The notes under the pieces are model-generated. The model saw only the letters and a list, made by a program, of their open reading frames with translations, made no database searches and was not told the origin of the DNA. This document shows, in pieces, positions 1 through 64,000 of a stretch of 64,000 nucleotides of DNA. Source of the stretch: Qipengyuania xiamenensis (GTDB taxonomy: Bacteria; Pseudomonadota; Alphaproteobacteria; Sphingomonadales; Sphingomonadaceae); contig NZ_JAIGNM010000001.1 in assembly GCF_019711495.1 (NCBI RefSeq), positions 558,001-622,000 of the forward strand, given 5' to 3'. The stretch's first letter is position 1. Every line of letters begins with the position of its first letter. A program made the position numbers and the translations under genes.

Positions 1-2265
1 GACGAAGGCAAGCGCGCGATCCTTGCCTCGGTGATCCGCGGCGAGGAATACGAGAAGTTCCTCGGCAAGAAGTACGTCGGCACCAAGCGCTTCGGCCTCG
101 ATGGCGGCGAATCCATGATCCCCGCGCTCGAAGCGGTGATCAAGTACGGCGGCCAGCTCGGCGTGCGCGAGATCATCTACGGGATGGCTCACCGTGGCCG
201 CCTCAACGTTCTCGCGAACGTGATGGGCAAGCCGTACAAGGTCATCTTCCACGAGTTCTCGGGCGGTTCCTCGAACCCCGACGATGTCGGCGGTTCGGGC
301 GACGTGAAGTATCACCTCGGCACCAGCACTGACCGCTCGTTTGACGGCATCGACGTGCACATGAGCCTCGTGCCCAACCCCTCGCATCTCGAGGCGGTGA
401 ACCCGGTCGTGCTCGGCAAGACCCGTGCACAGCAGGCCATTCGCGACGATCTCAAGCAGCACGAGCAGGTCCTGCCGGTGCTGCTGCACGGTGACGCCGC
501 CTTCGCAGGCCAGGGTATCGTGTGGGAATGCCTCGGCTTCTCGGGCGTGCGCGGTTACAACACCGGCGGCTGCCTGCACTTCGTCATCAACAACCAGATC
601 GGCTTCACGACGAGCCCGCAGTTCGCGCGCTCCTCGCCCTACCCCAGCGATGTGGCAAAGGGCGTCCAGGCCCCGATCCTGCACGTAAACGGCGACGACC
701 CGGAAGCGGTCACTTTCGCCTGCAAGTTGGCAATCGAATACCGCCAGACGTTCGGCCGCGATATCGTGATCGACATGTGGTGCTATCGCCGCTTCGGCCA
801 TAACGAGGGCGACGAACCGAAATTCACCCAGCCGCTGATGTATGACGAGATCCGCAAGCACCCGCGTGTGAGCGAGCTCTATACCAAGCGCCTCGAGAGC
901 GAAGGTGTCATCAAGTCGGGCGATGCCGACGCGTTGCGCAACGAGTTCGACCAGCACCTGGAAGACGAATTCGCAGCTGCCAAGGACTACAAGCCCAACG
1001 AAGCCGACTGGTTCGGCGGTCGCTGGGCGGGTCTCAACAAGCCCGCCGATCCCGAAACCGCGCGTCGCAATGTCGAAACCGGCATCGACCAGAAACTGTT
1101 CGACAGCCTCGGCCGGACGCTGACCACTGTCCCCGAGGACGTGACGATCCACAAGACCCTGGGCCGCGTGCTCAAGGCCAAGAAGGACATGTTCGACAGC
1201 GGTGAAGGCTTCGACTGGGCGACCGGCGAAGCGCTCGCTTTCGGCAGCCTCGTCACCGAAGGCTTCGGTGTGCGCCTGTCGGGCCAGGATTCGGGTCGCG
1301 GCACCTTCTCTCAGCGCCACGCCGTCTGGATCGACCAGAAGGACGAGCGCAAGTACATTCCGCTCACCACGCTGCCGCACGGCAAGTTCGAGGTCTATGA
1401 CAGCCCCTTGAGCGAATACGGCGTGCTCGGCTTCGAATACGGTTTCGCCATGGCGGACCCGAAGAGCCTTGTGATGTGGGAAGCGCAGTTCGGCGATTTC
1501 GCCAATGGCGCACAGATCATGATCGACCAGTTCATTGCAGCTGGCGAAGTGAAGTGGCTGCGCGCAAACGGCCTCGTGCTGCTGCTGCCGCATGGCTACG
1601 AAGGCCAGGGTCCGGAACACAGTTCGGCGCGTCTTGAACGCTTCCTGCAGCTGTGCGCGAACGACAATATCCAGGTCTGCAACATCACCACGCCGGCGAA
1701 CTACTTCCATGTGCTTCGCCGCCAGATGCTGCGTCCGTTCCGCAAGCCGATGGTCATCATGACCCCGAAGTCGCTGCTCCGTCATCCGCTGGCGAAGTCG
1801 ACGGCGGAAGAGTTCATGGGCGATCACCACTTCATGCGGATCAAGTCCGACATGACGGAGATCGACGACAAGAAGATCAAGCGTCTCGTCCTGTGCAGCG
1901 GCAAGGTCGCCTACGACCTGATGCAGCGCCGCGACGAAGCGGAATTGAAGGACGTGTCGATCGTCCGTATCGAACAGCTCTATCCCTTCCCCGGCGAACC
2001 GCTGGCCGTGCGCCTCGAGCGCATGACCAATCTCGAAGAGATCGTCTGGTGCCAGGAAGAGCCCAAGAACAACGGTGCATGGTTCTTCGTCGATCGCCTG
2101 ATCGAGGAAGCGGCAACCAAGGCAGGCAAGGACGGCATGCGCCCGACTTATGCCGGCCGCGAAGTCGCCGCATCACCAGCAACCGGCTTTGCCAGCCGCC
2201 ACCAGGTCCAGCAGGAAGCGCTCGTGAATATCGCGCTCGGCCTGAACGGCGGCACGAGCAACTGA
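1..2265 (+). CDS. sucA: 2-oxoglutarate dehydrogenase E1 component (5' end outside window)
   Basis: Thiamine-diphosphate E1 subunit that decarboxylates 2-oxoglutarate and passes succinyl to the lipoyl arm of SucB in the TCA cycle. The reading frame is open at base 1 (first codons read [10 protein letters not shown]), so the gene begins before the window. The visible 754 residues cover most of a protein normally about 930-950 long. Family landmarks include [14 protein letters not shown], the segment [12 protein letters not shown] with the TPP/Mg site nearby, [11 protein letters not shown], and the C-terminal transketolase-like half with [17 protein letters not shown]. It ends in TGA, and sucB follows after 28 bp in the same direction, so sucA-sucB-lpdA form the usual operon. 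The GTG at base 31 is an internal valine, not a start. Confidence 0.97.
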
Positions 2266-2293
2266 TCGAGGCCCGAAGAGGAAAGCAATCACC

Positions 2294-3520
<1,227 letters not shown>

Positions 3521-3530
3521 GGAAAGACAC

Positions 3531-4943
3531 ATGGCTGAATACGACTACGACGTCCTCGTCATCGGCGCTGGCCCGGGTGGCTATGTCGCTGCAATTCGCG
3601 CTGCACAGCTCGGTCTCAAGACCGCCTGTGCCGAAAGCCGCGAAACGCTGGGCGGGACCTGCCTCAACGTGGGCTGCATTCCCTCCAAGGCGATGCTGCA
3701 CGCGAGCGAGTTCTACGACGCTGCTGCAAACGGCGCGATGGCCGACATGGGCATCGACGTGTCGCCCAAGCTCAATCTCGACAAGATGCACGCCCAGCGC
3801 CGCGACGCGGTGAAGGGCCTGACCGGCGGCATCGAATTCCTGTTCAAGAAGAACAAGGTCGACTGGAAGAAGGGCCACGCCACCTTCCAGGATGCACACA
3901 CGGTCAAGGTCGGTGACGAGACGGTCACCGCCAAGAACGTGATTATCGCGACCGGCTCCTCGGTCACCCCGCTGCCTGGCGTCGAAGTCGATAACGACAA
4001 CCACGTCGTGGTCGATTCCACCGGCGCTCTCGAACTGCCCAAGGTGCCGAAGAAGATGGTCGTCATCGGTGGCGGCGTCATCGGTCTCGAGCTCGGTTCG
4101 GTCTGGAACCGCCTCGGTGCTGAAGTCGTGGTGGTCGAATTCCTCGACAAGCTGCTGCCCGGCATGGACGACGATGTCCGCAAGGAAGCGGCCAAGATCT
4201 TCAAGAAGCAGGGTATGGAACTCAAGCTCAAGACCAAGGTCACCGGCGTGACGGTCAAGGGCAAGAAGGCCACGCTGACGCTCGAACCGTCCGCTGGCGG
4301 CGACGAAGAGACGCTCGAAGCCGATTGTGTGCTGGTCTCGATCGGTCGCAAGCCGAATACCGAAGGCCTCGGCCTCGATAACATCGGTCTCGAGACCAAC
4401 AAGCGTGGTCAGATCGAAACCGATCACGATTTCCGCACGGCCGTCGACGGCGTCTGGGCCATCGGCGACTGTGTCCCCGGCCCGATGCTCGCGCACAAGG
4501 CCGAAGACGAAGGCATCGCCTGCGCCGAAAACATCGCTGGCCAGACCGGCATCGTGAACCACGACATCATCCCGGGCGTGGTCTACACCCTGCCCGAGTT
4601 TGCCGGTGTCGGCCTGACGCAGGAAGAAGCCATCGAGAAGATGGGCGGCGACAAGGCCAAGATCAAAGTCGGCAAGTTCCCGATGATGGCCAATAGCCGC
4701 GCCAAGACCAATCACGAGCCCGACGGCTTCGTGAAGGTAATCGCCGAGGCCGAAAGCGACCGCGTGCTCGGCGTATGGTGCATCGCCAGCGTTGCCGGCA
4801 CGATGATCGCACAGGCAGCACAGGCCATGGAATTCGGCGCGACGTCCGAAGACATCGCCTACACCTGCCATGCCCACCCGACGCATTCGGAAGCGGTCAA
4901 GGAAGCCGCGATGGCGGTACAGGGCAAGCCGATCCACATCTGA
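3531..4943 (+). CDS. lpdA: Dihydrolipoyl dehydrogenase (E3)
   Basis: FAD flavoprotein disulfide reductase that reoxidises the dihydrolipoyl arm with NAD+. The 470 residues begin with the FAD-binding motif IGAGPGGYVAA. The redox-active disulfide is C44/C49 in GGTCLNVGCIPSK. A second Rossmann motif (VVIGGGVIGLELGS, about residues 178-191) binds NAD, and a third FAD contact is AIGDCVPGPMLAHKAEDEG. The C-terminal dimerisation domain ends with the catalytic HAHPTHSEAVKEA. It lies 10 bp after sucB with an AGGAAAG ribosome site, so it is the E3 dedicated to this operon, although E3 subunits are often shared between complexes. Confidence 0.97.
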   Translation: MAEYDYDVLVIGAGPGGYVAAIRAAQLGLKTACAESRETLGGTCLNVGCIPSKAMLHASEFYDAAANGAMADMGIDVSPKLNLDKMHAQRRDAVKGLTGGIEFLFKKNKVDWKKGHATFQDAHTVKVGDETVTAKNVIIATGSSVTPLPGVEVDNDNHVVVDSTGALELPKVPKKMVVIGGGVIGLELGSVWNRLGAEVVVVEFLDKLLPGMDDDVRKEAAKIFKKQGMELKLKTKVTGVTVKGKKATLTLEPSAGGDEETLEADCVLVSIGRKPNTEGLGLDNIGLETNKRGQIETDHDFRTAVDGVWAIGDCVPGPMLAHKAEDEGIACAENIAGQTGIVNHDIIPGVVYTLPEFAGVGLTQEEAIEKMGGDKAKIKVGKFPMMANSRAKTNHEPDGFVKVIAEAESDRVLGVWCIASVAGTMIAQAAQAMEFGATSEDIAYTCHAHPTHSEAVKEAAMAVQGKPIHI

Positions 4944-4965
4944 TCGAATAACGGGAGGGCGAGCG

Positions 4966-5811
4966 ATGGGCAGGTTGCGAGAGCGTTTACCTGCCCTGCT
5001 CGCCCTTTCGATTCCGGTCCTCGCGGGCCTCCTCTTCCTTCATCTCGCGGGCGCCCCCCATCAATACCTCGCTATCAACGCATTCGCGCTTGTTGGCGCG
5101 CTTGGCATTGCCCTGGTTCTCTCTGCGCCTTCCACATTCAGAGGACGGCGTGTTCTCACCGTCGTCATGCTTGCAGGACTGTTCCTGCCGCTCCTGACCG
5201 GCCCGTGGCAGGACGGTGTCGCGCGGTGGATACCGGCTGGGCCCTTCAACCTCCATTCGTCGGGCCTCCTGCTTCCCTCGATCCTCGTTCTCGCGGTTCG
5301 TGACCGCGAATATACCCCGCCGATCCTGCTTACCGCGATTTTCGCCGGCCTGCTCCAACCCGACGCAGCGCTCGGATTTGCGCTCCTGTTTGCCGCCATC
5401 GGCCTGCACGACGTCACGCGCGACTGGCGTATCGGCACGACCTGCATCTTCACATTCTTCGCTGCAATCGTGATGGCGGTTCGCGGCAATCCGCCGCCGC
5501 AGGAATTCGTGGAGCGCGTTCTGGTCACCGCCGCAGGCCTATCACCTTTCGCGGCACTCGGCCTGTTCCTTTCACTGGTGGTCGGCTTTTTCCTAATCCT
5601 GCGCGCGATCCCCGCTTCGAAGGCCACGCGCTACACGCTGGCGGGATGCCTGTTCGGGTTCACGATCCTGTCGCTCATGTCGAACTACCCGGGCGTCCTG
5701 ATCGGGTACGGCGCCGCCCCCATCCTCGGTTTCGGGCTCGCGCTAGGCCTGGCGATCGGGCACGAGGACGAGACTCCTGTTCCCGAAGAGGACCAACCAG
5801 CAGCCGGTTGA
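4966..5811 (+). CDS. Polytopic membrane protein of unknown function
   Basis: 281 residues made mostly of hydrophobic helices: about eight membrane segments, the first at residues 10-30 and the last near 240-265, with a short acidic C-terminal tail (HEDETPVPEEDQPAAG). I recognise no family motif or catalytic residue. The start chosen is the ATG at 4966, 22 bp after the lpdA stop and preceded by GGGAGGGCGAGC. An upstream in-frame extension exists but would run through lpdA. Same-strand position and short spacing suggest co-transcription with sucAB-lpdA, but nothing in the protein links it to the dehydrogenase complex. Confidence 0.8.
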   Translation: MGRLRERLPALLALSIPVLAGLLFLHLAGAPHQYLAINAFALVGALGIALVLSAPSTFRGRRVLTVVMLAGLFLPLLTGPWQDGVARWIPAGPFNLHSSGLLLPSILVLAVRDREYTPPILLTAIFAGLLQPDAALGFALLFAAIGLHDVTRDWRIGTTCIFTFFAAIVMAVRGNPPPQEFVERVLVTAAGLSPFAALGLFLSLVVGFFLILRAIPASKATRYTLAGCLFGFTILSLMSNYPGVLIGYGAAPILGFGLALGLAIGHEDETPVPEEDQPAAG

Positions 5812-5901
5812 TCAGCTCGTAGGTTACTGGACTCTCGCGGCACAGATTGCCCCTCTCCCGACCTTGGCGTAGAACGCGCGGGAGAGAGAGGGGGAACCTG
5901 C

Positions 5902-7230
5902 TTGGCCTATCCGAAACTTACCGACCAGCCCGGAGCGCTTGAAACCGCGGCTGCCATCGCCCGAGGCGAGATGACACCGCTTGAGGCGACCGATGCCGCG
6001 ATTGCCCGCATCGAACATCTCGACGCGCTGGTCGATGCCGTGGTCGTCTGCGATTTCGAAAGGGCCCGCGATGCCGCGAAGGCGCTTGGCACCTCGCCCG
6101 ACGACCGCCCGCTGTTCGGCGTTCCCATGACGATCAAGGAAAGCTTCGACATCGAAGGATTGCCAACCTGCTGGGGTCACGAGGCGCATGCCAACAATAT
6201 CGCGAAGAGCGATGCCATGGTGGTCCGCAAGCTCAAGCAGGCGGGCGTCGTCTTCCTCGGCAAGACGAACGTCCCACCCGATCTTGCCGACTGGCAATCG
6301 AACAACCCGGTCTATGGCCGCACGCACAACCCGCACGATCACGAGCGCTCGCCCGGGGGCTCCTCCGGCGGCTCTGCGGCAGCAGTGGCGGCAGGCATGG
6401 TGCCATGCGAATTCGGAACCGACATCGGCGGCTCGGTCCGCGTCCCTGCCCATTTCTGCGGTGTCTGGGGTCACAAGTCGAGCTGGGGCCTGATCAGCAA
6501 GGAAGGCCATGACCATCCGCTGATGGCTGGCCGCGGTGCGCATGACGGCGCGCTCTCGATTGCCGGCCCCCTCGCCCGCAATGCCGCCGATCTTGCCGCG
6601 CTGCTCAGGATCACTGCCTCGCTGCCGCTGGAAGAGCAGCCGGTCGAATTGCGCGACTGTCGCGTGCTCATGCTGGTCGATCATCCCTCCTGTCCGACCG
6701 ACGATGCTGTACGCGGGCCGATGGAAGCGATGGCCGCAGAACTCGAAAAGGCTGGCGTGAAGGTCGACCGTTCGAGCGACCTCCTGCCCGACCTCGAAAA
6801 GCAGCACGGCGATTACATGCGGATGCTCAATATCGCGATGGCGCGCGGGGCCCCTGCCAAGGATGGCAAGCGGGCCAGTGCGACCGACTGGTTCAACATG
6901 CTAGATATCCAGGCGCGCAACGAGATGGCCTGGTCGCACCTGCTCGAAGCCTATGATTTCGTCCTCGCCCCGCCCGCGCCGGTGCTCGCCGTGCCGCATA
7001 GCGACAAGCGCATCTTCGACGGGATGATCGACATAAACGGGGCCGAAGTGCCGGGCGCTGCGGGCCTGTGCTGGGCCGGCCTCGCGACCTTCCCCAACCT
7101 CCCCGCGACGGTGCTTCCCATCGGCGAGACAGCCGGCCTGCCCTGCGGCGTACAGGTCATGGGACCGCGCTGGTCGGACCTCGCATGCATTGCAGCTGCG
7201 GAGCAAATCGGCGAGGTCTTGCACTCCTGA
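5902..7230 (+). CDS. Amidase-signature family hydrolase
   Basis: Hydrolase of the amidase-signature superfamily, cleaving an amide of unknown identity. The 442 residues contain the Ser-cisSer-Lys machinery: K79 in VPMTIKES, the Gly/Ser loop SPGGSSGGSAA (S154/S155), and the nucleophile S178 in TDIGGSVRVPA. The Ser-to-Ser spacing is typical of the family. The start is taken as TTG at 5902, preceded by a purine run (GAGAGAGAGGGGG); the next in-frame ATG is well inside the fold. It lacks the features needed to call it GatA, and no gatB or gatC is adjacent, so it is more likely a general amidase. A 90-bp gap separates it from the membrane-protein gene upstream. Confidence 0.88.
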   Translation: MAYPKLTDQPGALETAAAIARGEMTPLEATDAAIARIEHLDALVDAVVVCDFERARDAAKALGTSPDDRPLFGVPMTIKESFDIEGLPTCWGHEAHANNIAKSDAMVVRKLKQAGVVFLGKTNVPPDLADWQSNNPVYGRTHNPHDHERSPGGSSGGSAAAVAAGMVPCEFGTDIGGSVRVPAHFCGVWGHKSSWGLISKEGHDHPLMAGRGAHDGALSIAGPLARNAADLAALLRITASLPLEEQPVELRDCRVLMLVDHPSCPTDDAVRGPMEAMAAELEKAGVKVDRSSDLLPDLEKQHGDYMRMLNIAMARGAPAKDGKRASATDWFNMLDIQARNEMAWSHLLEAYDFVLAPPAPVLAVPHSDKRIFDGMIDINGAEVPGAAGLCWAGLATFPNLPATVLPIGETAGLPCGVQVMGPRWSDLACIAAAEQIGEVLHS

Positions 7231-7275
7231 TCGCTCTTGCCCATGGATCGGGCGGATCGACGGGAGAAAATACCA

Positions 7276-7980
7276 ATGGCGCGTGCGCCCATGATGCAGA
7301 AATTCGCCAAGTGGCATATCTGGCTTGGCTGGCTGGTAGGCGTGCCGGTCCTGATGTGGACCGTCACTGGCCTGATCATGGTCATCAAGCCGATCGAGGA
7401 AGTGCGCGGCAACCACCTGCGCAAGGAAGTGACCGAACAGGCCCTGCCTGCCGATACCAAAATCGCGGTCTCGCTCCCTTCCGAAAGCACTGCACCGGTG
7501 CGCTCCGTAGCCACGCAGGTAGAGCGCGGGGAAACCGTCACGCGCATCACTTATATGGACGGCACGAGCGAACGCTTCCGCGCCAACGGCAAGAAGATGT
7601 CACCGCTCTCCGAAATCGAGGCGCGCATGATCGTGGGAGAGGGAATCCACGGCGGCGAAAAGGTTGTCAGCGCCACCCGCTTCGAGGCTGACAACGTGCC
7701 GTTCGATTTCCGCCGCCCCATGCCCGTCTGGCAGGTTGCGCTGGCAGACGGCACCCACGTCTATGTCGGCACCGAAACCGGCCGGATCGAGGCCGTGCGC
7801 ACCGAATGGTGGCGGACCTTCGACTTCGTCTGGGGTCTGCACATCATGGACCTGGAGACGCGCGAAGACACCAGCCACCCTATCCTGATCCTGTTTGCAG
7901 GCCTGGGCGTCATCGGCTCGCTGCTGGGCTGCATCCTCATGTTCCGCCGCCGCAAGGCCCGGGTGAAGGTGCCCGCTTGA
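7276..7980 (+). CDS. PepSY-associated membrane protein
   Basis: 234 residues with an N-terminal membrane helix (HIWLGWLVGVPVLMWTVTGL), a periplasmic region of about 150 residues containing a PepSY-like stretch, and a C-terminal helix (ILILFAGLGVIGSLLGCILM) ending in a basic tail. This two-helix layout, with the WH.WLG opening and the GLHIMD segment before the last helix, is that of PepSY transmembrane proteins often found with respiratory or iron-uptake functions. The start ATG at 7276 has GGGAG nine bases upstream; in-frame TTG 7237 and ATG 7243 lack a comparable site. Its stop overlaps the start of the next gene. Specific role unknown. Confidence 0.78.
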   Translation: MARAPMMQKFAKWHIWLGWLVGVPVLMWTVTGLIMVIKPIEEVRGNHLRKEVTEQALPADTKIAVSLPSESTAPVRSVATQVERGETVTRITYMDGTSERFRANGKKMSPLSEIEARMIVGEGIHGGEKVVSATRFEADNVPFDFRRPMPVWQVALADGTHVYVGTETGRIEAVRTEWWRTFDFVWGLHIMDLETREDTSHPILILFAGLGVIGSLLGCILMFRRRKARVKVPA

Positions 7981-8618
7981 ACGAGGAAATCCTCACCCCG
8001 GTCCTCGACTGGCTGGACCTCGCCGGTGTCGCTATCTTCGCGCTGACCGGCGCGCTGGTCGCTGCCAAGGAGAAGCAGACGCTTGTCACGCTGGTCTTCT
8101 TCGCGCTGATTACCGGTGTGGGTGGAGGGTCGATCCGCGACCTTTTGATCGGTGCGCCCGTGTTCTGGATCACCGATCCTTGGGTGGCAGTCGTATGCCT
8201 CGGCATCGCGCTGTTTGCGTGGTTCACACCGACGCGCTGGTGGGAGGGCAAGTTCCTCTCGATTGCCGATGGCCTCGGCCTTGCCGCCTACGCCGTGCTT
8301 GGTTCGGCCAAGGCTCTGGAATACGGCGTTCCGGTCGTCCCGGCGATCCTGATGGGCGTGATTACGGGCACCGCAGGCGGTATCATCCGCGACGTGCTGG
8401 CGGGCCGACCGTCGATCCTGATGCGTCCCGAACTCTACGTGACAGCAGCCGCGCTCGCGGCAAGCCTGAATGTATTCGGCTCTCTGCTCAGGATAGAACT
8501 GTGGTGGGTCTGGATCGCAGCGACGCTGGCCGGTTTCAGCCTGCGTTTCGCCGCGATCCACTGGAACCTCGCCCTACCCTCCTATGACGAGCGGGGCGCG
8601 AAGCCGGACGAGAACTAG
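7977..8618 (+). CDS. TRIC/UPF0126 family cation-channel-like membrane protein
   Basis: 213 residues with two tandem copies of the three-helix UPF0126 repeat. Both repeats carry the glycine-rich turn: VGGGSIRDLLIGAPVFW in the first and TGTAGGIIRDVLAGRPSIL in the second. These motifs mark the prokaryotic relatives of trimeric intracellular cation channels. The best start is the TTG at 7977, which overlaps the upstream TGA (TTGA), implying translational coupling with the PepSY gene. A longer reading frame back to 7806 would be antisense-like sequence inside the neighbour. The TAG stop overlaps, tail to tail, the stop of the convergent gene at 8615. Confidence 0.85.
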   Translation: MNEEILTPVLDWLDLAGVAIFALTGALVAAKEKQTLVTLVFFALITGVGGGSIRDLLIGAPVFWITDPWVAVVCLGIALFAWFTPTRWWEGKFLSIADGLGLAAYAVLGSAKALEYGVPVVPAILMGVITGTAGGIIRDVLAGRPSILMRPELYVTAAALAASLNVFGSLLRIELWWVWIAATLAGFSLRFAAIHWNLALPSYDERGAKPDEN

Positions 8619-9436
8619 ATGGTGGTGTAGCCGTCCTCGGCTTCCAGATCGCCATCGACCTCGCCGTCATCATCGCCCTCGATGGGACCGCCGGGATAGG
8701 CAGTACGCGCATCGCCTGCATCAGCGGTAGCGCCACGCTCCAACCGCTCACGTTCCTCGGCATAGCGATCGTCTTCCCACTGGCGATCGTTCTCGGGCGC
8801 GACGGCGTAATCGTCATCATAGCGATCGTCGTCATCGCGCTCGTAGCTTGCACCGCGCTGTCCGTAATCGACATCGCTGATGCGGCCGTCTTCGTCGATC
8901 ATGCAGGTGAAGCCGTCGCCGTTGAAGATCGTGCCGGCGACCTGCCATCCGCGCGCGGTGCGATCGACACGGTCCACAGTTTCGACGCGGGTGTCACGTT
9001 CCACCCGCGCGATGCACATATTCACTGCACGGTCGATCCCGCGCCCGTCGCGCCAGCGTGCATCATCGCGGTAATCGCGGTAATCGCGGTCACGATAGTA
9101 CCTCTCGCGGTAGTCCCGGTCCCGATAATCACGGTCCGGATAGTCCCTGTCGCGGTCGCGCTTGCTCGCGCGATCGGCAGCTGCCGCAATGGCGCCGATG
9201 ATCAGGACGCCGGCGATGACATCGCCTGCATCGGGTCCGCGGCGATAGCGATAGCGGTGATAACGACGGTGTTCGAGCGTCTCGGCCTTGGTCGCGTCGT
9301 AGACGGGGTCAAGCTCTGCCCAGCCTGCGGAAACGGGCTGCATCCGGGGAAGTTCGGCAGCCACTGCGGGCGCAGCCGTCATGGAAAGAACCGCAAGCAT
9401 GGCAGGCGCGGTGGCAAGAGATCTGAAATTCGGCAT
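8615..9436 (-). CDS. Secreted Arg/Asp/Tyr-rich repeat protein
   Basis: 273 residues beginning with a signal peptide (RSLATAPAMLAVLSMTAAPAVAA, residues 4-26). Next come a glycine/alanine hydrophobic patch (DAGDVIAGVLIIGAIAAAAD) resembling a glycine zipper, then a strongly repetitive Arg/Asp/Tyr tract, a C-terminal module with two Cys (NMCIARVER, GFTCMIDEDGRISDVDY), and a very acidic tail. The hydrophobic patch, repeat tract and Cys module recur in the gene at 9604-10191, so the two are paralogues. The start ATG at 9436 was preferred over an in-frame extension to 9523 because it opens directly on the signal peptide. Function unknown; an envelope location is inferred. Confidence 0.82.
   Translation of the reverse strand: MPNFRSLATAPAMLAVLSMTAAPAVAAELPRMQPVSAGWAELDPVYDATKAETLEHRRYHRYRYRRGPDAGDVIAGVLIIGAIAAAADRASKRDRDRDYPDRDYRDRDYRERYYRDRDYRDYRDDARWRDGRGIDRAVNMCIARVERDTRVETVDRVDRTARGWQVAGTIFNGDGFTCMIDEDGRISDVDYGQRGASYERDDDDRYDDDYAVAPENDRQWEDDRYAEERERLERGATADAGDARTAYPGGPIEGDDDGEVDGDLEAEDGYTTI
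9061..9165 (-). repeat. In-gene tandem repeat encoding RDRDYRD-type units
   Basis: A run of near-identical short units (variants of CGGTAATCGCGG and CGGTCCCGATAAT on the + strand) inside the secreted-protein gene. It encodes repeated R-D-Y-R-D blocks. A shorter version occurs at about 9948-10004 in the paralogue. Such a tract can expand or contract by slippage. Confidence 0.7.
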
Positions 9437-9538
9437 GGGCCGGTCCCTGTTCAAGCTCGCACCCCCACCTGGCGCGAATCGTTTCACAATGCCGTTCTCA
9501 TGCGCGCGTGCTGCTGACTTCATCCTGAACCGCGCACG

Positions 9539-9571
9539 AAAAGGCGGCCCGGAGATGTGGTCCGGGCCGCC
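9539..9571 (-). terminator. Rho-independent terminator of the 9604-10191 gene
   Basis: Perfect 11-bp stem: GGCGGCCCGGA at 9543-9553 and TCCGGGCCGCC at 9561-9571, with a 7-base loop. Read on the - strand the stem is followed by TTTT (9542-9539). It lies 33 bp past the stop of the - strand gene and 103 bp before the next gene's start. Confidence 0.88.
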
Positions 9572-9603
9572 CGTGACGACTGGTTATGTCGCTGTTCGGA
9601 TTA

Positions 9604-10191
9604 TCAGCGGAGACCGCGGATACCCTTGAAGTCTACTTGGGCCCACTGGCCACGCTCGATGTAGCAGGTGAACTTGCCTTCATCTCCACCGCGGCGATAG
9701 TCGCGACCACGACGATCATAGCGATCATAGCGGTCGTATCCGCGGTGGCCACGATAGCCGTCGACGACGATCCGGCCCTTCACGCGCCAGCCATAGCGCT
9801 TGTCATCGACATCGCGGATATCGGTCACGCGGGCAAAGCGATAGCCGTTGTTATAGGCGACCTGCTCGGCCTTGCGGATGCAGCGCTCGACTGCGTTGCG
9901 CGGGTTGCCGCGATGGCGATAGGCGCCGCGGCGATACTCGCGGCCGTCGCGATAGTATTGTCCATCACGATAGTAGCGACCGTCGCGGTAGTAATCGCGG
10001 TCCTTGCTCGCCGAGTTGGCGATGGCGGCGATACCACCGATGATCACGGCACCGGCGATCACGTCGCCAACGGAAATGCCGTCATCGTCGCGGTCACCTG
10101 CATATGCGGGGGTAGCTCCTGCCAGCGCCATTGCGCCGACGGCAGCGGTTGCGATCCCACCTTTCGCAAAAGCCTTTGTCTTGATGTTCAT
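9604..10191 (-). CDS. Secreted Arg/Tyr/Gly-rich protein, paralogue of the 8615-9436 product
   Basis: 195 residues with a signal peptide (about 1-31, ending ATPAYA). A glycine-zipper-like hydrophobic patch (VGDVIAGAVIIGGIAAIAN) follows, then repeated D-Y-Y-R-D-G-R-Y units. A conserved module starts at NAVERCIRKAEQVA and ends at KFTCYIERGQWAQVDFKGIRG. Order and motifs match the neighbour at 8615-9436, including two Cys in equivalent places, so this is a tandem duplication that has diverged. ATG at 10191 has a GAGGAGA ribosome site. It has its own strong terminator and so is probably transcribed alone. No enzymatic residues are apparent. Confidence 0.84.
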   Translation of the reverse strand: MNIKTKAFAKGGIATAAVGAMALAGATPAYAGDRDDDGISVGDVIAGAVIIGGIAAIANSASKDRDYYRDGRYYRDGQYYRDGREYRRGAYRHRGNPRNAVERCIRKAEQVAYNNGYRFARVTDIRDVDDKRYGWRVKGRIVVDGYRGHRGYDRYDRYDRRGRDYRRGGDEGKFTCYIERGQWAQVDFKGIRGLR

Positions 10192-10321
10192 GTGAGGCTC
10201 TCCTCAATTCGACCGTGGCGGGATTGCCTCGGTTGATTGAGGTTCTAGGTGATTCGCTGTGAGGTGACGCTGAATCGCGATTGCAGGCGACGTTCAGATA
10301 ACTAATGAGTTTCCTGAATAG

Positions 10322-11686
10322 CTAATCTGCAATGGATTCAAGTACATCGCGCGTGAACGAAGCGATATCGAAGCGCGAACCTGCAGGATCTTCACCCCTT
10401 CTGACGATCACCACGTTCAGACTCGGGACGATAATTATGAACTGCCCGCGATTACCCATTGCGGCGAAGGTGTCGCTCGGGATGCCCTCGGACTTATTGA
10501 GGAGCCAGAACCCCGCGCCATAACCGAACGGGCCGTCGGGTTGAGGGCCACTGGGGGTGGAGACATATTCGACCCAGCCCTCGGGCAGGATGCGCGTGCC
10601 GTCCGGCAGGACGCCGTCGTCGAGATAGAGCTGGCCGAGCGCCATCAGGGAGGGTGCGGTCGACCAGACCTGTGATGAAAGAATGTAGTCCCCAGCAAGA
10701 TCTGTTTCGGCAATCGTCGCGGACATGCCGACCCGGTCGAAGAACGCTTTCGGAGGGTCAAGCTCGAAAGTGTCCTTTATCGCTGCGACTGCTGCCAGCG
10801 TGTCGTTGTTAGCATACCGGTAGACGCTGCCCGGTGGATGCACGAGCGGCCAATCCAATGCCGTCTCCGAAACGCTGCCGCCCCCGAAATAGAGTGGGTC
10901 GGTCCTGTTGCCGGGAGTGTCGGAATAGCGGCCCGACGCCATGCGAAGTAAGTGATCGATGGTGATCGACCTGCGTGGATCATCCGCATCTAGACCGAGA
11001 CCGGCCGAAGCATTGACGTCCGCCTCGCCCCGGTAAACCGCGGCGCCTACCAACGTGGCCGCGATACTTTTCGCGACCGACCACGTTCTCTGAGGCGTAA
11101 AGGCTGTGAATGGCTCACGGTACTGCCAATACTGCCTTCCGTTGACGCTCATGGAAATAGCGGTCGTCCGTGTTCCTTCGCCGTAATTCGTGAGCATCGC
11201 TCCACCGAATACACGTTGGAGAGCAGGAGGATTGATCCGCGAATGGTAAAGGACCATGCCCTCCTCAGGAAACATAGGCAGGGTTTCGGGCCGCGTAGGC
11301 GACGCCTCGCCTAACTCAGACAGGCTGCATCCGCCCTCCTCACGATGCCAGGCGATCCGGTTCGGCATGTCATCCGCCCACTTAACTTCGACACGCGAGA
11401 GGACGCCGGCACCGCCCCGTGTCCGGAATATCTCGTACTCGAGTTCAGGAACGATGGCATCAAGTGGCGCCTGAATGCCTGTAAGCTCCCACTCCTCGAC
11501 GCTTTCGACGGATCGCGGCACGCCGAAGGTTTCGGAGCTCGACAGTGCACTGCACAGGAACAGCGCCTTGTAGCCTGCCGCAAGCGCGCGGTCGTAGCGG
11601 GCGTCGATTTCCTCCTGTGTGGTCGACTGGGCAAATGCCGACGAAGCGGCGAGCAGCGCCGTGGCTGCGAGAGCGGTCCTGATCAT
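10322..11686 (-). CDS. Beta-lactamase-fold serine hydrolase, exported
   Basis: 454 residues with a cleavable signal peptide (AATALLAASSAFA, ending near residue 19). A lineage-specific N-terminal region of about 120 residues precedes a class C beta-lactamase / penicillin-binding-protein-like domain. Visible catalytic motifs are S203-V-A-K206 (WSVAKSI, nucleophile and general base) and Y291-A-N293 (YRYANND); a weaker third motif lies near GNRGQF. The family includes esterases, D-amino-acid peptidases and carboxypeptidases, so a resistance role should not be assumed. ATG 11686 overlaps the stop of the upstream gene by 4 bp, making it the last gene of the operon that begins at 14085. GC appears somewhat lower than in the neighbours. 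Confidence 0.88.
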   Translation of the reverse strand: MIRTALAATALLAASSAFAQSTTQEEIDARYDRALAAGYKALFLCSALSSSETFGVPRSVESVEEWELTGIQAPLDAIVPELEYEIFRTRGGAGVLSRVEVKWADDMPNRIAWHREEGGCSLSELGEASPTRPETLPMFPEEGMVLYHSRINPPALQRVFGGAMLTNYGEGTRTTAISMSVNGRQYWQYREPFTAFTPQRTWSVAKSIAATLVGAAVYRGEADVNASAGLGLDADDPRRSITIDHLLRMASGRYSDTPGNRTDPLYFGGGSVSETALDWPLVHPPGSVYRYANNDTLAAVAAIKDTFELDPPKAFFDRVGMSATIAETDLAGDYILSSQVWSTAPSLMALGQLYLDDGVLPDGTRILPEGWVEYVSTPSGPQPDGPFGYGAGFWLLNKSEGIPSDTFAAMGNRGQFIIIVPSLNVVIVRRGEDPAGSRFDIASFTRDVLESIAD

Positions 11687-12834
11687 GCGGCGGAGGATTG
11701 CAGCGGGTGCGCCTGCGAGTCAAAACTTCCTGTATCGCCGCCCGTCCAATGCTCCATCCGGAGCCTGGCCATGTCCGGCAGGAAATCCGCGAGCTCGAGC
11801 AATCCCGAACAGACATGCGCACCGGGCTGTGGCCCCGTTCCATCGCGAAAGCGCCGGATCAGCGCAAGTGCGGCGAGTATGGGAACATAGGGCCCGCGAT
11901 TGGCGTCGGCACGCAGCGTCCACATGCGCTGCAGTGGTTCGCCCGAAGGGCCCTCCCCTGCGACCCTGACCGTCATTGCGCCGCGATCCGAACCTATGGG
12001 ACGCACGATCTCGGCCAGTTTGAGCATAGGCAAGGCGAAGGGACGCAAGTTCTCGAGCCAGCCCCACCGGACGGGGAGCGAGCAGAGCCACAGTCCGACA
12101 TGCAGCAGCCCGAGCTCCAGTCCGGCAAAGAACTCTGCCGACTGGCGCGGCTTGTAGCGCTCTACCAGCAAATCCTGCTCGGGCGTATCGCAGACCGAGG
12201 CCCAGCGTTTGCCGATGCGTGGAATGTCCTCGCGGTGCATGCCGCCCCAACCCGGCATTTCCTGCCATTGTCCTTCGCGGAAGACGCGGACCGGCTTGCC
12301 GACATAGGAAAGGATCGCTTCCACGACCGAACGCCCGCGCGGTGCCCGATTGCCGGGATAGATGCCTACACGGATCGTATCGATCGCCTGCCACCCTGCC
12401 GTAAGGTCGTCGATGACCGCGTGGCTGAGCGCAGGGATCGAGCTGGCGCCCGTCACCAGCGACACACCTGCCTCTGTCGCCTGCCGATCGAAACGTGGAA
12501 ATTTCGACACGAAGTCCCGGCCATCGGCGAGGTCGAGATAGTCGATCCGGGCGCCGATCGCGGCGTCGATCAACCTCGTATGCGACAACTGGAACGGTCC
12601 TGCCGCATCGATGACGAGGTCATATCCGACCAGATCGACCGATTTGACCGCATCGCGATCTATGCGCGCCAGCCCGACCTTTGCGGGCAGACGCGCCGCA
12701 AGACTTTCCAGCTTGCGCAAGTTTCTCGCCGCGAGCGTCAGTTCGATGCCCTTCTCCCCCGCAGCAAGCTCGGCGAGGCGCGAACCGAATACGCCGCTCG
12801 CCCCGACCAAAAGAACCTTGAGCGCTCTAGGCAT
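11683..12834 (-). CDS. Saccharopine-dehydrogenase-like NAD(P)-binding protein
   Basis: 383 residues opening with a Rossmann nucleotide-binding motif (VLLVGASGVFGSRLAE, about residues 6-21) followed by LTLAARN. The next conserved parts (DLVIDAAGPFQ, YLDLADGRDFV, TGASSIPALSHAVID) are those of saccharopine-dehydrogenase-like and trans-acting enoyl-reductase-like proteins. The substrate is unknown. ATG 12834 was chosen because the Rossmann fold begins there; upstream in-frame sequence overlaps the DUF4166 gene and has unrelated composition. Start and stop overlap both neighbours (8 bp with the DUF4166 gene, 4 bp with the serine hydrolase), so it is translationally coupled. Confidence 0.85.
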   Translation of the reverse strand: MPRALKVLLVGASGVFGSRLAELAAGEKGIELTLAARNLRKLESLAARLPAKVGLARIDRDAVKSVDLVGYDLVIDAAGPFQLSHTRLIDAAIGARIDYLDLADGRDFVSKFPRFDRQATEAGVSLVTGASSIPALSHAVIDDLTAGWQAIDTIRVGIYPGNRAPRGRSVVEAILSYVGKPVRVFREGQWQEMPGWGGMHREDIPRIGKRWASVCDTPEQDLLVERYKPRQSAEFFAGLELGLLHVGLWLCSLPVRWGWLENLRPFALPMLKLAEIVRPIGSDRGAMTVRVAGEGPSGEPLQRMWTLRADANRGPYVPILAALALIRRFRDGTGPQPGAHVCSGLLELADFLPDMARLRMEHWTGGDTGSFDSQAHPLQSSAA

Positions 12835-13483
12835 CGCGGAATACTCCCGACTGGTAGACCATTTCCCCGAGCAAGGGGTGGACGAGGCTGAGCGAGAATT
12901 CGAACCGCCCTTCACAAAGGTCACGGTGGCGAACCACCGTCCGGCCCGGGCCAATCCAGTGCGGCAGGCGCAGGCGGACGGGTCCGATATCGAGGAAGTA
13001 GTGATCGCTACGGAATTCGAGGCCGTCCTCGATCGCCACAACCTTCAGTGCCATTCCGATGCCGCGCCCGAGATATTCCTCAAGCCCCGACTTGCCGGCG
13101 AAGCGCTTCGCGCTGTGGATCACCTGCGGGAAGCCGCGCTTGCGACCATAAATCCTCGTCCAGCACTGGCCACCGCTCGCCCCATCTTCGCTGACCGAGA
13201 CCGTGGCAGGCACGCCCTTGTCTGCATGGAGAGGCAGCGGAGCGCCGATCACACGGCACAGTTGCGCCAGCATCCAGCCTGCGCGGCTGAAGCGGACCTC
13301 CTCGATAATGCCGGGATAGATGGCGACCTTGGCTTCAGCGAGACGTTTCGAGAAGCGCCTCTGCACTGCGAGGGGCAGCCCACGCCATTCCTCTTCGCCG
13401 ACAAGGGCCCGGAAGCGCGTATCGTAGGCCTCGCCGCCCCTGAGTGGCTCGACCTTTCCGACTTTCTGCAGCTGCGCCTGCAT
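12827..13483 (-). CDS. DUF4166 domain protein
   Basis: 218 residues matching the DUF4166 pattern: FRALVGEEEWRGLPLAVQRRF near the N-terminus, then a middle section with W-x-R-I-Y, and HWIGPGRTVVRHRD before a conserved FEFSLSLVHPLLGEMVYQSGVF close to the C-terminus. In other bacteria this domain is often fused to a saccharopine-dehydrogenase-like domain; here the two parts are separate overlapping genes (12827-12834), supporting a common task. ATG at 13483 has GGGGAAG upstream. No catalytic residues are known for the family, so function cannot be assigned. Confidence 0.82.
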   Translation of the reverse strand: MQAQLQKVGKVEPLRGGEAYDTRFRALVGEEEWRGLPLAVQRRFSKRLAEAKVAIYPGIIEEVRFSRAGWMLAQLCRVIGAPLPLHADKGVPATVSVSEDGASGGQCWTRIYGRKRGFPQVIHSAKRFAGKSGLEEYLGRGIGMALKVVAIEDGLEFRSDHYFLDIGPVRLRLPHWIGPGRTVVRHRDLCEGRFEFSLSLVHPLLGEMVYQSGVFRDA

Positions 13484-13518
13484 TGCACTTCCCCTTTGTT
13501 GCCCCTTCGACGGGGTCG

Positions 13519-14085
13519 TTATTTCTTACCCTTGCCGGGCCTCCATCCGATCACCTTCACGATGCCCGACCCCAGTCCGATCAGCGTCATGAGCGCGCCC
13601 TTGGGCACGTTCAGCATCTCGTCGTGCCAGCGCGACATCGTCGAGACGAACTCGAGCATGTCGGCGAGCTTCTGGCGGGCCTGCGGGCTGATCTTGGGAT
13701 CGTTCGCCGCCTCTTCGTTGCAAAGCTTGAGAGCGGCCTCAGCCGGATCGATCTCGCGTTCCTTGCGGCCCTTGGCGATGCGCGTCGCCATTTCCCAAAT
13801 GTCGGCTTCGGCCGTGAAATGATCACGGCGCTCTCCCAGCACGGGCACACGCTCGATCAATTTCCATGAGAGCAGCTCGCGGATCGAGTTCGAAACGTTC
13901 GAACGTGCGAGGCCGAGCGTGGCAGCGACCTGTTCGGCATTGAGTGGTTCGTCGGAAATGAACAGCAGAGCGTGGATCTGCGCCACCGAGCGGTTTACGC
14001 CCCACTGGCTGCCGAGATCGCCCCAATGCAGCACGAAGCGTGCAATCGATGGCGACAATTCGATCCTGTCACTTTTTTCTGTCAT
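13519..14085 (-). CDS. GbsR/MarR-family transcriptional regulator
   Basis: 188-residue winged-helix repressor-like protein. The HTH spans about residues 38-85 (NRSVAQIHALLFIS, EPLNAEQVAATLGLARSNVSNSIREL, WKLIERVPVLGERRDHF), and a helical C-terminal part ends in a basic tail. The opening SIARFVLHWGDLGSQWGVNRSVAQIHALL is the signature of the GbsR subfamily. ATG 14085 is preferred over TTG 14112, because the ATG lies at the predicted transcription start and inside a perfect palindrome. It is the first gene of a four-gene operon ending at 10322, so it probably controls that operon and itself. The effector is unknown. Confidence 0.87.
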   Translation of the reverse strand: MTEKSDRIELSPSIARFVLHWGDLGSQWGVNRSVAQIHALLFISDEPLNAEQVAATLGLARSNVSNSIRELLSWKLIERVPVLGERRDHFTAEADIWEMATRIAKGRKEREIDPAEAALKLCNEEAANDPKISPQARQKLADMLEFVSTMSRWHDEMLNVPKGALMTLIGLGSGIVKVIGWRPGKGKK

Positions 14086-14093
14086 GACAGAAA
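14076..14093. promoter_or_regulatory. 18-bp perfect palindrome over the regulator start codon, probable autoregulatory operator
   Basis: TTTCTGTCATGACAGAAA is identical on both strands. The central ATG is the start codon of the GbsR-type regulator (14085-14083), and the outer bases overlap the predicted -10. A dimeric winged-helix protein bound here would block its own promoter. Confidence 0.75.
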
Positions 14094-14120
14094 TGTCTGC
14101 CCAAACGGGCAAAGAGTCAA
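14092..14120 (-). promoter_or_regulatory. Promoter of the regulator operon, predicted leaderless
   Basis: On the - strand the -35 is TTGACT (14120-14115) and the -10 is GACATT (14097-14092), separated by exactly 17 bp. The -35 is strong and the -10 weak. The expected initiation point, six or seven bases past the -10, falls on the A of the ATG at 14085, and there is no ribosome-binding sequence, so the mRNA would be leaderless. Confidence 0.55.
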
Positions 14121-14130
14121 GCGGATAAAC

Positions 14131-14165
14131 AAAAAGGCCGGAGGATTTCTCCCCCGGCCTCTTTT
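14131..14165. terminator. Terminator of the ribosomal-protein cluster (usable in both directions)
   Basis: An 11-bp stem from 14135 to 14160 (AGGCCGGAGGA pairing with TCCCCCGGCCT, one G-U when read on the - strand) with a short loop. It is flanked by five A on the left and CTTTTT on the right, giving a U-tract on either strand. It follows rplQ by 23 bp and ends the long translation operon. Confidence 0.9.
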
Positions 14166-14187
14166 TGTCTCGGTATGGAGCCGCGGC

Positions 14188-14607
14188 TTACGCGTCTTCC
14201 ATTTCCTCGTCGGTCATGACGGGGCCGCTGTCCTGGCCCTTGGCGTCGACGTCGCGGTCGACGAATTCGATCACGGCCATGGCGGCGGCATCGCTGTCGC
14301 GGTAGCCGGCCTTGATGACGCGGGTGTAGCCGCCGTCACGGTCCGAATAACGCTCTGCCAGAACGTCGAAGAGCTTCTTGAGCTGCGTTTCGTCCTGAAG
14401 CTTGCTCATCGCAAGACGACGGTTCGAAAGACCGCCACGCTTTGCGAGCGTGATCAGCTTTTCGATGTAGGGACGCAGTTCCTTAGCCTTCGCCTGCGTG
14501 GTGAGGATCTGTTCGTGCTTGATGAGCGCGGCGCTCATGTTGCGGAACAGGGCCTTGCGGTGGCCGGTCTTACGCTGAAGCTTACGGCCTGCAATTTTAT
14601 GACGCAT
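14188..14607 (-). CDS. rplQ: 50S ribosomal protein L17
   Basis: 139 residues opening [22 protein letters not shown], the invariant L17 start, with the usual [18 protein letters not shown] segment. A family-variable acidic tail ([15 protein letters not shown]) follows. L17 lies near the exit of the peptide tunnel. It is the last gene of the alpha operon, 92 bp after rpoA, with a strong terminator immediately downstream. Confidence 0.97.
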
Positions 14608-14632
14608 TGTACTTCCTTTTTCGTTCGTAGGG

Positions 14633-14680
14633 GGCCCGTTCTAGGTAGCCCGATACGGGCCGGATTAACGGGTCCGGCCC
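14633..14680 (-). other. Two overlapping, mutually exclusive hairpins between rpoA and rplQ
   Basis: GGCCCGT (14633-14639) can pair with ACGGGCC (14655-14661). GGGCCGGA (14657-14664) can instead pair with TCCGGCCC (14673-14680), a perfect 8-bp stem. The two helices share bases 14657-14661, so only one can form at a time. No U-tract follows either. Confidence 0.55.
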
Positions 14681-14699
14681 ACTCCCGTGTATCTCTGGA

Positions 14700-15755
14700 T
14701 TAGCCGAGAAGTTCCTGTTCGAGCTTCTTGGCCATTTCCTCGATGTTCTCCGGCGGCCAGCCAGGGATGTCCATGCCGAGGCGCAGACCCATCGACGAGA
14801 GCACTTCCTTGATCTCGTTGAGCGACTTGCGGCCGAAGTTCGGCGTACGGAGCATCTCGGCCTCGGTCTTCTGGACCAGGTCGCCGATGTAGATGATGTT
14901 GTCGTTCTTGAGGCAGTTTGCCGAACGGACCGACAGTTCCAGCTCGTCGACCTTCTTGAGGAGGTAACGGTTGAGCTGGTTCGTGTCGCTTTCCTGCGGC
15001 TCTGCAGCCTGGCCGATCATGGCCGAGCTGGGCTGCGGGATGCCGTCTTCGAAGTGGACGAACAGCGTCAGCTGGTCCTGGAGGATGCGCGCGGCATAGG
15101 CCACTGCGTCTTCCGGGGTAACGGTGCCGTCGGTTTCGATGGTCAGCGAGAGCTTGTCGTAGTCCAGTTCCTGGCCAACGCGGGCGTTCTCGACCTTGTA
15201 GCTCACCTGGCGAACCGGGGAATACAGGCTGTCGACCGGGATGAGGCCGATCGGCGCGTCGGCCGGACGGTTCATCACTGCCGGGCGGTAGCCCTTACCG
15301 GTGTCGGCGGTCAGTTCCATGTTGAGCGTGGCGCCTTCGTCGAGGTGACAGATTACGAGGTCCTTGTTCATGACCTCGATGTCGCCCGAAACGGCGATGT
15401 CGCCAGCCTTCACTTCGCCCGGGCCGGTGGCCGAGAGCTGAAGGCGCTTCATGCCTTCACCTTCCATCTTGAGCGCGATCTGCTTCACGTTCAGGACGAT
15501 GTCGGTGACGTCCTCGCGCACGCCTGCGAGCGAGGAGAATTCATGCAGCACGTTCTCGATCTTGATCGAGGTGATGGCTGCACCCTGCAGCGAGGACAGC
15601 AGGACGCGACGCAGCGCGTTGCCGAGCGTGAGGCCGAAGCCGCGCTCGAGCGGTTCTGCAACGAAGGTCGCCTTGCGGTCCTTGTCGCCACCGTCCTTGA
15701 TGTCGAGGGTGTTGGGTTTCTTGAGTTCCTGCCAGTTCTTGATGTTGACGGACAT
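14700..15755 (-). CDS. rpoA: RNA polymerase alpha subunit
   Basis: 351 residues. The N-terminal assembly domain (about 1-235) includes [25 protein letters not shown], the alpha dimerisation signature. A linker leads to the C-terminal domain (about 265-330) with the DNA- and activator-contacting helix-hairpin region [20 protein letters not shown] and [13 protein letters not shown]. It nucleates polymerase assembly and contacts UP elements. It sits between rpsK and rplQ, as in other bacteria. The gap before it (107 bp) and after it (92 bp) both contain hairpins, which may adjust polymerase-subunit expression separately from the ribosomal proteins. Confidence 0.98.
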
Positions 15756-15782
15756 GGATTTCCCCTGGTGTGGATGCGGGCA

Positions 15783-15849
15783 GGACCGGAGCTCTCTATC
15801 GAGCGTCCGGTCCGTGAATGTGTCGGTGGCTCAGCGTATCCGAGCCACC
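15783..15849 (-). other. Twin perfect 8-bp hairpins between rpsK and rpoA
   Basis: Hairpin one pairs GGACCGGA (15783-15790) with TCCGGTCC (15806-15813). Hairpin two pairs GGTGGCTC (15825-15832) with GAGCCACC (15842-15849). Both lie in the untranslated gap upstream of rpoA. Neither has a U-tract, so they look like mRNA stability or processing elements rather than terminators. Confidence 0.6.
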
Positions 15850-15862
15850 AGGCAGGTACGGA

Positions 15863-16252
15863 TCAGACGCGGCGACGCTTGGAAGGACGGACCCCGTTGT
15901 GCGGGATCGGCGTCACGTCGCGGATCGAGGTGATCGTGAAGCCCACTGCAGCGAGACCGCGCAGTGCACTTTCACGGCCCGAGCCCGGGCCCTTCACTTC
16001 GACTTCGAGGGTACGCACGCCGTGCTCGGCAGCCTTGCGGCCTGCGTCGTCGGCGGCGACCTGTGCGGCGTAGGGAGTCGACTTGCGGCTGCCCTTGAAG
16101 CCCATCATGCCAGCGCTGGACCAGCTAATGGCATTGCCCTGTGCGTCGGTGATGGTGATCATCGTGTTGTTGAAGCTGGCGTTGATGTGCGCGACGCCAG
16201 AAGAAATGTTCTTCTTGTCGCGGCGCCGAATACGGCCGGGTTCGCGTGCCAT
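15863..16252 (-). CDS. rpsK: 30S ribosomal protein S11
   Basis: 129 residues with the S11 core: [28 protein letters not shown], then [15 protein letters not shown] and the end motif [19 protein letters not shown]11 lies on the platform of the small subunit near the E-site mRNA. It follows rpsM by 56 bp and is co-transcribed with rpoA. Confidence 0.98.
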
Positions 16253-16308
16253 GGTGTGTAATCCTCTATTCTATCAAGAAGGGAAAAGCTTGTCGGACGA
16301 GCCGAAGC

Positions 16309-16677
16309 TTACTTCTTCTTGCCGGCGATCGGCTTGGCCTTACCCTTGCGGGTGCGGGCGTTGGTGTGGGTGCGCTGGCCGCGAACGGGCAGACCGGCAC
16401 GGTGACGAAGGCCGCGATAGGAACGCAGGTCCATGAGGCGCTTGATGTTCATCGCGGTTTCGCGACGAAGGTCACCTTCTACCGTATGCTCTTCATCGAT
16501 GGTTTCACGAACGCGAAGCAGCTCCTCGTCGGTGAGGTCCTGGACACGCGTGGCGTGATCGATGCCGAGCTTGTCGGCGATTTCGACAGCCTTGGTACGG
16601 CCGATACCGTGAATGTAGGTGAGCGCGATGATAACGCGCTTGTTTGTGGGGATGTTTACCCCGGCAATACGAGCCAC
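16309..16677 (-). CDS. rpsM: 30S ribosomal protein S13
   Basis: 122 residues with the S13 signature: [26 protein letters not shown], the helix-two-turn-helix region, and the basic C-terminal tail [23 protein letters not shown] that reaches the P-site tRNA. It is the first gene of the alpha segment and is separated from adk by the gdhA and SRPBCC genes, which is unusual. A 287-bp gap upstream probably carries its promoter. Confidence 0.98.
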
Positions 16678-16964
16678 TTAATTCTCCATGCTCCACAGGG
16701 TCTCTTGAAGCGGGACCCCATCTCAACGCTTTGTTTTCATTGACTCTGACGGACGCTGGTAGCGCAAAAAGCCCGGATGGCGTGCACAAAGGCTGTCGCC
16801 TGCCGGACTCACCGCAAGTGTCGAATGAAAGGCGCGCTTAGTAGGATTCGCTTCTCGCGTCAACAGCCAGCGCGCGCAAGCAGCGAGGCCGCCGATATGG
16901 GCTGCCTCCGCCAAGTTTCAAGGACAAGTCCTACACGCGGCTGCCCGAGAGGTCAAAATCGGCC
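16678..16964 (-). other. 287-bp gap between gdhA and rpsM with a possible promoter
   Basis: No gene is visible. A good -35-like TTGACG lies at 16863-16858 on the - strand, but the following region (17-bp spacing gives TAAGCG; TACTAA lies 14 bp away) offers only a poor -10. A small hairpin (GGGTC/GACCC around 16699-16717) sits near rpsM. The gap would need a promoter if gdhA has its own terminator, which I cannot see. Confidence 0.35.
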
Positions 16965-18317
16965 TCAAACGACACCGAAAGCCAGCATCGCATCGGCAAC
17001 CTTCCGGAATCCCGCGATATTGGCGCCGCGGACATAGTCAACATTGCCATCATCGTCGGTTCCGCTTTCCACACACTTGTCGTGGATGTCCTGCATGAGG
17101 CCGGTGAGCATGGTGTCGAGCTTCTCGTGATCCCAGCTGACCCTCTCCGAATTCTGGCTCATCTCGAGCCCTGATACCGCCACCCCGCCAGCATTGGCGG
17201 CCTTGGCCGGACCGAAAAGGATGCCCGACTTGCGGAACCGCGCGGACGCATCGGCCGTGCTCGGCATATTGGCGCCTTCCACCACCGCCATCACACCATT
17301 GTCGAGAAGCGCCTTGGCGCCGTCATCGTCCAGTTCGTTCTGGGTCGCGCAAGGCAGGGCGATGTCGCAGTCGACATCCCAGGGCGCCTTGCCTTCATGG
17401 AATTCGGCACCATCGAACTCGTCGACATAATTGGAGATGCGTCCGCGTTTCTCGATCTTGAGCGTCTTCACCCAGTCCAGCTTCTCTTCGTCGATCCCGT
17501 CGGGATCATGGATGAAGCCGTCGCTGTCGGACAGGGTGAGGACCTTCGCGCCCTCGCCGATGAGCTTTTCCGCCGCGTGCAGGGCGACATTACCTGATCC
17601 GGATATGACTGCGCTCTTGCCTTCGAGGCCCTCGTCGCTGTCCTTCAGCATTTCGCGCAGGAAGTAGACGACACCATAGCCGGTAGCCTCGGTCCGCAGC
17701 TTCGAGCCGCCGTATTCACTGGCCTTGCCGGTCAGCACCCCTTCCCAGCGGCCGGTGAGCTTCTTGTACTGGCCGAAGAGGTATCCGATTTCGCGCGTGC
17801 CTACGCCGATGTCACCGGCGGGCACGTCCCGGTCCGGACCGATGTGGCGGAACAGCTCCGACATGAAGCTCTGGCAGAAGCGCATCACCTCGCGATCGGA
17901 CTTGCCCTTGGGATTGAAGTTCGAACCGCCCTTCCCGCCGCCCATCGGCAGGCCGGTGAGCGAATTCTTGAAAGTCTGCTCGAACGCGAGGAATTTCAGG
18001 ACACTCTCGTTGACGTTCTCCGAGAAACGCAGGCCGCCCTTGTAAGGGCCGACCGCGTTGTTGTTCTGCACCCGCCACCCGCGCTCCACGCGAACATTGC
18101 CATCGTCGTCCTCCCAGCAAACGCGGAAGGAAACGATGCGGTCGGGCTCGGCAAGGCGGCGGAGGATCTCCGCCTCGTGATATTCCGGATGATCGGCGAT
18201 GAAGGGGATGATGTCCTGCGCGACATCCTCGACTGCCTGGACGAACTCGTCCTGGCCGGGGTTACGCTTGCGGACACCTTCGATGAAAGTGTCGAGGTCG
18301 GGTATCTTGTCGGGCAA
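16965..18317 (-). CDS. gdhA: Glutamate dehydrogenase, hexameric NADP-type
   Basis: Interconverts 2-oxoglutarate plus ammonia and glutamate. The 450 residues match the bacterial 447-residue class. Landmarks are GWRVQNNNAVGPYKGGLRF, the substrate lysine region GLPMGGGKGGSNFNPKGKS, DVPAGDIGVGTREIGYLFGQYK, TGYGVVYFLREML, and a Rossmann ISGSGNVALHAAEKL at about residues 238-252. The second-domain motif with cofactor preference suggests NADP(H), but this is not certain from sequence alone. Its place is odd, between adk and rpsM inside the ribosomal cluster. ATG 18317 follows GGAG. Confidence 0.94.
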   Translation of the reverse strand: MPDKIPDLDTFIEGVRKRNPGQDEFVQAVEDVAQDIIPFIADHPEYHEAEILRRLAEPDRIVSFRVCWEDDDGNVRVERGWRVQNNNAVGPYKGGLRFSENVNESVLKFLAFEQTFKNSLTGLPMGGGKGGSNFNPKGKSDREVMRFCQSFMSELFRHIGPDRDVPAGDIGVGTREIGYLFGQYKKLTGRWEGVLTGKASEYGGSKLRTEATGYGVVYFLREMLKDSDEGLEGKSAVISGSGNVALHAAEKLIGEGAKVLTLSDSDGFIHDPDGIDEEKLDWVKTLKIEKRGRISNYVDEFDGAEFHEGKAPWDVDCDIALPCATQNELDDDGAKALLDNGVMAVVEGANMPSTADASARFRKSGILFGPAKAANAGGVAVSGLEMSQNSERVSWDHEKLDTMLTGLMQDIHDKCVESGTDDDGNVDYVRGANIAGFRKVADAMLAFGVV

Positions 18318-18404
18318 TTGCTTCTCCGGGCGAGACGGGTTGCGGAGATCTTCCGCTTTCGCAATCTACGCCCGGACAGGCTTTTCGTTCATAGGAGCGG
18401 AGGC

Positions 18405-19004
18405 TTAGTCCTCGCTCTCATCCTCGTCCTCGTCCTCGGTATCGCCTTCAGTCTCATCCTCGAGCGCACCGAGGAAATCGCGCAGGCCGTGAAGCTGCTG
18501 TGTCATAACGCCGTCTACCGCGCCGGCGATCGTTTCGATCGGGAAGCCGCTGACATTGCCGACGTGATACTGCCAGTTGATCTTGGTGCCGCCATCGACC
18601 TCTTCGAGCATGATGGTGAGGATACCCGTGGCGGGCACAGCCTGCAGCGGGCCGAGAGAACCGCGCAGGCGCAATGCCTTGTCGGGTACGGCCTGCACCA
18701 CCACGGCATGCTGGGCGCTGCCGTCGAGCGGGATATCGCCTTCGCCCGGTATCTTCTCGCAGAAGCATCCGCCCGCGCTAGGCACCAACGACATGTTGGA
18801 GGCATCGGCCGACCAGGTATGGCTATCGTTCCACCACTCACTGGGCTTGATCAATGCAAGCCAGGTCTGGCGCGGAGTTGCGGCGACTGTGGCGCTGTCG
18901 GACGTGACGAAACTGTCGTCACCCTGCTCCATCACCTCTGCCGCAGCAGGTGTGCCAAGAGCGAGCGCGGACGCTGCAGCCAAGAATGCGAACCTGATCA
19001 TCAA
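18405..19004 (-). CDS. Secreted SRPBCC-like protein with an acidic tail
   Basis: 199 residues: a signal peptide (about 1-22, ALALGTPAAA), then a segment resembling START/SRPBCC ligand-binding folds (SATVAATPRQTWLALIKPSEWW..., TILTIMLEEVDGGTKINWQYHV), two Cys near residue 80 (GGCFCEK), and a run of Glu/Asp at the C-terminus. SRPBCC proteins bind hydrophobic ligands, but the substrate is unknown and the family call rests on fold-like pattern only. It lies 55 bp after adk and 87 bp before gdhA within the ribosomal cluster. The paired secreted and metabolic genes look like a lineage-specific insertion. Confidence 0.72.
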   Translation of the reverse strand: MMIRFAFLAAASALALGTPAAAEVMEQGDDSFVTSDSATVAATPRQTWLALIKPSEWWNDSHTWSADASNMSLVPSAGGCFCEKIPGEGDIPLDGSAQHAVVVQAVPDKALRLRGSLGPLQAVPATGILTIMLEEVDGGTKINWQYHVGNVSGFPIETIAGAVDGVMTQQLHGLRDFLGALEDETEGDTEDEDEDESED

Positions 19005-19059
19005 CCTCTCCCTGTTCGGGAGAGGTTCTATGCAGCAATGCGGGCTTTGGAAAGCCGGA

Positions 19060-19704
19060 TCAGGTCAGGATAGCGTCGATCGCGTGCGTGACTTCGTCGA
19101 TCGCGCCCATGCCGTCGACGCGCTTCACGATTCCGCGCTTCTCGTAGCCCGGGAGGATGGGTGCGGTCTCGTTGCGATAGACCGACATGCGGTGACGCAC
19201 AGTTTCCTCGTTATCGTCGGGACGGCGCTTGAATTCGGTCGAACCGCATTGATCGCACACGCCCTCGACCTTGGGCTGCTTGAAGGTGTCGTGATAGCCC
19301 GCACCGCAATTGGCGCAGGTATAGCGGCCGGTGATGCGTTCGACGAGCGCGTCTTCGTTCACTTCAAGCTCGATAACATGGTCGAGGCTTCGACCGTGCT
19401 TGGCGAGAATTTCGTCGAGCTGCGCGGCCTGATGCTCCGTACGGGGATAGCCATCGAAGATGGCGCCCACTTCGGGACCCATGTCGGCCAGCTTGGCATC
19501 GATCATTGCCGAAACGATGTCGTCGGACACGAGCCCGCCCGAATCCATGATGTCGGCGACCTTGCGACCAAGCTCGGTATCGGCCTTGCGCGTTTCGCGG
19601 AGCATGTCGCCGGTCGACAGCTGGAGCATGCCATGATGCTCGACGAGCCGCTGTGCCTGCGTGCCCTTGCCAGCGCCCGGAGGGCCGAGAAGAATGATGT
19701 CCAT
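19060..19704 (-). CDS. adk: Adenylate kinase, zinc-type LID
   Basis: Catalyses ATP + AMP to 2 ADP. The 214 residues have the P-loop GPPGAGKGTQA (8-18), an AMP-binding segment with STGDMLR and FDGYPRT, and the long LID. The LID carries four cysteines at 130, 133, 150 and 153 (CANC...CDQC), so it is the zinc-stabilised version rather than the Cys-free one of E. coli. It follows secY by 27 bp, the standard arrangement. Confidence 0.97.
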   Translation of the reverse strand: MDIILLGPPGAGKGTQAQRLVEHHGMLQLSTGDMLRETRKADTELGRKVADIMDSGGLVSDDIVSAMIDAKLADMGPEVGAIFDGYPRTEHQAAQLDEILAKHGRSLDHVIELEVNEDALVERITGRYTCANCGAGYHDTFKQPKVEGVCDQCGSTEFKRRPDDNEETVRHRMSVYRNETAPILPGYEKRGIVKRVDGMGAIDEVTHAIDAILT

Positions 19705-19731
19705 CGAGAGGTGTCCCCTTCGTCTCGGGAT

Positions 19732-21096
19732 TTAACGCAGGCGGCCCTTGAGCTTCGCCTTCTTGATGAGGTCGCCGTACTGGTGCGCCAGCAGGTGCGA
19801 CTGGATCTGGCTGATCGTATCCACCGTGACGTTCACGACGATCAGCAGGCTGGTACCGCCAAGGAACAGCGGGACGCCGGTCTGTGCGATCATGTATTCG
19901 GGCACTACGCAGACGAAGGTCAGGTAGATGGCACCGATCACGGTGATGCGGGTCAGCACGTAGTCGAGATATTCCTCGGTCCGCTTACCCGGACGGATGC
20001 CCGGGATGAAGCCGCCGTTCTTCTTCAGGTTCTGCGCGGTCTCTTCGGGATTGAAGACGACGGCAGTGTAGAAGAAGCAGAAGAAGATGATGCCGAGGCC
20101 ATACAGCGTCATGTAGAGCGGCTGGCCGTGCTGCAGGTACTGGAGCACAGTGCCGAAGCTTCCGCCGACGCCGCCGTCCGGATCCAACGCATTGCCTGCG
20201 AACTGGGTGATCGTGAGCGGGAGCAGCAGGAGCGAGCTGGCGAAGATCGGAGGGATCACGCCGGCCGTGTTGAGCTTGAGCGGGAGATGCGAGCGGTCTG
20301 CCTGCATCATGCCGCGCTGCGTTGCACGCTTGGGATACTGTACCAGCAGGCGGCGCTGTGCACGCTCGAAGAAGCTGATCAGCAGGATCAGGCCGACGAC
20401 CATGACGATGAAGCCGAGCAGGATGCCGGTTGCGATCGACCCTTCGCTGTAGCCCGAGGCCATGTTGGTCACGAAGGTCGGGAACTGTGCGACGATGCCC
20501 GCCATGATGATCAGCGAGACGCCGTTACCGATACCGCGGCTGGTGATCTGCTCACCCAGCCACAGCAGGAACATCGTGCCGCCGACAAGGCTGATGACAG
20601 CGCCGATCCGGAACATGAGGCCGGGGTCGACAACGGCAGCAATGCCGCTGGACGCGCCGAAGCTTTCGAGGCCGACGGCCAGGAACCAGCCCTGGATGGT
20701 GCAGAGGAAAACCGTACCGTAACGCGTGTACTGGTTCAGCTTCTGGCGACCGGTGGTGCCTTCCTTCTTCAGCGCAGCAAGCGTGGGATGCAGGGCCGAG
20801 GCCATCTGCACCACGATCGAGGCGGTGATGTAGGGCATGACGCCGAGCGCAATCAGGCTCATACGTTCCAGGCTGCCGCCCGTGAACATGTTGAACATGT
20901 CGATGATGCCGCCCTGCGTCTGGTCGGCAAGCTGGCTCAGTGCGCGGGCGTTGATACCCGGCAGCGGCACGAAGCTGAGGAAACGGAAAACGATCAGCGC
21001 GCCGATCGTGAACCAGATACGCTGCTTGAGCTCCGTGGCCTTGGAGAAATTGGCGAGACTGATGTTGCTCGCAAAACTATCGGCGCTTGATGCCAT
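19732..21096 (-). CDS. secY: Protein translocase subunit SecY
   Basis: Channel-forming subunit of the Sec translocon in the inner membrane. The 454 residues contain ten hydrophobic segments, the opening ELKQRIWFTIGALIVFRFLSFVPLPGIN, the conserved GIMPYI-like stretch (ALGVMPYITASIVVQ) and the cytoplasmic C5 loop region near GFIPGIRPG. It lies between rplO and adk. Confidence 0.97.
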   Translation of the reverse strand: MASSADSFASNISLANFSKATELKQRIWFTIGALIVFRFLSFVPLPGINARALSQLADQTQGGIIDMFNMFTGGSLERMSLIALGVMPYITASIVVQMASALHPTLAALKKEGTTGRQKLNQYTRYGTVFLCTIQGWFLAVGLESFGASSGIAAVVDPGLMFRIGAVISLVGGTMFLLWLGEQITSRGIGNGVSLIIMAGIVAQFPTFVTNMASGYSEGSIATGILLGFIVMVVGLILLISFFERAQRRLLVQYPKRATQRGMMQADRSHLPLKLNTAGVIPPIFASSLLLLPLTITQFAGNALDPDGGVGGSFGTVLQYLQHGQPLYMTLYGLGIIFFCFFYTAVVFNPEETAQNLKKNGGFIPGIRPGKRTEEYLDYVLTRITVIGAIYLTFVCVVPEYMIAQTGVPLFLGGTSLLIVVNVTVDTISQIQSHLLAHQYGDLIKKAKLKGRLR

Positions 21097-21153
21097 TGGT
21101 CGTCTTCGATCCTAGCTTTTCGCCGGCCCGTCCCGGCATAGACCGGACAGATA

Positions 21154-21187
21154 GGGAGCGAGGCGACCTTTGTCGAACCCCGCTCCC
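21154..21187 (-). other. Hairpin between rplO and secY
   Basis: GGGAGCG (21154-21160) pairs with CGCTCCC (21181-21187), with an inner CGAC/GTCG helix in the same loop, giving one long rod. It sits in the 104-bp gap upstream of secY. No U-tract follows. Confidence 0.5.
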
Positions 21188-21200
21188 CATATTTTCGGTA

Positions 21201-21731
21201 TTATTTGGACTTCTTGGCCTTGTTGGCTTCGGTGCGCTTGGCCTTCTTTTCGGCTTCGCTTTCGCCCTTGGCGATCACTTCGACCGAACCGCCAGCCTTC
21301 TCGACCGCCTCGATGGCGCCCTTCGAGGCACCGGCGACGACGAACTTGGCCTTGGCCTTCAGTTCACCCTTGCCAAGGAGACGTACGCCGTCCTTGCCGC
21401 CGCGTGCGAGGCCAGCAGCCTTCAGTGCAGCGTGGTCGATGTCCTTCTTGGCGTCGAGCTTCTTCGCGTCGATGAACTTCTGGACCATGCCCAGGTTCAC
21501 TTCGGCGTAGTCCTTGCCGAACGGGTTGTTGAAGCCGCGCTTCGGCAGACGCATGTGAAGCGGCATCTGGCCGCCTTCGAAGCCCTTGATGGCGACGCCC
21601 GAACGGCTCTTCTGGCCCTTCTGGCCACGGCCACCGGTCTTGCCCTTGCCCGAGCCGATGCCACGGCCGACACGGATGCGCTCCTTGCGGGCGCCGGGGT
21701 TGTCGCGGATGTCGTTGAGTTTGATAGTCAT
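21201..21731 (-). CDS. rplO: 50S ribosomal protein L15
   Basis: 176 residues with the glycine-rich L15 start ([45 protein letters not shown] motifs across residues 1-45) and the mid-region [15 protein letters not shown]. The last 40 residues are a Lys/Glu/Ala extension (ending EANKAKKSK) not present in E. coli L15 (144 residues). It is involved in 23S rRNA organisation. Confidence 0.97.
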
Positions 21732-21773
21732 GTCTGCACTCGCTTTCGCTTTTGTTCGCGCTGAAAAATGGAA

Positions 21774-21798
21774 GCGGCCCGCTATCGCAGCAGGCCGC
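21774..21798 (-). terminator. Attenuator-like hairpin between rpmD and rplO
   Basis: GCGGCC (21774-21779) pairs with GGCCGC (21793-21798). On the - strand the stem is followed by TTCCATTTTTC, so partial termination is possible within the operon. It occupies the 107-bp gap before rplO. Confidence 0.45.
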
Positions 21799-21838
21799 CC
21801 CCGTCAAATTGTAATCGTATCCGACGAAGGCCTGCGCC

Positions 21839-22027
21839 TTAGTCTTCGACGATCGCCACCAGATGCGGGACCTTGGCCACGGCGCCGCGCACTTCAGGGG
21901 TATCCTGACGCTCGACAACCTTGTGCATCTTGTTCAGGCCAAGACCGATGAGGATCTTGCGCTGGCCTTCGGGACGGCGGATCGGCGAACCGATCTGCTT
22001 GAGCTTGATGGTCTTTGCTTTCGCCAT
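21839..22027 (-). CDS. rpmD: 50S ribosomal protein L30
   Basis: 62 residues with the L30 pattern [51 protein letters not shown] read across residues 6-57. It binds 23S rRNA on the large subunit. Placed five bp after rpsE and before rplO, the conserved spc-operon order. Length is normal. Confidence 0.96.
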
Positions 22028-22032
22028 CTCAA

Positions 22033-22812
22033 TTACTCCGCGATAGCGGCGGCGTCGGCTTCAGCCTCGGCCTCCGATGCACCACCGCGACCGAGCAGGT
22101 CGGCGACCTTTTTGCCGCGACGCTGGGCAACCGACTTCGGCGAAGTCTGGTCAGTCAGCGCGTCGAAGGTGGCGCGGATCATGTTGTAGGGGTTCGAGGT
22201 GCCGACCGACTTGGTCACCACGTCGGCAACGCCGAGGCTCTCGAACACGGCACGCATCGGACCACCGGCGATGATACCGGTACCCGGAGGCGCCGTACGC
22301 ACGGTAACCTTGCCTGCACCGAAGCGACCGTTGCCGTCGTGATGGAGGGTACGACCTTCCTTCAGCGGGACGCGGATCATCTTCTTGCGAGCAGCAGCGG
22401 TTGCCTTCTGGATCGCTTCCGGCACTTCGCGGGCCTTGCCCTTGCCGAAGCCGACACGGCCCGAGCCGTCACCCACGACCACGAGCGCAGCGAAACCGAA
22501 GCGCTTACCGCCCTTCACCGTCTTGCTGACGCGGTTGATGTGGACGAGCTTCTCGATGATGCCGTCGTCTTCTTCCTCGCGGCGGTTACCACGACGATTG
22601 TCGCGACCACCACGGCCACGGCCACCGTCACGGTTGCCGCCACGGCCACCACGACCGCCACGCTCGCGCGGCTGGCCTTCGGCACCCTGTGCGGGATCCT
22701 GGTTGGCAGCTGCTTCGCTCGGAGTGTCGGCAACAGCCGGCGTCTCGTTGGTCACAGCGTGTTCGGTTTCAGCCGTCACGGCTTCTTCGTTCTTGTTTTC
22801 GTCAGCCATCAT
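22033..22812 (-). CDS. rpsE: 30S ribosomal protein S5 with long N-terminal extension
   Basis: 259 residues versus about 166 in E. coli. The S5 core begins near residue 82 ([32 protein letters not shown]) and carries the universal [17 protein letters not shown] and [13 protein letters not shown]. The first 80 residues are low complexity: acidic and Ala-rich, then an RGG tract ([25 protein letters not shown]) like those of RNA-binding proteins. S5 helps decoding fidelity. Two adjacent ATG codons (22812 and 22809) are possible starts. It overlaps the rplR stop by one base. Confidence 0.96.
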
Positions 22813-23156
22813 CAGAACTCCAGCCCGCCTTCACGAGCGGCGTCGGCCAGCGCCTTGACGCGGCCATGGAACAGGAAACCACCGCGGTCGAACACGACGG
22901 TCGTGACGCCAGCCTTCTTGGCAGCAGCAGCGATGTCGCTACCGACCTGCTTGGCGGCATCGACGTTCGCGCCCGAGCCCTTCACGCCGAGGGTCGATGC
23001 CGAAGCGACGGTCTTACCCGCTGCATCGTCGATGACCTGAGCATAGATGTGCTTGCCGGTGCGGTGCACCGACAGACGGGGCTTGCCACCGGCACGGTTG
23101 CGAAGCGCAGTGCGGACGCGGCGACGGCGACGTTCGAAAAGAGAAAGCTTTGCCAT
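22812..23156 (-). CDS. rplR: 50S ribosomal protein L18
   Basis: 114 residues: [44 protein letters not shown] opening, and the 5S rRNA-binding [21 protein letters not shown] end. The start ATG 23156 is the family start; in-frame sequence up to 23252 belongs to the rplF coding region. It follows rplF by one base. Confidence 0.97.
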
Positions 23157-23157
23157 C

Positions 23158-23691
23158 TTACTTCTTCTTCCCTTCCTTGCGGAAGATATACTCGCCGCGA
23201 TACTTGATACCCTTGCCCTTGTAGGGTTCGGGCTTGCGCCACTTGCGGACATTCGCCGCGAACTGGCCCACGGCCTGCTTGTCGGAACCGCTGATTTCGA
23301 CGGTCGTCTGGTCCGGGGTCTTCACCTCGAGACCTTCGGGAACGTCGAGATCGACGTCGTGCGAGTAGCCGAGCTGAAGCTTGAGCTTCTTGCCCTGAGC
23401 CGATGCACGATAGCCGACACCGTTGATTTCGAGAACCTTGGTGAAACCTTCGGTCACACCTTCGACCAAGTTCGACACGAGCGTGCGCTGCATACCCCAG
23501 TGGTTGCGAGCGGCGCGGGTATCATTGGCCGGAGTGACGGAGATTTCGTCATTCTCGAGCTTGTACTCGACGAGATCCGACAGACCCATCGAAAGGGTGC
23601 CCTTGGGACCCTTCACGTTGAGCGTGCCTTCCTCGATCGTGGCAGTGACCCCGCTGGGGATCGCTACCGGCTTTTTGCCGATGCGGCTCAT
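23158..23691 (-). CDS. rplF: 50S ribosomal protein L6
   Basis: 177 residues with the two L6 repeats and the signature [15 protein letters not shown] at the start and [25 protein letters not shown] at the end, which binds the sarcin-ricin loop region. Start overlaps the rpsH stop by one base (TGATG). Confidence 0.98.
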
Positions 23692-24086
23692 CAGAACACC
23701 TCCGCCAGCACTTCGCCACCGACGTTTTCGTTGCGTGCTTCGTTGTCCGAAAGCACACCGCGCGGCGTCGAGACGATGGTGATGCCGAGGCCGTTGCGAA
23801 CGACGGGGAGTTCTTTCGAACCCGCGTAGACGCGGCGGCCAGGCTTGGAGACACGGGCAACGTGCTTGATCGCAGGTTCGCCCTCGAAATACTTCAGTTC
23901 AATCCGCAGCTGCGGGTGCTTGCCCGAAGCATCGTCGCTGTAGCCACGGATGTAGCCTTCGCGCTGGAGCACTTCGAGGACGTTCGCACGCAGCTTGGAA
24001 GCCGGCGAAAGGACGCTGTCCTTCTTCGCCTGCTGGCCGTTGCGGATACGGGTGAGCATATCACCCAGGGGATCGGTCATAGCCAT
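23691..24086 (-). CDS. rpsH: 30S ribosomal protein S8
   Basis: 131 residues opening [22 protein letters not shown], ending with [27 protein letters not shown], the S8 rRNA-binding C-terminus. In E. coli S8 represses spc translation at the rplE site; no such element is evident here. Eleven bp separate it from rpsN. Confidence 0.98.
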
Positions 24087-24097
24087 CTGTCTTTACC

Positions 24098-24403
24098 TCA
24101 CCAGCTCGACTTCGTGAGGCCCGGAATCAGGCCCTTGTTGCCGAGGTCACGCAGTTCGATACGGTTGAGGCCGAACTTGCGGTAGTAGCCGCGGGGGCGG
24201 CCGGTGGTGGCGCAGCGGTTGCGCACGCGGGTCGGGTTCGCGTTGCGCGGCAGCTCAGCCATCTTGAGACGTGCGATCAGACGCTCGCCTTCGTCGAGGC
24301 TTTCGTCATTAGCGATAGCCTTCAGCTTTGCGTACTTGTCCGCATACTGCTTGACGAGCTTCTTGCGACGCTCGTTCTTGTTGATCGAACTCAGTTTCGC
24401 CAT
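24098..24403 (-). CDS. rpsN: 30S ribosomal protein S14, long zinc-free type
   Basis: 101 residues, the long class, opening [24 protein letters not shown]. The C-terminal [25 protein letters not shown] lacks the paired CxxC of zinc-binding S14, so it needs no zinc. Located between rplE and rpsH. Confidence 0.97.
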
Positions 24404-24444
24404 TGGACTTAAGTTCCTTCCTTATCCTGCGATCCGGAAGCGGC

Positions 24445-25023
24445 TCACGCCGCCTCCTTCTCTTCCGACTTTTCAGCCGGGAACGGGAAGCCGAACAGCT
24501 TGAGAAGCTCGCGGGCTTCTTCGTCGGTCTTCGCCGTGGTGGTTACGATGATATCCATGCCCCGGACCTTCTCGATCTGATCGTACGAGATTTCGGGGAA
24601 GATGATCTGCTCTTTGAGGCCCATTGCGTAGTTGCCACGACCGTCGAACGACTTGGCGTTGAGGCCACGGAAGTCGCGGATGCGGGGCATTGCAATGGTC
24701 ACGAGGCGGTCGAGGAATTCGTACATGCGCTCGCGGCGGAGGGTGACCTTCGCGCCGATCGGCATGCCTTCGCGCAGCTTGAACTGTGCGATCGACTTCT
24801 TGGCCTTGGTGATGACCGGCTTCTGGCCGGCAATCTTGGCCATTTCTTCCGCAGCGGTCTGAACCTTCTTCTTGTCCTGGCTGGCTTCGCCAACGCCCAT
24901 GTTGAGCGTGATCTTTTCCAGCTTCGGAACTTCGAGGCGGTTCTTGTAACCGAACTTCTCGGTCATCGCCTTGACGATCTGGTCGTCATAGCGCTGCTTC
25001 ATACGGGGGGTGTAATCAGCCAT
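24445..25023 (-). CDS. rplE: 50S ribosomal protein L5
   Basis: 192 residues, with [49 protein letters not shown] and [20 protein letters not shown], all typical of L5, which binds 5S rRNA and contacts P-site tRNA. ATG 25023 overlaps the rplX stop by 8 bp; an in-frame extension to 25038 would add only five residues. Confidence 0.97.
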
Positions 25024-25336
25024 CGATGGTCTCCCCACTCTTCACGGCAACACGCACCTTCTTGCCGTCCTTTTCTTCGAAACGGACGCGGGTGGGCTTG
25101 CCATCCTTGGGATCGGCCACAGCAACCTTGCTGATGGGCATCGGTGCTTCGAAGCGGTCGATGCCACCCTGCGGGTTCTGCTGGGTCGGCTTGCGGTGAC
25201 GCGCTGCGATGTTCACACCTTCAACGACGACCTTGCCGTCCTTGGGGCTGACTTTCGCCACGGTACCGGTCTTGCCCTTGTCCTTGCCGGACAGGACGAC
25301 GACGGTGTCACCCTTCTTGATCTTAGCGGATGCCAT
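25016..25336 (-). CDS. rplX: 50S ribosomal protein L24
   Basis: 106 residues with the KOW motif near the start ([22 protein letters not shown]) and the basic ITEGVN-like [20 protein letters not shown]24 initiates large-subunit assembly. ATG 25336 has GGAG upstream and follows rplN by one base. Confidence 0.97.
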
Positions 25337-25337
25337 C

Positions 25338-25706
25338 TTAGAGCACCTCCGGAGCAAGCGAGATGATCTTCATGAAGCCGCGGCCGCGCAGTTCGCGGAC
25401 GACCGGGCCGAAGATACGGGTGCCGATGGGTTCTTCGCTCTTGTTCACGAGAACAGCGGCGTTGCTGTCGAAGCGGATCACGCTGCCGTCGGGGCGGCGT
25501 ACGTCCTTCTTCGTGCGCACGATGACAGCGCGATGGACATCGCCCTTCTTCACCTTCGTACGCGGCTGGGCTTCCTTGACGGAAACCACGATCACGTCAC
25601 CGACGGACGCGGTGCGGCGCTTGGAGCCGCCCAGTACCTTGATGCACTGGACGCGCTTTGCGCCGCTGTTGTCCGCGACGTCGAGATTGGATTGCATCTG
25701 GATCAT
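25338..25706 (-). CDS. rplN: 50S ribosomal protein L14
   Basis: 122 residues: [27 protein letters not shown] start and the [13 protein letters not shown] region, the invariant L14 core that contacts S12 and 16S rRNA at a bridge. Normal length. It lies between rpsQ (56 bp away) and rplX. Confidence 0.98.
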
Positions 25707-25762
25707 TGATCCGGTTCCTTCTCTTGGCTTGCCGGGACATTTGCCCGGCAGTTCCTAAAACG

Positions 25763-26053
25763 TCAGTTGCCTGCGGCTTCGACTTCGAGGTCAGCCTCGA
25801 CAGCCTGGGTTCCGCCTGCCGTCACGCGGTCCTTGACCATCCAGGTCTTGGTCTTCGAGATCGGCTTGGTTTCTTCGATGCGCACGACGTCGCCGAGTGC
25901 GTACTCGTTCTTCTCGTCGTGTGCGTGGTACTTCTTCGAGCGACGGATGATCTTCCCGTAGAGGGGGTGCTTCACCTTACGCTCGACCAGTACGGTCACG
26001 GTCTTGTCGGTCTTGTCGGAGGTGACGGTGCCGATAAGGATACGCTTGGGCAT
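25763..26053 (-). CDS. rpsQ: 30S ribosomal protein S17
   Basis: 96 residues with [40 protein letters not shown] and [15 protein letters not shown], the S17 OB-fold. It binds the 5' domain of 16S rRNA. The last 12 residues are an acidic extension. Ten bp after rpmC. Confidence 0.97.
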
Positions 26054-26063
26054 GGTCTACTCC

Positions 26064-26273
26064 TTACGCCTTGGCTGCCGCTGCGCGGGCACGTTCGCCC
26101 TGCAGCGTCTTGATCTTGGCGATCGTACGACGGACTTCGCGGATGCGCGCCGGAGCTTCGAGCTGGTTGGTCGCCGCCTGGAAACGGAGGTTGAATGCCT
26201 CGCGCTTCAGGCTGGTGAGTTCTTCACCCAGCTGGTCGTCGCTCTTCTGGCGCAGATCTTCGATCTTGCTCAT
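26064..26273 (-). CDS. rpmC: 50S ribosomal protein L29
   Basis: 69 residues forming the two-helix L29: LRQKSDDQLGEELTSLKREAFNLRFQAATNQLEAPARIREVRRTIAKIKT is spread over residues 6-55. It lies at the tunnel exit, near where trigger factor docks. Start overlaps the rplP stop by one base. Confidence 0.96.
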   Translation of the reverse strand: MSKIEDLRQKSDDQLGEELTSLKREAFNLRFQAATNQLEAPARIREVRRTIAKIKTLQGERARAAAAKA

Positions 26274-26707
26274 TATTCGCCTCCGAGGTGCGAGGTGTCG
26301 CCCAGGCGGGCCACGACCTTGGTCTTCACCGGCAGCTTCATGGCTGCACGGCTGAACGCTTCGGCAGCCAGCGGACCGGCAACGCCGTCGAGTTCGAACA
26401 GGATGCGGCCCGGCTTCACGCGAGCTGCCCAGTATTCGACCGAACCCTTGCCCTTACCCTGACGGACTTCGGCAGGCTTCTTCGAAACCGGCACGTCCGG
26501 GAAGACGCGGATCCAGAGACGACCCTGGCGCTTGATGTGACGCGTAATCGCGCGGCGAGCCGCTTCGATCTGGCGCGCGGTGATACGCTCGGGCTCGAGA
26601 GCCTTCAGCCCGTAAGAGCCGAAGTTGAGCGTGGTGCCGCCCTTGGCGTTGCCATGGATCTTGCCCTTGAACGCCTTGCGGTACTTGGTTTTCTTCGGTT
26701 GCAGCAT
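26273..26707 (-). CDS. rplP: 50S ribosomal protein L16
   Basis: 144 residues starting [24 protein letters not shown] with [25 protein letters not shown] and [22 protein letters not shown], the canonical L16 motifs at the A-site tRNA elbow. Twenty-one bp after rpsC. Confidence 0.98.
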
Positions 26708-26728
26708 GGTTCTTTCCTATACCTGCAA

Positions 26729-27424
26729 TCAGCGAGCCGGACGGACGCCGGACGTCTGCGATTCCATCATGAGACGGTCCTGCGCGGTCGGGTCATGGCC
26801 GAGGATTTCGCCCTTGAAGACCCACACCTTGATGCCGATGATGCCGTAAGCGGTCAGCGCTTCGGCTTCAGCGTAATCGATGTTGGCGCGCAGCGTGTGC
26901 AGCGGCACGCGGCCTTCACGATACTGTTCGACGCGGGCGATTTCCGCACCGCCGAGACGGCCGCCACACATGATCTTGATGCCTTCGGCACCAAGGCGCA
27001 TGGCCGACTGCATGGCGCGCTTCATCGCACGGCGGAATGCCACACGGCGGATCAGCTGGTCGGCGATGCCCTGGGCGACGAGCTTGGCATCGACTTCCGG
27101 CTTGCGGATTTCGACGATGTTCAGCTTCACTTCGCTTTCGGTCATCTTCGACAGCTGCGTGCGCAGCTTCTCGATGTCCGCACCCTTCTTGCCGATGATG
27201 ACGCCGGGACGCGCAGCATAGATCGAGATGCGGCAAAGCTTTGCCGGACGTTCGATCACGACCTTCGAGATAGCGGCCTGGGCAGCGTTCTCGAGGATGT
27301 ACTTGCGGATCTCGATGTCCTCGGAGAGCAGCTTGGCGTAGTCACGCCCTTCGGCGTACCAGCGGCTGTCCCAGGTGCGGTTGATCTGCAGGCGCAGACC
27401 GATCGGATTGCTCTTATGGCCCAT
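26729..27424 (-). CDS. rpsC: 30S ribosomal protein S3
   Basis: 231 residues: [23 protein letters not shown] start, the KH domain [18 protein letters not shown], and the C-terminal [33 protein letters not shown]. It guards the mRNA entry channel. One base separates it from rplV. Confidence 0.98.
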
Positions 27425-27425
27425 C

Positions 27426-27803
27426 TTACGCCTCTTCCTGCTCGCGGACGACGATGCGCAGGCGGCTGAACGGCTTCAGGATGCGCGTCGACTTGCCGCG
27501 ACCACGGGTGTGGAAGCGCTTCATCGTGATCGACTTGCCGACCGAAGCCTCAGCGACGACCAGTGCGTCGACATCGAGGTTGTGGTTGTTTTCCGCGTTG
27601 GCGATCGCCGAAGCGAGAACCTTCGTGGCATCCTTCGCCATCGCCTTCTTGGAGAATGCGAGGATGTTGAGGGCCTCTTCGGCCTTCTTGCCGCGGATGA
27701 GCTCGGCAACGAGGTTCAGCTTCTGGGCGCTACCACGGATGGTGGTGCCCACTGCCAGTGCCTCGTTATCGGCGACGCGACGGGGTGCTTTCTGCTTGCT
27801 CAT
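27426..27803 (-). CDS. rplV: 50S ribosomal protein L22
   Basis: 125 residues with [24 protein letters not shown] and the tunnel-lining hairpin and [20 protein letters not shown] end. The start overlaps the rpsS stop by one base. Confidence 0.97.
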
Positions 27804-28078
27804 CAGCGCTTGCCCTTCTTGTCGGCAGCGTGACCCGGGAAGGTGCGCGTGGGCGCGAATTCACCGAGCTTGTGGCCGACCATTTCTTCCGAAACGGATA
27901 CGGGGATGAACTTGTGGCCGTTGTACACGTTGAACGTGAGACCGACGAACTGGGGCAGGATCGTGCTGCGGCGCGACCAGGTCTTGATCGGCTTGGCATT
28001 GTTTGCGTCCTGCGCTTCTTCTGCCTTCTTCAGAAGGCTGAGTTCGACGAACGGACCTTTCCAGACGGAACGAGCCAT
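27803..28078 (-). CDS. rpsS: 30S ribosomal protein S19
   Basis: 91 residues starting [21 protein letters not shown] with [28 protein letters not shown] and GEFAPTRTF, the S19 head-domain core. Six bp after rplB, as in the standard S10 operon. Confidence 0.98.
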
Positions 28079-28084
28079 GTCGGG

Positions 28085-28921
28085 TTACCTCTTCTTCTTG
28101 GCGTGACGCGAACGGATGATCATCTTGTCCGTCTGCTTGTTCTTGCGGGTACGGGCGCCCTTGGTCGGCTTGCCCCACGGAGTAACCGGATGACGGCCAC
28201 CGCTCGTGCGCCCTTCACCACCACCGTGCGGGTGATCGACCGGGTTCTTGGCGACACCGCGGGTCAGCGGCTTGATGCCCATCCAGCGACGACGACCGGC
28301 CTTGCCCAGATTCTGGTTCTGGTTGTCCGGGTTCGACACGGCGCCAACGGTGCCCATGCAGTCGGCGCGCAGGTAACGCTGCTCGCCGCTGTTGAGACGC
28401 ACGATGACCATGCCGCGGTCACGACCGACCAGCTGGACGTAGGCACCTGCCGAACGTGCGATCTGACCGCCCTTGCCGGGCTTCATTTCGACGTTGTGGC
28501 AGATGGTGCCGACCGGCATCTGGCCGAGCAGCATTGCGTTGCCGGGCTTGGTGTCGGTCTTTTCGCCAGCGATGACCTTGTCGCCGACAGCGAGACGCTG
28601 CGGAGCGATGATGTAGGCCTGCTCACCGTCTTCGTACTTCACGAGTGCGATGAAAGCGGTGCGGTTGGGATCGTATTCGATCCGTTCCACAGTGCCTTCA
28701 ACGTCCCACTTGCGACGCTTGAAGTCGATGAAGCGGTACTTCTGCTTGTGACCGCCGCCGATGCCACGCGAGGTGACATGGCCCTTGTTGTTCCGGCCAC
28801 CGGTCTTGCGCTTGCCTTCCGTGAGCGACTTGACGGGCTTGCCTTTGTACAGGCCCGACTTGTCGACGAGGATGAGGCCGCGGCGCGCGGGGCTCGTCGG
28901 TTTGTAGTTCTTGAGTGCCAT
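28085..28921 (-). CDS. rplB: 50S ribosomal protein L2
   Basis: 278 residues: [27 protein letters not shown] start, [39 protein letters not shown], and the peptidyl-transferase-linked [33 protein letters not shown] near the end. The conserved His in HPHGG is present. Confidence 0.98.
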
Positions 28922-28935
28922 TACTCTCTAGCCCC

Positions 28936-29244
28936 TCAGATACCGCTGGTGACGTCGATCGAGTCGCCGTCCTTCAGGGTGACCACGGCCTTCTTCAGGT
29001 CGTTGCGCTTGTAGGGCTTGCCCCTCCAGCGCTTGGTCTTGCCCTTCACGTTGATGGTGTTGACGCCCGTGACGCTCACGCCAAAGATCGCCTCGACGGC
29101 TTCCTTGATCTGCGGCTTGGTCGCATCGTTAGCCACCTTGAAGACGACGGCGTTATGCTCGGAAGCAAGCGTCGACTTTTCGGTGATGTGCGGTGCCAGC
29201 ACGACGTCGTAGTGACGTGCTTCCACTTCCTGCTTCTTAGCCAT
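28936..29244 (-). CDS. rplW: 50S ribosomal protein L23
   Basis: 102 residues with [48 protein letters not shown] (residues 18-65), the L23 fold at the tunnel exit that docks SRP and trigger factor. It overlaps rplD by 8 bp. Confidence 0.97.
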
Positions 29245-29860
29245 TGAAACGGCCCTCCAGCTTCTCGACCGCGTCCTTGGTGAGGACGAGCGTGTCGTGC
29301 TTCAGGATGTCGTAGACATTGGCGCCCATCGCGGGGAGGACGTTCACGCCCGGCAGGTTGCCGGCGGCCTTCTTGAAGCCGTCGTTCACGCTTTCGCCGT
29401 CGATGATCAGGACCTTGCCGGCCCAGCCATTCTTGTCGAAGTGACCCTTGAGCGCCTTGGTCTTGGCGTCCTTGAGCTCGAGGCTGTCGACGACAACGAG
29501 GCCGTCCTTAGCCTTGCTCGAGAGAGCCATCTTGAGACCGAGTGCACGGATCTTCTTGTTCAGCGACTGCTCGAAGTCACGCTTGCGCGCACCGTGAGCC
29601 TTACCACCGCCGATGAAGATCGGAGCGCCACGATCGCCGTGACGTGCGCCGCCCGAACCCTTCTGGCGACCGAACTTCTTGCCGGTGCGGGCAACGTCCG
29701 AACGCTCACGCGTGGGACGTGCGGTGCCGCGACGGTTCTCGAGCTGCCAGGTGACAACGCGGTGCAGGATGTCAGCGCGCGGCTCGACGCCGAACACATC
29801 GTCGTTCAGCTCGATATCGCCCGACGCCTTGCCGTCGATTTTCTGGACCTTGACCTTCAC
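29237..29860 (-). CDS. rplD: 50S ribosomal protein L4
   Basis: 207 residues with the tunnel loop [40 protein letters not shown] and C-terminal [26 protein letters not shown]. In E. coli L4 represses its own operon through an S10 leader; a candidate leader structure is present at 31335-31381. Two bp after rplC. Confidence 0.97.
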
Positions 29861-29862
29861 GA

Positions 29863-30720
29863 TCAGGACTCCTTGCTTTCACCGCCGGCATCGCCGTCGG
29901 TGGTGGTTTCGGCGTCCGCACCCGATTCCTGCTGCTGCATCAGCTTTTCCTGCTGCTCAGCGGAAACTTCGGTGCCGACTTCGTGCTCTGCTGCGCTCTC
30001 GATGAGACCCGCATCGGCCTCTTCCGATTTGAACTCATCTTCGTTGCGACGCATCACGCCGGGGAACGGCAGATCGTCGGGCATGGCAACCTTCACGGCA
30101 TCGCGAACCATCAGCCAGCCATTCTTCGCGCCCGGGACCGAGCCCTTGACGAAGAGGAGACCGCGATCGGCGTCGGTGCGCACGATTTCGAGGTTCTGCT
30201 GGGTACGCTGGCGGTCACCCATGTGACCAGCCATCTTCTTGCCCTTGAACACGCGGCCCGGATCCTGACGGTTACCCGTCGAACCATGCGAGCGGTGCGA
30301 GATCGAAACACCGTGGGTGGCGCGCAGACCGCCGAAGCCCCAACGCTTCATGGCGCCGGCAAAGCCCTTACCCTGGGTGTGGCCGGTGATGTCGACCTTC
30401 TGGCCTGCGACGAAGTGTTCGGCCGAAATGCGGGCACCGACGGGAAGCAGAGCTTCTTCGCTGTCCACGCGGAATTCACCGACCTTCATCTTCAGCGCGA
30501 CTTCAGCCTTGGCAAAGGCTTCGCGCTGCGGCTTGGCTACGTTCTTTTGTTTCGCTTCGCCCGAACCGACCTGGACGCCGTAATAGCCGTCACGGTCTTC
30601 CGTGCGATGTGCGGTGACCTGGCAATCTTCCAGCGAAAGAACGGTCACGGGTACGTGCCGTCCGTCCTCCTGGAAGAGGCGGGTCATCCCGACTTTCTTT
30701 GCGATAACGCCTGTGCGCAT
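29863..30720 (-). CDS. rplC: 50S ribosomal protein L3 with long C-terminal extension
   Basis: 285 residues versus 209 in E. coli. The core starts [20 protein letters not shown] and contains the long loop [43 protein letters not shown] that reaches the peptidyl-transferase centre. After [30 protein letters not shown] the last 65 residues are acidic and Gln-rich. ATG 30720 is the family start; an in-frame extension to 30762 runs into the gap upstream. It follows rpsJ after an unusually large, hairpin-filled gap. Confidence 0.96.
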
Positions 30721-30964
30721 CGTCAAACTCCTCAACAGAGGCACCAAGGAGCTCATCCCCAAGGTGCGTGCCAGCCCGATTGTGCGATGCGTGCCCCCGT
30801 CCGGGCTGATTGCTTCCCGAGGGAAGCAGACGGGGGACGCAGTCCCGGGCGATTGCCCGGCGGTATCCCGATGTCTTGCCTGATCCGTGGATCAAGCGGG
30901 GCTATCGAGTGCCCCGAAATTTTCCTGCGGCTTTAGGTCCGGCAGGTGGACCGAAACCAAACGC
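30721..30964 (-). promoter_or_regulatory. Structured 244-bp rpsJ-rplC intergenic region
   Basis: No gene is visible. Four perfect helices can form: CCCCCGTC (30794-30801) with GACGGGGG (30829-30836), enclosing GCTTCCC/GGGAAGC (30812-30818/30821-30827); CCGGGC/GCCCGG (30845-30850/30855-30860); and TGATCC/GGATCA (30881-30886/30889-30894). CAGCCCG (30772-30778) can pair with CGGGCTG (30802-30808), which interleaves with the first helix, so the two exclude each other or form a pseudoknot. Most alphaproteobacterial rpsJ-rplC gaps are short, so this is a candidate cis-regulatory RNA in the 5' region of rplC. Confidence 0.5.
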
Positions 30965-31276
30965 TTAGGCGAGCTTGATTTCGACGTTCACGCCAGCAGC
31001 GAGGTCGAGCTTCATCAGAGCGTCGACGGTCTGGGCGTTGGGCTGCACGATGTCGAGCAGACGCTTGTAGGTGCGCACCTCGAACTGCTCGCGCGACTTC
31101 TTGTCGATGTGCGGGCCGCGGTTCACGGTGAACTTCTCGATGCGCGTCGGCATGGGAATGGGACCACGAATAAGGGCACCCGTGCGACGCGCGGTGTCTG
31201 CGATTTCGCCAGTTGCCTGGTCGAGAACGCGATGGTCGAACGCCTTGAGGCGAATGCGGATATTCTGTGCTTCCAT
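30965..31276 (-). CDS. rpsJ: 30S ribosomal protein S10
   Basis: 103 residues: [62 protein letters not shown] spread over residues 5-66. It is also NusE in antitermination. First gene of the S10 segment, with a promoter and attenuator-like leader upstream. Confidence 0.98.
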
Positions 31277-31334
31277 TACCTACACCGATGCGAAAGAGCC
31301 AAGCGGACCAGCGGGTGGCCCGCAAACAAAAAGA

Positions 31335-31381
31335 AAGGTCAGCCCCACTGTGAGCCCGGTTTCCCGGTTGCGGGCGACCTT
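31335..31381 (-). terminator. Attenuator-like structure in the S10 leader
   Basis: AAGGTC (31335-31340) pairs with GACCTT (31376-31381), closing an inner GCCCG/CGGGC stem region. On the - strand the structure is immediately followed by TTTCTTTTTGTTT. It lies about 55 bp before the rpsJ start and downstream of the S10 promoter, the layout of a transcription attenuator. Confidence 0.55.
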
Positions 31382-31425
31382 CCGTGAATTCTCTGATCGG
31401 GAACGAATCCCCGTCTGTGAGCGCG

Positions 31426-31454
31426 CATATACGGGTGAGGCCCCGATCTGGCAA
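31426..31454 (-). promoter_or_regulatory. Promoter of the S10 segment (rpsJ)
   Basis: On the - strand the -35 is TTGCCA (31454-31449) and the -10 TATATG (31431-31426) with a 17-bp spacer. It gives a leader of about 145 nt before rpsJ that contains the attenuator-like fold. It would let S10 genes be transcribed separately from the str genes. Confidence 0.7.
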
Positions 31455-31545
31455 CCCCCGATTTCCGCCCGACTGAACAGGCATTCATCGAGTGCGCCGA
31501 ACCGTGCATTTCTGCCGGTTTTTTACGCTCACACTAATAGCGAAG

Positions 31546-31578
31546 GGCCCGCCCTCCCCTGACGGGAGGACGGGCCCC
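31546..31578 (-). terminator. Strong hairpin after tuf
   Basis: GGGCCCG (31546-31552) and CCTCCC (31554-31559) pair with GGGAGG (31565-31570) and CGGGCCC (31572-31578), with one mismatch. The stem follows the tuf stop by 22 bp. It lacks a clean U-tract on the - strand, so it may only reduce read-through into the S10 promoter region. Confidence 0.55.
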
Positions 31579-31600
31579 TCTCTAAGTTTCAGCTAAGAGC

Positions 31601-32776
31601 TTACTTCTTGATGGTGCCGACAACACCCGAGCCGACCGTACGGCCGCCTTCGCGGATTGCGAAGCGCAGGCCCTGGTCCATGGCGATCGGTGCGATCAGC
31701 TTGACGTCGATCGTCACGTTGTCGCCCGGCATCACCATTTCGGTGCCTTCGGGAAGGATCACTTCGCCGGTGACGTCGGTGGTGCGGAAGTAGAACTGCG
31801 GACGGTAGTTCGCGAAGAACGGCGTGTGACGGCCGCCTTCGTCCTTCGAAAGGACGTAGACTTCTGCGCTGAACTCGGTGTGCGGCGTAACCGAACCCGG
31901 CTTCGCGAGAACCTGGCCACGCTCGACTTCTTCACGGCCAACGCCGCGGATCAGTGCACCGATGTTGTCACCAGCTTCACCGCGATCGAGCAGCTTGCGG
32001 AACATTTCGACGCCGGTGACGGTCGTCTTGGTGGTGTCCTTGATGCCGACGATTTCGACTTCGTCGCCAACGTTCACAACGCCGGTTTCGACACGACCGG
32101 TGACAACCGTACCACGACCCGAGATCGAGAACACGTCTTCGATCGGCATCAGGAAGTCCTTGTCGACCGGACGATCGGGGGTCGGGATGTAGCTGTCGAC
32201 AGCGTCCATCAGAGCCTTGATCGAGCTTTCGCCGATTTCCGGATCGCGACCTTCGAGAGCGGCCAGAGCCGAACCCTTGATGATCGGAATATCGTCGCCG
32301 TCGAAGCCGTATTCGGTGAGGAGTTCACGAACTTCGAGTTCGACGAGCTCGAGGATTTCCTCGTCGTCGACCTGATCGACCTTGTTCAGGTACACGACCA
32401 GCTTCGGAACGCCGACCTGACGTGCAAGCAGGATGTGCTCGCGGGTCTGCGGCATCGGGCCGTCAGCTGCGTTCACGACCAGAATGGCGCCGTCCATCTG
32501 GGCTGCACCGGTGATCATGTTCTTCACGTAGTCGGCGTGACCCGGGCAGTCGACGTGTGCGTAGTGACGCGCGTCGGTTTCGTACTCGACGTGTGCGGTC
32601 GAGATGGTGATGCCGCGCTCACGCTCTTCGGGAGCCTTGTCGATGTTTGCGAAATCGACGGCCGAACCCTGAACCTTGGTGATTGCCGCGGTCAGCGTGG
32701 TCTTGCCGTGGTCAACGTGACCGATGGTGCCGACGTTAACGTGCGGCTTATTACGCTCGAACTTTTCCTTCGCCAT
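31601..32776 (-). CDS. tuf: Elongation factor Tu
   Basis: 391 residues. GTPase motifs: G1 GHVDHGKT (19-26), switch II DCPGHAD with catalytic H80, and NKVD near 132. Domains 2 and 3 follow, ending in [18 protein letters not shown]. It delivers aminoacyl-tRNA to the ribosome. It sits after fusA and before rpsJ, the usual str order; a second copy elsewhere is common but cannot be seen here. Confidence 0.98.
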
Positions 32777-32824
32777 TTTCCAATAACCTCTGTCTTAAAA
32801 TTTGGGATTTCTGCGGGGAGGAAA

Positions 32825-32848
32825 CGGCGCCCGCTGAATCAGGCGCCG
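32825..32848 (-). other. Hairpin between fusA and tuf
   Basis: CGGCGCC (32825-32831) pairs with GGCGCCG (32842-32848). On the - strand it is followed by TTTCC, a weak U-rich stretch. It may limit read-through from fusA to tuf or mark mRNA processing. Confidence 0.5.
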
Positions 32849-32869
32849 CCCCTAGACCGGTCGGCTCGC

Positions 32870-34963
32870 TTACGCAAGCTTCTCCTTGACTTCCTGTGCA
32901 ACGTTAGCCGGAACTTCGTCGTAGTGGCTGAACTGCATCGTGTACTGTGCACGGCCCTGGGTGAACGAGCGCAGCTCATTCACGTAACCGAACATGTTCG
33001 CGAGCGGCACGTTGGCTTCGACTGCCTGGGCATTGCCGCGGCTGTCGGTGCCCTGGATCTGGCCACGACGGGAGTTAAGGTCGCCGATGACGTCACCGAG
33101 GTAATCCTCGGGGGTCACGACTTCAACCTTCATGATCGGTTCCAGCAGCTTGATGCCTGCACGCTCTGCGACTTCGCGCATTGCGCCACGGCCGGCGATT
33201 TCGAACGCGATCGCGCTCGAGTCGACGTCATGGTAGGCACCGTCGTACAGGTTGACGGTGAAGTCGATGATCGGGAAGCCGACCAGGTGACCGCTCTCGG
33301 CCTGCTCGCGCAGACCCTTTTCGATCGCCGGGATATATTCCTTCGGAATGTTACCGCCCTTGATCTCGTCTTCGAAGACGAAGCCCTGACCGCGCTCACC
33401 CGGGGTGACCTTGAGCTTGACGCGACCGAACTGACCCGAACCACCCGACTGCTTCTTGTGGGTGTAGTCCACGTCCACAGCCTTGCCGAGGTATTCGCGA
33501 TAAGCGACCTGCGGTGCGCCGACGTTTGCTTCGACCTTGAACTCGCGCTTCATGCGATCGACGAGGATGTCGAGGTGAAGCTCGCCCATGCCCTTGATGA
33601 TCGTCTGGCCCGACTCGTGGTCGGTGGTGACGCGGAAGCTCGGATCTTCGGCAGCCAGGCGGTTGAGGGCGACGCCCATCTTTTCCTGGTCGGCCTTGGT
33701 CTTCGGTTCGACCGACAGCTCGATCACGGGCTCGGGGAATTCCATGCGCTCGAGAATGATCGGAGCGCTCGACGCACACAGGGTGTCGCCGGTGGTGGTT
33801 TCCTTGAGACCTGCGATAGCGACGATGTCGCCAGCGAATGCTTCATCGATGTCCTCGCGGTTGTTCGAGTGCATCAGCAGCATGCGGCCGATCTTTTCCT
33901 TCTTGTCCTTCACCGAGTTCAGGACCGAACCCTTGGTGAGGTGACCCGAATAGATGCGGGTGAAGGTGAGCGAGCCGACGAACGGGTCGTTCATGATCTT
34001 GAAGGCCAGCGCCGAGAACGGAGCTTCGTCCGACGACGGACGGGTGTCTTCTTCGTCGCTGTCGGGCTTGACGCCCTTGATGGCCGGAACGTCGAGCGGC
34101 GACGGCATGTAGTCGACAACCGCGTCGAGCAGGGGCTGGACGCCCTTGTTCTTGAACGCCGAACCACACAGCACGGGAACGAAGTCGCGCGCCATGGTGC
34201 CCTTGCGGATGAGACGCTTGAGCGTCGCCGCGTCGGGCTCTTCACCTTCGAGGTAAGCTTCCATGACATCGTCGTCCTGTTCGACGGCGGTCTCGATCAG
34301 CTTCTCGCGGTATTCGGCAGCCTTGTCGGCCAGGTCAGCCGGGATGTCGACGTAGTTGAACGTCGCGCCCAGACCGTCGTTTTCCCAGACGATACCGCGG
34401 TTGTTCACGAGATCGACAACGCCCTGCAGGTCGCTTTCCGCGCCGATCGGGAGATAAAGGACCAGCGGGTTCGCGCCGAGGCGGTCGATGATCGACTGGA
34501 CGCAGTAGTAGAAGTCTGCGCCGGTGCGGTCGAGCTTGTTGACGAAGCACATACGCGGAACGCCGTACTTGTCGGCCTGGCGCCACACGGTTTCGGACTG
34601 CGGTTCAACGCCGGCAACGCCGTCGAAGACTGCAACCGCGCCGTCGAGCACGCGCAGCGAGCGTTCGACTTCAATGGTGAAGTCGACGTGGCCCGGGGTG
34701 TCGATGATGTTGATGCGGTGCTTTTCGCCCTTGCCATCGTCGTTCTGCCAGAACGTGGTCGTGGCAGCCGAGGTGATGGTGATGCCGCGTTCCTGCTCCT
34801 GCTCCATCCAGTCCATGGTCGCAGCGCCGTCGTGGACTTCGCCGATCTTGTAGGACTTGCCGGTGTAGTAGAGGATACGTTCGGTCGTGGTGGTCTTGCC
34901 GGCATCGATGTGGGCCATGATGCCGATGTTGCGGTACCGCTCCAGCGGATATTCGCGTGCCAT
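32870..34963 (-). CDS. fusA: Elongation factor G
   Basis: 697 residues, a translocase GTPase. G1 [19 protein letters not shown] (about 17-35), [19 protein letters not shown], then domains II to V with [14 protein letters not shown] and the C-terminal [16 protein letters not shown]. It lies between rpsG (about 110 bp upstream) and tuf. Confidence 0.98.
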
Positions 34964-35032
34964 GTGAAATTCCTCGTGGGGTTGGGACGACCATTTTGCC
35001 GCCCCTTTGGAAAACTAATGTGACCGTCCGGC

Positions 35033-35060
35033 GACCGTTCCACCCGAAGGCGAAACGGTC
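35033..35060 (-). other. UUCG-capped hairpin between rpsG and fusA
   Basis: GACCGTT (35033-35039) pairs with AACGGTC (35054-35060). On the - strand the inner part can form CC-TTCG-GG, a very stable tetraloop. No U-tract follows. Confidence 0.45.
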
Positions 35061-35073
35061 TCCGAACCGGTGC

Positions 35074-35544
35074 TTACCAGCGGTAGTGCGAGAAGGCGCG
35101 GTTCGCGTCCGCCATGCGGTGCGTGTCTTCGCGCTTCTTGACGGCGTTGCCGCGGTTGTTCGCAGCATCCATCAGCTCGCCCGACAGGCGTGCAGCCATG
35201 GTCGTCTCGGGACGACCGCGTGCAGCGCCGATCAGCCAGCGGATCGCGAGTGCCTGGGCACGCTCGGGGCGAACCTCGACCGGCACCTGGTAGGTCGCAC
35301 CACCGACACGGCGGCTGCGCACTTCGACCTGCGGCTTGATGTTGTTCAGGGCTTCATGGAACAGCTCGACCGGGTTCGTCTTTGCCTTGTTCTCGACGGT
35401 GTCGAGCGCGGTGTAGACGATACCTTCAGCAACGGCCTTCTTGCCGTCATACATGAGGTTGTTCATGAATTTCGAAAGGACCTGATCGTTGAACTTCGGA
35501 TCAGGCAGGATTTCCCGCTTCTCGGGACGACGACGACGACTCAT
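35074..35544 (-). CDS. rpsG: 30S ribosomal protein S7
   Basis: 156 residues starting [46 protein letters not shown], with [30 protein letters not shown]7 nucleates head assembly and in E. coli represses str translation. It follows rpsL by 24 bp. Confidence 0.98.
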
Positions 35545-35568
35545 TGATTATCTCCTAAGTCCCGTGGA

Positions 35569-35940
35569 TTACTTCGGACGCTTCGCGCCGTACTTCGAGC
35601 GCGACTGCTTGCGGTCCTTAACGCCCTGCGTATCGAGCACGCCGCGAAGGACGTGGTAGCGAACGCCGGGAAGGTCGCGAACACGGCCGCCGCGGATGAG
35701 CACAACGCTGTGCTCCTGCAGGTTGTGGCCTTCGCCCGGAATGTAGGAGATGACTTCGCGCTGGTTGGTCAGGCGAACCTTGGCAACCTTACGCAGAGCC
35801 GAGTTCGGCTTCTTGGGGGTCGTCGTATAGACGCGGGTGCAAACGCCGCGCTTCTGCGGGTTGGCTTCCATTGCAGGGACCTTGGACTTGGCCTTCTGCG
35901 GAACGCGGCCCTTGCGGACCAGCTGGTTAATAGTCGGCAT
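35569..35940 (-). CDS. rpsL: 30S ribosomal protein S12 with arginine at position 88
   Basis: 123 residues: [20 protein letters not shown] start, [26 protein letters not shown] and [21 protein letters not shown]12 monitors codon-anticodon pairing. K43 is kept, but the residue equivalent to E. coli K88 is Arg (CGC on the - strand at 35679-35677), a change that gives streptomycin resistance in E. coli. ATG 35940 is the family start. First gene of the str segment. Confidence 0.98.
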
Positions 35941-36313
35941 GAGTTCTCTCTTCACCGTGTGATGGCGGCGACTAGCGGGTTGACTGGTGATGCGATCGGG
36001 TTCGTGCAGTTGCGACGCACGCGGCGCTTAGAAGCACCGGGGCGGTCTGTACGCACGAGCCTGAAACGCTCCACCCATCGGCCCACACGGCCACCGGGTT
36101 ACTTTGACGGCTGCCCCGAGCGATCCATGAGGTTCGCTGCAATAGAAAAGAGCCTTATCGCGATTGCGACAGGCCCCCGGGTCATGACCGGCAATGTTCA
36201 GCTCTATCTGGCCGGAGTTGGCTTCGCGCAGGGCGATTCCCTCACCGGATGGGCGCGCACATAGTGCTGGAGGGGGAATTGGTCAAGGGAGGGGTGACGT
36301 GGCCTTTGCCAAG
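35941..36313 (-). other. 373-bp upstream region of the str operon
   Basis: No gene is visible here. It carries the str promoter (36258-36286) and then about 310 nt of leader before rpsL. Composition is like the chromosome. I see no riboswitch signature, and the left part only contains scattered small inverted repeats. Confidence 0.55.
36258..36286 (-). promoter_or_regulatory. Promoter of the str operon (rpsL-rpsG-fusA-tuf)
   Basis: On the - strand the -35 is TTGACC (36286-36281) and the -10 TATGTG (36263-36258), 17 bp apart. It lies only 28 bp past the stop of the accessory small gene, with no terminator between. Confidence 0.6.
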
Positions 36314-36895
36314 TCAAACGGACAAATCACCTTGACCACGGTTGTCCTCACCTCTTGGGATCTTGCGGAGTTCGGCACCTTGCCAGCTCAGAATATCGAT
36401 TTTCTCGTTGATCCAATCATCGATTCCTCCAAGGACTTGCCCAGATCCGACAGACATCTTGAGAAGCACCGGATCACTCGTTTCCGGTTCAGCAACCACC
36501 TCAGATTCGAAGGAAACATGGAATACGGCACGATCAGGCACTACCCCCTCCACCACGCCTGCCATGGCCATGTAATTGAGGGCCATGCCCTCAAATTGCT
36601 TTTTGGTTTTTACCCACTCTTTGTTCGTTAGCTTGGATTTCAATTCCACCACATGAAGAGTTGGCCGGTCGTCATGCGAGACTACGATTGCTGCGTCAGC
36701 GCAATTCCTACTCTTGCACCACCTCAACGACACTCGGTTATCTCTATGAAAGAAACCCAAGCTATCGGCCTCAACAGCGAAGGTAACGACCGCATCATCG
36801 CGACCGTCTACGCGCTCAATAACTTCGATATGTCCGTCAGACTGTAGGACATACCAATCATTCTCCAAGCGCGACAACTTGAATGAATCGAGCAT
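36314..36895 (-). CDS. Small protein with PD-(D/E)xK-like motif, partner of the adjacent ATPase
   Basis: 193 residues, no close family recognised. The central stretch CADAAIVV (D67) followed by LHVVELKSKL (E84, K86) and KTKKQFEGMALNY (Q100) has the spacing and strand pattern of a PD-(D/E)xK nuclease core: Asp, then Glu-x-Lys at the end of the next strand, then a helix with Lys/Gln. The N-terminus reads as a beta-rich region. Its ATG directly abuts the TAA of the ATPase gene (TAAATG), so the two are tightly coupled. GC is well below the flanking genes. A nuclease effector is inference; the pattern could also be a structural domain. Confidence 0.65.
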   Translation of the reverse strand: MLDSFKLSRLENDWYVLQSDGHIEVIERVDGRDDAVVTFAVEADSLGFFHRDNRVSLRWCKSRNCADAAIVVSHDDRPTLHVVELKSKLTNKEWVKTKKQFEGMALNYMAMAGVVEGVVPDRAVFHVSFESEVVAEPETSDPVLLKMSVGSGQVLGGIDDWINEKIDILSWQGAELRKIPRGEDNRGQGDLSV

Positions 36896-38281
36896 TTATT
36901 CTTGAAGTTCCATTACTTCGTCTACGAGATCGAACAAAGTTTGGTTGATACTATTCACCACGAAGCCCCCCTCTTTGAATGGCGCTTCTTTCACAAAACT
37001 TCGCCCATTGCCTTCCTCGAACTCGTATACCCTCACATCATCACGCCTCAATACGTCGTGCTTGGAGTATCCGAGCGCCTTCATCTTCGGTTGGGACAAA
37101 TCAGCCAAACGACAGAGTAAATTGATCTGCTGTATGAATGTGTCGCTGTGAGTGGTTGCCACGATAGGTCTGTCTGAATTTGCCAGCCGCGCTAAAGCAC
37201 GGGCCATACAGCGTTGAGCGCTTAGGTGGAGGTGCGCCTCTGGCTCCTCAATAATGATCCCGTCATAGCAAGGGCTAGCGCTTACTAGCGCAAGAAATGG
37301 CGTGAGCTCCGTAATCATTGACGAGACTGCGTGCATGGGCAGTGCGCCATCGAACTCCTTCGAGACAAAACGAAACTCTGGGACCCCTCGTCCAGTGATC
37401 GAAAGCTCGCCCCCGAAGATCGACCGCTCCAGAAATTCAACAATCTCCATGTTGAATCTTCCGGAATTGTCGCTCGATTGGATGAGATCCTGAATGAAAC
37501 GACTCATCGGAGCCGTAAAACGAGAAGAACGCCTTCGTGTTGATGTCGGCTCAGGATCAAACGCTGACGAGGCCAAATCACTAACGCTCAACACGAGTCC
37601 AGTACGAGCAGCAGGAAGATAAGTAGCCCTCATCCATTGCGCGTGCAGGTCTCCAAATATGATTTTTTCCACACACGCACGGTAGATCACGTCGTACTCA
37701 TTCGAATCTAGTCCAATTAGAGCACTTAAATTCTCTGCACTCCCACCCCCTTCTGCACTCCAGGAAAACATCCAAGAGCTAATGACATTAATAAAGTCGG
37801 ATTCACCAAGCTCAGCGCGAACCCACTCCGGTTCTTTTGACATTGCCTCTATGCAGATTTCAGACTTTGAGCGGAACTTTATCGACCCGACACGAAGGCT
37901 TTTGTGATTAAAGATTCGATGAGCAAACTTTTCAAAGTTTCGCGCCAAGAACCGATTGTAATGAGACAGAATCTTTTGACCAGATATCGAAATTTTTTCG
38001 TCAGGAGACTGTTTTGCTGAATCAAGCAAGTCCTTGAACCACTTAGGTGATTTGCAAAGATTCTCACCATTGTTGCCAAGCCCAAGAAAAGACGACCGGA
38101 CAGCCCACACGATATTGGCAAGATAGCTCTTTCCGGAGCTATTTTTCCCTACGAACATCACGAATTTGGAAAATTCTATTTCAGCATTTTTAATTTTTCC
38201 GAGGTCCTCGACGCTCATCACCGCAGAACCTTCCGGCGAATAACGAGCTCCTCGACTGTTAAGGCTGAGCATTTCGGGCAT
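36896..38281 (-). CDS. AAA/ABC-type ATPase of an OLD-like (AAA_15/AAA_21) family
   Basis: 461 residues. Walker A G45-K-N-S-S-G-K-S52 follows LGKIKNAEIEFSKFVMFVGKNSSGKS, and Walker B is GIIIEEPEAHLHL (about 341-353) with the catalytic E346. The H-loop TTHSDTF has H378. This single split ATPase head with a long helical insertion is typical of OLD-family and similar ATPases in phage-defence systems. The C-terminus (VRVYEFEEGNGRSFV, DLVDEVMELQE) has no TOPRIM domain, so the ATPase needs a separate effector, presumably the small downstream gene. The start is uncertain: ATG 38281 or ATG 38218 (MSVEDLGKI, with AAGG upstream). Lower GC than neighbours suggests transfer. Confidence 0.82.
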   Translation of the reverse strand: MPEMLSLNSRGARYSPEGSAVMSVEDLGKIKNAEIEFSKFVMFVGKNSSGKSYLANIVWAVRSSFLGLGNNGENLCKSPKWFKDLLDSAKQSPDEKISISGQKILSHYNRFLARNFEKFAHRIFNHKSLRVGSIKFRSKSEICIEAMSKEPEWVRAELGESDFINVISSWMFSWSAEGGGSAENLSALIGLDSNEYDVIYRACVEKIIFGDLHAQWMRATYLPAARTGLVLSVSDLASSAFDPEPTSTRRRSSRFTAPMSRFIQDLIQSSDNSGRFNMEIVEFLERSIFGGELSITGRGVPEFRFVSKEFDGALPMHAVSSMITELTPFLALVSASPCYDGIIIEEPEAHLHLSAQRCMARALARLANSDRPIVATTHSDTFIQQINLLCRLADLSQPKMKALGYSKHDVLRRDDVRVYEFEEGNGRSFVKEAPFKEGGFVVNSINQTLFDLVDEVMELQE

Positions 38282-38482
38282 TCTCGATTTCTATCCAAAC
38301 AACATGCTTGTGAAGGCTCGCACTACGGTATTTGACAGGGTTGGCAAACCCAGTTTGTCCCAGCCGCAATTCAGGAGAAAACCTTTCCATTGGCGATCTC
38401 TAAAAAGCCATTGGTCGGTAACAATCAGGATCAGGAGATCCCATTTTCCTACTTGGCCGGAATGTGCATCGTGGCTTGGGCC
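38282..38482. other. 201-bp gap between the ATPase module and the gene remnant
   Basis: AT-richer on its left part like the ATPase gene, then changing to chromosome-like composition near 38460. A promoter for the ATPase is expected here on the - strand, but I could not fix a convincing -35/-10 pair. The composition break marks a possible boundary of an inserted segment. Confidence 0.4.
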
Positions 38483-38865
38483 ATGACCGAAAGCACCCGC
38501 AAGCTCGCCCGCCAGGCCACCTCTGCCGTCGCGCATGTGGCACCTGAGCCCGAGGATGACGATCCCCTCCTCGCCTTCGCGCCCTTCATCCACTCTCACC
38601 CGCGGCGCAATTGACCGTGCGGTCAGCTTCGCTTCCGATTACGCCGCAGCTCCAGCGGCGCTTCGTCGCCACGCTGGCGGCCACCGGGATCGTCACGCAG
38701 GCGGCGCGCTCCGTGGGCAATAGCATGGAGGCGCTCTACAAGCTGTGGGCGCGGCTTGGGTCGGAAGGGTTTGCGGCGGCCTGGGACGCGGCGCTGGAGC
38801 GCGGGCTGCAGCGGCTTCGCGCTGGAGTTCCGTCTCGCCCGACTGGCCCTAGAACCAGGCCCTGA
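38483..38865 (+). pseudogene. Frameshifted remnant of a sphingomonad-type HTH-like gene
   Basis: Two adjacent + strand pieces appear to be one broken gene. The first (38483-38614) reads MTESTRKLARQATSAVAH and ends DDPLLAFAPFIHSHPRRN followed by TGA. The second, in another frame (38611-38865), reads ITPQLQRRFVATLAATGIVTQAARSVGNSMEALYKLW, an HTH-like segment, then AAWDAALERGLQRL before losing similarity. From memory of this family in Sphingomonadales, the acidic N-terminal part and the HTH-like part belong to a single protein. The C-terminal part is missing. Family identity is inference. Confidence 0.6.
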
Positions 38866-39832
38866 TGCCGAAGACGGCTGCCACGCCGTCCGGATCCTCG
38901 CCCGCGAGGCGCGCGATATCCGCGGTCTCGCCCAGCTTGGCCTCGTAGCCGACGCCGACATAGGGGGCGAACTCGCGAGCGATTTCGTAGCGCAGGCGCA
39001 GGCCCGTCTCGATCTTGGTGAGCCCTGCCCCGATCTCGCGTTCGGGAATGTCCTGTGCGGACAGTTCCAGCTCCACCCGAGGCTGCAGGATCAGGCGTTG
39101 CGTGATCTTCTGGTCGTATTCGCCCTCCAGCCGCGCGGTGAGGTCGCCGCGGTCGGACAGGAACAGCGCGCCGTCTACGTGCCACATATAGGGCGCAAGG
39201 CCCTGCACGCCGAGCACGAGGTGGCTGCGGGTTTCCGGCTCGAGATCGATGCGCGCGCCTGCCTGCAGGTCGAAAAAGGGGCCGATCGCATGGCCCCACA
39301 GCGCCTGTATCTCGGCGTCTTCGATACTCTCGCCGAATTCGCCCTCGCCTTCGGACTTGATCACGAACTTGTCGATATCGCCGCCGTACCAGCCCTGCAC
39401 GTCCCACAGGAACGCCTCGTGACCGTCGGAAATGCGCACTTCCAGCCGCTCGGCCATGAGGGTGCCGGTCAGCATGTCGCCGTGGGTGGCGTGGTTGGTC
39501 TTGCGAGCCCCGGCCATGGCTTCGGCGCCGAAGATTTCGTCGGCCGCGTGCTGCGGACCCTCGAACGCCTCTGCGGGCGGCGGGCCGGAGGGGAAGTCGC
39601 CCATGGCATGCGCCGAATGGTCCATCTGCGGCTTGGCGGTCAGGTCGGGGAGCTTGAACGGAGCGGGCGCCTTTTTCATCTCGCCGTGGCCCGAATGATC
39701 GTCCTTCGCGGGCTGCTCGGTCGCGGGCTTCTCCTCCTGCGCCCCGTGCCCTTCATGGCCCGACATGTCCTGCGCGGACAGCGGCGCTGCGGCGAGCGCG
39801 AGTGTGCTCGCAAGGCCGAGGCGGAGCATCAT
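38849..39832 (-). CDS. copB: Copper resistance protein B, outer-membrane
   Basis: 327 residues: signal peptide (ending PLSAQ), a His/Met-rich segment (DMSGHEGHG, DHSGHGEMKK, MDHSAHAMGDF), then a C-terminal beta-barrel-like domain of about 220 residues matching CopB/PcoB (HATHGDMLTGTLMAERLEV, RYEIAREFAPYVGVGYE) and ending in Phe, as outer-membrane barrels do. It works with the multicopper oxidase CopA in copper resistance. ATG overlaps the copA stop by 4 bp. Tail overlaps the gene remnant on the opposite strand by 17 bp. Confidence 0.93.
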   Translation of the reverse strand: MMLRLGLASTLALAAAPLSAQDMSGHEGHGAQEEKPATEQPAKDDHSGHGEMKKAPAPFKLPDLTAKPQMDHSAHAMGDFPSGPPPAEAFEGPQHAADEIFGAEAMAGARKTNHATHGDMLTGTLMAERLEVRISDGHEAFLWDVQGWYGGDIDKFVIKSEGEGEFGESIEDAEIQALWGHAIGPFFDLQAGARIDLEPETRSHLVLGVQGLAPYMWHVDGALFLSDRGDLTARLEGEYDQKITQRLILQPRVELELSAQDIPEREIGAGLTKIETGLRLRYEIAREFAPYVGVGYEAKLGETADIARLAGEDPDGVAAVFGIRAWF

Positions 39833-41547
39833 GCGCCCTCTCCCGCTGCGGGGAACGGACGCACGGTCACCGTCTGCATCATGCCGGCGTGCATGTGGTA
39901 GAGCAGGTGGCAGTGGAAGGCCCAGTCGCCCGGCTCGTTCGCGGTGACGTCGAAGGTCGCCGTGCTGCCCGGCTGGACGATGACCGTGTGCTTGAGCGGC
40001 TGGTTCATCATCCCCGCCCCGTTGACCAGCTCGAAGAAGTGGCCGTGCAGGTGGATGGGGTGCGCCATCATCGTGTCGTTGACCAGCTTCACCCGCACCC
40101 GCTCGTCATAGGCGAAGCGGATCGGGTCGTCGGTCACGGCAGAGAACTTCTTGCCGTCGAAGCTCCACATGTAGCGTTCCATGTTGCCGGTCAGGTGGAT
40201 TTCCATCTGGCGCGTCGGCATGCGATGCGGGTTCATCCGCTTCGCCTTGAGATCGGTGTAGCGCAGCACGCGATGATCGACATTGTCGAGCCCGAGGCCC
40301 GGGTAATCCATCCGGTCCATCGGCATGGGCGAGACCATGTCCAGCCCCGGCCCTACCTTCACATCGGCAGGCAGCTTGGAGGTGTCACGCATCGAGTGGT
40401 CCATTTCGCCATGCCCCATCGCGCCGTGGTCCATCCCGCCGTGGTCCATGCCTGCCATCGAGCCCATGCCCATATCGGCCATGGTGAGCGTCACCGGCTC
40501 GCGCTGCGGCGGCGGCGTGGCTCTGTGGCCCTTGTGCGAGGTGAGCGAAGCCACACCCATGCCCGAGCGGTCCATCGCCTCTGCCACCAGCGCATGGCTG
40601 CCCGCTGGAGGCGCGACGATCACGTCGTAGGTCTCGGCCGTGGCGATCTGGAACTCGTCCACCTCGACCGGCGCGACCTCCATTCCATCGGCGGCGATCA
40701 CGGTCATCGGCACGCCGGGAATGCGCACGTTGAAGAAGGTCATCGCAGAGCCATTGATCACGCGCAGGCGAACCTTCTCGCCCGGCGCGAACAGATATTC
40801 GAGCCCGTCCATCGGGCCATGGCCATTCATGAGGAAGGTGTAGGTCGAGCCAGTCACATCCGAGATGTCGCGCGGGTTCATGCGCATCCCGCCCCACATC
40901 AGCCGCTCGCTGACGGGCATGTCGCCTTCGGTCGCGGTCTGCATCTGGTTGTTGAAGTAGTGCTCGCCGACTTTCAGCAGGCGGGCGATCTCGTGCGGAT
41001 GGCGCGGCGTGAATTCGCTCAGCAGGACGACATAGTCGCGGTCGTAGCGCGGATCCGGTTCGGCGCTCTCGATGATAAGCGGACCATAGTGCCCCGCCTG
41101 CTCCTGCAGGCCCGAGTGCGAGTGCCACCAGTAGGTGCCGTTCTGTCGGATCGGGAATTCGTAGGTGAAGGTCTCGCCCGGCTTGATACCGGGAAAGCTG
41201 ACGCCCGGAACACCGTCGAACTGGAACGGCAACAACAGGCCGTGCCAGTGGATCGAGGTATCTTCATCGAGATTATTGGTCACATCGATGCGGACGTTCT
41301 GGCCTTCCTTGAGGCGCACCAGAGGTCCGGGCACGCTGCCGTTCACGGCGATCGCATGCCCCTTTCGCCCACCGACCGCGAAGTGATGGTCGCCGACACT
41401 CAGCGCGATCTTCTCACCGGAAACCTCGCCAAAACCCTGCTTCGCATGGGTCAGGCTCTCACCGCGCGCCCATGCCGGAAGCGGAAGCGACATCGCCGCT
41501 CCGAGGGCTGCGGTGCTCGTGATGAATTTGCGGCGATCTACCGACAT
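39829..41547 (-). CDS. copA: Copper resistance multicopper oxidase CopA, Tat-exported
   Basis: 572 residues. Tat signal with RRKFITS near residue 5. Copper sites: IHWHGLLLP (about 95), WHSHSGLQEQAGHYG, HPIHLHGHFFEL and the C-terminal HCHLLYHMHAGM. A Met/His-rich loop occurs in the middle (MGMGSMAGMDHGG and following). It oxidises Cu(I) in the periplasm. The start ATG 41547 puts the twin-arginine motif at the N-terminus; sequence upstream is promoter. Controlled by the CsoR operator at 41599. Confidence 0.95.
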   Translation of the reverse strand: MSVDRRKFITSTAALGAAMSLPLPAWARGESLTHAKQGFGEVSGEKIALSVGDHHFAVGGRKGHAIAVNGSVPGPLVRLKEGQNVRIDVTNNLDEDTSIHWHGLLLPFQFDGVPGVSFPGIKPGETFTYEFPIRQNGTYWWHSHSGLQEQAGHYGPLIIESAEPDPRYDRDYVVLLSEFTPRHPHEIARLLKVGEHYFNNQMQTATEGDMPVSERLMWGGMRMNPRDISDVTGSTYTFLMNGHGPMDGLEYLFAPGEKVRLRVINGSAMTFFNVRIPGVPMTVIAADGMEVAPVEVDEFQIATAETYDVIVAPPAGSHALVAEAMDRSGMGVASLTSHKGHRATPPPQREPVTLTMADMGMGSMAGMDHGGMDHGAMGHGEMDHSMRDTSKLPADVKVGPGLDMVSPMPMDRMDYPGLGLDNVDHRVLRYTDLKAKRMNPHRMPTRQMEIHLTGNMERYMWSFDGKKFSAVTDDPIRFAYDERVRVKLVNDTMMAHPIHLHGHFFELVNGAGMMNQPLKHTVIVQPGSTATFDVTANEPGDWAFHCHLLYHMHAGMMQTVTVRPFPAAGEGA

Positions 41548-41572
41548 GAACGCTACCGTAAAAAAGGTTCTG

Positions 41573-41601
41573 TTGAAGGACTTCGGGCGATCACATATAT
41601 A
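41573..41601 (+). promoter_or_regulatory. Promoter of csoR
   Basis: -35 TTGAAG (41573-41578) and -10 TATATA (41596-41601) with a 17-bp spacer. The -10 overlaps the palindromic operator at 41599-41615. The leader before csoR is short, about 17 nt. Confidence 0.65.
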
Positions 41602-41615
41602 CCCCCACAGGGTAT
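41599..41615. promoter_or_regulatory. CsoR-type operator between copA and csoR
   Basis: ATACCC-CCACA-GGGTAT: two perfect 6-bp inverted arms separated by five bases, with a G/C-run core, the form seen for CsoR/RcnR-family operators. It overlaps the csoR -10 and lies between the -35 (TTGTAA, 41621-41616) and -10 (TATGTG, 17-bp spacing) of a - strand promoter for copA, so one bound repressor could shut both divergent promoters. Confidence 0.8.
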
Positions 41616-41624
41616 TACAACTGG

Positions 41625-41903
41625 ATGGACGACATGGCTGCGAATGCCGACGCAAAAATCAATCGACTCAACCGGATTGCGGGTCAGGTGAACGGCGTCG
41701 CGAAGATGATCGAGGACGATCGCTACTGCATGGACATCCTGCACCAGATCCAAGCCATCAAGTCGGCGCTCGCCAAGGTCGAGACGCAGGTCCTCAAGGA
41801 TCACGCCGCCTGCTGCGTGGCCGAAGCAATCGCCAGCGGCGACGAGGCCGAGCAGCGCCAGAAGTTCGAGGAACTGGTCGAACTGCTGGAAAAGCGCCGC
41901 TAG
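41625..41903 (+). CDS. csoR: Copper-sensing CsoR/RcnR/FrmR-family repressor
   Basis: 92 residues of the all-helical metal-sensitive repressor family: NRLNRIAGQVNGVAKMIEDDRYCMDILHQIQAIKSALAKVETQVLKDHAACCVAEAI. The metal-site Cys is in YCMD near residue 37 and a second pair CC near 66; the intervening His lies in LKDHAACC, giving a C-H-C pattern consistent with Cu(I) sensing. ATG 41625 or ATG 41634 are both possible starts; the second has GGATGGA upstream. Divergent from copA-copB, with which it shares the operator. Confidence 0.88.
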   Translation: MDDMAANADAKINRLNRIAGQVNGVAKMIEDDRYCMDILHQIQAIKSALAKVETQVLKDHAACCVAEAIASGDEAEQRQKFEELVELLEKRR

Positions 41904-41949
41904 TTCGAGCCGCTATACCCGTTTTCAAATTACCCAAGGAGCCCGCCCG

Positions 41950-42429
41950 ATGAGCATTCGATCGCTGACCCGCACCCCGCTTCGCCTCGCACTGGGCCTG
42001 TCGCTTGCCGCATGTGCGGGCGCTGCTCAGGCGACCAGCATCACGATGTATCGCGATCCGAACTGCGGCTGCTGCCTCGCCTGGCTCGACCATGCGGACG
42101 ACCACTTCGCCAAGGGTGACGAGACGGTGGCGAGCAAGACCATCGACAGCGAGAATATCGCAGCGGTGAAAGCCGCCAATGGCGTGCCTGCCGATCTCGT
42201 TTCCTGCCACACCGCCATCGTCGACGGCATGGTGATCGAAGGCCATGTCCCTGCCGCCGACGTCGAGCGGCTCTTGGCCGAACGACCGGAAGGCATCACC
42301 GGCCTTGCTGTGGCCGGAATGCCCCTGGGATCGCCGGGCATGGAAATGGGGGCACGACGGCAGGCCTTCCAGGTCATCGCCTTCGGGCCCGACAAACGGA
42401 TGGTCTGGGCGAGCTACCCCGCCAGCTAG
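41950..42429 (+). CDS. DUF411 periplasmic metal-binding protein
   Basis: 159 residues: signal peptide (ending near AAQA, about residue 28), then ITMYRDPNCGCCLAWLDH with the C-G-C-C metal-binding motif, and LVSCHTAIVDGMVIEGHVPAADVERLLAERP, the DUF411 pattern. It is usually found beside copper resistance genes and probably binds Cu(I) in the periplasm. It is 46 bp after csoR on the same strand, with AAGGAG upstream, and so is likely co-transcribed. Confidence 0.87.
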   Translation: MSIRSLTRTPLRLALGLSLAACAGAAQATSITMYRDPNCGCCLAWLDHADDHFAKGDETVASKTIDSENIAAVKAANGVPADLVSCHTAIVDGMVIEGHVPAADVERLLAERPEGITGLAVAGMPLGSPGMEMGARRQAFQVIAFGPDKRMVWASYPAS

Positions 42430-42448
42430 GGACAGGACTCGCGCCGTC

Positions 42449-43069
42449 TCAGCTTCCGGTTTCCACCTCTTCGCGAAGTTCCGGAGTAATCGGACGTTCG
42501 ACAGCCTTTTCGGCTTCATCGAGCAGTTCCGGAGTGAGCTCTGCGGTGCGCGGAGGTATGGGCGTTCCGTCGCCCATTTCGCCGTTCACCTCGATATCCT
42601 CGAGCAGCAGCTTCATCTCGGCGATTTCCTTCACCTGGGCCTCGATGATGGCGTCGGCGAGCTTGCGCACACGCGGGTCGCTGATCTCGGCACGGCGGCT
42701 GGTCAGCACGGCTATAGAATGATGCGGGATCATCGCCTTCATCCATGCCTCGTCCTCGACCGTCGCCTGGCTCCGGGCGAGGAACAGGAACAAGAAGAAT
42801 CCAGCGATTGCGGCAACCATCACGATAAACTTGGTCGCCAGTGACTTGTACATACCCCACATGAAACCGAGCATGATCACGATCATGGCCATGCCCATCA
42901 TCAGCGCCATCCACATCCGGGTCTGGCTGAAAAAGGCGTGATCGGCCTCGTAAATATTGGAATATTTGAGGACAAACATCGTCACGATGGAGGTGGCGAT
43001 CATGGCGAAGAAAGTCGTCCACTTGCCTTGGTGGGATTTGCCGGAATGCCCTGCTGATTGATTTTCCAT
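42449..43069 (-). CDS. DUF305 membrane protein of the copper island
   Basis: 206 residues: three hydrophobic helices in the first 115 residues (WTTFFAMIATSIVTMFVL, MWMALMMGMAMIVIMLGFMWGM, FIVMVAAIAGFFLFLFL), then the DUF305 segment with AWMKAMIPHHSIAVLTSRRAEI and a helical region, and a Pro/Glu-rich tail. The MIPHHS motif, near a Met-rich membrane part, is suggestive of copper binding. The start ATG 43069 has AGGAGAAAAGG upstream. A CsoR-like operator lies 23 bp before it. Confidence 0.86.
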   Translation of the reverse strand: MENQSAGHSGKSHQGKWTTFFAMIATSIVTMFVLKYSNIYEADHAFFSQTRMWMALMMGMAMIVIMLGFMWGMYKSLATKFIVMVAAIAGFFLFLFLARSQATVEDEAWMKAMIPHHSIAVLTSRRAEISDPRVRKLADAIIEAQVKEIAEMKLLLEDIEVNGEMGDGTPIPPRTAELTPELLDEAEKAVERPITPELREEVETGS

Positions 43070-43091
43070 CCTTTTCTCCTTCGATCTGACA

Positions 43092-43108
43092 ATACCGAGG
43101 TAGGGTAT
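43092..43108. promoter_or_regulatory. Second CsoR-like operator, upstream of the DUF305 gene
   Basis: ATACCG-AGGTA-GGGTAT has the same 6-5-6 geometry as the operator at 41599-41615, differing by one base in the left arm (ATACCG for ATACCC) and in the spacer. It lies just upstream of the DUF305 start, on the promoter side. This extends the copper regulon beyond the copA/csoR promoter. Confidence 0.62.
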
Positions 43109-43223
43109 GGAGTTCCGAAGACGCGGTATGGGCCAAAGAACGACCGCGCCTCGTTGCCAGCGCGAGCATGGCACGGCAAACCGTGATAAGACGGTCGCGA
43201 ACGGACCAGGAGGTTCATCAGTC

Positions 43224-43820
43224 GTGCGTCAATCCGACCTAGTCATCCATACCGAGCTGGAGAACGGGCATCCGGTATGCATTCGCACGATACGCGAAGA
43301 CGACGCGGACCGCATGCGGGTGGGTATCGGCAGGATGTCGCCTCAGTCGCGCTACTTGCGGTTCTTTTCCGGCGCCTCGACCCCGCCCAGCTGGGTGATC
43401 GAACGACTGACCACCGTGGACGGACATGATCACATTGCCTGGGGAGCCATCGATTCCTCGGGCGATGAAGACGCTGCCATCGGCGCCGTACACGCCTTTC
43501 GCCAGAAGGATGACGAGGACAGCGCGGAATTCTCCGTCGGCGTGCTCGACGATTATCATGGCCTCGGTCTCGGCAAGCTCCTGACCGCGACCATCCTGCT
43601 CGATGCGCAGGCTGAAGGGCTGAACGATTTCTCGGTCAACATCCTGAGTGACAATCGCAGTGCCCGCGACTTCACCCGTTCGCTAGGGGGCAATTATCTG
43701 GGGCTACAGGACGGGGTGATGGAATACGAACTGGTTATCAGCGAGGCCATCGCGCGCCTTCGCGCAGAATGCGATCCGCCCGGCATGGCAAAAGTCTTCA
43801 GGGCCTTCGACCGAATTTGA
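43224..43820 (+). CDS. GNAT-family N-acetyltransferase
   Basis: 198 residues starting at GTG 43224, ten bases after a perfect AGGAGG. The GNAT core is AEFSVGVLDDYHGLGLGKLLTATILLDAQAEG with the acetyl-CoA loop Q/R-x-x-G-x-G/A variant (HGLGLGKLL), preceded by IREDDADRMRVGIGRMSPQSRYLRFF, a pattern shared with protein acetyltransferase (Pat-type) domains. Substrate unknown. Its tail overlaps the convergent gene by 23 bp. Confidence 0.86.
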   Translation: MRQSDLVIHTELENGHPVCIRTIREDDADRMRVGIGRMSPQSRYLRFFSGASTPPSWVIERLTTVDGHDHIAWGAIDSSGDEDAAIGAVHAFRQKDDEDSAEFSVGVLDDYHGLGLGKLLTATILLDAQAEGLNDFSVNILSDNRSARDFTRSLGGNYLGLQDGVMEYELVISEAIARLRAECDPPGMAKVFRAFDRI

Positions 43821-44361
43821 CAGGCTCGTTGGGCGCAAGGAAATCCTTCGCGAGCAACCCGTACATCATCACGTCACGCAGGCCGATATGCGTGGTCTCA
43901 TGCTCGCGGAAATAGGCCTCGCGGGTGAACCCGAGGCTACCCAGCAGCCGGATTGAAGCGGAATTTTCGGCGTCCACCTCGGCCGTGATCTTGCGCAGCC
44001 CGTCGGTCTCGAACAGGTGGCGGACGAGCGCTTCGGTGCACTCGCGGGCGACGCCCTCCCGCTGTCGATGCGCACAGGTGATGTAGCCGATTTCCTCGAC
44101 CCCTTCCTCATGCGCCGGGACCGATACGAAGCGGGCTGCGACCTGCCCTTCCCCGTCCTCTGCAATCCAGGTTCGCCCGTTCCACGTCGGATCGGCCAGC
44201 CACCCCCACAGTTCTTCCTCGCTGGCGAATGCTGGCCGGGTCAGGAAACGGCACTGGTCCGTGTCGGAAAGCGTGGAGTACAGGGCCGCGCAGTCGCTCT
44301 CCTGCAAGGGGCGCAAGGTGAAGCGTTCGGTGCTCAGTTCGGGAACGCGGCGAATAGTCAT
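43798..44361 (-). CDS. RimJ/RimL-type GNAT acetyltransferase
   Basis: 187 residues opening with STERFTLRPLQESDCAALYSTLSD, and EIGYITCAHRQREGVARECTEALVRHLFETDGLRKITAEVDAENSASIRLLGSLGFTREAYF in the C-terminal half, the RimJ/RimL class of GNAT enzymes. ATG 44361 was chosen; upstream in-frame sequence is not part of the fold. Convergent with the previous gene. Substrate unknown. Confidence 0.86.
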   Translation of the reverse strand: MTIRRVPELSTERFTLRPLQESDCAALYSTLSDTDQCRFLTRPAFASEEELWGWLADPTWNGRTWIAEDGEGQVAARFVSVPAHEEGVEEIGYITCAHRQREGVARECTEALVRHLFETDGLRKITAEVDAENSASIRLLGSLGFTREAYFREHETTHIGLRDVMMYGLLAKDFLAPNEPVKFGRRP

Positions 44362-44473
44362 TCCGTCCACTTGCCCTCCGGCGACCGATCCGCCAAGCCT
44401 CGCACAGGAATTGTGGGGGAAAGGGGTCGCACGCCCTTCTCGCGCTTCACGCAGCAATTGAGGGGTCAGGACA

Positions 44474-45262
44474 ATGAGTTACGCGGACATTCACGGAGAG
44501 GGCGAAGGGATCGGCCCCAAGCTCAAACGTGTTGGCGTGTTCATTGCTGTCCTGCTGATCATCTTCGTGATGATGCCAGCCGTCCTCGATGGCTATCGCA
44601 GCTTCAAGATCGGCTCGCAGATGGATTTCGAGATGCATGGCAACGTCATCCATGCACCGCTCTACGACACCTTCCGCGACGAGTTTCCGGCCGAATATGT
44701 CGAATTCCGGAGCAGACTCGCGGTGATGGCAAGGGAAGGCGCATCGAACGAGCAGCTGAGCCAGTTTGGTTTCGGGTACATGCGCAATTTCACACTCACC
44801 AAAGGCGAGCACCTCGTCGCCGCGCCGGACGGCGCACTGATTGAGTTGATGAAGCGCAATCTGGCATTAGTCCGCGCACTGCGGGACGAGAGCTTGCCGC
44901 TCTGCGCACAGATGACTGCCACCGGCCTGCAGCCGGGAAACACCTATTCCCCCCCGGTCCAGCGCCGCATCATTTCGTTAAGCGTCCAAACCCTGAAGTC
45001 CATCGCCGCGGGACAGCAAGACCCGCACCCGCGCGGCGAAGTCACGCAGGAAAACGTCGACAGTCTCTATGAAGCGCTAGTCGGCACCATCCCGGAGCAG
45101 GATGCACTTGCGGTGATCAACGGGATGGGCTTCGAAGCGCTGCCCCTGACCAATCAGTGCGCGGCGGGGCTCGCCTTGTACGAAGCGGTGGGTAAATTGC
45201 CCGAAGATGCCTCGATGCGTCTGACTGCGGCGATCATCGCACCGCAGCCTAACGCTCGCTAG
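44474..45262 (+). CDS. Membrane-anchored protein of unknown function
   Basis: 262 residues: a short cytoplasmic N-terminus, one membrane helix (VGVFIAVLLIIFVMMPAVLDGY, about residues 20-41), and an extracytoplasmic helical region of about 220 residues with two Cys (LCAQMTATG, NQCAAGLAL) that could pair. No family recognised. ATG 44474 has CAGGACA upstream. Its TAG stop overlaps the stop of the convergent lysR gene. Confidence 0.76.
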   Translation: MSYADIHGEGEGIGPKLKRVGVFIAVLLIIFVMMPAVLDGYRSFKIGSQMDFEMHGNVIHAPLYDTFRDEFPAEYVEFRSRLAVMAREGASNEQLSQFGFGYMRNFTLTKGEHLVAAPDGALIELMKRNLALVRALRDESLPLCAQMTATGLQPGNTYSPPVQRRIISLSVQTLKSIAAGQQDPHPRGEVTQENVDSLYEALVGTIPEQDALAVINGMGFEALPLTNQCAAGLALYEAVGKLPEDASMRLTAAIIAPQPNAR

Positions 45263-46044
45263 CCCGCGAGGAAAGCGACGAGGGCCTTGACCTTCTTGGT
45301 CCGCCATTGCGGCGTGGGAGCGACCAGCCAGTAGGCGCGCGTACCCGTCTCCGGACCGTCGAGCAGTTCGAGGCGTCCGGCCTCGAGCGCTTCCTTGGCG
45401 AGCAGTTCGGGAAGGATAGCCTTGCCCAGCCCCGCCATCGCGCCCGACAGCGCCTGTCCGGCATTGCTGACCGTCACATGCGCTTGCACTCCGTCCTGCA
45501 ACGGGAGGCCCCAGTCGATCCAGCGATCGGGAGCGCCGGGTGCCGCAACCGTCACGCGGCGCGCGGCGGCCAGTTCGACGCCCTGCAAATCGCCCGGCCC
45601 GTCGACGAGGCGGATCGCGCAGTCGAGGTTCGCCTCGGTGAAGTCGGCATTTTCATCCGCCACGAAGACGAACTTGATCTCGGGGTTCTCCTTGGAGAAT
45701 TCCGCCAACCGTGGCGCGAGCCACTGCGCGTAGAATTCGCGCGGGCAGGCGATGGTGTAGCTGTCGGAAGCCTGCCCCGCCTGCATGGCGGAGACGCTTT
45801 CCTCGAACTTCAGGAAACCTTCGCGCAGCGCGTCGAGACCCGCCGCGCCTTCCTGCGTCAGTTCCAGTCCCTTGCTGGTACGACGGAACAGTACCGTGCC
45901 GAGGTGATCCTCGAGCGCACGGATCTGTTGGCCCACGGCCGCAGGCGTCACCGCCAGCTCGTCCGCGGCGCGGGTAAAGCTGAGGTGCCGTGCGGCAGCG
46001 TCATAGACGCGCAGGGCGTTCAAAGGCAGATGCGTGCGCTTCAT
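45259..46044 (-). CDS. LysR-family transcriptional regulator, GcvA-like
   Basis: 261 residues, short for LysR proteins (about 300). The N-terminal winged HTH is PLNALRVYDAAARHLSFTRAADELAVTPAAVGQQIRALEDHLGTVLFRR, and a periplasmic-binding-like effector domain follows. The opening PLNALR-x-F/Y-x-AAAR with the AVTPAAVGQQI turn is typical of the GcvA subgroup. Target genes and effector are not evident from neighbours. Confidence 0.86.
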   Translation of the reverse strand: MKRTHLPLNALRVYDAAARHLSFTRAADELAVTPAAVGQQIRALEDHLGTVLFRRTSKGLELTQEGAAGLDALREGFLKFEESVSAMQAGQASDSYTIACPREFYAQWLAPRLAEFSKENPEIKFVFVADENADFTEANLDCAIRLVDGPGDLQGVELAAARRVTVAAPGAPDRWIDWGLPLQDGVQAHVTVSNAGQALSGAMAGLGKAILPELLAKEALEAGRLELLDGPETGTRAYWLVAPTPQWRTKKVKALVAFLAG

Positions 46045-46111
46045 GGTTCCACGCGTTTAGCAATGTTGCACCGCAACGCAAGATTGCGGCCTGTCCGGAA
46101 TGGATCGGGAG

Positions 46112-46432
46112 TTAGAGCTCGCTCTCGAGCCACTGCTTGAGCTGGCCCTTGGGCGCAGCGCCGCGCATGTTGGCAGCCGGCTTGCCGTCCTTGAACAGCA
46201 CGAGGTACGGGATCGACTGAACGCCCATCGCGCCGGGCACGCCGGTGTTTTCCATGATGTCCATCTTGGCGATCGTGACCTTGTCGCCCAGCTCTTCGGA
46301 GAGTTCCTCCAGCGCCGGAGCGATCATCTTGCACGGCCCGCACCACTCGGCCCAGAAGTCCACGAGAACGGGCTTGTCGCTGTCGAGAACGTCTTTCTGG
46401 AAGCCTTCGTCGGTGACGTTGATGGTGGCCAT
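46112..46432 (-). CDS. trxA: Thioredoxin
   Basis: 106 residues with the active site W-C31-G-P-C34-K and the cis-Pro loop SIPYLVLFKDG. General disulfide reductant in the cytoplasm. ATG 46432 is the family start; upstream in-frame sequence overlaps the addA/trxA gap. It follows addA by 54 bp. Confidence 0.96.
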   Translation of the reverse strand: MATINVTDEGFQKDVLDSDKPVLVDFWAEWCGPCKMIAPALEELSEELGDKVTIAKMDIMENTGVPGAMGVQSIPYLVLFKDGKPAANMRGAAPKGQLKQWLESEL

Positions 46433-46486
46433 GGGAATACTCCTGATATCTGCTGACTTGCCCGCCCATATGGGACGCGGGTGCAA

Positions 46487-49400
46487 TTACTCAACGGGTG
46501 GCAAGGCAAAGCTTTCCTGCCGATCCGCAAACGCGGCCTTGTAGGCGGCAAGTTTGTCCTGCGGCAAGGCGATGAGTTGCGGCGTCTGGGTATAGAGCAC
46601 AGCTGCCTCGATCCGCCGCCCGGGATAGATGACCTCGAGCGCCGCGACATAGGCAGACATCTGCCGCAAGGTGCTGTCCGGCATGCCATCCAGCGAGGTC
46701 GGCGGGCGGCGCGCGGTCTTGAAGTCGACCACGGTGACCTTCTCTGGCGTGACCAGCAGCCGGTCGGCCGTGCCCATCACCACCTGCCCCTCGACCGTGG
46801 CAGCGAGCGGGATTTCCGCCAGCGCATCGGGGCCGAAGATTTCCGCAAAGCCCGGCTCTTCCAGCACGGCGAGCGCGCGGTTCAGCATTTCCTCGCGTTC
46901 GGCATCGTCCAGGTCCGGCGCCTGCCGTGCAAGCCAGCTCCGTGCCTTTTCCTTTCTCGCATCCATAGCAACTTCGGGCAGGCGTTCGAGTAGCGCATGA
47001 ATCAGCACACCGCGCCTTGCGGCACCCGCTGCGACCTCGGGCGGAAGCGGCGGATCGCTGCCCTCCACCTCGCCCAGCCCCGAAGGCGCCAGCGGACGCG
47101 GCGGGCGCGGTTCGGGACCGACCGGCTGTTTCGCCCAGTCGGGGAGTTCGGTTGTGGCTTCCTGCACTTTCCTGGCCGAAACCGGCACCGGAGGAGCGCG
47201 CTCTCCCACCTCCCAGCGAGCGCCCCAGATCGGGTCCTCCAAGGCATCGTCGGTTTCAAACAGCTGCGCCAGTCGGGCGTACCAGCTATCCTCGTGTGGG
47301 CCGTTCTTCGCATCGCGCGGACCGAGCGAACCGCCGACGAACAGCGCCTCTTCGGCTCGCGTCATCGCGACGTAGAGCAGGCGCCAGTGTTCCTGCATCG
47401 AACGCGCGGCGTTTTCCTCCTCCACCGCGCGCACAGGCCCGACCTTCTCGTCCTTGGTCAGGGACGGCAGCGGGACGATATTGCGGTTTTCGGACCCGAG
47501 CGGAGTGTCCTCCAGCGAGAGATCGCCGGAGGCATCAGGGCGGATCGCTGCATCGGCAAGGATGACGATCGGCGCCTGCAAGCCTTTGGATCCATGCACG
47601 GTCATCACGCGGACCTGGTCCCCACTCTCGCCCGCCTCGCGCTTCAGCTCGCCATCGCCGGCATCGAACCAGCGGATGAAGCCCTGCAAGCTAGCTACGT
47701 GGCTCGACGCATAGGCGTTGGCAGCGTTGAGCAGCTCGTCGATCGGATCGTTCGCCTCGCGCCCCAGCCGAGCGACAAGCTTGCGCCGTCCGTCCATCGG
47801 GCCGACGAGGATCCAGTGCAGCAATTGCTGCGGCGTATCGTAATCCGCACGACGCAGGATTTCGCGCAAGGTATCGATGGTTTGCGCCACGCGCGGTTCG
47901 TCCGAACCACGCAGGTGCTCCCACAGGCGGATGCCCTTTTCGCGATAGCCGAAGACGAGCAGGTCATCCTGGCTCCAGCCGATCAGCGGAGAGACGAGCA
48001 GGTTTGCCAGCGTCAAATCGTCCAGCGGCTGCGCGGCAAAGCGGATCGCCGCCATGAGATCCTTCACCGCCAGCGGATTGCCGAGCCGGAGCCTGTCGAC
48101 GCCTGCGACGGGGACGCCATGCGCATAGAGGCGCGCGACGATCAACGAGGCGAGTTCGCGGCGCTTCTGCACTAGCACCATGACATCACCCGCCTGCGCT
48201 CTGCGGGTCTCACCCTTCACCAGTGTGAAGCCGTCGCCCTCGGGATCGAGCCATTCGGCTACCTGCCGCGCAATCCGATCCGCCAGAAGCCGATCATGCC
48301 GGGCAAGCCAGCCTTTCTCCTCCTCGTCGCCATCCTCGCCGCCTTCGACGATGCGGATTTCCTTCCACAAGGTCACGAGGCCGGGCGCGTTGTCGCCCTT
48401 GTGGTCGCCGTCGCTCTTTTCGAGACCCAGCCCTTCGGGTCCGATGGCGCGGATCGCATCGTCGACGAATGTCAGAACCGTCTGGTTCGTGCGGTAGCTG
48501 CGGCCGAGTTTGTATTCTTCCAACCGCCCGGCATTGGCATTGGCACGGGCTTCCTCGGCAGCGGCGGCCGCCTTGTCCATCTTGTCGCGGAAGTAGTCGC
48601 GCGCCTTGCGGAAGTTTTCCGGACTGGTGCCCTGGAAGCCGAAGATCGCCTGCTTGTAGTCGCCCACGGTGAAGATCGTACGGATCGCGGTGCCGCGCGC
48701 GCCGAGACCGTCGAAATAGTCGTCGGTCAACGCCTTCACGATCGCCCATTGGGCTTCGTTCGTATCCTGCGCTTCGTCGACGAGGATATGATCGAAGCTG
48801 CGGTCGAGCTTGTAGCGGATCCAGTCGGCCATGGAGTTGGACGACAGCAGCTGGGCGGCGCGGTGGATGAGGTCGTCGAAATCGACAAGCCCTTCGCGCG
48901 CCTTCGCCTCTTCCCAGCGTTTGGCGAATGCGCGGCCTGCTTCGAGTTGCGGCGCGAGGAATGCGGCGAGCTCGAGTAGCGCTGCGCGTTCGGCAACGGC
49001 GCGCACGGCTTCGACGATGATCTCCTGCTTGTTGCCGAAATCGGGGTCGTTCTTTTCCGCGCCCTTCAATGAAGTGGGGTCGCCATCCTTCTTCAGGATG
49101 CAGTTACGCTGGCGAAAACCATCGAGTTCGGCGAAGCGTCCTGCCGGATCGAGCGAGAGCCAATGCCCGACAAATCCTCGGATGGTATCCGCAGCCTTTG
49201 TATTCCAACCATCGAGAGCTGGAAGCATTGCGCGCAGGGTGTCGACAGGGAAGTTCTCGTCCGAGCAGCCTTTCGCCACCCAGCCCTCGTCCGCATCGAC
49301 CGGAATGCCAAGGAGGCGACGTACCGGATCGCGTAGTCCGTGCTGCCAGCCGGGCTGGTTCCAGAGTTCCTTGTGGCGCGCACAGCGCATTAGCCAGCCG

Positions 49401-49969
49401 AGCACCGCATCGGGGCCTTTGCGGCGGCTCATCTCGGCCACCGCTTCACGGACCTGCGGGTCGCCCTCTGCCAGCAGGTCGGAGAGGACATCGCGGCTCA
49501 ACAGGTCGCGGTCGCGGTCCTCCATCGGCTGGCTGCCGGGGAGCACGCCCGCCTCGCTCGGGAAGGCGGCGAGGAGGTATTGCGCGAAGGCGTGGATCGT
49601 ATCGATCCTGAGACCGCCGCCCGGGCAATCTAGCACGCGGGCGAAGAGCGAGCGGGCGCGGGCCTGCGTGTCAGGGTCGATTGCCGCGCCCAGGTATCCG
49701 AGTTCCTTGCCCAATTGCGCGGAATCCATGCGCACCCACCGTGCGAGCACCGAGTTGACGCGTACGGCCATTTCGGCGGCACCGGCCTTGGTGAAGGTGA
49801 GGCACAGGATCTGCGACGGGTCGGCGCCCGGCTCCAGCAGCAGGCGCAGCACGCGTGCCGAAAGCACCTGCGTCTTGCCCGTCCCCGCGCTCGCCGAAAG
49901 CCAGACGCTTTCCTGCGGATTGACGCTCTGCCCCTGCGCATCCTTGAGCGGATAGACCTTGCCGCTCAT
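46487..49969 (-). CDS. addA: AddA helicase-nuclease subunit of the double-strand-break repair complex
   Basis: 1160 residues. UvrD-type helicase with Walker A ASAGTGKT (26-33), motif II VDEAQDTNEAQW, motif III GDYKQAIFGF, motif VI YVAMTRAEEALFVGG, and a RecB-like nuclease at the C-terminus with VVDFKTARRPP (D1082, K1084) and QMSAYVAAL. With AddB it resects DNA ends for RecA. ATG 49969 overlaps the addB stop by 4 bp, so translation is coupled. Confidence 0.96.
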   Translation of the reverse strand: MSGKVYPLKDAQGQSVNPQESVWLSASAGTGKTQVLSARVLRLLLEPGADPSQILCLTFTKAGAAEMAVRVNSVLARWVRMDSAQLGKELGYLGAAIDPDTQARARSLFARVLDCPGGGLRIDTIHAFAQYLLAAFPSEAGVLPGSQPMEDRDRDLLSRDVLSDLLAEGDPQVREAVAEMSRRKGPDAVLGWLMRCARHKELWNQPGWQHGLRDPVRRLLGIPVDADEGWVAKGCSDENFPVDTLRAMLPALDGWNTKAADTIRGFVGHWLSLDPAGRFAELDGFRQRNCILKKDGDPTSLKGAEKNDPDFGNKQEIIVEAVRAVAERAALLELAAFLAPQLEAGRAFAKRWEEAKAREGLVDFDDLIHRAAQLLSSNSMADWIRYKLDRSFDHILVDEAQDTNEAQWAIVKALTDDYFDGLGARGTAIRTIFTVGDYKQAIFGFQGTSPENFRKARDYFRDKMDKAAAAAEEARANANAGRLEEYKLGRSYRTNQTVLTFVDDAIRAIGPEGLGLEKSDGDHKGDNAPGLVTLWKEIRIVEGGEDGDEEEKGWLARHDRLLADRIARQVAEWLDPEGDGFTLVKGETRRAQAGDVMVLVQKRRELASLIVARLYAHGVPVAGVDRLRLGNPLAVKDLMAAIRFAAQPLDDLTLANLLVSPLIGWSQDDLLVFGYREKGIRLWEHLRGSDEPRVAQTIDTLREILRRADYDTPQQLLHWILVGPMDGRRKLVARLGREANDPIDELLNAANAYASSHVASLQGFIRWFDAGDGELKREAGESGDQVRVMTVHGSKGLQAPIVILADAAIRPDASGDLSLEDTPLGSENRNIVPLPSLTKDEKVGPVRAVEEENAARSMQEHWRLLYVAMTRAEEALFVGGSLGPRDAKNGPHEDSWYARLAQLFETDDALEDPIWGARWEVGERAPPVPVSARKVQEATTELPDWAKQPVGPEPRPPRPLAPSGLGEVEGSDPPLPPEVAAGAARRGVLIHALLERLPEVAMDARKEKARSWLARQAPDLDDAEREEMLNRALAVLEEPGFAEIFGPDALAEIPLAATVEGQVVMGTADRLLVTPEKVTVVDFKTARRPPTSLDGMPDSTLRQMSAYVAALEVIYPGRRIEAAVLYTQTPQLIALPQDKLAAYKAAFADRQESFALPPVE

Positions 49970-52900
49970 GTATCGTCTCCCCCGTCCGACGTATCGTCGG
50001 CCTGGCGAGGGAGCCATTCCTCGAGCCGCATCAACTGATCGTAGGTATCGTAAGATGGATAATCGGGGTTCTCGCGCGCGGTGAAGGGCGCATCGCCCTT
50101 TATGTATTTGCCGATAGCTTCGCCGAGCTTGGTGCGGGTCGTCGGAAGGAATTCCTCGGGCAACAAGCCTTTCTGTCTGTCATTAAGCTTGAGCGGCGCT
50201 TCGATGTAACCAAAGCCGTGGGAATTATCGTCCTTGGAGCGTCCCAGCGACCAATACTCATAGCCGCCCGGTTCACCCGTCAGGCCCTTGAAGCCGTTCT
50301 GTTCGGCGATCAGGCCGAGAATTCCGAGCTGTAGGGCAAAGCCCTGCTCGACCATCGCCTTGGTCGGCGGCTTGCCCGTCTTGTAGTCGATGATGCCGAG
50401 CGAGCCGTCCTCCAACCGGTCGATCCGGTCGGCGCGGCCGTGGACGAACACGTCGTCGAAATGCATCGTGCCCTTCACCTCGACCGCCAGCACCTCGCGG
50501 TCGGTATAGGCATCGACCGTTTCCTCGATCCATTCGAGCGCCTTCTGCAGGCGCGGCTGCCACAAGCCGCGCACGCGCGCGTCGGCATTCTCCTCGTCGA
50601 GGACCTCTTCCATGATCGGAGCGATGCGCGCGGCGGAATCGGTCTTGCGCGCGACGTGCCAGCGCTCGAGGATGTCATGCGCCACGTTGCCCTGCCACAG
50701 CGGGTTGGGGTCCGCATCGAGCGCGTCGAGATCCGACAGGCCCATGATCTTCTGCGCGAAGAACTGATATGGATCGCCCAGCAGCCGGTCGAGCGCCGTG
50801 GCGGAAATGTCGACGTCGCGCTGCTGCGGCCCCGGATTTGGCTTCGGGCGCGGATATTCGGGCGCCGGCTTGGCGCGGTTCATGGCGCGGGCGAGCGCGA
50901 TGGTTTCGTGATCCTCGTATTTTTCGAGCAATTCACCAAGCAACGCCTGAACGCGCAGCAGGAAACGGCTGGGAATGGCCGGCCCACCCTCGTCCCTCTC
51001 GCTGCGGCTGAGCACGACCTCGGGCGCGCCCATCGCGCCGGCAAGGTCGTGTGCCGACAGACCTATGCGGAAATCGCCGCCAGGCACGCCGAGCGTGCGC
51101 AGGACCGGAGGCGCGAGCAAGGCGTCCACGCTCCCGCGGGCGGGCCAGACGCCTTCGTTGAGCCCCGCACAGATGACCAGATCGGCGCGGTTCATGCGCG
51201 CTTCGAGCAGGCCGAGCACCTGTACGCGGGCATGACCACCATAGGGCGGGCGCACCGCGCGCTCCTCCATCGCATCGGCGAGCACTGCCGCCACATCGCG
51301 CGGTGCGACGGTGAAGCCTGCTTCGCGCGAGTGGAGGCGGAATTCCTCGACGAAGGAGGCAAGCGTACGCCCGTCTTCCTGCGCCCAGAGTTTTTCGCCG
51401 CACAGTGTCTCCGCGCAGGCCGCGAGCGTATCGATCATCCCTGCAAGATCGGAAGGTGCGTTGCGGTCGATCTCGACCAGAGGCAGGAGCGATTGCTCAG
51501 CGAGCGCCCACCACTCGGCCATCTCGGGACGCTTTTCCGCAATCCTCGCGATCTCCGCACGCGCGGGTTCGAGACCGGGCGCCAGCCGCGGGCCACGCAA
51601 GGCGCGTTCCAGCACGCGCAATCGCCGCAGCCAGCGACCGCGTTCCATTCCGCCATCCACCAGCGGATGACCCAGCAGCGCCATCATGGGCACTGCTCGC
51701 GCCCCTTCGGCCATGACCTCGGCCGCCAGCAGGAATGCCCGGCCCGCAGGAGTATGCGACAGCGGGCGACCCGCGGAATCGTCGGCTACGATGTTCCAGC
51801 GCGCAAGGTGATGCACTACGCGGCGAGCCAGCGGGCGGTCTGGTGTGACCACGGCGACGCGCTTTTCCGGTTCGGACAGTACCTTGCGCACCAGCAAGGC
51901 GATGGCCTGCGCTTCTTCTTCCGGATTGGAAGCATGCATGATCCGGACGCCCGACAGGCGACGCTTCTCGGGTTTGAGATCGACCCAGACCTTGCTCGCT
52001 TCGGGCGGCAAGAACAGGGCTGAAATGGCATGGCTGCGCTCGGGCGGCGCAGCGGTCATGCCCTTGCGGTGCCACGGCTGCACTTCCTCGCGCCGTACGC
52101 TCATCCGGTTGAGCAGCAGCTTGAGATGATACTGCGGATGAGTGACCGCATCCTCGCGGGCGAAAGCGGTGTCTTCAGCTGTCGGCGCGGCTCCTGCGCG
52201 GCCCAGCTCGTCCCAGACGTCCCCGTCCATCGTCAGGTCGAAATCGGGCAGGATTACCGCGCCTTGCGGCACCTCGCTCACAACCCGCAACAACTTCGCG
52301 AGCGCGGGCGCGGCGCTGGTGACACCGGCTGCGACGATGGGCGTTGCTGGCGGGCTGGCTTTCCAAGTCCTGCGCGCCTCGTCGAACAGGCGATTTCGGC
52401 GCGCGGCGGCATCGAGCATGCCTTCCGCGCCCAGCCAGGCAAGCCATCGCGCCTGCACATTGGCGAAGAGCCTGATCGAGTTCTGCCAGTGTTCGGAAAG
52501 GTCGGGAAAGATGTCGACGACCTTTTCGTCGCGCAGCTGCTCGGGCCCGATATCCTCGACCAGCAACCTGTCCATGGTAGCCCCGGTCTCGCGGGCAAGG
52601 CGCAGGAGGGTCGCGCCTTTGGGCGCATCGTCACCCATCTCGTCCGCAATCAGGCCGGCAAGCGCGAACATCCGGCGCTGCGGGTCGATGGCTGGCGGGA
52701 TATTGCTTGTCCCGAGCGGGTCGAGCAGCGGCCCGAGTGCCTCGTCGAGATCGAGATCGCCCACAACCGCCATGCGCGGCATCAGCAGGCCCGCCCGGCC
52801 CTCCTCGCCTGCATGGCGAATGAAGGCTTCCGAAACGGTCCGGCGCGCACGCGAGCTCGGCAGCAGCAGCGTGAGCTTCGAAAGGCCCAGCTCAGGGTCG

Positions 52901-53004
52901 GAATAGCGCGGCACCAGTCCCGCTACGAGGGCATCGGCGAACCCACGATGGGCAGCGATGGAATAGACCTTCGGCTGGCTTGCGACCCTGCCTTCTTCAG
53001 CCAC
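49966..53004 (-). CDS. addB: AddB subunit of the double-strand-break repair complex
   Basis: 1012 residues. An inactivated helicase-like N-terminal half, with no clear Walker A, and a C-terminal RecB-type nuclease with GIIDYKTGKPP (about 870-880, D873 and K875) and QLGILGLIAEQ. This is the alphaproteobacterial AddB type. The start is GTG 53004, overlapping the murU stop by 8 bp; an ATG further in would remove part of the N-terminal domain. Confidence 0.94.
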   Translation of the reverse strand: MAEEGRVASQPKVYSIAAHRGFADALVAGLVPRYSDPELGLSKLTLLLPSSRARRTVSEAFIRHAGEEGRAGLLMPRMAVVGDLDLDEALGPLLDPLGTSNIPPAIDPQRRMFALAGLIADEMGDDAPKGATLLRLARETGATMDRLLVEDIGPEQLRDEKVVDIFPDLSEHWQNSIRLFANVQARWLAWLGAEGMLDAAARRNRLFDEARRTWKASPPATPIVAAGVTSAAPALAKLLRVVSEVPQGAVILPDFDLTMDGDVWDELGRAGAAPTAEDTAFAREDAVTHPQYHLKLLLNRMSVRREEVQPWHRKGMTAAPPERSHAISALFLPPEASKVWVDLKPEKRRLSGVRIMHASNPEEEAQAIALLVRKVLSEPEKRVAVVTPDRPLARRVVHHLARWNIVADDSAGRPLSHTPAGRAFLLAAEVMAEGARAVPMMALLGHPLVDGGMERGRWLRRLRVLERALRGPRLAPGLEPARAEIARIAEKRPEMAEWWALAEQSLLPLVEIDRNAPSDLAGMIDTLAACAETLCGEKLWAQEDGRTLASFVEEFRLHSREAGFTVAPRDVAAVLADAMEERAVRPPYGGHARVQVLGLLEARMNRADLVICAGLNEGVWPARGSVDALLAPPVLRTLGVPGGDFRIGLSAHDLAGAMGAPEVVLSRSERDEGGPAIPSRFLLRVQALLGELLEKYEDHETIALARAMNRAKPAPEYPRPKPNPGPQQRDVDISATALDRLLGDPYQFFAQKIMGLSDLDALDADPNPLWQGNVAHDILERWHVARKTDSAARIAPIMEEVLDEENADARVRGLWQPRLQKALEWIEETVDAYTDREVLAVEVKGTMHFDDVFVHGRADRIDRLEDGSLGIIDYKTGKPPTKAMVEQGFALQLGILGLIAEQNGFKGLTGEPGGYEYWSLGRSKDDNSHGFGYIEAPLKLNDRQKGLLPEEFLPTTRTKLGEAIGKYIKGDAPFTARENPDYPSYDTYDQLMRLEEWLPRQADDTSDGGDDT

Positions 53005-53719
53005 CCGTCAACGCCTCCTCGGTAGGCCTGATGTGCTGCGGCGTGCCGACTTCGTACCACATGCCGGTGAAGGCGACGCCAAAGAGGCGATTCTCCTCGA
53101 TCGCGCGATCCCACAGGATGTTGGTCGAGAACTTCCCTTCGGGCGCATCGCGCAGCAGCCGGTGCGAGACCAGCTGGATACCGGTGTAGATGAAAGGGGC
53201 GATCCGGTCGGGCTTCTTGCGGCTGAGCCTCCCGGCCCCGTCCATGTAGAAATCGCCCGTCCCGTCGAAATTGCGCGCGCGGGCGTGGGTCACGACCAGC
53301 AGCAGCGCATCCATCCGGTCAGGGTCCCATGCCGCCGAAAGGTCGGCGAAGGCATTGCGCGGCCCGTCGAGCCAGATGCTGTCGGCATTGCAGGCGAAGA
53401 AAGGATCGGGAAGCAGCCCGGCCTCCTTCGCCTTGACCATGCCGCCACCGGTTTCGAGCAGCAGCTCCCGCTCGTCGGAGAAGGTCACTGCGGGCACCTT
53501 GCGCGGTCCCACGTGAGCCTCGATGCTCTCCGCAAGGTAGTGGACGTTGACCACCGCTTTCTCGATCCCGGCATCCTCGACCCGGTCGAGCGCACGGTCG
53601 ATCAGCGGCTTTCCGGCCACGCGGACCATCGGCTTGGGCATGGTTGCGGTGAGCGGGCGCATGCGTTTGCCGAGGCCTGCCGCCATCAGCATGGCGGTAT
53701 CCGAAACGAGTTTGCTCAA
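52997..53719 (-). CDS. murU: N-acetylmuramate-1-phosphate uridylyltransferase
   Basis: 240 residues of the nucleotidyltransferase fold: MLMAAGLGKRMRPLTATMPKPMVRVAGKPLIDRALD with the pyrophosphorylase motif GLGKRMRPLT and conserved Lys in PKPM, the second metal site NADSIW, and a C-terminal STNILWDRAIEENRLFG. Uses UTP to make UDP-MurNAc in the peptidoglycan recycling bypass. Start TTG 53719 overlaps the amgK stop (TTGA). Pairs with amgK directly upstream. Confidence 0.92.
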   Translation of the reverse strand: MSKLVSDTAMLMAAGLGKRMRPLTATMPKPMVRVAGKPLIDRALDRVEDAGIEKAVVNVHYLAESIEAHVGPRKVPAVTFSDERELLLETGGGMVKAKEAGLLPDPFFACNADSIWLDGPRNAFADLSAAWDPDRMDALLLVVTHARARNFDGTGDFYMDGAGRLSRKKPDRIAPFIYTGIQLVSHRLLRDAPEGKFSTNILWDRAIEENRLFGVAFTGMWYEVGTPQHIRPTEEALTGG

Positions 53720-54702
53720 GCGATCTCTCCGCCGTGGGCTTGGCGCAATTCCTGCGGGATATTTGCATCGAACCAAGCAGCGACCGGAGCCATCGCCTCA
53801 TGCGCGAGGTCGCGCTCCATCGCCTTCCAGACGCGCGGGATCATGCCGAGATAGCGGGGCTTCCCGTCGCGCTTGTAAAGCCGTGTGAAGATGCCGACGA
53901 TCTTGGCGTTACGCTGCGCACCGAGGCGCGCGTAGTCCGCCTCGAAATGCCCGCCGGGATCGGCGGCGGCGCGATAGCGGCACAGCATGTCGTGTTCGAG
54001 CTGCTCCGACACGTCACGGCGCGCGTCCTGCAGCAGGCTGACGAGGTCATAGGCGGGATGGCCGACCAGCGCGTCCTGGAAATCGATCAACCCTTGTTCG
54101 CCAGCCAGCTTGCCCGGTTCGAGCAGCATGATGTTTTCCGCGTGATAATCTCGCAGCACGGTGACGCCCGGGTTCTGGCGCGGAAGCATGGGGGCAAGCG
54201 CCTCTTCCCACGCGGCGGTCCAGCCTGCTTCATCGATCGTCAGGCCGGCAGCAGGGCAATACCATTCGGTGAACAGCGCCGCTTCGCGCTGGTACACGGC
54301 CATGTCGTACGGCTCGAACGGGCCCGGCGGCAGCTGGTGGAGCTGCACCAGCGCGTCGATCGCCTGCGCATAGGTATCGTGTTCGTCGCCCGGATGGTCG
54401 TCGATCCATTCCTTCATCCGCTGGTCGCCGAAATCCTCGGTCAGCACCCAGCCTTTGGCAGCATCTTCCAGCAGGATCGCAGGCCCGCGCATGCCCTGTT
54501 CTTCGAGCCAGTGGGCAACGTGCAGGAAAGGCGCGGGATCTTCATGCGGCGGCGGGGCGTGCATCAGCATTGCCGTATGGCCGCCCATCTTGAGCCGGAA
54601 ATAGCGGCGGAAGCTCGCATCGCCCACCAGCGGCGCGATTTCCGCGCCTTCCCATTCGGTGTCGCCAAGAAAATCGTGAATGCCGTCGGGTAGTGCGCTC
54701 AT
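53716..54702 (-). CDS. amgK: N-acetylmuramate/N-acetylglucosamine kinase
   Basis: 328 residues with an aminoglycoside-phosphotransferase fold: GDASFRRYFRL near the N-terminus, and the catalytic LRDYHAENIM and LIDFQDALVGHPAYDL. Phosphorylates the anomeric OH of MurNAc, giving MurU its substrate. ATG 54702 overlaps the tsaE stop by 4 bp. Belongs to a cell-wall recycling step that gives fosfomycin tolerance in other bacteria. Confidence 0.92.
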   Translation of the reverse strand: MSALPDGIHDFLGDTEWEGAEIAPLVGDASFRRYFRLKMGGHTAMLMHAPPPHEDPAPFLHVAHWLEEQGMRGPAILLEDAAKGWVLTEDFGDQRMKEWIDDHPGDEHDTYAQAIDALVQLHQLPPGPFEPYDMAVYQREAALFTEWYCPAAGLTIDEAGWTAAWEEALAPMLPRQNPGVTVLRDYHAENIMLLEPGKLAGEQGLIDFQDALVGHPAYDLVSLLQDARRDVSEQLEHDMLCRYRAAADPGGHFEADYARLGAQRNAKIVGIFTRLYKRDGKPRYLGMIPRVWKAMERDLAHEAMAPVAAWFDANIPQELRQAHGGEIA

Positions 54703-55136
54703 GGGATGCGGCTTTGCCAAGCCTCGCCCGGCTTCACAATGGCCCTTCGTCCATCGCCCACCGTTTCCAGCGCAATTGCAAGGCAACCCGGCTCATCCTC
54801 GAAGCCGCCTGCATGATCGGGCCACTCGGCCAGCAGCGCAGTGCCCTCGCGGTAATCGTCGAGCCCGATCTCCATCGCCTCGGACGGGTCCTCCAGCCGG
54901 TAGAAATCCGCATGGACCAGCGGCACGCGCAGATGGTCGTAGGTCTCGATGATCGTGAAGGTCGGCGAAGGCACTTCGCCCTCGTGCCCCAGCGCCTTGA
55001 TGATGGCGCGCGCGAGCGTCGTCTTACCCGCACCCAGCCCGCCGGTCAGCGCCACGACATCGCCCGGCTGCAGACGCTCGGCAATCAGGGCGCCGAAGGC
55101 TTCCATTGCATCGAGATCGGGAAGATCGCGGATCAC
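54699..55136 (-). CDS. tsaE: tRNA threonylcarbamoyladenosine biosynthesis ATPase
   Basis: 145 residues: Walker A GGLGAGKTTLARAI (about 32-45), Thr-rich SPTFTIIETY switch, VHADFYRLEDP, and EWPDHAG. TsaE drives the TsaBD complex that makes t6A37 of tRNA. It lies directly after divL (4-bp overlap), as in several alphaproteobacteria. Confidence 0.95.
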   Translation of the reverse strand: MIRDLPDLDAMEAFGALIAERLQPGDVVALTGGLGAGKTTLARAIIKALGHEGEVPSPTFTIIETYDHLRVPLVHADFYRLEDPSEAMEIGLDDYREGTALLAEWPDHAGGFEDEPGCLAIALETVGDGRRAIVKPGEAWQSRIP

Positions 55137-57475
55137 GGCAGCGTAATCGTCGCCGTCGTGCCGGCATTCTTGCGGCTCTGGATGTCGAGGGCCCCGCCAT
55201 GTGCCTCGACCAGTTGCCGGGCGAGCGGGATGCCGAGGCCCTGCCGTCGTTCGATGCCCTTGCCATCGGCACTCATGCGGATGCCTTCGAGCGCGCGGGC
55301 CAGTTCATGCTGGCTCATGCCCTTGCCATTGTCCGAGATGACGATGCGGTTCTGGCCGCGGCGCTTGGCGATATCGATCAGGATGCGGCCGCCGCGCGGC
55401 GTGTTGGCGATGGCATTGTCGAGCAGGTGACCGATGGCGCGCTGCAATTGCTGGCGATCGGCCTCGATGACCTTGCTGGCATTGCCCTTCACATCGAGCG
55501 TCAGCCCGCCCTCGACGATCCGGTCCTCGCGCTTGCGCACGATCTGCTCGATGAAGGGGATCATCTCCAGCTTCGACTTGCGCAGCGGCATCAGGCCCGC
55601 CTCGGACTGCGACAGATCGAGGACGTTCTCGACCTGCGCGGTCAGCTTGCCGACCGACATGGTGATGGCCTGCACATATTCCTGCGCCTGCGGGCTAAGC
55701 TCTCCGGCGATACCCTGCGACAGCAGCTCGGCAAAGCCGCCGATGGAGGTCAGCGGAGTGCGGAATTCGTAGGACATGTTGGCGAGGAAGCGCGTCATCA
55801 CCGCATCCGCCTCTTCCAGCGCGCGGTTACGTTCGCGCAGGGCCTCTTCCGCCTGCTGCGACGCGGTCACGTCGAGCACGGTGATCAGGCCGTTGCCATC
55901 GGGGAGCGGGACGCCTGCGTAATCGAGCGTGCGGCCGTCGGCGAGCGCGATGCGGCCGCGGCGGTTCTTGCGGTCGAGCGTGGCGGAGCGGATCGTCTGA
56001 CCGATCTCGGAAATCTGTTTCGGGTCGGCGAGCTGTTTCGATATCGCCTCGAGCAGCTGTTCGGCCTGCGGATGTCCGTCCAGTTCCTCGCCCTCGAGGC
56101 CCCAGGCGACCGGAAAGCCGCGGTTCCACAGTTCGAGGTGCCCGTCCGGCGCGAAGACCGCGAGTGCTTCGAACAGACTGTCGAAGGTCGCGGTACGCGT
56201 ACGCAGCAGCGTGTCACGCGTGGCCGAGAGGGCAAGCTGCTCGGTCTGGTCCTCCGCGATCAGGACGAGGCCGCCATCGGGCAGCGGCTGCGCGACGAGG
56301 CGCAAATGCGTGCTGTCGGGCAGCGGCCAGGCGACTTCCTCTGGCTCGTCCATCTGGAACCATTCGCCCAATTCCTTGCGCCATGCGGGGAAGTCGCGCA
56401 CTTCGGGTATGCGGCCATTCTCGCGGGCGACCATCAGCATCTGCTCGAAGGTCGTGCGCTCGTTGACGACGCCCGGCGGCAGCGAGAAGACACGGTGGAA
56501 CGGCTGGTTCGCAAAGGTCATCCGGTGCTGTGCATCGAACTGGGCGACACCGATCGAAAGCTGGTCGAGCATCGAGCGCTGCGCTTCGCGGAAGGCGCGG
56601 AATTCGCGGGCCTGCTCTTCCATTTCCTCGATATCGACCGCGTAGCCGGCGATGCCCTCGCCCACGAGTGGCAGGTCGGTGACGCGGATCGTGCGGCGGG
56701 CATTGTTGATCGTGGCGGAAAGAATGCGTTCGATCGGCTGGCGGCGGTCTGCCGATTGCTGCGCAACCTGCGCCGCACTGCGTCCACCGACCTTCTCGAC
56801 GAGTTCGATCTGTTCGGCAACGACCTGGTCCGCGCTCTTCGCACCGACCGCTTCGACATAGGCCTTGTTGACCAGCCGCAGCTGCATGTCGGCGCCGCGG
56901 AACCACATCGGCATCGGCGCAGCCTCGATCAGGCCGACCAGCGCGCCGAAATCGTCACGCGCACGCGCCGCTTCCTCGCCGAGGCGGGCGAGTTCGTCGT
57001 CGGTCTCGGTGAAATCGAAAACCCAGATCAGCGCAGCGCCGCTGGGCGAGACCGCCGGATCGGCGAGCGCTCCGCGCAGCGCCAGAGACTTGCGCGAACC
57101 GGGCGGGCGCAGGGCCAGCTTGAACGGCTTGGCGCTCTTCTGTGTGCGCCTGACTAGGGTGGAGAGCTCTTCGACCTGGCCTTCGGAAAGGCCCCTGTCA
57201 TCGGCGCCGGCCAGTTCGCTCAGATATTCGGGGACCTTGTCCAGCCCGATCCAGCGGGCAAAACGGTCGGGCGCCTCGATCCGTCCGTCCACACGCACCA
57301 GCAGCGGGATGGCGGGGCCTTCCTCGACCATGCGCGAGAGGCGGCGAGCAACCTTCTTGTGCGACGCAGCCGCCTGGCTGTCCCGGCTGGCCTTGATCAT
57401 CAGCCACATCGCCGTGACGGTCCACAGCGCCAGCATCAGGCCGATGATAGGAAGGAGGACGGGCGAAATTTCCAT
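55133..57475 (-). CDS. divL: DivL-like pseudo-histidine kinase (Tyr in place of the phospho-acceptor His)
   Basis: 780 residues. An N-terminal membrane helix (about 8-28), a long PAS-containing sensory region, a HisKA-like dimerisation helix with FLANMSYEFRTPLTSIGG, and a HATPase domain with N-box DNAIANTP, G1 DNGKGM and G2 GLGIPLARQL. The usual His of the H-box is Tyr569 (codon TAC, read on - strand at 55771-55769). This matches Caulobacter DivL (769 residues, Tyr550), which controls CckA and cell-cycle timing. Adjacent to tsaE. Confidence 0.9.
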   Translation of the reverse strand: MEISPVLLPIIGLMLALWTVTAMWLMIKASRDSQAAASHKKVARRLSRMVEEGPAIPLLVRVDGRIEAPDRFARWIGLDKVPEYLSELAGADDRGLSEGQVEELSTLVRRTQKSAKPFKLALRPPGSRKSLALRGALADPAVSPSGAALIWVFDFTETDDELARLGEEAARARDDFGALVGLIEAAPMPMWFRGADMQLRLVNKAYVEAVGAKSADQVVAEQIELVEKVGGRSAAQVAQQSADRRQPIERILSATINNARRTIRVTDLPLVGEGIAGYAVDIEEMEEQAREFRAFREAQRSMLDQLSIGVAQFDAQHRMTFANQPFHRVFSLPPGVVNERTTFEQMLMVARENGRIPEVRDFPAWRKELGEWFQMDEPEEVAWPLPDSTHLRLVAQPLPDGGLVLIAEDQTEQLALSATRDTLLRTRTATFDSLFEALAVFAPDGHLELWNRGFPVAWGLEGEELDGHPQAEQLLEAISKQLADPKQISEIGQTIRSATLDRKNRRGRIALADGRTLDYAGVPLPDGNGLITVLDVTASQQAEEALRERNRALEEADAVMTRFLANMSYEFRTPLTSIGGFAELLSQGIAGELSPQAQEYVQAITMSVGKLTAQVENVLDLSQSEAGLMPLRKSKLEMIPFIEQIVRKREDRIVEGGLTLDVKGNASKVIEADRQQLQRAIGHLLDNAIANTPRGGRILIDIAKRRGQNRIVISDNGKGMSQHELARALEGIRMSADGKGIERRQGLGIPLARQLVEAHGGALDIQSRKNAGTTATITLP

Positions 57476-57562
57476 TACCTGCCAGCTATTAGGCTAGCGG
57501 CGTGGATGCAACGTGAAGATTCGGGCGCGCGGCGCAAAATATGCGCAGCGCGCCCGATTGTC

Positions 57563-58972
57563 TTAGTAGCGGTAGTGTTCCGGCTTGAACGGACCTTCGA
57601 CCGGCACGCCGATATAGTCTGCCTGTTCCTTGCTAAGCTGGGTGAGCTTGACGCCCAGCTTGTCGAGATGGAGCGCGGCGACCTTTTCGTCGAGCTGCTT
57701 GGGCAGGACGTAGACGTCGTTCTCGTAGCCGTCGGTGTTTTCCCAGAGTTCGATCTGCGCCAGCACCTGATTGGTGAAGGAGCAGCTCATCACGAAGCTG
57801 GGGTGACCGGTGGCGCAGGCGAGGTTCACCAGGCGGCCCTTGGCCAGCACGATGATTTCCTTGCCGTCGGGGAACTTAACGAGGTCGGTGCCCGGCTTGA
57901 GTTCGGTCCACTCGTAATTGTCGAGCGCGGAGATCTGGATCTCGCTGTCGAAGTGGCCGATGTTGCACACGATGCTCATCGGTTTCATCGCCTTCATGTG
58001 TTCGGCGGTGATGACGTCTTCATTGCCGGTGGTGGTGACGAAGATGTCGGCGCGGGTGACCGCGTCTTCCATCGTCACGACCTCATAGCCTTCCATCGCC
58101 GCCTGCAGCGCGCAGATCGGATCGATTTCAGTCACGAGCACGCGGGCGCCGCCATTGCGCAGCGACTGCGCCGAGCCTTTGCCGACGTCGCCATAGCCGG
58201 CAACGCAGGCGACCTTGCCCGAGAGCATCACGTCGGTCGCACGGCGGATCGCGTCGACCAGCGATTCACGGCAGCCATAGAGGTTGTCGAACTTCGACTT
58301 GGTCACGCTGTCGTTCACGTTGATCGCGGGGAACGGCAGCTTGCCCTGCTTGGCAAGGTGGTAGAGGCGGTGGACGCCGGTGGTGGTCTCTTCGGACACG
58401 CCCTTGATGGCCTTCACCGACTTGGTGAGGTAGCCCGGCTTCTTAGCGACGAATTCCTTCAGCGCGCGCTGCATCTCGATTTCTTCGGCGTTCTGCGGCT
58501 CGGGCATTTCCTCGCCTGCCTCGATGCGCGCACCCCACAAGGCGAACATGGTCGCATCGCCGCCATCGTCGAGAATGAGGTTGGCGGTGCAATCGGGGTC
58601 TTCATCGCTGGACCAGTCGAAGATCCGGCCGACATAGTCCCAGTATTCTGCGAGGCTCTCGCCCTTCACCGCGAAAACGGGGATGTTGTTGGCGGCCATG
58701 GCGGCTGCGGCGTGGTCCTGCGTGGAGAAGATGTTGCAGGTTGCCCAGCGCACTTCGGCACCCAGAGCGGTCAGCGTTTCGATCAGGACCGCGGTCTGGA
58801 TGGTCATGTGCAGCGAGCCGGTAATGCGCGCGCCCTTGAGCGGCTGGGCATCGCCATATTCCTCGCGCGTGGCCATCAGGCCGGGCATCTCGGTTTCCGC
58901 GATGCGGATTTCCTCGCGACCGTAATTGGCCAGCGCAATGTCCTTGATGACGTAATCGGAGAATTCGGTCAC
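57563..58972 (-). CDS. ahcY: S-adenosylhomocysteine hydrolase
   Basis: 469 residues. Family motifs: [30 protein letters not shown] near the start, [25 protein letters not shown], the NAD-binding [16 protein letters not shown] and the C-terminal PFKPEHYRY. Splits SAH to adenosine and homocysteine, restoring methylation. The start is taken as GTG 58972 (AAGGA six bases upstream), not GTG 59011, since the sequence from VTEFSDYVI matches the family. Preceded by three hairpins. Confidence 0.96.
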
Positions 58973-59016
58973 GGGCAGTCCTTGATAATACAGGAAATTT
59001 ACGCCGCGCACGAAGA

Positions 59017-59104
59017 AGGGGCGGCACTGTCGAAGCGCCGCCCCTAGCCTTTCAGCGGAGGCAGAGCAACTGCCCCTCCGCTCTACCTCTTTCGATCCCG
59101 AAAG
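59017..59104 (-). other. Three consecutive hairpins between the 59108 gene and ahcY
   Basis: AGGGGCGGC/GCCGCCCCT (59017-59025 with 59037-59045, 9 bp), AGCGGAGG/CCTCCGCT (59054-59061 with 59075-59082, 8 bp) and CTTTCG/CGAAAG (59089-59094 with 59099-59104). They may be the terminator of the upstream gene or a leader RNA of ahcY. The last stem before ahcY is followed on the - strand by TCTTCG, a poor U-tract. I could not match the SAH riboswitch core. Confidence 0.55.
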
Positions 59105-59107
59105 GCC

Positions 59108-59566
59108 TTAGCGCCGCGCCCAGCGACCCCCGCTGCGCGGTGCCGGTCCAAGCAGCTCGTCGGCCGCCTGGGTGAGCACTGCCGGATCCTTCGATTTCGA
59201 AAGGTCCTCGGTAATTTCCTTCAGCTCTGCACAGCCGAGCCACGGGTGACCCTGGCCATACTGGTTGGCCATGCCGACGCTGATACGATCGAGAGCGCGC
59301 TTGGCACCCTTCTTACCGTGGCGCGCGACAAGGCCGCTCTCGAGACGACGAGCAGCCTGGTTGAGCGCCGTGATGTGATTGGCCGAGAACTTGCGATACT
59401 GCGGCTGGAAGTCGTCCGACCCCATGCGGCAGCGAAGCGAGGTGACCATCAGCATGATGTCGAGCTTGCGGACCTGTTCGTCCTGGCTCGCCGCGCTGGC
59501 GGTCGTCGGCGTCATGAGAAGAGCAGCGGCCGTCGCGGCGGCTGCCATGGTTTTCTTGAAATGCAT
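59108..59566 (-). CDS. Small secreted protein of unknown function
   Basis: 152 residues: signal peptide (AAAATAAALLMTPTTASA, about 7-26), then a helical region with TSLRCRMGSDDFQPQYRKFSANHITALNQAARRLESGLVARHG and a second Cys in LGCAELKEI. No family recognised; similar small secreted proteins are common in sphingomonads. ATG 59566 has AAGGGA upstream. Confidence 0.74.
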   Translation of the reverse strand: MHFKKTMAAAATAAALLMTPTTASAASQDEQVRKLDIMLMVTSLRCRMGSDDFQPQYRKFSANHITALNQAARRLESGLVARHGKKGAKRALDRISVGMANQYGQGHPWLGCAELKEITEDLSKSKDPAVLTQAADELLGPAPRSGGRWARR

Positions 59567-59680
59567 GTCCCTTGGTCTCCCGTCGTGCGGACGTCCCGTG
59601 TCCACAACCAAGGTGTGCCTGCAGAATGTTTACCGGGTTTTAAAGGTGCGAAGTAAACCGCGGTTAACCATCCACCACCC

Positions 59681-59708
59681 TTGCATGCACGGCCCGTCTC
59701 ACTAGATG
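59681..59708 (+). promoter_or_regulatory. Promoter of the peroxiredoxin gene
   Basis: -35 TTGCAT (59681-59686), -10 TAGATG (59703-59708), 16-bp spacer. Leads a 30-40-nt leader to ATG 59745, which has AGGAG about ten bases upstream. Confidence 0.5.
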
Positions 59709-59744
59709 CTGGGTGTGGATTTGAAGACACAGGAGTTTTAACAA

Positions 59745-60224
59745 ATGACAATTGCCGTAGGCGACCGCCTTCCCGACGTAAAACTGGTCAAGGCTACCGC
59801 CGAAGGCCCCGAGCAGGTCCAGTCTTCGGACTACTTCAAGGACAAGACCGTGGCGCTGTTCTGCGTGCCCGGTGCTTTCACCCCGACCTGCTCCGCGAAA
59901 CACCTGCCCGGCTATGTCGAAAAGGCCGATGAACTGAAGGCCAAAGGCGTCGACGAGATCGTCGCCACGGCAGTCAACGATGCCTTCGTGCTCGGTGCAT
60001 GGAACCAGGCTGCCGGCAGCCAGGACATCACCATGCTCGCGGACGGAAACGGCGAATTCGCCAAGGCCACCGGCCTCGATGCAGATTTCTCCGGCTTCGG
60101 CATGGGCCAGCGTGCCCAGCGCTATTCGATGCTAGTCGAAGACGGCGTGGTGAAGCAGCTCAATGTCGAAGCACCGGGCGATTTCTCGGTCTCGAGCGCG
60201 GAGCATATGCTCGGCCAGATGTAA
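59745..60224 (+). CDS. Peroxiredoxin of the Prx5 class
   Basis: 159 residues with the peroxidatic Cys49 in PGAFTPTCSAKHLPGYV and the Prx5-type VNDAFVLGAW. Reduces hydroperoxides. Cys40 is also present, but the resolving Cys is not obvious, so the recycling partner (glutathione/glutaredoxin or thioredoxin) is open. Own promoter and terminator, so monocistronic. Confidence 0.93.
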   Translation: MTIAVGDRLPDVKLVKATAEGPEQVQSSDYFKDKTVALFCVPGAFTPTCSAKHLPGYVEKADELKAKGVDEIVATAVNDAFVLGAWNQAAGSQDITMLADGNGEFAKATGLDADFSGFGMGQRAQRYSMLVEDGVVKQLNVEAPGDFSVSSAEHMLGQM

Positions 60225-60256
60225 GCCTGTTACCCGTCCCGTCTGAGGACAAACGC

Positions 60257-60297
60257 GCGCCCCGCCTTGCCACCCGGCACGGCGGGGCGCAGTCTTT
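60257..60297 (+). terminator. Terminator of the peroxiredoxin gene
   Basis: Perfect 10-bp stem GCGCCCCGCC (60257-60266) / GGCGGGGCGC (60281-60290), followed by AGTCTTTTG on the + strand, 33 bp after the stop codon. Confidence 0.85.
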
Positions 60298-60323
60298 TGC
60301 GCGCACTTCGGGGGAACGTGGCC

Positions 60324-60581
60324 ATGGAAGACAAGACCGCAGGCGATGACAAGTTCGGAATGCTGCTCGGCTGGAGGGCGGACCCTGCCGGCGAGAAGAT
60401 CGCCTTGCTGATGCAGAGAACGAGCAAGGTCGTCGACAGCAACGAAGACGTGCGCGAGTTTCGCTATTTCCTGACCAAGCAGCAGGCCGTGCAGCTGGGG
60501 AACTATCTCTACGGCGTTGCAGGCGAGACTGCGCCTACGCGTAAGAAGCGCGGATTCTTTGCGAAACTCTTCGGGGGATGA
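60324..60581 (+). CDS. Small hypothetical cytoplasmic protein
   Basis: 85 residues: MEDKTAGDDKFGMLLGWRADPAGEKIALLMQRTSKVVDSNEDVREFRYFLTKQQAVQLGNYLYGVAG across residues 1-67, then a basic tail ending FFAKLFGG. No signal peptide or membrane helix. ATG 60324 has GGGGGA ten bases upstream. The upstream in-frame region belongs to the terminator. Family not recognised; the FLTKQQAVQLGNYL part resembles small conserved sphingomonad proteins. Confidence 0.7.
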   Translation: MEDKTAGDDKFGMLLGWRADPAGEKIALLMQRTSKVVDSNEDVREFRYFLTKQQAVQLGNYLYGVAGETAPTRKKRGFFAKLFGG

Positions 60582-60714
60582 CCGCATTCAGCACAATCCG
60601 AAGTAGGTGAAGAATCCGCTTTTGGGTGGAAAGCAGACCTCTCGATCTGGCGAGAAGCCATATCGCATTGTGAACCTAGAGCTCAATCAAACCCAATCAG
60701 CTCCGCAGATCACA
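60582..60714. other. 133-bp gap between the small gene and the histidine kinase
   Basis: No gene supported. The base composition drops toward the kinase end. I see no strong hairpin with a U-tract for either convergent gene. Confidence 0.4.
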
Positions 60715-62187
60715 TCATTCGGAAAGCACCCGCTCAGCGGGGGCAAAGAACTCACACCGGAGCCCTCTGGGATCATAGTCCAAAATAACCTCGCAGCCGA
60801 ATTGGGAAGCCATGCTCTTTTCGATCATGAACGATCCAAAGCCGGAGCTGTCGGGGGCGACTACTTCTGGCCCGCCTGACTCGATCCACGTCAACTGAAG
60901 AAGTCGCCGATCGCCTTCATCCATTTCGCTCCAGGCGATCGCGACGTTCCCACTTTGGGTCGAAAGTGCGCCATACTTGGCGGCATTGGTCGCAAGTTCA
61001 TGTAACGCCAGTCCGAAACCCTGTGCAGCTGTCGCCTTTATCCTCGTGGGTGGGCCCGAAATCGTAATCCGGTCTCCGATCATGTGCTCGAAATGTCCCA
61101 ACTGAGAGCGGATCAGCTCATCAAATGGCACGTCCTCCCATGAGTTTTGTACGAGCACGTTATGGCTTGCGGACAATCCCGCAATCCTAGCCTCAAGTTG
61201 GGCTACATAGTCTTCAGGATTTCGCTTTGCAGTTTGACGAGCCAGAACTTGAACGACCGCGAGCACGTTCTTTGCGCGATGATTCATCTCATTCAAGATC
61301 AATTTTTCTCGCTCTTCCCTCGCGCGCCGTTCGGTCTCATCGGTGATCGAAGCGAAGAACACACCGCCTTCATCGGGAAAATATTGGAGTTGGACAGATA
61401 CGGGATATGTAGACCCGTCTTTCCTCATGTGAACTGTCTCAAACTGGAGAACCTCGACCTCACCGTTGAGCAGTGGTTCAACGAACGAGAGAAAATCCTC
61501 TTTCGAATATTCCGGCTTTAGGTCCCATGGCGTGAGGTTGCGAAGTTCCTCCATCGCGAAACCCAAGTTTTCCCGAGCACCCCGGTTCACAAGCTCGAAT
61601 TGGAACGATCGACTATCGAAGACGTAAGCCTCGCTAACGGACGCTTCGACAATCTTGCCCAGCCGTTCATTCAGTGATGCGGTTGCGAGGCGCTCAAGTT
61701 CAGCGGCTGCTCTGGCCGAGAAAAGTTCGACAATTTCCGTAACAGTTTTGGGATCCGAGAAAGGTGCATCGTCCATGACGGCAACCAAACCGAGAACGCG
61801 TCCATCAAGAGATCTTAAGGCCTTCCCGGCATAACTCTTTGCCTCGATTTCGACGAGCGTTTCGTCAAATGGATAGAGCTTCGTGATATCGTCTGCATAG
61901 CAACAGACACCTTGTGCCGCCACATCGGCACATGGCGTGTTGAGTAGGCCGTACACAAAATTATCGGCGGGACCGTGGTCCCAAAAGGCTATGGTAGTCG
62001 CTTCGTGTGGATTTGCAGGGTCAAACCGGCAAACAAAAGCCCATCTTATATTGAGGGCTTTCGCCAATCCTTCGACCACGACGGGGAAATATGCCTCTCC
62101 AACCACGCGTGACGTATCAGCAAGGATCGATAGAGCATTTTCGATCGTGGGCGAGTGCTGGGTTATGCTGGGATCGATACGGTTCAA
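60715..62187 (-). CDS. GAF-PAS-HWE-type sensor histidine kinase
   Basis: 490 residues without membrane helices: a GAF-like domain (about 18-170), a PAS domain (about 175-290), and an HWE-type kinase core with H303 in EMNHRAKNVLAVVQ, N-box HELATNAAKYGALS and the G1-type LTWIESGGPEV, including the W-x-E of this family. Cys95-Cys96 in the GAF could bind a cofactor. Such kinases often sense light, redox or general stress in alphaproteobacteria. No response regulator is adjacent. GC appears lower than flanking genes, and ATG 62187 has a clear promoter upstream. Confidence 0.9.
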   Translation of the reverse strand: MNRIDPSITQHSPTIENALSILADTSRVVGEAYFPVVVEGLAKALNIRWAFVCRFDPANPHEATTIAFWDHGPADNFVYGLLNTPCADVAAQGVCCYADDITKLYPFDETLVEIEAKSYAGKALRSLDGRVLGLVAVMDDAPFSDPKTVTEIVELFSARAAAELERLATASLNERLGKIVEASVSEAYVFDSRSFQFELVNRGARENLGFAMEELRNLTPWDLKPEYSKEDFLSFVEPLLNGEVEVLQFETVHMRKDGSTYPVSVQLQYFPDEGGVFFASITDETERRAREEREKLILNEMNHRAKNVLAVVQVLARQTAKRNPEDYVAQLEARIAGLSASHNVLVQNSWEDVPFDELIRSQLGHFEHMIGDRITISGPPTRIKATAAQGFGLALHELATNAAKYGALSTQSGNVAIAWSEMDEGDRRLLQLTWIESGGPEVVAPDSSGFGSFMIEKSMASQFGCEVILDYDPRGLRCEFFAPAERVLSE

Positions 62188-62197
62188 CGCGACCTCC

Positions 62198-62217
62198 CTA
62201 TGATTGCTTTATCATAG
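62198..62217. promoter_or_regulatory. Inverted repeat over the kinase promoter start region
   Basis: CTATGAT-tgcttt-ATCATAG: seven perfect base pairs around a 6-base spacer. The right arm contains the complement of the -10 hexamer (62211-62216) of the kinase promoter, and the left arm lies at its expected transcription start. Good layout for an operator. Confidence 0.5.
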
Positions 62218-62239
62218 ACCGGCGTGTTGGCACTAGCAA
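62211..62239 (-). promoter_or_regulatory. Promoter of the HWE kinase gene
   Basis: On the - strand the -35 is TTGCTA (62239-62234) and the -10 TATGAT (62216-62211) with a 17-bp spacer. The -10 matches the consensus at five of six bases. Confidence 0.7.
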
Positions 62240-62369
62240 ATCAATCCACTAACGCAGGATCAACATGCTAGGCAATTTAAGCCTTGCCCTTTGCTCCGAG
62301 CACAAGGGTCAAACGGCAGGAATCGGGTCGCTAGCGGACTAGCCGCTTTTAGGCGCCCAAAGCCCCGTC

Positions 62370-62981
62370 TCAGCCATACCCCATCAGGCTAAGCACTTCC
62401 TTGCGGCTGCGCTGGTCTTCGAGGAAGGTGCCCATCATGCGGCTGGTGACCATTCCGACGCCGGGCGTGCGGACGCCGCGAGCGGTCATACAGCTGTGCT
62501 GGGCGTCGATGACTACCGCCACGCCCTGCGGCTGGAGGTTTTCCCAGATGCAGTCCGCGACCTCGGCGGTCAGGCGTTCCTGCACCTGCAGGCGGCGCGC
62601 ATATCCGTGGAGCACGCGGGCGAGCTTCGAGATGCCGACCACGCGGTCGTTGGGCAGGTAAGCGATCGCTGCCTTGCCGATGATCGGGGCCATGTGGTGT
62701 TCGCAGTGCGACTGGAAGGGAATGTCCTTCAGGAGCACGATCTCGTTATAGCCGCCCACTTCTTCGAACACGCGGCTGAGGTGGATGCCCGGGTCCTCGC
62801 CATAACCGAGGCAGTATTCCTTCCACGCGCGCGCGACGCGCTTGGGCGTGTCGAGCAGGCCTTCGCGAGTCGGATCGTCGCCCGTCCATTCGATCAGCGT
62901 GCGGATCGCGTCCTGCACGTGTTCGGGGACCGGGGGTTTGCCAAGCGGGTTGTCTTCGTCGGGTCCGACCAGGCTGCTCAC
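62370..62981 (-). CDS. folE: GTP cyclohydrolase I
   Basis: 203 residues. Zinc ligands C93, H96 and C164 in SHCEHHMAPI and IDAQHSCMTARGV, and GISKLARVLHGYARRLQVQERL, all FolE1. Makes dihydroneopterin triphosphate for folate. The start is GTG 62981, overlapping the stop of the upstream phospholipase-D gene (GTGA), which suggests translational coupling. Confidence 0.96.
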   Translation of the reverse strand: MSSLVGPDEDNPLGKPPVPEHVQDAIRTLIEWTGDDPTREGLLDTPKRVARAWKEYCLGYGEDPGIHLSRVFEEVGGYNEIVLLKDIPFQSHCEHHMAPIIGKAAIAYLPNDRVVGISKLARVLHGYARRLQVQERLTAEVADCIWENLQPQGVAVVIDAQHSCMTARGVRTPGVGMVTSRMMGTFLEDQRSRKEVLSLMGYG

Positions 62982-64000
62982 TTGCCGTTTTTCCTTCTGA
63001 ACTTGTTGCGCATGCGCGCGAGGCGGCTTCCCTTGCGGAAAAGTCCGCCCTTTGCAAACGGCTCGAACATATCGTCGGGATGTTCGGGATCCAGCAGCGC
63101 GCTCTGGGCGAGCGATTCCTCGGCGTCGTTGAGGTCAGGCGGATGATAGCGCTGGAGGTTGCGGCCCTCGCCCGGGGTCAGCGTGTGATCGATCAGTGCG
63201 GCCATCGAACCATAGCGTGCCTGGAGCTGCGGCACCTCGTCCTCTTCGATGCCGCAATGCTCCGCCAGCAGCGAATGGCGCAGGCTCGCGATCATGCTGC
63301 TCGTCCCTGCATTGGCCTTGCGAGTGGAATCGATGAACACGTCGCATTCGCTATCGAGCCCCATCGAGCGGTTGTTCATATTCGCAGAGCCGATACGCAG
63401 GATCTCGTCATCGACGATCATGATCTTGGCGTGGACATAGATCGGCGTTTCGCCGGTCAGCGGAGTCCAGATGCTGAAGCGGCTCTTCTTGTCGGCCTCC
63501 TCGATCGCCCGGACCAGTTCCGCGCGAGCATGGTCCATCGCCTGCTGCTCGAGCCAGCCATCCGCATTGGCCGGATGGACGATCACGATCTCGGGCGGAT
63601 CGTCTTCCTGGACCCGCTCGATGATCGCCTCTGCAATCGCGCGCGAGGCGAAATACTGGCTTTCGGCATAGATGAAGTGCTTGGCGCGCTTGATATGCGC
63701 GAGGTGGAGCTGCTCGATCTCCTTCACCTCGTCCCAGTCTCGATAGGCGGCTCGCGTCCTTGCGATACCGATCTCGACATTCTCGAACTGTGCCTTCAGC
63801 GGCTCGGGCCATGGCGAGCCGACACTGGGTTCGTACTGAGGCAAGCTTCCGCCGCCCGCACGCGTCCAGCGGTCTTCGCCCAGTTCTTCGAGGGCGTTGG
63901 CGACGTCGCCTTCCATCATCATGGTGGCATCGTGCCAGGGCTCGTAAGGCTTGCCGCGAGGGGTGACCCGGCGCTCGTCGTCTTCCTTATGGTCGCGCGT
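62978..64000 (-). CDS. Phospholipase D family protein (5' end beyond window)
   Basis: The visible 340 residues include RVTPRGKPYEPWHDA near the window edge and the second HKD motif HAKIMIVDDEILRIGSANMNNRSMG, the two halves of a PLD-type phosphotransfer site. The N-terminal half is outside. The reading frame is open to base 64000, so the real start is to the right; the ATG at 63922 is internal. The two-HKD layout fits phospholipase D or cardiolipin synthase-like enzymes. The C-terminal part is long and basic (RKGSRLARMRNKFRRKNGK). Overlaps folE by 4 bp. Confidence 0.85.
   Translation of the reverse strand, partial: TRDHKEDDERRVTPRGKPYEPWHDATMMMEGDVANALEELGEDRWTRAGGGSLPQYEPSVGSPWPEPLKAQFENVEIGIARTRAAYRDWDEVKEIEQLHLAHIKRAKHFIYAESQYFASRAIAEAIIERVQEDDPPEIVIVHPANADGWLEQQAMDHARAELVRAIEEADKKSRFSIWTPLTGETPIYVHAKIMIVDDEILRIGSANMNNRSMGLDSECDVFIDSTRKANAGTSSMIASLRHSLLAEHCGIEEDEVPQLQARYGSMAALIDHTLTPGEGRNLQRYHPPDLNDAEESLAQSALLDPEHPDDMFEPFAKGGLFRKGSRLARMRNKFRRKNGK

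Follow-up and report, generated by a model that had tools for sequence, protein, structure and literature searches.

An OLD-like ATPase and putative PD-(D/E)xK nuclease encoded upstream of rpsL in Qipengyuania xiamenensis: a probable anti-phage pair on an unnamed branch beside PD-T4-4

The gene pair and its surroundings

We analysed a 64,000-nucleotide stretch of the Qipengyuania xiamenensis genome (contig NZ_JAIGNM010000001.1 of assembly GCF_019711495.1; hereafter the window). At 36314-38281 it carries two genes on the minus strand, an ATPase gene first and the gene of a small partner protein second:

36896 to 38281, minus strand: first gene, OLD-like ABC ATPase without TOPRIM, 461 aa
36314 to 36895, minus strand: second gene, small protein of putative PD-(D/E)xK type, 193 aa

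The open reading frames confirmed what an earlier note on this DNA had claimed, that the TAA of the ATPase gene directly touches the ATG of the partner gene with no bases between them, and the two genes are probably translationally coupled. The GC content of the pair, which had been described as lower than that of the flanks, was indeed 0.486; among 582 equally long sliding windows that did not overlap the pair, none reached so low a value (0.533 at the minimum, mean 0.625, sd 0.023).

The pair reads toward rpsL (ORF 35569-35955, minus strand), which is followed by rpsG, fusA and tuf; these names are backed by matches to annotated plasmids of Sphingopyxis and Sphingomonas. The opposite flank carries what we take to be copper-resistance-like genes. 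Promoter-like sites were fewer than in shuffled sequences (1 vs 2.1) and terminator-like sites somewhat more frequent (6 vs 3.4, sd 1.9), counts that were given no weight, and an Rfam search of 35900-39000 gave no match at E<=0.5. A decayed insert was considered, and the intact frames and conserved motifs argue against it.

Two further observations were made in the window. On the plus strand, 38480-38865 by eye looks like a gene remnant in two frames, running into the copper-gene region; a counterpart gene with ARQATSAVAHVAP-like starts looks intact in the loci L184, L186 and L197, whereas the window version is broken. A second low-GC dip at 60715-62187 (minus strand, GC 0.52) covers one apparently ordinary gene, presumably PAS/histidine-kinase-like.

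Motifs and predicted folds of the two proteins

The following stretches were located in the two genes:

38126 to 38149, minus strand: Walker A of the ATPase, GKNSSGKS, residues 45-52; G45, N47 and K51 invariant in 7/7 sequences
37232 to 37249, minus strand: end of Walker B of the ATPase and the next residues, EEPEAH, residues 345-350; E346, P347 and E348 invariant in 7/7
37142 to 37156, minus strand: H-loop of the ATPase, TTHSD, residues 376-380; T377, H378, S379 and D380 invariant in 7/7
36638 to 36697, minus strand: predicted catalytic stretch of the small partner, D67 to K86, from the sequence and a 13-sequence alignment

Walker B of the ATPase reads IIIEEPE, with E345/E346. The protein matched two Pfam models above cut-offs, AAA_15 (1.7e-17) and AAA_21 (7.3e-11), and no TOPRIM model was among these matches. 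In its AlphaFold2 model (pLDDT 76.8, pTM 0.81) the chain ends about 80 residues past the H-loop. The earlier description of an OLD-like ATPase lacking TOPRIM, with Walker A, Walker B and H-loop intact, was therefore upheld, since the motifs are present and kept in relatives, and the Pfam matches and the end of the modelled chain agree. The top PDB rows of a Foldseek search with the model were Septu PtuA (E 1.2e-9) and Rad50 (1.7e-9), with TM-scores of 0.33-0.36, and the predicted fold also resembles the heads of SMC and RecN. Among the PADLOC profiles, the ATPase matched PD-T4-4_A (1.1e-28, 98.7 bits) and the ATPase model of PDC-M47 (8e-21); an E. coli plasmid ATPase of the PD-T4-4 type scored 410 bits on PD-T4-4_A, against the 98.7 of the window protein. 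PADLOC also links the ATPase domain to the family of OLD, Gabija GajA and PARIS AriA.

The small partner was aligned with 12 relatives. D67, E84, K86 and W161 were invariant in all 13 sequences, while Q100 was kept in nine and thus is not family-wide, so that, of the residues named earlier, D67 and E84-x-K86 hold throughout the alignment and Q100 in part of it. When eight groups of small proteins encoded next to such ATPases were compared, D-[D/E]xK was invariant in seven. The possibility that D...ExK arose by chance in a hypothetical protein was considered, and is countered by the 13-sequence conservation and by the motif in these seven groups.

The AlphaFold2 model of the partner (pLDDT 73.2, pTM 0.74) showed a PD-(D/E)xK-like topology, in which D67 lies directly ahead of strand 68-74 and E84-x-K86 lies on strand 77-89. 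This topology would fit the expected restriction-endonuclease core, but fold matches were weak: Foldseek against viral and PDB sets returned none at E<=0.001, and the weak list included N.BspD6I, FokI, PaqCI, BamHI and HamA of Hachiman. Sequence searches with the partner gave no model at E<=10 in Pfam, PADLOC or NCBIfam and nothing below E 0.3 in PHROGs, and its profile found a single match among PDB sequences, an unrelated effector protein (E 0.68). In a profile-to-profile comparison by hhalign, the partner was related to a PD-T4-4_B-like group (P 7.7e-8), with a score of 56, whereas none of 100 column shuffles scored above 17. As Foldseek gave no match at E<=0.001, the assignment of the partner as a PD-(D/E)xK-type protein and putative nuclease rests on its predicted topology, the motif and the relation to the PD-T4-4_B-like group.

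Conservation of the pair and its relation to named systems

Both genes were searched in the order, among whose 396 genomes each was found solely in the window's own (for the 395 others, E<=0.01 for the partner and E<=1e-10 for the ATPase). This absence and the GC content of the pair point to horizontal gain. Direct searches of viral_contigs with the ATPase and with the partner gave nothing; in plasmids and phages, the partner gave nothing and the ATPase gave partial matches in 4 plasmid and 3 phage records, covering 25-29% of its length. Relatives with the same partner surfaced only through family and profile searches. With the PD-T4-4_A model, matches were found in 17 of 299 genomes of the phylum, of which two besides the window's had an ATPase and a partner both linked to those of the window by blastp: G471 (L017; 28% and 27% identity, respectively) and G475 (L016; 26% and 25%).

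A scan of genome_contigs kept the best 80 of 196 relatives, and viral_contigs yielded 39 loci. A profile built from three partners was searched against 2957 ORFs from 144 loci. Eighteen ORFs passed the HMMER inclusion threshold, two of them members of the profile itself, and each of the 18 was encoded on the strand of an ATPase match and downstream of it, with spacing from a 32-base overlap to a 217-base gap (the widest, in L113). In a tree of 119 ATPase sequences, the window ATPase fell in its own clade of 14 members (support 0.954), and 13 of these 14 have the same partner type directly downstream, a count that is partly by construction because the profile was built from clade members, although the positions of the matches are not. 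One clade ATPase on a viral contig (L111 2053-3486) showed no partner within about 1 kb downstream when three frames were read by eye. The next node held 15 members (0.824); the one after it, with 35 members (0.805), brought in the PD-T4-4 and PDC-M47 types. Deeper nodes were poorly supported (0.394, 0.249). These results answered in the affirmative whether the pair co-occurs across genomes: ATPase and partner are conserved as a pair.

PD-T4-4 is a two-gene system that came from a functional selection for anti-phage activity (Vassallo et al. 2022, PMC9519451). Its layout is like that of the window pair, an OLD-like ATPase of about 460 aa followed directly by a smaller protein, about 200 aa long, that carries D...[D/E]xK; the ATPase model is matched by the window ATPase and the partners are related profile to profile. 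The window ATPase is, however, 24% identical to one PD-T4-4_A-type protein, and PD-T4-4 ATPases stand outside its 14-member clade and join it only at the 35-member node. No PD-T4-4_B model was matched by the window nuclease at E<=10, while matches were obtained for the partners encoded at L003, L026 and L027. Because the B model gave no match and the ATPase clade is separate, the pair is not PD-T4-4 by the tests made. A pair of the PD-T4-4 type, whose ATPase matches PD-T4-4_A at 6.4e-185, was also seen in Vibrio phage 1.202.O (L026 1990-4021); it is flanked by the CI repressor on one side and, on the other, by an enzyme annotated as DNA breaking-rejoining.

PDC-M47, a PADLOC candidate for which no paper was found in the literature searched, has the same two-gene layout and an ATPase model that matches the window ATPase, but its B model did not match the window nuclease at E<=10 and the window ATPase lies in a clade separate from its ATPases. 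Septu and retron PtuAB share the ATPase fold and the logic of an ATPase plus a nuclease; their partner is an HNH nuclease, a term that appears in the titles of retron entries among the Foldseek matches, whereas neither Pfam nor PADLOC matched the window partner to PtuB at E<=10. The domain family of the window ATPase is common to OLD, GajA and AriA of PARIS. OLD carries TOPRIM in the same chain as the ATPase, as does GajA according to the text available (PMC10952713), and this C-terminal domain is absent from the 461-aa window ATPase. PARIS pairs AriA with AriB, to which the window partner had no match at E<=10 in PADLOC.

A described counterpart in composition is WonAB, in which an OLD-ABC ATPase and a PD-(D/E)xK variant are encoded in one operon (PMC12137116; PMC12409358, both as far as available). 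In the accessible text of PMC12137116, its authors place PD-T4-4 nearby, together with an in silico operon of an 'OLD-ABC ATPase + novel REase', cited there from a survey of ABC ATPases. By motif order only, the mutated residues K34, R182, E300 and H333 of WonA would plausibly correspond to K51, R226, E346 and H378 of the window ATPase, and K71 of WonB, likewise mutated, to K86 of the window nuclease. WonB, compared like WonA by its published description only, is a protein of 16.1 kDa with this lysine at 71, while the window protein has 193 aa. A scan of viral_contigs with one published wonA primer found nothing.

The pair belongs to a described kind, OLD-ABC ATPase plus putative restriction-fold nuclease, along with PD-T4-4, PDC-M47 and, by its published description, WonAB, and in the ATPase tree it is a separate, unnamed branch beside PD-T4-4 and PDC-M47. 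The earlier note had regarded it as a candidate undescribed system and as none of the named two-gene types. This was too strong, because PD-T4-4 and WonAB (PMC12137116, in its available part) are named two-gene systems of the same kind. The PADLOC profiles proposed as a check divided accordingly: the ATPase matches a named model and the nuclease matches none. In the literature searched, the branch is not separately named, and neither the branch nor a defence site upstream of rpsL was found in print.

The site upstream of rpsL and the proposed function

In a near relative, G684, the pair is replaced by other sequence:

36288 to 38845, no strand assigned: stretch that stands in place of 958 bp of G684 (blastn against its locus L150)

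L150 matches the window at 35074-36287 (96.2%) and 38846-39387 (95.0%), with the 958 bp in between. These hold two small genes, one presumably cold-shock-like and the other, as far as we can judge, of no known identity. Twenty-nine other genomes of the genus matched the rpsL stretch. The corresponding interval was fetched from 20 of them (loci L178-L197), and 20 ORFs picked by eye were scanned with PADLOC at E<=1e-4. Upstream of rpsL (window 36056-38846), 11 of these ORFs, in 9 of the 20 genomes, gave matches: PD-Lambda-5 A and B in G696, PifA in G686 and G692, ThsB in G691, a CBASS cyclase with a phospholipase in G689, PDC-S39 in G221, PDC-S59 in G218, and weaker TIR matches in G687 (6.3e-9) and G303 (1.6e-7). 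None of 10 other window ORFs matched, a control that is only rough because these are ordinary chromosomal genes. Judged by such profile matches, this interval is a hotspot of defence genes in the genus.

The stretch at window 36056-36294 was found to have a second copy of about 235 bp in two genomes (L151 3150-3385 and L152 3165-3398) and shorter ones (about 80-145 bp) in G683, G689, G690 and G693, some 0.7-1.2 kb further out and in the same orientation. Cassettes there may therefore be flanked by direct repeats. No second copy of this stretch was found in the window itself.

Elsewhere, 10 proteins picked by eye, chiefly neighbours of related pairs, were scanned with PADLOC; one of them (L188) was a hotspot ORF scanned twice. 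In a Faecalicatena MAG (L029 82-7015) the pair stands between two cytosine MTase_II genes and an REase_II gene, and in L033 it is followed by HEC-02 genes. PADLOC matched nothing in L030, L110 or L188, and some of its other matches, such as those of a RecD-like helicase (L109) and a methylase (L111), do not point to defence in particular; the pair-bearing loci L109 and L110 are viral contigs. As read from gene neighbours, the genomic context supports a defence role, and relatives with tested activity, PD-T4-4 (PMC9519451) and WonAB (PMC12137116), would back it by analogy, as far as their available texts go.

We consider it likely that the pair is a two-gene anti-phage module, in which an OLD-ABC ATPase sensor is combined with a PD-(D/E)xK nuclease effector and which acts by abortive infection. 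The observed basis consists of the gene structure, the ATPase motifs and predicted fold, the conserved candidate D...E-x-K, the pairing and the defence neighbourhood. The ATPase would dimerise through composite ATP sites and hold the small nuclease with its C-terminal extension. Upon sensing infection it would switch the nuclease on, which would then cut nucleic acid and stop the infected cell before phage release. The ATPase-dependent activation, the complex at the C-terminal extension and the abortive outcome are borrowed from WonAB (PMC12137116, in its available part). According to that source, neither gene of WonAB and neither of its activities is dispensable. WonB is harmful only when active WonA is present, and then causes growth arrest and inhibition of translation with genomic DNA left intact; the target suggested there is rRNA or tRNA. 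For these reasons, RNA is slightly favoured over DNA as the target of the window nuclease. The proposal of an ATPase sensor with a small nuclease partner thus stood as to the OLD-like ATPase, the PD-(D/E)xK-type protein and the conserved pairing, and its anti-phage function is probable.

Three other accounts were weighed against abortive infection. The pair might defend against phages or plasmids by cutting the incoming DNA itself, sparing the host without abortion, as the weak fold list from N.BspD6I and FokI to HamA would suggest, together with the OLD-family relative GajA, which nicks DNA (PMC10952713, text available in part). The pair, however, comes without a methylase gene that could shield the host, and WonAB, the best-studied relative, spares genomic DNA and blocks translation; we therefore regard direct cutting as unlikely. 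A self-maintained stability module of the toxin-antitoxin kind, with the nuclease as toxin and the ATPase as neutraliser, would fit two coupled genes of which the smaller encodes the effector, and also the patchy occurrence, and AAA_21 is annotated as 'putative AbiEii toxin, Type IV TA system'. Simple sequestration is, however, excluded in WonAB, because the nuclease is toxic only alongside active WonA (PMC12137116, available part), and defence neighbours in several genomes also speak against such a module, which makes it quite improbable. The resemblance of the ATPase fold to Rad50 and RecN heads would suit a housekeeping DNA-repair pair with a repair nuclease, but the absence of the pair from the 395 other order genomes searched, its low GC and its location in a variable interval leave this reading with hardly any likelihood.

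A more far-reaching version of the abortive-infection reading is tentative, and we hold it to be rather doubtful as a whole: the pair would be a type evolving apart beside PD-T4-4 and WonAB, abortive in action, whose effector of PD-(D/E)xK fold cuts tRNA or rRNA and not DNA, and which passes between relatives as cassettes are exchanged at a site reserved for defence, upstream of the rpsL (str) operon.

With the window pair, the little-studied defence pairs of an OLD ATPase and a small nuclease gain a branch. Its effector is missed by Pfam, PADLOC and NCBIfam, and such systems may therefore be overlooked. With its catalytic residues aligned, the candidate nuclease can be tested directly, and the hotspot upstream of rpsL is a place in the genus to seek further systems.
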